The notes beneath the pieces were generated by a model. It saw nothing but the letters and a program-made list of their open reading frames with translations. It was not told the DNA's origin and searched no databases. Positions 1 through 32,991 of a stretch of DNA of 32,991 nt are shown one piece after another. Numbering within the stretch: position 1 is the stretch's first letter; every line of letters starts with the position of its first letter. The position numbers were made by a program, and so were the translations under genes. This DNA is from Deltaproteobacteria bacterium (lineage in GTDB: Bacteria; Desulfobacterota; Syntrophobacteria; BM002): positions 1 through 32,991 of the forward strand of contig JAFDGZ010000033.1 of assembly GCA_019309045.1 (NCBI GenBank), given 5' to 3'.

Positions 1-97
1 AAAGTTGCGCTGCTCCATGAACTGAAATCATGCCTCCCGTGTTTCAATCTGGGGCACTCCAACCATAGCAGAAACAGGCTATAGATTATAGCAGCCA

Positions 98-127
98 GTA
101 GGTTGGGAGGCTAGTAGGCTGGGAGGC
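98..127 (+). repeat. Tandem 15-base repeat, two units
   Basis: AGTAGGTTGGGAGGC (from 98) is followed immediately by AGTAGGCTGGGAGGC (from 113), with one base different. No function is evident. Confidence 0.7.
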
Positions 128-310
128 GGCGGGGTGTTGCGCTGAGGAGTTTTGCCTTTCATTTTTCAGTCTTAGCCCTTGACTCTTTTAACTTTTTGAA
201 CCTTTGAACTCCTTGAACTGCTAATCCAACAAACCTTCGTAACCTCAATGCCCCCTGCTTGGTGCCATCCACTGACAACCAGTAACTGATAAGCGTGTGT
301 CAGCACACTG

Positions 311-350
311 GCCAACGCAGTCTGAAGCCTGCGCCTACCGACCCGTTGCC
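311..350 (+). repeat. 40-base palindromic unit (copy 1 of 7)
   Basis: A 40-base unit begins GCCAAC and ends GTTGCC, so the ends can pair. Inside it, GCAG-T-CT and AG-C-CTGC form an inner hairpin. The same 40-base length recurs at 754, 3938, 4853, 7135, 21935 (inverted) and 31440. It resembles a REP-type element. Confidence 0.85.
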
Positions 351-631
351 CTGGACATCTACCGATAATCGACAACTGAGAACCCAACAAACGCAACAAA
401 CCCAAATAACCCAAATGCTCCATACCCAACGCCTTGCGCCCTGCGCCTTTTTTATCCACAGATTATGAGGACACGGTCAGGGCTAGGGTCACGATGCCCG
501 TTTCGTCCAGGGGCTACGTTATACGGTTTTTCCCTTCGTTGCCGTGAACCGTTTACCGATACTGGCTTCGTAACCGTAGCCGCAAGGCAAGTGTGTTGAA
601 CTGACAACCCTGCGCCCAATGCCCTGCGCCC
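313..631 (+). repeat. Long direct repeat, copy 1
   Basis: This block is almost identical to 756-1071, differing at roughly a dozen positions with a net 3-base length difference. It contains the 40-base palindrome, CCCAACAAA-type short repeats, TTATCCACA and the 99-base nested palindrome. It looks like a tandem duplication of the compound repeat unit. Confidence 0.85.
481..581 (+). repeat. ~99-base nested palindrome (copy 1)
   Basis: The left 25 bases (starting GGCTAGGGTCACG) and the right 25 bases (ending CGTAACCGTAGCC) are complementary at 20 of 25 positions by my count. An inner ACGGTT/AACCGT pair makes it a nested hairpin. The word TTATCCACA lies just before it at 450-458. Confidence 0.8.
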
Positions 632-667
632 CTTGAACCGATAACTGCTAACTGGGGCCTCAAATGG

Positions 668-697
668 TAGCCGCATCCTTCAGGTTGCGCCTGCGGT
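668..697 (+). repeat. 30-base palindromic unit (copy 1 of 3)
   Basis: Starts TAGCCGC, has a central stem with CCT-TC-AGG, and ends with TGCGGT. A second REP-like family, distinct from the 40-base unit. Here the outer stem has one changed end base. Confidence 0.75.
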
Positions 698-753
698 CAA
701 CAATACCATTACATCATGCCGCCAATTATACCCCACGAATCGACACGAAGACC

Positions 754-793
754 GGCAACGCAGTCTGAAGCCTGCGCCTACCGACCCGTTGCC
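754..793 (+). repeat. 40-base palindromic unit (copy 2 of 7)
   Basis: Begins GGCAACGCAG and ends CCCGTTGCC. It is identical to copy 1 apart from the second base. Confidence 0.85.
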
Positions 794-1071
794 TGGACAT
801 CTACCGATAACCGACAACTGAAAACCCAACAAACGCAACAAACCCAAATAACCCAAATGCTCCATACCCAACGCCTTGCGCCCTGCGCCTTTTTTATCCA
901 CAGATTATGAGGACACGGTCAGGGCTACGGTCACGATGCCCGTTTCGTCAAAGGGCCACGTGATACGGTTTTTCGACGTAGCCGTGAACCGTTTACCGAT
1001 ACTGGCTTCGTAACCGTAGCCGCAAGCCAAGTGTGTTGAACTGACAACCCTGCGCCCAATGCCCTGCGCCC
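756..1071 (+). repeat. Long direct repeat, copy 2
   Basis: Head-to-tail partner of 313-631 with the same internal order of modules. Differences such as GGGGCTACG versus AGGGCCACG show that the copies have begun to diverge. Confidence 0.85.
923..1021 (+). repeat. ~99-base nested palindrome (copy 2)
   Basis: Left arm starts GGCTACGGTCACGATGCCCG; right arm ends CTTCGTAACCGTAGCC. An inner ACGGTT/AACCGT pair is present. A TTATCCACA word precedes it at 893-901. Confidence 0.8.
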
Positions 1072-1156
1072 TGAGCCCTTCTTCATTCCCGTTCCCCCGC
1101 ATATTCTGTATACTCTTGCCCATTCACCAATGAAATCACAGGCGAGGAGAAATTAC

Positions 1157-3817
1157 ATGACAGAGAGACGCTTCAAGTATCAGCGGGAAGATTTTGGTGA
1201 GCTGCCCGTGAGACTGCATCATCTGACCATCAAGCTGGATTTCCGGGAAGACTATGTGGAGGCCAGCAATTGCCTGGATATGACGGCGAGGATCGATCTG
1301 GAGGAGATTGCCCTGGATGCCAATAGTCTGGAGATTATAAAGGTAGAGTCAGTGCAGACGAGCGACGACCAGCATGGCACACCACTCGAGTACACCTACC
1401 GCCAGGAAGAAAACAAGCTGCTGATCAGGCTGCTGCGCCGCTGCAGCCAGGGAGAGCGCTTCCTGATTCGCACCCTGAGCAGATGCTTTCCCTCTGATCA
1501 CATCCTGGAAGGCATCTACAGGGACACCACGCCGCCCGGAGCGCCGCAGCAGTTCATGTCCCAGTGTCAGCAATGGGGCTTCCAGCGCATCATGCCGATC
1601 TTCGATGACTGCCGGGCCAAGTGTACCATGAGCACCACGCTGGAGGCAGACGCTCGCTATACGCACCTGATCAGCAACGGCAATGTGAACAGGCAAACTA
1701 ACCCTGAGGGTCGGCCAGTGCTCAAGCCGGAGGATCCTCGTCGGCAGGTGATCACCTATGAAAACCCGGTGCCCATGGCGCCCTACCTGTTTATCGCGGC
1801 TGCGGGAACCTGGGACGAACTGGCGGCTGAAGTGGTCTACCCATCAGGACGTTCAGTGCGGCTGGAATACCTGGTGCCGCCTGGTAGAACCGCGGATGCC
1901 CGCATTCCCCTGGAGATTCTCCAGGAGGCGGTCCTGTGGGTGGAGAGAACCCAGGACTACGAGTACACCGGCGATACCTACCGCACCATCTGCATGAACA
2001 AATCCAATTTCGGCGGCATGGAAAATGTGGGCAACACCACCATTGTGACGGATGCGGCCCTCATCGACGAGCACACCCTGGACGTCTCCCTGCTCTATGC
2101 GCACGGGGTCATCGTGCACGAGTTCGAACACAACCAGTGCGGCAGTGAGACCACCATGGAAACGCCCTTCGATGTGTGGCTCAACGAGGCCTACACCGTG
2201 GACGTGGAGCGCCAGTTCATGGCTGATCTCTTTGAGCCCACCTTTATCCGTCTGCGCCAGGTGGACAGCATCAGGGATCCTCTGCTGGGCCCCCTGGCCA
2301 TAGAAGACGGCGGCCAGGTGGGCCGCATTGTCAGAGAGGGCTTCAATGACCCGGACGAATTGATTGACGGAGTGACCTATGTGAAGGCAGCGGAGGTGAT
2401 CCGCATGCTGCGGCTGGTGGTGGGTGAAGAGCATTTCCTGCGGGGCAAGACGCTCTACTTCAGCCGCTACCGGCACGGCAATGCCAATACCGATCAATTT
2501 TTTGCCTGTTTTGAAGAAGTCTGCGGCATGTCCCTGGCGCAATTCAAGAGGCAGTGGCTCTACACCATAGGGTATCCAAGGGTTACGGCTGCGGTCTCTT
2601 ATGAACCGGAGAAAAAGCGAGTCGAGATTTGTCTGGAACAACAGGCGTCCGAGAGCCAGGAGCCATTTCACCTGCCCATCGAGCTTGCCCTGGTGAATGA
2701 AAAAGGCCAGGACATTGCCCGCACGAGCAAGGTGTTTCAGCTGAGAGAAAGAAAGGCGCAGCTCGTCTATGAAGATGTTGACGACAGGGTGGCCTTTGTC
2801 TCTCTGAACCGCAGCTTTTCATTCTACGGCACCTGCAGCATGGCCAATGTGACGAGGGAACAGCTGGTGAGCCAGGTGCGGCTGGATCCCAATGACTTCA
2901 ACCGGGTGGAGGCCATGCGGCAGCTCACAGATCAGCAGCGGCTGCGGCTGCTTCTGGAGCCGCAGGCAGAGATCGACTCAGTCTGGCTGGAGCTCTATGG
3001 GGAAATTCTCCAGAGTGCTGAGCTGCCGCCTGCACTCAAGGCCTATTTCTTGAGAATCGACGAGCAGCCCCTGGATCGGCGCTACATCACCTGGTATCAG
3101 GAGCTGGTGCGGGCCCGGGATCGGCTGCTGGCCGAGGTGAACAGCGTTTACAGGAAGGAATTGCTGGACTGCTTTCAGGCTCTGGACACCTACAGGGCGT
3201 TGCAGTCCCCGAAAGACGGCATAGAAGAACGGCTCTTGAAAGCGGTGCTCCTGGAGCTCATTACCTGTGACGACAGTCCTGACAGCCACAGGCTGATCCT
3301 GGCCCATTTTCGGGCGGCAACCACTGCCAACGACAGGGTGAGCGCCCTGACCATGTTGAACCGCAGTTCTGCTCCTGAAAGGCTGGCCGTGCTCGAAGAG
3401 GTGTACCAGCACTGGCACGGTCACCTGAGCGGCTATGCCAACTACCTGCGGGTGGTTGCCAGCGGCACCTGCGACGACGTCTTCGATATGATCGACAGGG
3501 AAAAGAAGCGGCCCACCTTCGACATCAAGCAACCCACCTGGTGCAGGGCTCTTTTCCTGCCAATGGCGACAAACACCAGGATGCTGTGGACGGAGCGCGG
3601 CATTCACTGGCTGGCTGACAGGGTAATCGAACTGGCCCCCATCAATGCCACCACCGCCAGCCGGCTGCTCAACGCCTTCCAGCACGTGGGCAAGCTGCGC
3701 TCACCATTGAAGGAGATGGTGCTGGTGGCCCTGGCAAAGATCAGCGCAGAGGTACCCGAGAGCGTCTCTCCAACCATCCAGGCCCAGGCCCGAGGTTATC
3801 TGCAGGCGGGGAGGTAG
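1157..3817 (+). CDS. M1 family zinc aminopeptidase (aminopeptidase N-like)
   Basis: Predicted cytosolic aminopeptidase that removes N-terminal residues from peptides. The family signatures are clear with the start used here. GGMEN at residues 286-290 is the exopeptidase (GAMEN-type) motif. HEFEH at 321-325, followed after 18 residues by the Glu of WLNEAYT (residue 344), is the HExxH-x18-E zinc site. No signal peptide is seen. Length is 886 residues, normal for the family; the last ~450 residues are helix-rich and fit the usual C-terminal part. I chose ATG 1157 over the in-frame ATG at 1130 because GGCGAGGAG lies just upstream of it. The gene stands alone between repeat blocks. The peptidase class is secure; the substrate is unknown. 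Confidence 0.92.
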   Translation: MTERRFKYQREDFGELPVRLHHLTIKLDFREDYVEASNCLDMTARIDLEEIALDANSLEIIKVESVQTSDDQHGTPLEYTYRQEENKLLIRLLRRCSQGERFLIRTLSRCFPSDHILEGIYRDTTPPGAPQQFMSQCQQWGFQRIMPIFDDCRAKCTMSTTLEADARYTHLISNGNVNRQTNPEGRPVLKPEDPRRQVITYENPVPMAPYLFIAAAGTWDELAAEVVYPSGRSVRLEYLVPPGRTADARIPLEILQEAVLWVERTQDYEYTGDTYRTICMNKSNFGGMENVGNTTIVTDAALIDEHTLDVSLLYAHGVIVHEFEHNQCGSETTMETPFDVWLNEAYTVDVERQFMADLFEPTFIRLRQVDSIRDPLLGPLAIEDGGQVGRIVREGFNDPDELIDGVTYVKAAEVIRMLRLVVGEEHFLRGKTLYFSRYRHGNANTDQFFACFEEVCGMSLAQFKRQWLYTIGYPRVTAAVSYEPEKKRVEICLEQQASESQEPFHLPIELALVNEKGQDIARTSKVFQLRERKAQLVYEDVDDRVAFVSLNRSFSFYGTCSMANVTREQLVSQVRLDPNDFNRVEAMRQLTDQQRLRLLLEPQAEIDSVWLELYGEILQSAELPPALKAYFLRIDEQPLDRRYITWYQELVRARDRLLAEVNSVYRKELLDCFQALDTYRALQSPKDGIEERLLKAVLLELITCDDSPDSHRLILAHFRAATTANDRVSALTMLNRSSAPERLAVLEEVYQHWHGHLSGYANYLRVVASGTCDDVFDMIDREKKRPTFDIKQPTWCRALFLPMATNTRMLWTERGIHWLADRVIELAPINATTASRLLNAFQHVGKLRSPLKEMVLVALAKISAEVPESVSPTIQAQARGYLQAGR

Positions 3818-4036
3818 GAACAGTTATCAGTTATCGGTTATTGGTTGTCAGGGCACAATTTTAAATTTTCGAATTTTTAATGTGAACTGATAAGCGTGCG
3901 CCCGACGCCTTGCGCCCTGAGCCGTGCGTAGCACACCGGCACCGCAGTCTGAAGCCTGCGCCTTTCAACGCATTGCCCAGACACCTCCCAATAACTGATA
4001 ACTGATAGCCGGTAACCGAACGGCCCTGCCTAATCT
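3818..4036. other. Repeat remnant between peptidase and first toxin gene
   Basis: Contains GTTATCAGTTATCGG-type octamer strings at 3826-3855, an AT-rich stretch, GCGCCC words, one diverged 40-base palindrome, and another ATAACTGATAACTGATAG string near 3990-4010. No gene is seen. Confidence 0.6.
3938..3977 (+). repeat. 40-base palindromic unit (copy 3 of 7, diverged)
   Basis: Begins GGCACCGCAGTCTG and ends CGCATTGCC. The core is conserved and the outer stem has decayed. It lies in a short repeat remnant between the M1 peptidase and the first toxin-antitoxin pair. Confidence 0.75.
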
Positions 4037-4459
4037 TCAGAGTTTAAACGGGTTTTGGATCTGGATGCCCTCTATGATCTGGCCGTGATTCAGATCTTCT
4101 GTCAGAATTGTGGCGGCATTTCTAGAAAAGGCAGCTGAAATGATGAGTGCGTCCCAGAATGATATCCTGTGCGCCTCTTCAATCTCACAGGCGTGAAAAA
4201 TAATGTGGGCATCGTTTACTGCCACTTCCCAGCTAAGGTAATTCCGCATAATCATCCTGACCGTGGCTCTGTCCAGGGGCACTGGTATTTTTCTGGTAAT
4301 CGCCACATAGAACTCCTGCAGTACCTGCGTGCTTATGACACCGAGTCTGCTTTCCCACAAGTCAGAAACGATTTTTACAGCTGCCTCGCGCTTGCTGCCG
4401 GCGTCTATGTCGTGGGCGTAAACCAGAATATTTGTGTCCACAAAGGTCTTATCTTTCAT
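4037..4459 (-). CDS. PIN-domain toxin (VapC-type ribonuclease)
   Basis: Predicted RNA-cleaving toxin of a type II toxin-antitoxin pair. The acidic PIN residues are visible in order: Asp in TFVDTNILVYAHD near the start, Glu in LQEFYVA, Asp in SFWDALIISAA and Asp in ILTEDLNHG near the end. It is about 140 residues, typical for VapC. I place the start at ATG 4459, which overlaps the last 11 bases of the upstream antitoxin gene and so suggests coupled translation. A longer frame reaching 4489 would run far into the antitoxin. The family is clear; the RNA target is not. Confidence 0.88.
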   Translation of the reverse strand: MKDKTFVDTNILVYAHDIDAGSKREAAVKIVSDLWESRLGVISTQVLQEFYVAITRKIPVPLDRATVRMIMRNYLSWEVAVNDAHIIFHACEIEEAHRISFWDALIISAAFSRNAATILTEDLNHGQIIEGIQIQNPFKL

Positions 4460-4682
4460 AAAGATCCTCTCGCTTCCAGGTGATAGCACCTCCCAGATGA
4501 AATCCCTTTTTTAGATTTTGCAGAGCGTTTCTTCTGGCAGCTTCATATTGCTCTTCTTTTTCCAGCTCTCGTCTGAGCATTTCACCTAGCATCTTGCTCA
4601 CACTGGTATCCTTCTGAGCGGCGAGGACCTTTCCCTTTCTGATAATCTCTTTTTCCAGACTAAGAGTGATGTTTTGTTTCAT
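4449..4682 (-). CDS. Ribbon-helix-helix antitoxin
   Basis: A 77-residue protein encoded just before the PIN toxin and overlapping it. The N-terminal 40 residues (NITLSLEKEIIRKGK...SVSKMLGEML) fit a ribbon-helix-helix DNA-binding fold: a short beta strand with alternating polar residues, then two helices. The C-terminal half is charged and probably wraps the toxin. CTGGAGG is a good ribosome site before ATG 4682, and a 21-base inverted repeat lies 19 bases upstream, as expected for a self-repressing antitoxin. No close named family is claimed. Confidence 0.8.
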   Translation of the reverse strand: MKQNITLSLEKEIIRKGKVLAAQKDTSVSKMLGEMLRRELEKEEQYEAARRNALQNLKKGFHLGGAITWKREDLYER

Positions 4683-4700
4683 GGCAGCCTCCAGAAAAAT

Positions 4701-4721
4701 TTACACGTAATATACGTGTAA
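4701..4721 (-). promoter_or_regulatory. Operator-like inverted repeat before the antitoxin
   Basis: TTACACGTA and TACGTGTAA are perfect 9-base arms separated by ATA. The position directly upstream of a ribbon-helix-helix antitoxin suggests its own binding site. The TATATT inside the repeat could serve as a -10 box on the minus strand. Confidence 0.65.
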
Positions 4722-4770
4722 CACATTTTCTGCGTGTTGTAAAGCACACCCCTTCTCGCCGCATGATCGA

Positions 4771-4800
4771 TAGCCGCAACCTTCAGGTTGCGTATGCGGC
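4771..4800 (+). repeat. 30-base palindromic unit (copy 2 of 3)
   Basis: TAGCCGC, then CGCAACCT-TC-AGGTTGCG (a perfect 8-base-pair stem), ending TGCGGC. GCCGC and GCGGC can pair as an outer stem. Confidence 0.8.
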
Positions 4801-4852
4801 CATTATCAAAATGGTGCCATGGCGCAATTGCCGTTAATCGACAGCAGTACAG

Positions 4853-4892
4853 GGCAACGCAATCTAAAGCCTGCGCCTACCGACCCGTTGCC
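4853..4892 (+). repeat. 40-base palindromic unit (copy 4 of 7)
   Basis: Begins GGCAACGCAATCTAAAGC and ends CCCGTTGCC. It lies between two toxin-antitoxin loci, 82 bases after a 30-base palindrome start and 160 bases before a truncated 99-base module. Confidence 0.85.
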
Positions 4893-5012
4893 TGGACATT
4901 TACCGATAACCGACAACTGAAAACCCAACAAACCCAAGCAACCCAAGTGCTCCATGCCCAACGCCCAATGCCCTGCGCCCTTCTTACCCACAGATTATGA
5001 GGACAGGGTCAG

Positions 5013-5090
5013 GGCTAGGGTCACGATGCCCGTTTCGTCCAGGGGCCACGTTATACGGTTTTTCCACGTAGCCGTGAACCGTGTGCCTGG
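5013..5090 (+). repeat. ~99-base nested palindrome (copy 3, truncated)
   Basis: The left arm and the middle match the other copies up to GTGAACCGT, after which the sequence changes to unrelated DNA and the right arm is missing. The break lies just before the 3' end of the VapC gene at 5117. Confidence 0.75.
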
Positions 5091-5116
5091 AGAGGGGCCG
5101 GCGGGCATATGAGTGC

Positions 5117-5530
5117 TCAGGAGATCAAGGTGAAGCCGGCTGTCAGGAAATGGCTGTCAAAGGCAAAGGCAGTTGCAATGTTGTTTTGCTTCATGAATGC
5201 GAAACTTACTGCGTCGGTAAAGCTGAAATCCTGGTCATTGAAGCGCCGTAAGATGGCCTCTGCCTCCGCTTCCAGAACGCTGTCAGAATACATCCTGGTT
5301 AGTTTTGGGCTTGCTGCAATTTTTTCCAGGAAGGTAATGGCTGCCTCATGGCCGAGTTCTCTGCGGATCAAAATATAGGTCTCGGCAACAACGAGATTTG
5401 TTGTTACCAGCCGTCCATATTCCTGCAGTGCCCGGGGAAACAGTTTGCCAGCCTGTTCATGATACTGATCGAAGCTGTCTGCCAGGGCATACCAGGCGCT
5501 GGTATCTATAAAGAGATCCTTGTTGGCCAC
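5117..5530 (-). CDS. PIN-domain toxin (VapC-type ribonuclease)
   Basis: Second VapC-like toxin, 137 residues. The conserved acids sit in LFIDTSAWYALAD, VVAETYILIRR, FSFTDAVSFAF and FAFDSHFLTAGF, the expected order for a PIN nuclease. The start is GTG 5530, with AGGA about nine bases upstream, nine bases beyond the antitoxin stop. It resembles the toxin at 22575 more than the one at 4037 (both carry DTSAxYAL and xFAFDxHF). The target is unknown. Confidence 0.88.
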   Translation of the reverse strand: MANKDLFIDTSAWYALADSFDQYHEQAGKLFPRALQEYGRLVTTNLVVAETYILIRRELGHEAAITFLEKIAASPKLTRMYSDSVLEAEAEAILRRFNDQDFSFTDAVSFAFMKQNNIATAFAFDSHFLTAGFTLIS

Positions 5531-5539
5531 GGCGAGATC

Positions 5540-5785
5540 CTACTTCCTGGATGAGGTCAGGTACTGATCGTGCCTTGCAGCAACATCGCCTTTATTAGAA
5601 GACCCGAGCCCGACAATATCCAGCAGGGGATCCTGGTCAGCGGGCAGGCTGGCAAGGAACCTGTCTATGCATGAGCGGATTATGCCTGCTTTGGATTTGC
5701 CGCTGCTCCTGGCGAGCATGGTCAGCACCCTGTCCTGGTTGGGATCGAGATATATCTGAACTGGTCTCTTTTTCAGCTTTCTCAT
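5540..5785 (-). CDS. CopG/VapB-type ribbon-helix-helix antitoxin
   Basis: Eighty-one residues from ATG 5785, chosen because GGGGAG lies upstream; a longer frame to 5854 adds an unlikely Cys-rich leader. The N-terminus (RPVQIYLDPNQDRVLTMLARSSGKSK...) fits a ribbon-helix-helix fold. The C-terminal DVAARHDQYL is the same toxin-binding tail style as DVSERHDDYL in the antitoxin at 22322, supporting a shared VapBC subfamily. It lies nine bases upstream of its toxin. Confidence 0.82.
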   Translation of the reverse strand: MRKLKKRPVQIYLDPNQDRVLTMLARSSGKSKAGIIRSCIDRFLASLPADQDPLLDIVGLGSSNKGDVAARHDQYLTSSRK

Positions 5786-6225
5786 AGCTCTGTGCTCCCC
5801 ACAATCATCTCCAGTAACGAATCTCATGCTGCATACGCAGGGAATGTACTTCATTAAAAGTAATGGATAAAAAGATAATTGTCAATAAATATATGTCATA
5901 TTAGTTAATGGGAGAGTAATAGGGACAAAAAGGTTATGTCCGCAGATTACACAGGTTAACACAGATTCGGGAGTCGCCGGGATGATAGAGGGAGTTGCCG
6001 GCAAGGGCCGCAGGGCGGCCTGGCACGATGTGAGCATCGTGCATATGTGAAGTGTTCGAGTACCACAATGAGCAAGCTCCTTGTGCCCCTCAAACCCTCC
6101 CCACATTGCTTGCCAGCAATCCCTGATATTGCCTGTTTGTCATGTGATTGGGGAGCCACCGAGGCGAGCTCCAGACCTTGACGAACTTCAGATTGACGCG
6201 AGCGTTCGTGAAAATTATCGTAGCT
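5786..6225. other. Non-coding stretch with clustered palindromes
   Basis: No gene is supported. Three palindromes lie side by side: TTGCCGGCAA (5995-6004), GGCCGC-AGG-GCGGCC (6006-6020) and GCACGATG-TGAG-CATCGTGC (6023-6042). Upstream at 5939-5967 is a CCGCAGATTACACAGG-like string. It may be the remains of a mobile or repeat element. Confidence 0.5.
5857..5885 (-). promoter_or_regulatory. Possible promoter for the second toxin-antitoxin pair
   Basis: On the minus strand TTGACA (5885-5880) is followed after 17 bases by TACTTT. The -35 box is perfect and the -10 box is weak (3 of 6). Confidence 0.35.
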
Positions 6226-6495
6226 CTAAGGAAAACGTCTGTAGATGTCACGGCGGTGTAGGAAACGAATCAATTCTATAGTATCTCCAGAGAGTTTGAT
6301 CCCGAGACGATAATCACCGATTCTCAGGCGGTAATAGCTTTCATATCCCTGGATTTTCTTGATGCCTTGAAGTTCATCCAACGAGTTAATTTCCTTCAAC
6401 TTGTCGATGGTTTTCAGAAGTCTTTTCCTTGTAGCCAGATCATGGTTAATGGCTCCGAGATCTTTCGCAAAGGATTTAGCGTATAGAATGTGCAC
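6226..6495 (-). CDS. RelE/ParE-family toxin
   Basis: An 89-residue basic protein with the RelE-type layout: FAKDLGAI near the start, a helical middle (LKTIDKLKE), then KKIQGYESYYRLRIGDYRLGIK and the closing strand IELIRFLHRRDIYRRFP. The RIGDYR...GI core and Arg-rich end are typical of RelE mRNA interferases. The start is GTG 6495, three bases after the antitoxin stop. Family members cut mRNA at the ribosome or inhibit gyrase; which applies here cannot be read from sequence. Confidence 0.88.
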   Translation of the reverse strand: MHILYAKSFAKDLGAINHDLATRKRLLKTIDKLKEINSLDELQGIKKIQGYESYYRLRIGDYRLGIKLSGDTIELIRFLHRRDIYRRFP

Positions 6496-6498
6496 CGA

Positions 6499-6702
6499 TT
6501 AATCCGCCAGCTTGGAAATGATGTCTTTTTCATCCACGTATTGGCCGGTATCTCCTTCTTCGATGGCCATTGCCAGCTTCATATCCAGGATGGCTTCGGC
6601 AACAGCATCTTCGAGTAGATCACTTCTTTCTGTAAGTGTGCTGATAATTGCTTCTCTTATTAATTCTTTAAGTTTTTCCTCAGACATGTTCAATGTTACC
6701 AT
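6499..6702 (-). CDS. Antitoxin of the RelE-type pair
   Basis: A 67-residue acidic protein directly upstream of the toxin. The N-terminal half is helical (SEEKLKELIREAIISTL) and the C-terminal half ends EEGDTGQYVDEKDIISKLAD, a tail seen in small antitoxins paired with RelE proteins. ATG 6702 has GAGGG upstream; ATG 6687 is an alternative start. No DNA-binding motif is obvious. Confidence 0.75.
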   Translation of the reverse strand: MVTLNMSEEKLKELIREAIISTLTERSDLLEDAVAEAILDMKLAMAIEEGDTGQYVDEKDIISKLAD

Positions 6703-6861
6703 CTGTCACGCCCTCTGAGTGGGAAAAATTGCTCTTACTGCCGCCTGTACTTTTATTGACCAATATACTAGAAAATACCATCTTTGCCCAGAAATATGAG
6801 AGAGCGACTATGTTTTTTTCATCCACAGATTACTATCCACAGATTATGAGGACAGGCTCAG

Positions 6862-6960
6862 GGCTACGGTCACGAGGCCCGTATCCTCCAGGGGCTACGT
6901 TATAAGGTTTTTCCACGTAGCCGTGAACCGTTTACCGAAACGGGCTTCGTAACCGTAGCC
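6862..6960 (+). repeat. ~99-base nested palindrome (copy 4)
   Basis: Left arm starts GGCTACGGTCACGAGGCCCG; right arm ends GGCTTCGTAACCGTAGCC, complementary at 21 of 25 positions by my count. The middle has GGCTACG/CGTAGCC as an extra 7-base-pair stem. Confidence 0.8.
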
Positions 6961-7046
6961 GCAAGCCGAGTGTGTTGAACTGACAACCCAACGCCCAATG
7001 CCCTGCGCCCCTTGAACTGATAACTGCTAACTGGGGCCATCAATGG

Positions 7047-7076
7047 TAGCCGCAACCTTCAGGTTGCGCCAGCGGC
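7047..7076 (+). repeat. 30-base palindromic unit (copy 3 of 3)
   Basis: The same CGCAACCT-TC-AGGTTGCG core as at 4771, with outer GCCGC/GCGGC, in the same relation to a downstream 40-base unit. Confidence 0.8.
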
Positions 7077-7134
7077 TGTCAGGTCCAATCACATCATGCC
7101 GCCAATTATGCCCCATGAATCGATGGGCGGACCG

Positions 7135-7174
7135 GCCAACGCAGTCTGAAGCCTGCGCCTACCGACCCGTTGCC
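7135..7174 (+). repeat. 40-base palindromic unit (copy 5 of 7)
   Basis: Begins GCCAACGCAG and ends CCCGTTGCC. It lies 88 bases after the 30-base palindrome at 7047, the same order and spacing as in the other arrays. Confidence 0.85.
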
Positions 7175-7301
7175 TGGACATTTACTGATAACCGATAACT
7201 GAGAACCCAACAAACCCAACAAACCCAAGTAACCCGGATGCTCCATGCCCTGCGCCCAATGCCCTGCGCCCTGAGCCCTTCATTTACTGCAACCGATAAC
7301 C

Positions 7302-7323
7302 AGTGACACTCTCCGGCGGAGAG

Positions 7324-7328
<5 letters not shown>
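7302..7328 (-). terminator. Hairpin at the end of tex
   Basis: AGTGA-(CA)-CTCTCC, loop GGC, GGAGAG-TCACT forms an 11-base-pair stem with a 2-base bulge overlapping the tex stop codon. No T-run follows on the minus strand, so it may protect the mRNA end rather than terminate on its own. Confidence 0.4.
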
Positions 7329-9588
<2,260 letters not shown>

Positions 9589-9638
9589 ATGTTGACCTCG
9601 ACTGTGCTATAGAATGGTCAGAGTATCCTGCTTTTCCA

Positions 9639-9664
9639 CAGGGCCGGTCGCCGTACCGGCCCTG
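9639..9664. other. Strong hairpin between tex and kup
   Basis: CAGGGCCGGT and ACCGGCCCTG are perfect 10-base arms with a 6-base loop (CGCCGT). No T-run follows on either strand, so an ordinary intrinsic terminator is not supported. Confidence 0.65.
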
Positions 9665-9972
9665 ATTCGTTGGGATGGCTTGTTGGGCGGGTGCACCCTG
9701 CAACGAGTTCAATCGACTCGAGAGCCGTCCTACGGTTCGGGGCCAGCCAGAAGACCGGGGCTGAAGTTGATAGATTGACCTCAGAAAACCATCTCCTGCT
9801 CAGAGGCTGGTCTAGCACAGTTTGTCCCGGGTGTAAATACAGGGCAGGAAATCTACCTGGAGAAAACTTATTGTTATTATAGTAAATTATTCCATCTGGG
9901 TGACATAGATGAACGAACAGCCTGTTTTCGCCATTTGTAATTTTTCTCGCCAGATACTATAAGAGGAAACGC

Positions 9973-9988
9973 TGGCATAATACTTGCC
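9973..9988 (+). promoter_or_regulatory. Sigma-54-like promoter before kup
   Basis: TGGCAT-AATAC-TTGCC has the required GG and GC exactly 10 bases apart (consensus TGGCAC-N5-TTGCW). It lies about 70 bases before the kup start. The palindrome CCGCAATTGCGG (9987-9998) overlaps its end. No matching activator site was found close upstream, which lowers confidence. Confidence 0.45.
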
Positions 9989-10058
9989 GCAATTGCGGTT
10001 TGCTGGTTTGTTGTTCGGAGACCCTGCTGCGGCCTCCATATGACACGGGGGTATTAAC

Positions 10059-11978
10059 TTGGTCGAGTCGAAGAACAGTGTCACACTGTCGACAACGCTG
10101 TTTTTGACTTACCTGGCAATCGGTGGAGTCCTGGGTGATATTGGCACCTCTCCTTTATATGTCATGTCGCTCAGCTTTCGCTCTCTCCCTTTGACTCGAG
10201 AAAACGTCATGGGAGTTCTTTCCCTGATTTTCTGGTCTTTCGTGTTTCTGTCCAGCAAATACGCCTGGATGGCGCTCAACATGGACAACAACGGTGAAGG
10301 CGGCACCTTTGCCCTTTTGAATCTCATACGCCGGGAGGCCCGCAAGAGCCGTGGGAAAGTCAACAAGGCAAAACTGGCAGGCTCTGTGGCGGCCATTGCT
10401 GCAGTTTTCTCCATGATCTGCGGCGCTCTGCTGTTGAGCGATGGGGTTATTACCCCGTCGATTTCTGTGCTGGCGGCTATCGAGGGCATCGAGGTGGTCT
10501 ATCCGCATCTGGCTGAATATATTATTCCACTGGCGGTCGTCATACTCAGCGGTCTGTTCATGCTGCAGAAAAGGGGTACAGAAAAAATTGCCAGGCTCTT
10601 CTCGCCCATCATCATTGTCTGGTTCGCTGCCATAGGCACTGTGGGTTTTATCAACCTCAGGCAGGCCCCCTGGTTGATAAAGGCTGTGAGTCCCTACTAT
10701 GCCCTGACTTTTTTTCAACACCACCCCATTGCCGTGGTATTTCCCATACTTGGCTACGTTGTATTGTGCATTACTGGCGGGGAGGCCCTCTACGCTGATG
10801 AAGCACATTATTCCAGGCCTGCCATACGGCTGGCCTGGGGGGTGGCGGCGATCTGTCTGCTGGCCAACTATTTTGGCCAGGGGGCCTTCATCCTCAGCAG
10901 CAAAGAAGCAGTAAATCCGTTTTTCGCCATGGCAGTACCCATAGGCCACTGGGTCTATATTTGCCTGTTGATCCTGGCAACCATGGCGGCGATCATTGCC
11001 AGCCAGGCAATGATTACCGGCTCCTTTTCCACCTATAAACAGGCAATGGAGCTGCGTATGTTTCCTCGTCTGCTGGTGCGCAACACTTCGCCTGCCCATC
11101 CCGGCCAGATATACATCCCCGGAGTGAACCGCGGTATGTTTGTGGCCTGCCTGGCAACCGTGTTCATATTTCGCAGTTCCGACGCTCTGGGAAATGCCTA
11201 TGGGCTGGCTGTGACCGGCGCCTTCATCGGCACCACTCTCATGATGGCCAGCCTGCTCTACCTGCGGAGTTTGGAAAAAAAGTCGCATTATTTGTTGTAT
11301 GTGCCATTACTGCTGATCTTCTTGCTGTTCGACTCTGGCTTCTTTTTCTCGAACCTCGGCAAGATTCCTACCGGCGGCTGGTTTCCTCTGCTCATCGGCA
11401 CTTTTCTGGTAATTTCCATGATTGCCTGGGAAAAAGGCTCATGGCTGCTGTACCAGAACATCCCCAAGACCGAGGTGGCCACTTTTCTGGAAGAATTGCA
11501 GGGAATGGAGCTGGTTATTCTGCCCGGCACCAACATTTATATGACCGCCAACGAGAATATTATTCCTGCCTGCCTCCTGGAGGAATATTCGGCAGGCTCT
11601 CTTAAACAGAATCTTGTCCTGGTTACGGTGAAAAATACCGAACTGCCCTGGGGTGTGCAGTATGAGAAAAAGCTCCTGGGCCGATTTCACAATGGCGATG
11701 GCACCATACATCAGGTGAGAATAGACAAGGGCTACATGAGACTGTTTGTCAATGTACCCAAGATTATGAATGAAATGGATTTCAGCCAGGAGCCGCGACG
11801 ATTCGTTTTTGGCATGTGGAATCCTCTTGTGGTCGAACGTTCATGGAAGAAATGGCTCTTGCGCTATTTTCGGGTCATTTACCAGAACAGTCCCTCACTG
11901 ACACAGCGTTTCATGATTCCTGCCTCTGCGGTGATCTATGTGGGCGGCGATGTTGAGATTGCTTTTCGGTGTGAATAG
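10059..11978 (+). CDS. kup: KUP system potassium uptake protein
   Basis: Inner-membrane K+ importer, probably proton-coupled like other Kup proteins. The 639 residues match the usual length. Family motifs are clear: GDIGTSPLYV near residue 27, NNNGEGGTFAL near 77, and LLSDGVITPSISVLAAIEG near 126. About 12 hydrophobic segments fill residues 10-470, followed by a soluble C-terminal domain. The start is TTG 10059 with CGGGGG upstream; no earlier ATG is in frame. It reads in the same direction as the kinase and activator genes that follow after 91 bases. A sigma-54-like box lies upstream. Confidence 0.94.
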   Translation: MVESKNSVTLSTTLFLTYLAIGGVLGDIGTSPLYVMSLSFRSLPLTRENVMGVLSLIFWSFVFLSSKYAWMALNMDNNGEGGTFALLNLIRREARKSRGKVNKAKLAGSVAAIAAVFSMICGALLLSDGVITPSISVLAAIEGIEVVYPHLAEYIIPLAVVILSGLFMLQKRGTEKIARLFSPIIIVWFAAIGTVGFINLRQAPWLIKAVSPYYALTFFQHHPIAVVFPILGYVVLCITGGEALYADEAHYSRPAIRLAWGVAAICLLANYFGQGAFILSSKEAVNPFFAMAVPIGHWVYICLLILATMAAIIASQAMITGSFSTYKQAMELRMFPRLLVRNTSPAHPGQIYIPGVNRGMFVACLATVFIFRSSDALGNAYGLAVTGAFIGTTLMMASLLYLRSLEKKSHYLLYVPLLLIFLLFDSGFFFSNLGKIPTGGWFPLLIGTFLVISMIAWEKGSWLLYQNIPKTEVATFLEELQGMELVILPGTNIYMTANENIIPACLLEEYSAGSLKQNLVLVTVKNTELPWGVQYEKKLLGRFHNGDGTIHQVRIDKGYMRLFVNVPKIMNEMDFSQEPRRFVFGMWNPLVVERSWKKWLLRYFRVIYQNSPSLTQRFMIPASAVIYVGGDVEIAFRCE

Positions 11979-12069
11979 ATGTTTGCTGCTAGAATATGGC
12001 AAGCAGGCAGGCAACTGAATTCACCGGGCAGTTGAGGGGTGGAGGTGGAGGCCCAGGAGACGAACAGAC

Positions 12070-12460
12070 ATGATGAAGACGATTAGAAGCAGGATTATAG
12101 TAATATTTATCTTGAGCCTGGTATTGGCGACTATTGCGACGGGCATTTATTACTGGAATCTTGTCAGCGTAAACAGAAGATTATATTTTATCGAAAATTA
12201 TGATGATCTACTAAACAATATATTAGAAGTAAGAAGATTTGAAAAGAACTTCATCTTATATAATGATAAGAAAAGCTTAGATGAATCCAAGTTATATCTT
12301 GATAAAGCTCATAAAATTCTACAACAGCTTGCTCCTAATATCATTAAGATAACAAATAAGAACGTCTACAATGAATTTAGTGCAACCCTAGCAAAATATA
12401 CCGAAGTAATAGAAAAGAACGTCAATATGACAAATAATGTCATGACTGACAAAGATATAA
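12070..12460 (+). other. AT-rich segment encoding the kinase sensor region
   Basis: Row 12181-12240 holds 11 G or C in 60 bases and 12241-12300 holds 15, whereas 13321-13380 in the same gene holds 40. Composition returns to normal after about 12470. The reading frame is intact throughout. Confidence 0.8.
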
Positions 12461-13521
12461 CCATGATGCGGACCAACGGCAAGAAGCTTGTTGATTTTGC
12501 TTTGCAGTTTATCCATGTCAAACGCCAGCGCATCCACCAGGCTCTCTTTCGCTCACTATTTATCCCCATCTTTTTTCTCGCCATTTTCCTGGCGGCAATC
12601 TTGTTGACCTTCCGCATAGTTGCCACTGATATTTTAAAGCCGCTGGAGCTGATCCAGGAAACAACCAAGGAGATAGCGCACGGCAACTTTGTGCCAGTAA
12701 ACTACAATGCCAAGCGCCAGGACGAAATTGCCAATCTCACCTCCGCTATCAACAAGATGGCGGAGGAGCTGGACAGCAGACAGGAAGAACTGGTGCAGTC
12801 TCGAAAGATTGCCGCCATTGGCACCTTCACTGCTGGCATTGCCCACGAACTGAACAATCCTCTCAACAACATATCTCTGACGGCTGAGGCTCTGATCGAG
12901 GATTTTACCGACGAGATACCAGGCGAGGCCAAAGAGCTCATCTTTGATGTTCTCTATCAGGCCAGGCGGGCTGCAGAAGTAGTGGGCAATCTACTGGACT
13001 TCTCCAGAGTGGAAAGCCCCACCCTGGAGGAGCTGGCAATCGATGACGTCATTGAACGCACCATAAAGCTCATCAAGAATCAGCTCATGCTATCGCACGT
13101 GAGTCTACAGGTTAAGATGTCATCTGAGAAGCTCTGTATCAGGGGGACCCTGCGCAGCCTGCAGCAGGTCTTCCTCAATCTGATGCTCAATGCCATACAC
13201 GCCATGCCCAATGGCGGCACTCTTATCATCGAGGCCAGTACCTACCAGGACAAATATGTGCGGGTAGACGTGAAAGATACGGGCACTGGCATAAAGAGTG
13301 AGAATTTGCAAAAGATATTTGATCCTTTCTTCACCACCAAGGGCGTGGGTCGGGGCACCGGCCTGGGCCTTTCGGTGTCGTATGCCATCGTCCAGAAAAT
13401 TGGCGGCTATATCGAAGTGGCAAGTGAGGTAGGAAAGGGATCCACCTTTTCAGTCTATCTGCCGATCTGCAAAGACAAGGCGGAGGTTGTGGATGAAAAA
13501 ACGGCTAGCCGTAGTGGATGA
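12070..13521 (+). CDS. Membrane sensor histidine kinase
   Basis: Sensor of a two-component pair with the overlapping NtrC-type regulator. The layout is: transmembrane segment at about 7-28, a sensing region of about 130 residues, a second transmembrane segment at about 163-184, a HAMP linker, a dimerisation helix with the phosphate-accepting His 259 in FTAGIAHELNNPLNN, then an ATPase domain with N box (LNLMLNAIHAM), DTGTGI and GTGLGLS. The NNPLNN context fits the class of kinases that partner sigma-54 activators. The sensor half is unusually AT-rich and full of ATA, AAT and TTA codons, while the kinase core is GC-rich like its neighbours, so the sensor may have a different origin. The signal sensed is unknown. 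Confidence 0.93.
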   Translation: MMKTIRSRIIVIFILSLVLATIATGIYYWNLVSVNRRLYFIENYDDLLNNILEVRRFEKNFILYNDKKSLDESKLYLDKAHKILQQLAPNIIKITNKNVYNEFSATLAKYTEVIEKNVNMTNNVMTDKDITMMRTNGKKLVDFALQFIHVKRQRIHQALFRSLFIPIFFLAIFLAAILLTFRIVATDILKPLELIQETTKEIAHGNFVPVNYNAKRQDEIANLTSAINKMAEELDSRQEELVQSRKIAAIGTFTAGIAHELNNPLNNISLTAEALIEDFTDEIPGEAKELIFDVLYQARRAAEVVGNLLDFSRVESPTLEELAIDDVIERTIKLIKNQLMLSHVSLQVKMSSEKLCIRGTLRSLQQVFLNLMLNAIHAMPNGGTLIIEASTYQDKYVRVDVKDTGTGIKSENLQKIFDPFFTTKGVGRGTGLGLSVSYAIVQKIGGYIEVASEVGKGSTFSVYLPICKDKAEVVDEKTASRSG

Positions 13522-14845
13522 TGAACTCATAGTATGCCGCCGGCTGTCCAGGGCCCTGAGTAAAGAAGGCTATGAGGTGGAAACCTTCCAGGCGGCCGAG
13601 CCCTTTCTCGAGCGAATGGCGCGGAAAAGCTTCGAAGTGATCTTTCTTGATCTCAGGCTGCCCGATACTGACGGCATGGCTGTGCTCTCCCAGATAAAGA
13701 AAAACTGGCAGAACAGTGAAGTGATAATCATCACCGGCTACGGTTCCATAGATTCTGCCATCGAGGCCATCAAAAAAGGGGCCTACCACTACGTAGCAAA
13801 ACCACTCAAGTTGAATGAAGTTCGGTTGCTGGCTGCCGGGGCTGTGGAGAAGGTGCGGCTCAAAGAGGAAGTGGCAAGACTGCAGAGAAGTCTGGATGAA
13901 GAACGGCGATCCTTCAGTGGGCTGGTAGGCAACAGCAAGGTAATGCAGGAAATATTCAACCTGATCAAGAAAGTTGCCGTGGTGGATTGCAATGTTCTTC
14001 TGCAGGGCGAGACTGGCACCGGCAAAGAACTGGTGGCCAGGGCTATTCATAACCTCAGTCCGCGAAGCTCCCATCCGTTCGTATCTTTTAACTGCGGCAG
14101 TTTTACTGAAGAGTTGATTGCCAATGAACTTTTCGGCCATGAAAAAGGGGCCTTCACCGGCGCAGTGGCAACGAAGATAGGACTTCTGGAGACCTCGCAC
14201 AGGGGCACAGTGTTTCTTGATGAAATAGGAGAAATGTCCTTTGCCATGCAGGTGAAACTGCTGCGGGTTATCCAGGAGAAAAAGATCCTCAGGGTTGGGG
14301 GGACCAGACCGATCGATCTCGATATACGCGTTATTGCAGCCAGCAACAAGGATCTGAAAGAGCTGGTGGAGCAGGGTGAGTTCAGGGAAGATCTCTACTA
14401 CCGGTTGAATGTTGTCAGCATAGTTCTGCCCAGGCTCGAAGAAAGGAAGGAAGATATTCCCTTGCTGATTGCTCATTTTATCAACAAATACAGCGAGGGT
14501 TTGCGCAAACAGATCCGTCATGTCAGTCCTGAGGCCATGGAGATCTTATTGAGCTACGGTTATCCGGGGAACGTGCGCGAACTGGAGAACATTATCGAGC
14601 GGGCAGTTGCCTTAGCAGAAGGCGATGTGGTAAGAGTTGAGGACCTGCCGCCTGATTTGCAAAAGTTGGAATTTCTGTCTCTGAAAGGTGAAGACCTGCT
14701 GCCTCTGGCAGAGATAGAAAAAAGGCACATAGCCAAAGTGCTGGAACGGACCGGCTGGAACAGAAGTCTCACCTGTGAAATCCTGAATCTGCCGCGGACC
14801 ACTCTATGGAGAAAAATGAAGAAATATGGTCTGGCTGAAGAATAG
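13493..14845 (+). CDS. NtrC-family sigma-54-dependent response regulator
   Basis: Transcription activator that uses ATP to open sigma-54 promoters. The N-terminal receiver holds Asp 53 in FLDLRLPDTDG, then IITGYG and VAKPLK. The central AAA+ domain has the Walker A GETGTGKELVARAIH, the sigma-54 contact loop GAFTGA and the Walker B VFLDEIGEM. The C-terminal Fis-type helix-turn-helix ends with LNLPRTTLWRKMKKYGL. ATG 13493 sits six bases after GGAGG and 29 bases inside the kinase gene, so the two are translationally linked. Two palindromic sites and a sigma-54-like promoter lie directly downstream, so the operon at 15065 is its likely target. Confidence 0.95.
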   Translation: MKKRLAVVDDELIVCRRLSRALSKEGYEVETFQAAEPFLERMARKSFEVIFLDLRLPDTDGMAVLSQIKKNWQNSEVIIITGYGSIDSAIEAIKKGAYHYVAKPLKLNEVRLLAAGAVEKVRLKEEVARLQRSLDEERRSFSGLVGNSKVMQEIFNLIKKVAVVDCNVLLQGETGTGKELVARAIHNLSPRSSHPFVSFNCGSFTEELIANELFGHEKGAFTGAVATKIGLLETSHRGTVFLDEIGEMSFAMQVKLLRVIQEKKILRVGGTRPIDLDIRVIAASNKDLKELVEQGEFREDLYYRLNVVSIVLPRLEERKEDIPLLIAHFINKYSEGLRKQIRHVSPEAMEILLSYGYPGNVRELENIIERAVALAEGDVVRVEDLPPDLQKLEFLSLKGEDLLPLAEIEKRHIAKVLERTGWNRSLTCEILNLPRTTLWRKMKKYGLAEE

Positions 14846-14861
14846 TGGCGAAGCCGTTTCA

Positions 14862-14878
14862 TGTTTCGTAATGAAACA
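14862..14878 (+). promoter_or_regulatory. Upstream activator site 1
   Basis: TGTTTC-GTAAT-GAAACA is a perfect 6-base inverted repeat with a 5-base gap, 17 bases after the activator gene ends. It matches site 2 at 14942. Confidence 0.65.
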
Positions 14879-14941
14879 CATTTGTTTTTGCATTGTTTTG
14901 ATAGACTGTCTGCTGTTTTCTCGCCTCCTGGATGTTTTCTC

Positions 14942-14958
14942 TGTTTCAGAATGAAAAA
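14942..14958 (+). promoter_or_regulatory. Upstream activator site 2
   Basis: TGTTTC-AGAAT-GAAAAA repeats site 1 with the same spacing, one mismatch between its arms. The two centres are 80 bases apart and site 2 lies about 75 bases before the -24 box, a normal enhancer distance for an NtrC-type activator. Confidence 0.6.
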
Positions 14959-15022
14959 CCTCAGAGAACTCTTCCTCCTGCCTATTTAGAGTAACTTATT
15001 GAAATTAAAAGAAATCATATCA

Positions 15023-15038
15023 TGGCACCCTTTTTGTT
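15023..15038 (+). promoter_or_regulatory. Sigma-54-like promoter of the stress operon
   Basis: TGGCAC-CCTTT-TTGTT fits TGGCAC-N5-TTGCW except that the -12 GC is GT. The GG pair and the -12 G have the strict spacing. It lies 27 bases before the first gene of the seven-gene operon and just downstream of two matching activator sites. Confidence 0.65.
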
Positions 15039-15064
15039 AGAGCGGTCAAGGGAAGGGTGGGGTC

Positions 15065-15496
15065 ATGAAGCGAATTATGGTGGTTCTGGAAAGCAGTGAG
15101 ACCAATCTCTGGTCAGCCGTGCACGCCATAAACCTGGCCAAGCGGGTGGGTGGCAAGGTGTACATTCTTAGGGTGTTGCCCGCGAAAAAGATCGGAGCCA
15201 GCATGCCAGTGCCGGAAACAGTAGAGGCTGAGCGGCAGGAGAAGCTGGAAGGCCTCATTGAGCAGGGGCGTTCTCAGGGCATTGTAGTAGATTATCAGAT
15301 CTCACATGGAAATTATGAGGATGAGGTGGTGAGATTTATCAGGGAAACAAAGGTTGACATCCTTGTCCTTACCGCACCTCATCTTCTGCGAAGTGGCAGG
15401 CGAGACAGAGCGCTTTCTATCGAGAATATCAGACACCGGGTGAATTGTCGCATCGAGCTCGTATCGGAAAAACCAGATGAACCATCGAGGAGATGA
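15065..15496 (+). CDS. UspA-family universal stress protein (single domain)
   Basis: A 143-residue cytosolic protein with the Usp fold pattern: opening strand KRIMVVLESSE, helix with SAVHAINLAKRVGGKVYILRVL, then the charged helix and VDILVLTAP. The usual Gly-x2-Gly-x9-Gly nucleotide loop after the fourth strand is not present (APHLLRSGRRDRALS instead), so ATP binding is doubtful. It is the first gene of the operon behind the sigma-54-like promoter, and its stop codon overlaps a start-like ATG of the permease gene. Role is unknown beyond stress-protein membership. Confidence 0.82.
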   Translation: MKRIMVVLESSETNLWSAVHAINLAKRVGGKVYILRVLPAKKIGASMPVPETVEAERQEKLEGLIEQGRSQGIVVDYQISHGNYEDEVVRFIRETKVDILVLTAPHLLRSGRRDRALSIENIRHRVNCRIELVSEKPDEPSRR

Positions 15497-15498
15497 CT

Positions 15499-16425
15499 AT
15501 GTTCTGGCACCTCTATCTCCCTATTGCAGGGAACAGCGTCAATGTCATTCTGATTTTTGTGATGGGTGGTTTTGTTGGGTTGCTGTCGGGAATTTTTGGA
15601 GTGGGCGGCGGTTTCCTGATGACACCGTTGCTCATCATGGCCGGCATCCCGCCCACAGTGGCCGCCGCCTCTGATTCCAACCAGATAGTTGGAGCTTCCA
15701 CCTCCGGTACCCTGGCGCACTACCGTCTGGGCAACGTGGATTTCAAAATGGGCATTCTTCTGCTCATCGGTGGGGTGACCGGAGGCACCGTGGGGGTGCA
15801 GATCATAAAGGTCCTGCGGCAGCTGGGCAATGCAGACTTTCTCATCACCATTACCTACGTGTTGATGCTCGGCTTTGTGGGCTCATACATGTTTTTCGAG
15901 AGCCTGCAGGCCATGCGAAAGAAAAAGGCCCCTGTCAAAGAGACAGCAGCAAAAGAGTCAAAGTATGCCAGACTGGTGGGCCGACTGCCGTGGCAGACGG
16001 ATTTTGAGAGGTCCGGCGTCAGACTTTCCATTCTTATGCCTCTTGGTCTGGGAGTTATGGTGGGCATACTGGCGGCCATCATGGGGGTTGGCGGCGGTTT
16101 CATCATGGTGCCGGTGATGGTTTACCTGTTGAGGATGCCCATGCACGTGGTGGTGGGAACCAGCCTCTTCCAGATTCTCTTCACCTGCATCGATGTCACC
16201 ATCATGCAGGCCTATGCCAATCATACTGTTGATTTTGTCCTGGCGCTCATCCTGCTCCTGGGTTCCACTCTGGGGGCCCAGTTCGGAGCCAGGATAAGCA
16301 AGAAGCTTGGCGGTGAGCAGCTCAAGATCCTCCTCGCCACTCTGGTGCTGCTGGTGATGGTGAAGATGCTCTTGAGCCTTCTCATGACACCAAATATCAT
16401 GGTAGCATACAAAGGAGGTCATTGA
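15499..16425 (+). CDS. TauE/SafE (TSUP) family membrane permease
   Basis: Integral membrane protein of the sulfite/organosulfonate exporter superfamily. Both TSUP half-repeats are visible: GIFGVGGGFLMTPLLIMAGIPPTVAAASDSNQ near the start and AIMGVGGGFIMVPVMVYLLRMPMHVVVGTSLF in the second half, with about eight hydrophobic segments. I chose ATG 15499 because GAGGAG lies six bases upstream; ATG 15493 overlaps the previous stop but would have no gap from that ribosome site. The partner is the PF09608 protein immediately downstream, a pairing seen in other genomes. The substrate may be a sulfur anion, which is inferred only. Confidence 0.9.
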   Translation: MFWHLYLPIAGNSVNVILIFVMGGFVGLLSGIFGVGGGFLMTPLLIMAGIPPTVAAASDSNQIVGASTSGTLAHYRLGNVDFKMGILLLIGGVTGGTVGVQIIKVLRQLGNADFLITITYVLMLGFVGSYMFFESLQAMRKKKAPVKETAAKESKYARLVGRLPWQTDFERSGVRLSILMPLGLGVMVGILAAIMGVGGGFIMVPVMVYLLRMPMHVVVGTSLFQILFTCIDVTIMQAYANHTVDFVLALILLLGSTLGAQFGARISKKLGGEQLKILLATLVLLVMVKMLLSLLMTPNIMVAYKGGH

Positions 16426-16426
16426 G

Positions 16427-17215
16427 GTGCTGAAAAGGATCGTTATCTGTCAGTCTATTGCTCTCTTGTTCTTGTTGGGCAAGGCTCCTGCATCACGTGC
16501 CAACAGCATAACTGCCCACCTGAATCCTGAGCGAATCGAGATTGGTGCTTTCTTCAACGGCAGCAAAGTGTTTGTTTCCGGCGTGGTGCCGGCAGACAGC
16601 GAGGTGGCGGTGAGACTGGCCGGGATGCGCCAGGAAGTTGCCCTGAAGAAGAAGGGCAAGGCCCTCGGCCTGTTGTGGATGAATCTGGGTAGCGTCACAG
16701 TGCGAAATGCACCGAGCTTGTATCTCCTCTGCCTGTCTGAAAAATTGCAAGAGCTAGCCCGCGAAAATCCAGAGCAATGGCAGGCACTGAACATAGGCTT
16801 CACTTCTCTGAAAAGAGAAATGAGTGTTGACTCCGATGTGGATGCAGATGATGCTGACTCTATCCTGGAGGAGTTCATTCGTCTCAAGAAAAGCGAAGGA
16901 CTCTATGCCGTAGGGAGGAGCAGCATAAGTTATGGGGAGCTGAACAACGACGGCAAACCTTACAAAGCGATTGTTGAGATTCCGCCGCGGCTCACCCCGG
17001 GCAAGTATCTGTTGGAGGTAATCGCTGTGGCCAACGGCAGAGTGCTGGCTACAGAAAAAAACTGGCTGGAGGTTGAGGAGGTGGGATTCCCTGCCTTTCT
17101 TACCGTGCTTGCCTTCAACCATGGAGCCCTGTATGGACTCCTGGCCACTATTGTGGCAATTGCCGCCGGTTTGCTCATGGGGGTCATATTCAAAGGTGAG
17201 AAGGGTGCACACTGA
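16427..17215 (+). CDS. TIGR02186/PF09608-like membrane protein
   Basis: A 262-residue protein with an N-terminal signal sequence (IVICQSIALLFLLGKAPASRA), a large exported domain and one C-terminal transmembrane segment (LYGLLATIVAIAAGLLMGVIF). The domain begins ITAHLNPERIEIGAFFNGSKVFVSG, a pattern I recognise from the PF09608 family, whose members sit beside TauE/SafE permeases. It starts at GTG 16427, eight bases after AGGAGG. It may act as a periplasmic partner of the permease; this is inferred from gene order. No enzyme motif is seen. Confidence 0.8.
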   Translation: MLKRIVICQSIALLFLLGKAPASRANSITAHLNPERIEIGAFFNGSKVFVSGVVPADSEVAVRLAGMRQEVALKKKGKALGLLWMNLGSVTVRNAPSLYLLCLSEKLQELARENPEQWQALNIGFTSLKREMSVDSDVDADDADSILEEFIRLKKSEGLYAVGRSSISYGELNNDGKPYKAIVEIPPRLTPGKYLLEVIAVANGRVLATEKNWLEVEEVGFPAFLTVLAFNHGALYGLLATIVAIAAGLLMGVIFKGEKGAH

Positions 17216-17220
17216 GCATT

Positions 17221-19794
17221 ATGGGCGTTCTTGAAAGGCTCAAAAAGACGATTTTCCCTGGAAGACAGCGTTCTGGAGAAGTGACTTTTCTCGAGCTGTT
17301 CAAGACCTTTCAGAACATCCTGGAAAAAAATAACAAGATACTGGAAGTAATTGCTGGCATGGGCGACAAGCTCGGCGGAGAATATGTCTTCGACAAACAG
17401 TATATTATCTCGAGCTGCCGTGAGGTGGGGGAGCTTGTTCGGGATCTCATATATGACTTGAACATCATAGCCCAAAAAAAATATCTCGATCTCTACGATG
17501 CTTTCGAACGCATCCACCACGACATTGAAGAGGAGCTTGCCGGCAGACCGGTTATCAGTGAAGGCTCCTATGTCATACCCCTCGAGGAGATTCCTCGAGA
17601 TTCGAGCGACATGGTGGGCGGCAAGATGGCCAATTTAGGGGAAATAGTAAATATCCTGGGGTTGGCATCATCGCCAGGCTTTGTTATTACCACTGCTGCC
17701 TTCAAGGCCTTCATGGAATACAATAACATTTGGGACAGGATCAGAGAACAGCCCCTGGATGAGAAAAGTGCCGAGGAGATCTATCGACTCATCTGCGACG
17801 GTTCTGTTCCAGGGGAAATCCAGAATGACCTGCAGAGCTGTGTTGACAGACTGGCAGACAAAGTAGGCAGGTACAACCTGTTTTTCGCTGTAAGGAGCAG
17901 TGCCCGGGGTGAAGACTCTCTGCACAGCTTTGCCGGTCAGTTCAAGAGCTATCTCAACGAACCCGTTCAGAACCTGACGCAATGCTACAAGGAGGTAGTC
18001 GCCAGCGGTTATTCCCCGTCTGCATTGGCCTACAGAAGGGAAAAGGAGATAGGCGAGGACGAAGTGGCTATGGCAGTGGGTTGCCAGCTAATGGTCCAGG
18101 CCGAGGCGAGTGGTGTTCTCTATACCATGGATCCAACTGCACCTGCCCGTGAGATTGCAGTGATTGAGGCCATATGGGGCCTGGGCGCCCCCCTGGTCTC
18201 GGGCGAGGCTGCTGGAGATCACTACCTGGTGAGCCGCATCCCACCGCACGAAGTGGAGGCATTCAATGTGCGGTTGAAGACGTCCATGCTGATACCAAAA
18301 GAGGGCGGCGGCACAGAAACAGTACCAGTGCCAGAGGAGTTGCGGACCTGTCCCTGTATCGCTGCTGAGCACATACGCCGACTGGTTGAACTGGCACTGG
18401 TAATCGAGAGGTATTTCAAGAAACCCCAGGACATAGAATGGGCTCTGGATCGCGACGGCCAGTTTGTCATCTTGCAAAGCAGGCCCCTCAATATCCAGGC
18501 ACAGGTGGCCAGTCTGGTCTGCGACCTCAGCACCGTGGGAGAAGGACACCGAATAATATTTAGAGACAAGGGCAGCATTGCTCAAAGAGGAATAGGCGCC
18601 GGCACTGTGTGGTTCATTCGCAGCGATGAGGATATGGAAAATTTCCCGGCAGGAGCCATACTTGTAAGCAAGCGCACCTCACCGCGCTTGGCCAGGGTGG
18701 TGCCGAAGGCCAGTGGCATTCTCACAGATGTGGGCTCACCCACCGGTCACATGGCCACCATTGCCAGGGAGTTCCGGGTGCCAACTATTGTAAACACCGG
18801 CGTAGCCACCAGCCTTCTGGAGCCTGGTCAGGAGATCACTGTGGACGCGGAACAGAACGTGGTATATGAGGGAAGGGTGAAAGAGCTCTGCTATTATGAG
18901 TTCACCGAAGAACCCTTTGAAGAAAGCGACGAATACCGCCTGCTCTTGCGGGTGCTCAAGAAGATAGCGCCCCTCAATCTGGTAAATCCTCATGAGAGAA
19001 ACTTTGCCCCTGAAGGCTGCAAGACATATCATGACATTACCCGATTCGTTCACGAGAAGGCGGTGGCACATCTGATTCACCGGGAGTACCATGGCAAGGA
19101 ACCGGACGCTCCAGCCAGGAGACTCAAGCTGAACATCCCTATCGGCCTGTTGCTTATTGATATTGGCGGCGGCATAGATGCTGCGGCAGGCTCGGGAGAC
19201 CTGCAGCCTGAGCAGGTGACCTCGGTGCCCCTGCGGGCAATACTGGAAGGCATGACGCATCCCGGCATGTGGAGCACCGAGCCCATGTCCGTAGATCTGG
19301 GGTCATTCATGTCCAGTCTTACCCGGACCTTCTCCTCGCAGCTGGCGACTCCCAAGTATCTGGGGCAGAACCTGGCAGTGGTGTCGCAGCAGTATATGAA
19401 CCTCAGCCTGAGGCTGGGGTATCATTTCAATATGGTAGATGCCTACATCAGCGAGAATATCAACGACAACTATGCCTACTTCCGTTTTCTCGGGGGAGTG
19501 ACGGAGTTGCTGCGCCGGGAGAGGCGGGTTAGACTGCTGGCCGAGATCCTGGAACAAAATGATTTTCGGGTGGATGTTACCGGAGATCTGGTGGTGGGCA
19601 GAATAAAGAAGTTGGACGTCTCTGGCATGATTGAAAAGATGAAGGTTTTGGGACACTTGGTTGCTTTTACCAGGCAGCTGGACGTACAAATGATTGACGA
19701 TGACAAGGTAAATGGTGCCATTGCCATGTTCAACAAATTGGCGGCGGGTAATTTACTGCCGGAAAGCAAAGGAAGGTCAAATGGGCAACGATAA
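17221..19794 (+). CDS. PEP-synthase-like protein lacking a recognisable PEP/pyruvate barrel
   Basis: An 857-residue protein related to pyruvate,water dikinase. Residues 1-110 are a helical lead-in unlike the family. Residues ~125-430 form the ATP-grasp domain (DMVGGKMANLGE, PGFVITTAAF, FAVRSSARGEDS, DIEWALDRDGQFVILQSRP). Residues ~475-560 form the swivelling phosphohistidine domain with His 510 in TDVGSPTGHMATIAREFRVPTIV. The last ~300 residues do not show the CGE or SIGTNDL-type motifs of the PEP/pyruvate-binding barrel and are unlike it. The protein may therefore transfer phosphate from ATP to something else, or act as a regulatory phosphocarrier. It lies 5 bases after the PF09608 gene and overlaps the response regulator gene by 14 bases. 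Confidence 0.85.
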   Translation: MGVLERLKKTIFPGRQRSGEVTFLELFKTFQNILEKNNKILEVIAGMGDKLGGEYVFDKQYIISSCREVGELVRDLIYDLNIIAQKKYLDLYDAFERIHHDIEEELAGRPVISEGSYVIPLEEIPRDSSDMVGGKMANLGEIVNILGLASSPGFVITTAAFKAFMEYNNIWDRIREQPLDEKSAEEIYRLICDGSVPGEIQNDLQSCVDRLADKVGRYNLFFAVRSSARGEDSLHSFAGQFKSYLNEPVQNLTQCYKEVVASGYSPSALAYRREKEIGEDEVAMAVGCQLMVQAEASGVLYTMDPTAPAREIAVIEAIWGLGAPLVSGEAAGDHYLVSRIPPHEVEAFNVRLKTSMLIPKEGGGTETVPVPEELRTCPCIAAEHIRRLVELALVIERYFKKPQDIEWALDRDGQFVILQSRPLNIQAQVASLVCDLSTVGEGHRIIFRDKGSIAQRGIGAGTVWFIRSDEDMENFPAGAILVSKRTSPRLARVVPKASGILTDVGSPTGHMATIAREFRVPTIVNTGVATSLLEPGQEITVDAEQNVVYEGRVKELCYYEFTEEPFEESDEYRLLLRVLKKIAPLNLVNPHERNFAPEGCKTYHDITRFVHEKAVAHLIHREYHGKEPDAPARRLKLNIPIGLLLIDIGGGIDAAAGSGDLQPEQVTSVPLRAILEGMTHPGMWSTEPMSVDLGSFMSSLTRTFSSQLATPKYLGQNLAVVSQQYMNLSLRLGYHFNMVDAYISENINDNYAYFRFLGGVTELLRRERRVRLLAEILEQNDFRVDVTGDLVVGRIKKLDVSGMIEKMKVLGHLVAFTRQLDVQMIDDDKVNGAIAMFNKLAAGNLLPESKGRSNGQR

Positions 19795-20185
19795 AAAGAG
19801 ACAGATACTCATTCTGGACGATGAACCCATAGTTTCCAAACGGCTCAAGCCGGCCCTGGAAAAAGCCGGCTACGAGGTTGAAGCGTTTACGCAAAGCACC
19901 AAGGCCATGAAGCGCGTGCAGGAAAAGGAATTCGATATTGTCATAACCGATCTCAAGATGGAAGGCATAGACGGCATGGAATTCCTTACAGAGGTGAAGA
20001 AGCGCTCTGATAAGGCCGAAGTAATAGTAATTACCGGTTTCGCCACCATGGAAACGGCGAAGGAGTCTTTCCAGAAAGGAGTGTTCGATTTTGTGGCCAA
20101 GCCTTTCAAGAGGGCGGAACTGTTGGAGATTGTGAGAAAAGCAGAAGAGAAGGTCCGCCTGAAGGAAGCACAGATGAAGGAGTGA
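19781..20185 (+). CDS. Single-domain response regulator
   Basis: A CheY-like receiver of 134 residues with no output domain. The phosphorylation pocket is complete: Asp 13, Asp 14, Asp 57 (VITDLKMEGIDG), Thr 85 (VITGFAT) and Lys 107 (VAKPFKRAE). ATG 19781 overlaps the upstream dikinase-like gene by 14 bases and has GGAAGG before it; longer frames would run deeper into that gene. It probably relays or buffers phosphate for this operon. Whether the kinase at 12070 phosphorylates it cannot be told from sequence. Confidence 0.92.
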   Translation: MGNDKKRQILILDDEPIVSKRLKPALEKAGYEVEAFTQSTKAMKRVQEKEFDIVITDLKMEGIDGMEFLTEVKKRSDKAEVIVITGFATMETAKESFQKGVFDFVAKPFKRAELLEIVRKAEEKVRLKEAQMKE

Positions 20186-20189
20186 AACC

Positions 20190-20996
20190 ATGATTAAAGC
20201 ACTTGTTCCCGTGGCCGCAGATCTGGCATCCAGCATAGCTCTTCGCTGTGCCTGTCAATTGGCGAGCCAGGTGAACTTAGAGATTCAGACGATTCACATC
20301 AAGGAAGCCACAACAGAGGGTTCTTCTTCAGTAGGCACAGGATGGGTCAGATTGACCTGGGAGAGGACCATGCTGAGCCAGGCAGAAGATGACCTGGCGC
20401 AGCTTATGCGGGCCGAGCGAACGCACTGTCCCACCCTTGGAGAGCCAAAGATTGTCCTTGGCGACAGAGACGACGAGATACTGCGAGAGCTGCAGCACGG
20501 CTCCTATGATCTCTTCCTGGAAGGAACCATCTCCACCTTTAGCTCGGCCTATCTGACCAAGCGGCTGCAATCGTCGCTGTATCAGAGAATGCCCTGTCCG
20601 TTCATCATGGTAAAGAACTTGATGCCACTCGAAAGGGTGGCAATCTTGCTGAGCAACAATGTGGATATCCCCCGGTTGGTCCAGGTATTCAGCCGGACAA
20701 TGGCAGCTGCTCGCCTGGCTCTGGATGTACTGTATCTGAAGTTTGACGGGGCCGAGGGCGGCGGGGACGCCGAAGCAGCGCGCGGCGATCTGCAGTCTGC
20801 CAAGGAACTCCTGGAGAAGCAGGAATTGGCGCCTGAGAAAGTGGAGGTGAAAAGCGGCGAACCTGAGGCACTGGCCGGGCAGCTGGAAAATTATGGACTT
20901 TTGGCAACCCTGTTGCCCAGGGGATTCAAGACCAAGACGCCCTTCTACAAGTTTCTGGTAGCTACCCCGGTGCCGATTTTCCTTTCCTGGCAGTGA
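20190..20996 (+). CDS. UspA-like stress protein (tandem, diverged)
   Basis: A 268-residue protein with two Usp-like halves: KALVPVAADLASSIALRCACQLA at the start and RVAILLSNNVDIPRLVQVFSRTMAAARLALDVLYL in the middle. The first half keeps the C-terminal strand order (LFLEGTISTFSSAYLTKRL...CPFIMVKN); a clear ATP loop is not seen. AAGGAG lies before ATG 20190, four bases after the response regulator. The family assignment is moderate because both halves are diverged. Confidence 0.72.
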   Translation: MIKALVPVAADLASSIALRCACQLASQVNLEIQTIHIKEATTEGSSSVGTGWVRLTWERTMLSQAEDDLAQLMRAERTHCPTLGEPKIVLGDRDDEILRELQHGSYDLFLEGTISTFSSAYLTKRLQSSLYQRMPCPFIMVKNLMPLERVAILLSNNVDIPRLVQVFSRTMAAARLALDVLYLKFDGAEGGGDAEAARGDLQSAKELLEKQELAPEKVEVKSGEPEALAGQLENYGLLATLLPRGFKTKTPFYKFLVATPVPIFLSWQ

Positions 20997-21019
20997 CGGT
21001 TTCCGGCAAGGAGGTTGCG

Positions 21020-21892
21020 ATGAGAATACTCTGTGCGGTAGACGAGAACCCCTACAGTGAGCAGGCAGTCAGAGAAACGGCCAGGTTGGCAATGAATACC
21101 TGGGCAAATGTGACCATTCTGGGAGTGCATCCAGACAGTCATATAGTGGCAAAGACCGGGGAGCATGATGCAGGCATATTCCAGACGCTGCGCCGCTTCC
21201 GGGAAGTTTTCTTGAGCTACTTTCAGGAGCCGGGTTCGCCGTACAATACCGAGCGTTGTGGCTACAGATTCGTACCCATGTCGAACACCGTGCTGGAAGA
21301 TCTCTACGTCTGCGAGAGCAGCAGGAAAGAATTGAAAGTGCGTTTGAGAGCCGGCAATATGGTGCGGGCAATCCTTGCGGAAGCAGCGGATGGCGCAAGT
21401 GACCTGGTGGTGATCGGCTGCGACCACAAACATGGCTGCGGCTGGGCCACTGACAGCTCTCTTCCCAGAAAAGTGGTAAATGGAGCCCCCTGTTCAGCAC
21501 TGGTGGTAAGCAGCGAGCAAGAGATAACTGAAGTGATCTGTTGTCTGGACCAGGAGAGCGTCAGCCAGGCCAGCCTGGAGATGATCAATCAGATGGTAAC
21601 GACCTACCAGGCAAGGCTCAAAATTGTTGGTTTGAGCAAGGGAATGGCGCTGCAGGCCGAGGTGGACAAAAGCATGCACTTCATCCTGGAGTACTATGTT
21701 GCCCGGGATCTCAAACCACTGATAAGCATGGTTGACCCCACACAGCTCGAGAGTTTTATAGCCCAGGAAAACCAGCAGGCATTGATGGCCCTGGTTATGG
21801 GGCAGAGATCCACGCTCGCCAAGATTTTCTCCCGCAAGAAAGTGGATAAGCTGGTGCAGGCAAATCGGAGTTCAGTGCTGATCTTGCGGTGA
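21020..21892 (+). CDS. UspA-like stress protein (tandem, last gene of operon)
   Basis: A 290-residue protein. The first half is a Usp domain (RILCAVDENPYSEQAVRETARLA ... DLVVIGCDHKHGC...SLPRKVVNGAPCSALVVSS), followed by a diverged second half that closes with SRKKVDKLVQANRSSVLIL. I use ATG 21020 because AAGGAGG lies five bases upstream; an in-frame GTG at 20993 overlaps the previous gene. This gene ends the operon. A repeat remnant with a strong hairpin lies about 60 bases beyond. Confidence 0.8.
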   Translation: MRILCAVDENPYSEQAVRETARLAMNTWANVTILGVHPDSHIVAKTGEHDAGIFQTLRRFREVFLSYFQEPGSPYNTERCGYRFVPMSNTVLEDLYVCESSRKELKVRLRAGNMVRAILAEAADGASDLVVIGCDHKHGCGWATDSSLPRKVVNGAPCSALVVSSEQEITEVICCLDQESVSQASLEMINQMVTTYQARLKIVGLSKGMALQAEVDKSMHFILEYYVARDLKPLISMVDPTQLESFIAQENQQALMALVMGQRSTLAKIFSRKKVDKLVQANRSSVLILR

Positions 21893-21934
21893 GATGTTAT
21901 CAGTTATCGGTTATTGGTTATCAGGAGGTGTTTT

Positions 21935-21974
21935 GGCAATATGGCGGTAGGCGCAGGCTTTAGCCTGCGTTGCC
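21935..21974 (-). repeat. 40-base palindromic unit (copy 6 of 7, inverted)
   Basis: This copy runs in the opposite orientation and has the best inner stem: CGCAGGCT-TT-AGCCTGCG at 21952-21969 is a perfect 8-base-pair hairpin. It follows the stress operon and could fold at its transcript end, but no run of T follows, so I do not call a terminator. Confidence 0.8.
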
Positions 21975-22251
21975 CATTCCCACCCAGATCTGTCCTCATC
22001 AATCGACTACCGGTAGATATTATGAAGGGTCACGTGGGGAGAGGCTCTTTAGCCGCGCCATGATTGACCAGACCATTACTGCTCTGGAGCGTGGCTGGAA
22101 GTCCATTCTTAATAAGAATCATCGGGAGATAGTCTATTTTACTGGATGGCGGCTAGCCTGTCCCCTGACCGGGGAGAGCTGCTGCAACTGCGTGGTTCCT
22201 GATAGCCGATAACTGCCAACCACAGCTAGAAAAACAGCCACGCTATTTGGT

Positions 22252-22281
22252 TTGACGCGTATATGGCAGTTTTGTTATCAT
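22252..22281 (+). promoter_or_regulatory. Promoter of the VapBC pair at 22322
   Basis: TTGACG (22252-22257) and TATCAT (22276-22281) match the vegetative -35 and -10 boxes at five of six bases each, with an 18-base gap. Confidence 0.6.
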
Positions 22282-22292
22282 GACAACATGAT
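22277..22292 (+). promoter_or_regulatory. Operator-like inverted repeat over the -10 box
   Basis: ATCATG-ACAA-CATGAT is a perfect 6-base inverted repeat overlapping the -10 box. Its right arm, CATGATG (22287-22293), also pairs with CATCATG at 22306-22312. The layout fits repression by the encoded antitoxin. Confidence 0.6.
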
Positions 22293-22321
22293 GTTAGAAA
22301 CATACCATCATGGAGGAAACC

Positions 22322-22582
22322 ATGATTCGCACGCAGATTCAGATCGAAGAAGAACAAATGCAGTGGTTGAGAACCAGGGCCTCACAAAAAAAGATTTCCA
22401 TATCACAATTAATCAGAGAAAGCATCGCCTTTTTTCGCGAACACGAGGAGCGCATCACTTCAACCAAGAAGGAGAGGGCCCTGGCCGCCCTGGGACTGTT
22501 TGATTCTGGACTCAGGGATGTATCGGAAAGACATGATGATTATTTAGCAGATCTACTCATGTCGGAGAACAAGAATGATTGA
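22322..22582 (+). CDS. CopG/VapB-type antitoxin
   Basis: An 86-residue protein with an N-terminal ribbon-helix-helix pattern (RTQIQIEEEQMQWLRTRASQKKISISQLIRESI) and the tail LRDVSERHDDYLADLL, which matches the tail style of the antitoxin at 5540. ATG 22322 is preceded by GGAGG at the right distance; ATG 22310 in the same frame is less well placed. Its end overlaps the toxin gene by 8 bases. Confidence 0.85.
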   Translation: MIRTQIQIEEEQMQWLRTRASQKKISISQLIRESIAFFREHEERITSTKKERALAALGLFDSGLRDVSERHDDYLADLLMSENKND

Positions 22583-22979
22583 TGACAGGCTTTTGGTGGA
22601 TACTTCCGCGTTCTATGCGTTAATGGACAGATCAGATCATCATCATGAAACCGCTGTGAGGTTGTGGACTTCTCTCCTTGTGGAGAATTACTTGCTCCTG
22701 ACAACCAATTACGTGGTAGTGGAGACTCTGGCACTCTTACAAGGCCGGTTGGGCTTTGAAGCAGCCCGGCTTTGGCAACGAGATATTCTGGATGTGGTGG
22801 TGGTAGTGTGGACTGATGAGTCTGTACACAGCCGAGCATTAGAACTCTGGCTCAGCCTCGGCAGACGCAAAGTAAGTCTGGTGGATTGTGTGAGCTTTGT
22901 GACTCTACGGTTGCAGAAGATAGAAAAAGTTTTCGCTTTCGACAAACATTTCTCGGAACAAGGGTTCGAGGTTCTCTGA
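22575..22979 (+). CDS. PIN-domain toxin (VapC-type ribonuclease)
   Basis: A 134-residue PIN nuclease. The conserved acids lie in LLVDTSAFYALMD, VVVETLALLQ, VSLVDCVSFVTL and FAFDKHFSEQGF. ATG 22575 lies within the last codons of the antitoxin gene, so the pair is co-translated. It is a relative of the toxin at 5117, from the opposite side of the window and on the other strand. Confidence 0.9.
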   Translation: MIDDRLLVDTSAFYALMDRSDHHHETAVRLWTSLLVENYLLLTTNYVVVETLALLQGRLGFEAARLWQRDILDVVVVVWTDESVHSRALELWLSLGRRKVSLVDCVSFVTLRLQKIEKVFAFDKHFSEQGFEVL

Positions 22980-23045
22980 CCTGGATTTAGCGTTGTTGAT
23001 CGTCCGCCGTGGCAAAAGAAGGCATGTAAGCAGCCGAAGAATATC

Positions 23046-23074
23046 CTGAAGACCAGCAAACTTTCGTTCTTCAG
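23046..23074 (+). other. Inverted repeat before the DUF202 gene
   Basis: CTGAAGA (23046-23052) and TCTTCAG (23068-23074) are perfect 7-base arms with a 15-base gap, about 20 bases before the start codon. It may be a regulator site or a leader hairpin. Confidence 0.4.
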
Positions 23075-23093
23075 AGCACTCGGGAGGAGGTTC

Positions 23094-23429
23094 ATGACCG
23101 AGGATTGGGAATGCGAACAAGAGGGAGTGATCATCAACGAGGTGCAGCTGTTGCTGGCTGAAAAGAGAACCTCTCTCGCTACCATGCGTACAGGAATTGC
23201 GGTGATAGCCCTGCCTCTTTCTGTAATGAGTGTGCTTATTGCAACATCGAGATATTATGATGTCTCAGCAGTAATTGATCTACTCATACCTCTGATGGTT
23301 CTCTGTACCGGCCTGGTCATTCTTGGTACATATCTAATTATCCGCTCTGTCATTCGACTGCGCCGCTATGACAAACTCATTCTCATGCTCAAGCGTAAAC
23401 ACAGCCATGTGGCTGAGTTTATTGATTGA
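23094..23429 (+). CDS. DUF202/YidH-like small membrane protein
   Basis: An inner-membrane protein of 111 residues. NEVQLLLAEKRTSLATMRTGIAVIALPLSV matches the DUF202 signature (LAxxRTxLAxxRTGxA), followed by a second hydrophobic segment (LIPLMVLCTGLVILGTYLII) and a basic C-terminal tail. A GGGAGGAGG ribosome site precedes ATG 23094. The function of the family is unknown. It reads toward the ClC gene, 35 bases away, so the two may be co-transcribed. Confidence 0.8.
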   Translation: MTEDWECEQEGVIINEVQLLLAEKRTSLATMRTGIAVIALPLSVMSVLIATSRYYDVSAVIDLLIPLMVLCTGLVILGTYLIIRSVIRLRRYDKLILMLKRKHSHVAEFID

Positions 23430-23464
23430 GATCCTGGCGGTTCTGGTCTATCATCACTAGTCAT

Positions 23465-25198
23465 ATGAAAATTTTGACAGAATGGCGCAGCCCAGGAAAG
23501 TGGAAGCTTTTCCGCCTGGACGATCGACTTCTGCTCATCCTCATCGGCATAGTGGTGGGGGCATGCAGTGGCGTGGCTTCGGTTGCCCTGAACCGCTCGC
23601 TGGCAGCCATGGTTGAATGGCTGGCGGCGTTTCGCCAGATCTGGTGGGCGTTTGTGCTGCCGGGAATAGGGGCTTCCCTCTCTTCGCTTTTTCTCGAGAA
23701 AATCACCAGGGAAGGGGAAGGGCACGGTGTGCCCGAGGTGATCTACAGCGTGAACCGGCACCGTGGTCTGATCCGTTTTCGTTCCAGCTTTTCCAGGTTG
23801 ATATCCGCCTGTCTGACCATTGGCAGCGGCGGCTCCGCTGGCCCGGAGGCGCCGGTGGTAATAAGCGGCGCGGCCATTGGCTCCAACATTGCCAATTTTT
23901 TTTCTCTGAACGACCGTCAGCGTATTGCTCTGGTGGGCTGCGGTGCAGCCGGCGCCATATCCGCCATCTTCAACGCGCCGATTGCCGGCATGGTCTTTGG
24001 TATGGAGGTCATCCTCGGAGAGTGGTCCGCTGCCAATATCATTCCCATTGGCATTGCTTCCGTGGCCGGAACCCAGATGAGTCGATTGCTGGAAGGAAAT
24101 CAGATTCCCTTTGCGCATCGTCTTTTTCACCTGGGTTCGCTGGACATTGCCACCTCCGTTGGTCTGGCTGTTGTCACGGGTCTTGCCTCTGTGCTGGTGG
24201 GCAAGATGATCAGAAATGTTCATGCGGTCTCGAGCAGGGTTTCACTGCCGCCATGGGTTCGAGCGGGAATTGGCGGCTGTGCGGTGGGTGTCATCGGTCT
24301 TTTTTTGCCTACAGTGCTCGGCGAGGGCTACCCGTCTGTAAGGCTGGCCATTGAAGGAGTCTTCCAGTCCGGTCTCCTGATTGTTGCCGTGGTGACTCTG
24401 GCAAAAATTGTCGCCACCGCTCTTACCCTGGGCTCAGGGGGATCCGGGGGCATTTTTGCACCGTGTCTGGTAATTGGCAGCTTTGCAGGTCTTACCTATC
24501 ACCGGGCGCTGCTCTTGCTCTGGCCGTCTGTACCGTGGGCGAACGAGGGCTACTTTGCGCTGCTTGGCATGGCAGGCCTCATGAGTGGAGTGCTGCAGGC
24601 GCCGCTTACAGGGTTTTTTCTCATAGTGGAGATTACCGGCGGCTACGAAGTGGTGCTGCCTCTTATTATAGTGGCGACCATCTCCACCACAATTTGCGGT
24701 TATCTGGAGCCTGTTTCCTTCTATTTGAAAGAGCTGGTGGAAAAGGGACAGCTGCTGAGACCGGGCACGGACAGTTGTGTGCTGGCTGAGTTGGACATAG
24801 AAGAAGTCTTTGAAGATCGCTTCCTGACAATTGAAAAAAACATGTCTCTGCAGGATTTTATCGATGCTGCGGCGCAACAGCCGAGGCGCCACTATCCGGT
24901 GGTGGATGACAAGACCGGCGAGTTTCTGGGTGTGGTGGAACTGGAACGCCTGCTGCCCTACCTGAGAAATCCTGAGATCAACAGAAATGTATCGGTGGCG
25001 GAGATTATGAACAGCGAAATCGATAGAGCGAGCCCGGATGAAGAGTTGAAGGAGATTCTCCGCCGGATGGATGAAAAGGGCATGGACTCCATGCCGCTGG
25101 TGCACAGAGGCAAGTTTGTCGGCATGGTCTCCAAGGCGCGCTTGCTGGACATGTATCGCCAGGAGCTCAAACGGCAGACCCAGGGCAAAGATGTGTAG
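23465..25198 (+). CDS. ClC family chloride channel/transporter with CBS domains
   Basis: An inner-membrane anion transporter of 577 residues. The selectivity motifs are present: GSGGSAGPEAP (gating Glu 128), GSGGSGGIFAPCL and NAPIAGMVFGME. The C-terminal ~130 residues form a pair of CBS domains (FLTIEKNMSLQDFIDAA...HYPVVDDKTGEFLGVVE and MDEKGMDSMPLVHRGKFVGMVSK), which often sense adenine nucleotides. At the position of the proton Glu of E. coli ClC (Glu 203) this protein has Val 182 after Glu 181, as in ClC channels. The start at ATG 23465 lacks a clear ribosome site; TTG 23426 overlapping the previous gene is the alternative. Confidence 0.9.
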   Translation: MKILTEWRSPGKWKLFRLDDRLLLILIGIVVGACSGVASVALNRSLAAMVEWLAAFRQIWWAFVLPGIGASLSSLFLEKITREGEGHGVPEVIYSVNRHRGLIRFRSSFSRLISACLTIGSGGSAGPEAPVVISGAAIGSNIANFFSLNDRQRIALVGCGAAGAISAIFNAPIAGMVFGMEVILGEWSAANIIPIGIASVAGTQMSRLLEGNQIPFAHRLFHLGSLDIATSVGLAVVTGLASVLVGKMIRNVHAVSSRVSLPPWVRAGIGGCAVGVIGLFLPTVLGEGYPSVRLAIEGVFQSGLLIVAVVTLAKIVATALTLGSGGSGGIFAPCLVIGSFAGLTYHRALLLLWPSVPWANEGYFALLGMAGLMSGVLQAPLTGFFLIVEITGGYEVVLPLIIVATISTTICGYLEPVSFYLKELVEKGQLLRPGTDSCVLAELDIEEVFEDRFLTIEKNMSLQDFIDAAAQQPRRHYPVVDDKTGEFLGVVELERLLPYLRNPEINRNVSVAEIMNSEIDRASPDEELKEILRRMDEKGMDSMPLVHRGKFVGMVSKARLLDMYRQELKRQTQGKDV

Positions 25199-25273
25199 CC
25201 AGGATATCTCGGGAATCGTGCTGCTAGTCTCGGGCTGGAAAGTTTTTCTTCTCTCTCCCTGTCATAGCTGCGC

Positions 25274-28200
25274 CTACTCCTGCCGTCCTTTTTCGTGAAC
25301 ATGCCTGTGGGCGAATTCCCAACGCTTGTCAAGATAATAAAGAATCGGCACCGTCATCCTGGAAAGGAACAGGGACGCAACCTCGCCGGCCATCAAAGAA
25401 ATGGCCAGACCTTGAAAGATAGGGTCGAGTAAAATTACCGAGGCGCCCACAACAACTGCGGCAGCAGTGAGCATCATCGGCCGGAAGCGAACCGCACCTG
25501 CATCGATTACTGCCTCGTCAAGGGACATGCCCTGGGCCACTCGCAATTCAATAAAATCCACCAGAATAATGGAGTTGCGCACCACAATGCCAGCGCCGGC
25601 GATGAAGCCAATCATGGAGGTGGCAGTAAAAAAAGCTCCCATCAGGCCGTGGGCCGGCAGTATGCCAATCAGCGAAAAGGGGATGGCGATCATAATCGTC
25701 AGTGGGGTGGTGAAAGAATGGAACCAGCCCACGATGAGAAGAAAAATGAGGACCAGCACCGCAGCGAAAGCAAGGCCCAGGTCGCGGAAGACCTCATAGG
25801 TAATATGCCATTCACCGTCCCATTTGAGCGCATAGCGGTTGATGCTCTCGGGAATGTGGCTGGTGTACTGGGCCATATTGTAGCCTTCAGGCAATCGCAG
25901 GGCGGCAATCTTGTGGCGCATTGCCAGAATGGCGTATACCGGACTCTCCTTTGCTCCGGCCACATCGCCCACCACATAAACTACGGGCATGAGATTCTTG
26001 TGATAAATGCTCCGGTCAATCTCTGTACGCTGCACAGAAACCAGGTCAGCGAGCGACACCAGGCCACCTTTTGCCGAAGGTATCTTGATGGCAGTCAACC
26101 TTTGCACTCCGGCTCTGGCGGCCAGGGGCAGTCGGACCACTATGAGGACATCTTCCTTTTCCCTGGGCAGATGCAGCAGGCCGACTTTCCTTCCCTGCAA
26201 GGCGAGTTGCAGGGTTTGATCGACTTGAGCGGCTGAGATTCCATGCAGGGCGGCCTTTTCCTTGTCTATGAGTAGATTTATTCTGGTTTGCTCCTCCTCC
26301 ATATACCAGTCAGTGTCGACCACTCCTGGTGTGTCGTCGAAAATCTGCAGCACCTGTCGGGCAATCTGTCGCTGCCGCTGGTAATGCGGTCCGTAGATTT
26401 CCGCCACCAGCGTGGAAAGTACCGGCGGCCCCGGCGGCACTTCTACCACTTTGACCCGGGCATGGTGCCGTTCGGCTATGCGCTTCAAGGCTGGCCGCAC
26501 CCGCTTGGCTATTTCATGGCTCTGCGCTCGACGGTGGCTCTTGCCAGCCAGATTAATCTGGATGTCTGCCATATGAGGACTCCGGCGCAGGTAGTAGTGG
26601 CGCACCAGGCCATTGAAATTGAAGGGCGCTGCAGTTCCGGCGTATATTTCGAAATTGCTGATCTCATTGACGGTTTTGAGATAGTCGGCCATCTCCATGG
26701 CCACAGCTGTACTTTCTTCCAGGGTGGAGCTCTCCGGCATGTCCAGGATCACCTGGAACTCGCTCTTGTTGTCCAGAGGAAGCATTTTCACCTTCACCCA
26801 GCCCAGGGGAACGAGGGCGCAGGAAACTATGAGCAGTACGACCACCCCGATCAGGAAAATCCAGCGCCAGAAAGGGACTTCGATCAGCGGGGTCATGATC
26901 TTGCGGTAAAGCCTGGTGCTCCAGTCCTCCCGGTGCTCATGAACTGCAGCAGGGTGGCTGCCCTTGTGTTTGAGCAGCAGGGTAGAGGCCCAGGGGGTGA
27001 CAATGAAGGCAATCAACAGGGAAAAGACCATGGCTGCAGAGGCGCCGACCGGAATGGGCCGCATGTACGGCCCCATGAGCCCGCCGACCAAGGCCATGGG
27101 CAACAGGGCGGCGATTACTGTAAAGGTGGCAAGGATGGTTGGATTGCCCACTTCGTCGACTGCCTCTACCGCAACCTCGGAAAAGTAGCGCCCCTTGTTT
27201 TCCGGCAAATGAAAATGCCTGACAATGTTTTCCACCACCACGATGGCATCATCCACCAGGATTGCGATGGAAAAAATGAGGGCGAAGAGAGTGACGCGGT
27301 TGAGAGTATAGCCATAGAGGTAAAAGACAGCGAGTGATAGGGAGAGAGTCACTGGTATGGCAATGGCAACTACACCAGACTCGCGCCGTCCCAGACTGAA
27401 CCAGATGAGCAGGCTAACCGAGAATATGGCAATGAACATGTGCTCAAGGAGTTCATTTGACTTTTCCTGTGCTGTTTCTCCATAATTCCGGGTGACGGTC
27501 ACTTTGATGTTGTCTGGAATCAATGTGCCTCGACTTTCCTCGATCTTTTTCAGTACTTGCTCGGCCAGGGTAACTGCATTGGTGCCTTTGCGCTTGGCAA
27601 TGGTGAGTGTCACCGCAGGATAAAGGCCCAGCCTGGTTTGACTGGCATGGGCCTCCTTTCTTGCTGCCGGTCCAAAACCAAGGAAGACATACTGGTCCGG
27701 CTCGGCAGCCCCGTCCACCAGGTCGGCAACGTCGCGCAGATACACGGGTCTGTTGTCGTACACTCCGACGACGACCCGGCCCACATCGTCCAGATTGCGC
27801 AGAAAGCCGCCGGTGTGAATTTTGATTTCTCCCTTCACAGATGGAAAGCTGCCGAGGTCCGCCTCCTGGTCAGCGGCGGCCAGCATGGCTGCCACCCTGT
27901 CGGCGTGCAGATGGAAGGCTGCCAGGCGGGCTGGATCCAACTGCACTTTGACCTGCCGGCGTTGCCCGCCTATGACGCTGGTGAGAGAGACATTGTCCAG
28001 CCGCTTCACCACATCTTCAACCTCTACTGCCACCCGCCGCAGGGTATAGTGGTCCACATCCTCACCCCAGAAGGTCAATGTCAGTACTGGAACGTCGTCG
28101 ATGTAGCGCGGCTTGACCAGAGGCGGCGACACTCCGTGCGGAATACGATCAAAATTGGCCAACAGCTTCGACTGCAGTCTGACAATGGCTTCCTCCTCGT

Positions 28201-28519
28201 CCTGCCCCACGTAAAAACGGACTATTACCAGGGACGAGGAAGGGCTCGAAGTGGAATAGATGTATTCGACCCCGGGAATTTCCCAGAGCAGCTTCTCCAT
28301 GGGCTTGGTTGCCCGCTCTTCAACCTCTTTGGCGCTGGCTCCTGGCATGCGGACGAAGACATCGATCATGGGCACGATAATCTGCGGATCCTCCTCCCGC
28401 GGGAGCATATAGACGGCAGCCAATCCCAGGAAGATTGAAGCAACAATGATGAGAGGCGTCAGCTTGGAATCGATGAACAGCTGGGCTATTCTACCTGCGG
28501 GTCCAGGCTCTTGTTTCAT
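25274..28519 (-). CDS. RND efflux pump, inner-membrane permease
   Basis: A proton-driven exporter subunit of 1081 residues, full length for the AcrB-type family. Features include the first membrane helix ([26 protein letters not shown]), the large porter domain ([28 protein letters not shown]), the proton-relay Asp pair in [17 protein letters not shown], and the symmetric second half ([44 protein letters not shown]). It is the last gene of a channel-adaptor-pump operon; ATG 28519 overlaps the adaptor stop (ATGA). The substrate may be a drug, metal or envelope compound and cannot be read from sequence. No regulator gene is adjacent. Confidence 0.93.
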
Positions 28520-29679
28520 GAGGCTTCCTCCACCCTGGCGCCGTCAACCAGCGAAGGAATCACCTCGACCACGTAACGTTCGCCTTGCTGCAGCCCGCTG
28601 AGCACTTCCACAACCTCCGGGTAGACTCTGCCCAGTCGCAGCAAACGAAAGTGGACTACATTGTCGCCATCCACCAGGTAGATGCCAGTGAGCTGACCCT
28701 GGCGAATTATGGCTGATCTGGGTACCCGGATCTGCAGCTGCTGGCCCAGAGGAATATTGACCCGGGCAAACATGCCCGATCTGAGAGCTGCCCCGGGTGG
28801 CAGGGCAACCTTGATCAAAAAAGAGCGGCTGTCAGGATCTGCTGCAGGTACTATAGTGCTGACCGTACCTGCCAGGCCCGTGAGACTTAAAGCAGGAATG
28901 GCTGCTGAGACCATCTGCCCCAGGTGCACCTGCTCGATATATCTTTCGGGCACTACCAGATCCAGATGGTAGCCATGGGTAGTTTCCAGAGTTAGCAGGG
29001 TTCGGCCGGGGATGGCGAGATCGCCTTCATCCACGAATTTGCCGGTGATGATGCCGTCATGGGGCGCCTTGATCAGGGTGTAATTCAGCCTCACTCGCGC
29101 CGCCGCCACTGCGGCGCGGGCCTGTCTGACTCTTGAGGCGGCAGCAGACGCCATGGCTTCTGCCCGTTCACGGGCGGCCCTGGCTTCCAGGTAGCGGGCT
29201 TCCACTTCGTCGAATTCCTGGGCGCTGACTGATTCTTCCTGTTTGAGTGACTGGTAGCGGTGGTAGGTGGCAGCAGCCAGCTGCGCAGTGGACCTGGCCT
29301 GGTCGCGGGCTGAGAAGGCCGCCCTGAGTGCCTGTTCTGCCTCACTCAATGTTGCTCTTACCTCTCGCAGCTGGGCTCTGGCCTGCCGTTGATCGAGCCT
29401 GATCAGGATCCCGCCGGCCTTGACCTGGTCACCTTCGCGCACCTCGACGGCTTTGACCGTGCCCATTACTTCGGCAGCCAGGCTGCTGGTTATACCGGCC
29501 CGCACTGTGCCCACGGCGTTATAGATCACAGGCTGCGACTCCAGCCTCACTGTTGCGATTTGGACGCCGGTTACCAGCGGGTGCTGAACCTCTGCCGTAC
29601 CCGGCTCGATCTTGTCACTACAACCGCAGCCCAACAGCAGCAGGGCAAAGATGAAATGATATTGAGGTTTCAGTTTCAT
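28516..29679 (-). CDS. RND efflux periplasmic adaptor (membrane fusion protein)
   Basis: A 387-residue HlyD/AcrA-type adaptor. An N-terminal lipoprotein signal ([13 protein letters not shown]) suggests a lipid anchor on the first Cys. Residues ~45-90 form a lipoyl-like strand set ([41 protein letters not shown]), then a long coiled coil ([20 protein letters not shown]...[18 protein letters not shown]), then the second lipoyl half and beta-barrel. I use ATG 29679, with GGAG eight bases upstream, rather than GTG 29688. It is the middle gene of the operon. Confidence 0.92.
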
Positions 29680-29702
29680 GTAAGGCACTCCAGCATGATT
29701 CC

Positions 29703-31088
29703 CTAGTGGAAGTTTTCTTGCAGAGTTCCTGCAGCCAGGGCCAGTCTTGCCCTAGCCACGGTGTAGTCATGACGCGCCCGGGAATAATTGCGGCGGGCTT
29801 GCTGCAGCGCCACTTCGGCGTCCAGCAAGTTGACGATGGTGTTGAGGCCGTTTTTGTAGCGGTTGCTGACAATGCGCAGGCCTTCTTCCGCCTGGGCTAT
29901 GGCGCCTCTGGCTACCTGCATACACTGCCAGGAACTCTGCGCCTCCAGGTAGGACCGTCTGGTTTCCACAGCGATGCCGAGTTCCAGTTGCTGGCGTTTG
30001 GCCTGCATCTGAGCGAGCCTGGCCCTGGCCTCGGCCACCCTTGCCTGCAGATTGTAGCCGCTGTACAGGTTCAGACTCAGGGTGGCGCCGACGCTGTAGT
30101 TGTCTTCGCTGTTGCTGAAGTCTTCGGTATTGATCTGGTAGTTGCCTGTAAAGTGGAGGCTGGGCAGATGGGCTGATTTTGCCTTGGCGACCTCTTTGCT
30201 GGCCATCATTTCCTCATATTTCAGTCGAGCCAGATCCGGTCGATGCTCCACGGCTTTCTGCAGCCAATCCTCTAGGGAGTTTTGCAACTGGCGCTCTGCT
30301 TGCGGAGATGGTGGCAGGCGGAACACCTGGTGTACTCTTAAGCCCATGGCGGCGCTCAGAGCAGCGCGGGCAATTTCCAGTTCACTCTGCGCCTGCAATC
30401 TTTCCTGCTCCACCTGGGCCAGACGAACCTCGGCCCGCAGCAGGTCACTTTTCAACACCAGGCCGCTGGCGTGACGAGAACGGATCAGTTTCAGGTGGGC
30501 TCGAGCTGTTTTCAAGGCCTGCTCTACAACTCTGACATTCTCTTGGGCCAGCTGGACGCCGGCGTAGGAAAATACGGTTTCAGCAATAACCTGCTGCCTG
30601 GTTCGCGTTGCTGCCATAATAGCTGCCTGCTGATTAAGCTTGGCCTGGCTGAGACCAATCCAGGACTGGCCGCTATCAAATACCGGCAGGGTAACAGTGA
30701 AGTTGGTGGCGAAATTGTTTATGGCGTTTGGATTGTTGAGTCTGTCAACCTCGAAGTCTTTCTGCTCGAATACTCCCTGATTGAGTTTAGAGCTGAAAAC
30801 ACCAACGGGACTGTCCGTTCTGGTAAAATTTTCGCTGACCTCGAGTTGGGGCAGCAAACCAGAGCGAGCCTCTTTTACGCGGGCCCCGGAGGCATCAAGC
30901 AGAGATTGGGCAGCAGTGATCTTCGGGTTATACCGCAGGGCCATCTGGATAGCTTCCTGCAGGGTCAGTAAAGAATAACTGGTGCTGGAGCCTGCGGTTT
31001 GCCCTGTCCATCCCGGCTGAGAGCTGCTGAACTGCAGGCAGACAAAGATGCTGAACCAGAACCATGTCTTCGAGAGATACCGTATCAT
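29703..31088 (-). CDS. TolC-like outer-membrane efflux channel
   Basis: A 461-residue protein with an N-terminal signal sequence (KTWFWFSIFVCLQFSSSQPGW) and two similar halves of long amphipathic helices and strands, as in TolC. Examples are LTLQEAIQMALRYNPKITAAQSLLDASGARVKEARSGLLPQLEVS and, in the second half, RPDLARLKYEEMMASKEVAKAKSAHLPSLHFTGNY. It is the first gene of the efflux operon, 23 bases before the adaptor. ATG 31088 is preferred to the in-frame GTG 31103. A TATAAT box and an operator-like repeat lie upstream. Confidence 0.92.
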   Translation of the reverse strand: MIRYLSKTWFWFSIFVCLQFSSSQPGWTGQTAGSSTSYSLLTLQEAIQMALRYNPKITAAQSLLDASGARVKEARSGLLPQLEVSENFTRTDSPVGVFSSKLNQGVFEQKDFEVDRLNNPNAINNFATNFTVTLPVFDSGQSWIGLSQAKLNQQAAIMAATRTRQQVIAETVFSYAGVQLAQENVRVVEQALKTARAHLKLIRSRHASGLVLKSDLLRAEVRLAQVEQERLQAQSELEIARAALSAAMGLRVHQVFRLPPSPQAERQLQNSLEDWLQKAVEHRPDLARLKYEEMMASKEVAKAKSAHLPSLHFTGNYQINTEDFSNSEDNYSVGATLSLNLYSGYNLQARVAEARARLAQMQAKRQQLELGIAVETRRSYLEAQSSWQCMQVARGAIAQAEEGLRIVSNRYKNGLNTIVNLLDAEVALQQARRNYSRARHDYTVARARLALAAGTLQENFH

Positions 31089-31216
31089 AACAATGCTTCC
31101 CACAACATAGAGGGTAGTGGAACGATATTCATCGCCTGCAAAGGACTGGAAGCGGCGACAATAATCAAAGACCTTTTCTGGAAATATCCGGGCTCGTGAC
31201 TTACCTTGTTGACAGC

Positions 31217-31245
31217 ATTATATGAATATGGTTTCTAGAGGTCTA
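31217..31245 (-). promoter_or_regulatory. Promoter of the efflux operon
   Basis: On the minus strand TAGACC (31245-31240) is followed after 17 bases by a perfect TATAAT (31222-31217). It would leave a leader of about 125 bases before the channel gene. Confidence 0.5.
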
Positions 31246-31247
31246 GA
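31234..31247 (-). promoter_or_regulatory. Operator-like double palindrome over the -35 box
   Basis: TCTAGA-GG-TCTAGA places two identical 6-base palindromes either side of two bases and overlaps the proposed -35 box. Such a position suits a repressor of the efflux operon, though no regulator gene is nearby. Confidence 0.4.
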
Positions 31248-31348
31248 GATTTTGCAGGTTAGCGGCTGTCCGGTTATCAGTTATCAGTTATCGGTTATTG
31301 GGAAAGAGGCGGTGGGTGCGGCACCCTGCCGCGATCGGGGCTGGCCAT

Positions 31349-31394
31349 GGCTACGGTTACGATGCCCGTTACGGTAGAGGGTCACGGTAACGGT
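31349..31394 (+). repeat. Diverged relative of the nested palindrome
   Basis: Starts GGCTACGGTTACGATGCCCG like the left arm of the ~99-base module, then closes early with CCGTTAC...GTAACGG as a 7-base-pair stem. It looks like an internally shortened or rearranged copy. Confidence 0.55.
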
Positions 31395-31439
31395 GAATGA
31401 CATGCATTTACCTTGCGCCCTCCGCCGTTACTTGAGACT

Positions 31440-31479
31440 GGCAACGCAGTCTAAAGTCTGCGCCTACCGACATGTTGCC
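31440..31479 (+). repeat. 40-base palindromic unit (copy 7 of 7)
   Basis: Begins GGCAACGCAGTCTAAAG and ends CATGTTGCC. It lies between the divergent efflux operon and the UspA gene at 31564. Confidence 0.8.
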
Positions 31480-31513
31480 GAGATGTTGTACGTTCCACGT
31501 ATGTTTTGAATTT

Positions 31514-31548
31514 TTTTGACTTTTGACTTTTGACTTTTCACTTTTTAC
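31514..31548 (+). repeat. Heptamer tandem repeat before the UspA gene
   Basis: Three exact TTTTGAC units are followed by TTTTCAC and TTTTTAC. The tract ends 15 bases before the start codon and next to the ribosome site, so unit loss or gain could change promoter or leader spacing. Confidence 0.75.
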
Positions 31549-31563
31549 CAATGGGAGACAACG

Positions 31564-32406
31564 ATGTACGCTAGACTGCTGCACGTTTTTAGAAATACGC
31601 CGCTCGGCAGGGAAACTCTGTTGCAGTCTGTTTATTTTTGCAGGGTGGTGGGTGTCCAGCTGGTCATCTATGTTCCTGAGTTTACCAAGTTTTTAATGTA
31701 TTTTGGAAATGAGGTGGTACAGGTTGACCTGGACAATTCCTATCTCAAATGGCCTCAAACCGCTGTGGAACATGCTGGCGCCATAGCCGAGCAGGGAGGC
31801 GTTGCCCCCGAGTTTTTCAAGCCCAAGGAGTTCACCGCCTCAACATTGCCCGATGTGCCGACCAATTTCGATTTTATGTCGTGCCCCCGCAGCATGAGTG
31901 ACCTGTCGTCCAGGGTGGGCCTGGGTCACATTGGGCCCAGGGTAAGGCATATCGTCAGGGCGGCACATTTTCCGGTACTCATTCCGAGTGCAGTCTACAA
32001 AGAGTGGCACAGCATAGCAGTGTTTTTCGGCGGTTCGGCCAATGCTGCCCGCGCCCTCAAACTGGGGTTGCGCATCCATGAAGCGACTGGATTGCCCATA
32101 GACATATTTACCCAGATGGAAAAGGACTTTCAACATACCTACGAACAGGTTATTGACGATGAAAATATCAAAGAGGATCTGGAAAATAACATTCGAGAGT
32201 GGTACAGATTTGAGACAGGGAGCTTTGAGGAGAACCTTTATGAGGTCCCTCACGATGCGCTTGTGATCCTGGGGGCCTATGGGCATGGAGTGGTCAGGGA
32301 GATTCTATTTGGCAGCAAGATGGAACTCATTCAGTCCACCATTGCCAACAGCTTGCTGATTGTCGGCCCGAAATACAAGGCTGTGGGTTGGCGCTGGCGG
32401 CGGTGA
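31564..32406 (+). CDS. UspA-family universal stress protein (tandem)
   Basis: A 280-residue cytosolic protein with two Usp-like halves. The second half is well conserved: SIAVFFGGSANAARALKLGLRIHEATGLPIDIFT at its start and LVILGAYGHGVVREILFGSKMELIQSTIANSLLIVGP at its end, the latter containing the Gly-rich nucleotide loop. The first half is diverged. GGGAG precedes ATG 31564. It is followed after 57 bases by an HtrA-type protease gene, so the two may form a stress operon. Confidence 0.85.
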   Translation: MYARLLHVFRNTPLGRETLLQSVYFCRVVGVQLVIYVPEFTKFLMYFGNEVVQVDLDNSYLKWPQTAVEHAGAIAEQGGVAPEFFKPKEFTASTLPDVPTNFDFMSCPRSMSDLSSRVGLGHIGPRVRHIVRAAHFPVLIPSAVYKEWHSIAVFFGGSANAARALKLGLRIHEATGLPIDIFTQMEKDFQHTYEQVIDDENIKEDLENNIREWYRFETGSFEENLYEVPHDALVILGAYGHGVVREILFGSKMELIQSTIANSLLIVGPKYKAVGWRWRR

Positions 32407-32463
32407 CAGGAGCTGTCAGAGATGAAGAAATACTGTGGCAGCAGGACAGAAGGAGGGTTGGTC

Positions 32464-32991
32464 ATGGAAGACGGTGTTTCTGGGCACACTCAGATGGTTG
32501 TCCGCTGGGGCGTCAAGTTTTTCCTAATTGGCACGATCTTCATGTTTCTTGCAATCGCCATCTCCAGTGGTTGCGCCCAACAAACCTCGGAGTCCACGAA
32601 GGAGGCTGAGCCGCAAAAAGCAGTTGAGACAGTTTCACCACCGGCTCCGGCAAGCGCGGCAAAATCTATTGATTTCGCCAGAGCCATCGAGTGGGTGGCG
32701 GAGCGGACAATTCCCGCAGTAGTCCATATCGAGGTTACCGAACGTCAGGAGGTGATAAATCCCTTGCTGCCCTTTCAGGAGGATCCCTTCTTTCGCTACT
32801 TTTTTGGCTTTCCTGAGATGCCCCGCAAGTTCAAACGTGAGTTGAAGGGATTGGGCACAGGGATGATCATGGATGCCGAAGGGCATATCCTCACCAACAA
32901 CCACGTGGCGGGCGGCGCCACCAAGATCGAGGTGCTTCTCGCCAACGGCAAACGATATCCGGCAAAACTGGTGGGTGCTGATCCCAAAACA
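32464..32991 (+). CDS. HtrA/DegP-type serine protease lipoprotein (partial, 3' end missing)
   Basis: The frame is open to the window end, giving the first 176 residues. A membrane segment ending in a lipobox-like AISSGC (Cys near residue 38) is followed by a Ser/Glu/Pro-rich linker. The trypsin-like domain then begins: ERTIPAVVHIEVTE, the DegP-style flexible loop with Phe-rich PFFRYFFGFPE, and GTGMIMDAEGHILTNNHVAGGATKIEV, whose His 147 is the first catalytic residue. The Asp, the Ser and any PDZ domains lie beyond the window. AGGAGGG six bases before ATG 32464 sets the start; ATG 32422 in frame is the alternative. Envelope protein quality control is the expected role. Confidence 0.9.
   Translation, partial: MEDGVSGHTQMVVRWGVKFFLIGTIFMFLAIAISSGCAQQTSESTKEAEPQKAVETVSPPAPASAAKSIDFARAIEWVAERTIPAVVHIEVTERQEVINPLLPFQEDPFFRYFFGFPEMPRKFKRELKGLGTGMIMDAEGHILTNNHVAGGATKIEVLLANGKRYPAKLVGADPKT

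Follow-up and report, generated by a model that had tools for sequence, protein, structure and literature searches.

The window analyzed here (the whole stretch of DNA, 32,991 nt in length) harbored two look-alike palindromes and a -24/-12-like box between a sigma-54 activator gene and a multigene operon, which raised the question of what this intergenic DNA controls and which protein acts on it. The region 14862-15037 was interpreted as the likely sigma-54 control region of the operon usp–tauE–Alph_Pro_TM–PPDK_N–REC–usp–usp, worked by the regulator encoded upstream (probability about 0.88).

Gene organization of the locus

The genes of the locus were arranged as follows:

12070..13521, plus strand: sensor histidine kinase (HAMP, HisKA, HATPase_c); Pfam; adjoins the regulator in most relatives
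13493..14845, plus strand: NtrC-type response regulator; Pfam and translation; recognition helix common to site-bearing orthologues
15065..15496, plus strand: Usp, first gene of the operon; Pfam PF00582
15493..16425, plus strand: TauE/SafE-family permease; Pfam PF01925, 8e-50
16427..17215, plus strand: Alph_Pro_TM membrane protein; Pfam PF09608, 1e-48
17221..19794, plus strand: PPDK_N plus PEP-utilizers domain protein, 857 aa; Pfam
19712..20185, plus strand: stand-alone receiver-domain protein; Pfam PF00072
20190..20996, plus strand: Usp-like protein; Pfam match weak, just under the cut-off; position kept in relatives
20993..21892, plus strand: Usp-like protein; Pfam PF00582

The regulator contained a receiver domain, a sigma-54 AAA+ domain with GAFTGA, and a Fis-type HTH_8 domain with the recognition helix PRTTLWRKMKKYGL (Pfam and translation), and by these domains it is an NtrC-type bacterial enhancer-binding response regulator. 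The kinase, with an uncharacterized N-terminal sensing region, is its probable partner. The operon genes formed a tight run; a role in stress-linked transport is at most plausible, because several Usp proteins are encoded together with a member of the TauE/SafE family, which includes sulfite and sulfonate exporters. In the 17221-19794 protein, the usual C-terminal PEP-binding domain was not detected by Pfam, and the last 300 residues gave no family match.

A perfect TGGCAT-N5-TTGC box was also present at 9973-9987, upstream of the kinase gene and about 70 bp before kup (K+ transporter, 10059-11978). Control of kup by the same sites was considered and rejected: no TGTTTCA site was found upstream of kup, and kup was not located beside the kinase gene in G001 and G005, as far as these contigs reach.

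Sites, promoter box, and IHF-like element in the window

Four elements were recognized between the regulator gene and the first usp gene:

14862-14878, plus strand: upstream activator site 1, TGTTTCGTAATGAAACA; sequence; kept in relatives
14942-14958, plus strand: upstream activator site 2, TGTTTCAGAATGAAAAA; sequence; spacing kept
14992..15004, minus strand: IHF-like element TTTCAATAAGTTA; 8/9 specified positions of WATCAANNNNTTR; conserved island in the alignment
15023-15037, plus strand: predicted -24/-12 sigma-54 promoter TGGCACCCTTTTTGT; full consensus in relatives, alignment, and genome-wide enrichment

Both sites were copies of TGTTTCA-N3-TGAAACA: site 1 was fully symmetric (TGTTTC-N5-GAAACA), and one arm letter broke the symmetry of site 2. 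The site starts were 80 bp apart, exactly as given in a preliminary description of this DNA, and site 2 started 81 bp before the start of the box with 64 bases in between, so that the box began 65 bases past the second site, again as described. The palindrome originally written as TGTTTC-N5-GAAACA was retained, while its core was refined to TTTCA-N3-TGAAA, with an A and a T falling inside the former N5; among 57 sites compared, T4, C6, and G12 were invariant, and A7 and T11 were nearly so.

The string TGTTTC-N3-ATGAAA had three matches in the 3.9-Mb genome, all located in the window, versus one for the reversed control. The third match, at 14211, lay within the Walker-B codons of the regulator gene; it was set aside as a site, since it represented codons of the conserved VFLDEIGE stretch and recurred in other regulator genes. 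Two alike palindromes 60-110 bp apart were found once in the window and in 0/20 dinucleotide shuffles, and the pair at 14862-14958 is not a product of chance. Looser searches were of little use: a genome scan for the site with three mismatches was too noisy (196 matches versus 95 for the reversed control), and site-plus-box scans with loose arms yielded mostly apparent chance matches.

The box TGGCACCCTTTTTGT matched 9/10 specified positions of TGGCAY-N5-TTGC, with TTGT rather than TTGC as the -12 element. Taken alone it is weak evidence, because of this TTGT and because boxes with one or two mismatches were about as frequent in the window as expected (48 found versus 44 expected); conservation makes it convincing as a predicted promoter. 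Most relatives displayed the full TGGCAY-N5-TTGC at the corresponding position, and the TTGT variant was common to the window and two members of its family (L005 and L008). The window's genome encoded rpoN (sigma-54) and contained 96 matches to TGGCAYN5TTGC versus 9 to the reversed pattern, and therefore sigma-54 promoters are heavily used in it. By the rule of about 12 bp past the -12 element, an rpoN-dependent start is predicted at about 15048-15049. Elsewhere in this genome (G000:C95:4815-5002; L139), two perfect -24/-12 boxes of the same orientation, separated by 173 bp, were located in intergenic DNA, with a terminator-like hairpin plus a T run between them, possibly marking a small RNA.

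The preliminary description did not mention the IHF-like element. When the stretch between site and box was compared with the IHF consensus, the top match in about 12 loci, including the distant L069, L070, and L091, fell on the minus strand 30-31 bp upstream of the box. Single matches mostly scored at chance level against shuffles, and it is the fixed position that serves as evidence; in loci with long spacing between site and box, the match was absent or elsewhere. Region 14992-15004 is a probable DNA-bending site. DNABII proteins were found in the window's genome, and the label was kept at "IHF-like" because the top score against the IHF-alpha model was 103.9 bits, under the family cut-off of 120.25.

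Conservation of the layout across relatives

The gene block was conserved in dozens of Desulfobacterota-type contigs, with variable placement of the regulator and kinase genes: upstream, divergent (L061, L064, and L067), apparently downstream (L047 and L051), or, in G046, to which locus L066 belongs, on a separate contig. The layout of the window also occurred in two cultured relatives, Desulfosarcina cetonica and Desulfatibacillum alkenivorans (loci L049 and L065). Among 33 Desulfobacterota-type loci with a neighboring regulator, which are related by descent and hence do not give independent counts, a site of at least 12/14 was present in 27 (0.08 in dinucleotide shuffles), and two or more sites at 11/14 were present in 26 (0.04 in shuffles). 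The pair was 80-86 bp apart in most loci, and the loci fell into architectural classes: (i) that of the window, with the nearer site 77-81 bp before the start of the box and the pair 80-84 bp apart; and (ii) others, with the pair keeping 80-86 bp but placed 150-240 bp from the box. In a few loci, the two sites were spaced at 23 or about 41 bp. In an alignment of eight intergenic regions, sites and box stood out as conserved islands in otherwise unalignable DNA.

The preliminary description had staked its reading on the sites being conserved before the same operon, and relatives kept them together with spacing and box; its proposal of a complete enhancer-promoter layout draws support from these conserved dyads, their spacing, and the box. 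Judged from sequence, the dyads, conserved upstream of the predicted promoter and tied to a regulator, are probable enhancers of the NtrC type.

Two further cases were observed. In the Nitrospirota, loci L089 and L091 have a more distantly related regulator, and there a TGGCAT-N5-TTGC box is preceded by sites of the TGTATCAAATTGAAACA type and by TGTTTAAATCTGAAACA, which suggests a control older than the split or acquired by transfer. In L070, the sites had drifted to TGTTTTATTTTTAAACA and TGTTTAAAAATTAAACG and the regulator had diverged, possibly through a joint change of operator and recognition.

Assignment of the sites to a regulator

In a tree of 59 regulators, the window protein grouped with the regulators of the other site-bearing loci in a supported clade of 40. 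The nearest paralogue clade, also represented in the window's genome and family, branched apart from it. A strong site was present in 32/39 loci with an orthologue of the regulator versus 0/7 without one (Fisher p = 6e-5, phylogeny ignored). The remaining orthologue-bearing loci were of two kinds: L057, L066, and L072 had strong sites slightly upstream of the scanned stretch, and in L038, L061, L064, and L077 the 450 bp scanned yielded weak sites only.

Two of the seven loci without the orthologue came from metagenome assemblies of the window's family, both from one study (G006 and G007; L043 and L044), and retained mere remnants of the regulator gene between kinase and tauE: about 26 regulator codons were left in G007, and the two ends of the gene were fused in G006. 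Both lacked the leading Usp gene as well as sites and box, while tauE (shortly after the kinase gene) and the rest of the operon were intact. G006 is the more telling case of co-loss; G007 is less informative, because its deletion took the intergenic DNA along with the gene.

The recognition helix agreed with this distribution: site-bearing orthologues had PRTTLWR(K/R), the nearest paralogue clade had IDRVSLWRK, and two basal relatives without sites had SRTTLWRK. The upstream regulator had previously been named as the natural candidate for binding, and the sites indeed appear to follow the orthologue and not its paralogues. The layout is almost certainly the neighboring activator's own switch, because many sulfate-reducer-type bacteria share it and loss of the activator gene goes with its absence. 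Two loci (L068 and L071) had neither a regulator orthologue nor sites, yet tauE was preceded by a perfect -24/-12 box, and the promoter there may now answer to a different activator.

Size of the regulon

Across 32 genomes, paired sites with the TTTCA-N3-TGAAA core were essentially confined to the front of the usp-tauE operon, and a site-plus-box scan of the window's genome returned the usp-tauE promoter plus one other, on contig C39. The preliminary description foresaw a defined regulon motif; the regulon itself amounts to essentially a single operon in each genome, plus one candidate addition. The C39 promoter (G000:C39:5800-5935; L204) had TGTTTCATATTAAGACA 79 bp before TGGCATGTTCTTTGC as well as a near-identical IHF-like stretch, and it preceded genes for a small protein and three receiver-domain proteins; this operon is a candidate second target. 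The corresponding receiver operon of G005 (C184; L217) had the palindrome AGTCTCATTATGAGACT 78 bp before the box (hand count). Since the half-sites in both carried a C where those of the TauE operon nearly always carry a T, a related activator may be responsible for them.

A tentative reading, possible though not favored, is that of an old, near-single-target sigma-54 regulon of one stress/transport operon, spread over Desulfobacterota and possibly also over Nitrospirota. Sites and regulator would be lost jointly, and in the window's genome the regulon would extend to the multi-receiver phosphorelay operon on C39. If true, this extension would link two signaling modules.

Proposed mechanism and alternative explanations

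The proposed sequence of events is as follows. On a signal, the regulator (13493-14845) would be phosphorylated, probably by the kinase (12070-13521), and its phosphorylated dimers would bind the two TGTTTCA-N3-TGAAACA sites, whose centers are about 99 and 179 bp away from the predicted start on its upstream side; at about eight helical turns apart, the sites would lie on one helix face. An IHF-like protein would bend the DNA at 14992-15004, the AAA+ ring could then contact sigma-54 RNA polymerase at 15023-15037, and the promoter would open near 15049, so that the expected direction of control is activation.

Binding by a paralogous sigma-54 activator, or by several with overlapping specificity, instead of by the neighbor is unlikely, although the window's genome offered ample candidates (28 of its proteins matched the regulator with E<=1e-80) and the site before the C39 operon was related, not identical. 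Overlapping TGT...ACA motifs among Desulfovibrio vulgaris activators, as described in PMC4641369, likewise speak for shared specificity. G006 and G007, however, kept the nearest paralogue (51-52%) and yet had no sites, so that sites track the orthologue; the recognition helix of that paralogue differed, and the regulator gene adjoined the sites in most loci.

Readings that dispense with an enhancer altogether are less probable still. Palindromes of the TGTTTC-N5-GAAACA shape are also typical of repressor operators, and the pair might serve an unrelated repressor or autoregulation of the upstream genes on a sigma-70 promoter; this is very improbable, as no sigma-70-like promoter was found in 14600-15200, and a fixed spacing of 77-81 bp in one class together with positions up to about 240 bp upstream elsewhere is enhancer-like and unlike repressor operators. 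In L067, moreover, the regulator and kinase genes were divergent, and the sites still lay beside the sigma-54 box of the operon. The least probable reading assigns the inverted repeats a role at the RNA level, where they would provide the regulator transcript with a 3'-terminal hairpin or terminator: both palindromes come after the regulator's stop codon and both could form RNA hairpins (-11.2 and -13.1 kcal/mol; z = -2.27 for the second), but the first was no better than shuffles (z = -1.0), and the sole terminator-like match was a separate, weak one at 14844-14858, of a kind found at chance frequency. The site letters were conserved beyond pairing, and sites were present where the regulator gene was not immediately upstream (L042, L045, L047, L051, and L066). 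Activation through the neighboring regulator accordingly stays the preferred reading.

Comparison with known systems

According to Rajeev 2011 (PMC3333781) and Kazakov 2015 (PMC4641369), the sigma-54 two-component regulons of D. vulgaris Hildenborough mostly comprise one to four operons, often beside the regulator's own gene, with -24/-12 promoters and, as a rule, no more than about 100 bp from site to promoter; the motif groups have TGT and ACA half-sites 9, 11, or 12 bp apart. The window sites, of the form TGT-N11-ACA, resemble these motif groups, and the system is likewise NtrC-type and locus-dedicated. The main text of PMC4641369 contained no usp-tauE operon and no TGTTTC or TGAAAC strings, and no Hildenborough orthologue of the regulator was identifiable from the text. 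Literature text, as distinct from figures and supplements, gave no account of usp-tauE operon control, and motif letters and TIGR02186 likewise returned nothing relevant; a prior prediction of this control in some database is possible.

The response regulator DVU3305 of D. vulgaris controls DVU3302-3298, which includes UspA-type proteins, in a reported general stress response. It resembles the window regulator as a sigma-54 response regulator over a neighboring operon of membrane and universal-stress-type proteins, but it has GAFSGA and an operon with a Lon-domain regulator, whereas the window regulator has GAFTGA. DVU3305 was rejected as an orthologue: GAFSGA was absent from the 59 regulators, and the orthologues had GAFTGA-type motifs. 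By its GAFTGA, the window's system also falls outside the DVU3305-type general stress regulon. None of the mapped neighbors was a Lon-domain protein.

NtrC-type layouts with IHF, such as nif promoters, combine a -24/-12 box with a pair of sites further upstream and an IHF-type element in between. In the window, the two sites and the predicted box correspond to this arrangement, with the IHF-like element as a putative third part; the site sequence differed, and the role of IHF would here follow from consensus and fixed position. The mechanism itself is a standard one, and what is new is a well-supported, locus-dedicated sigma-54 two-component switch of a known type. It links regulator, sites, and promoter in a precise and testable manner for a widely conserved, uncharacterized operon of sulfate-reducer-type bacteria. 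The PRTTLWR helix together with TGTTTCA-N3-TGAAACA provides a signature by which the same control can be recognized in other genomes.
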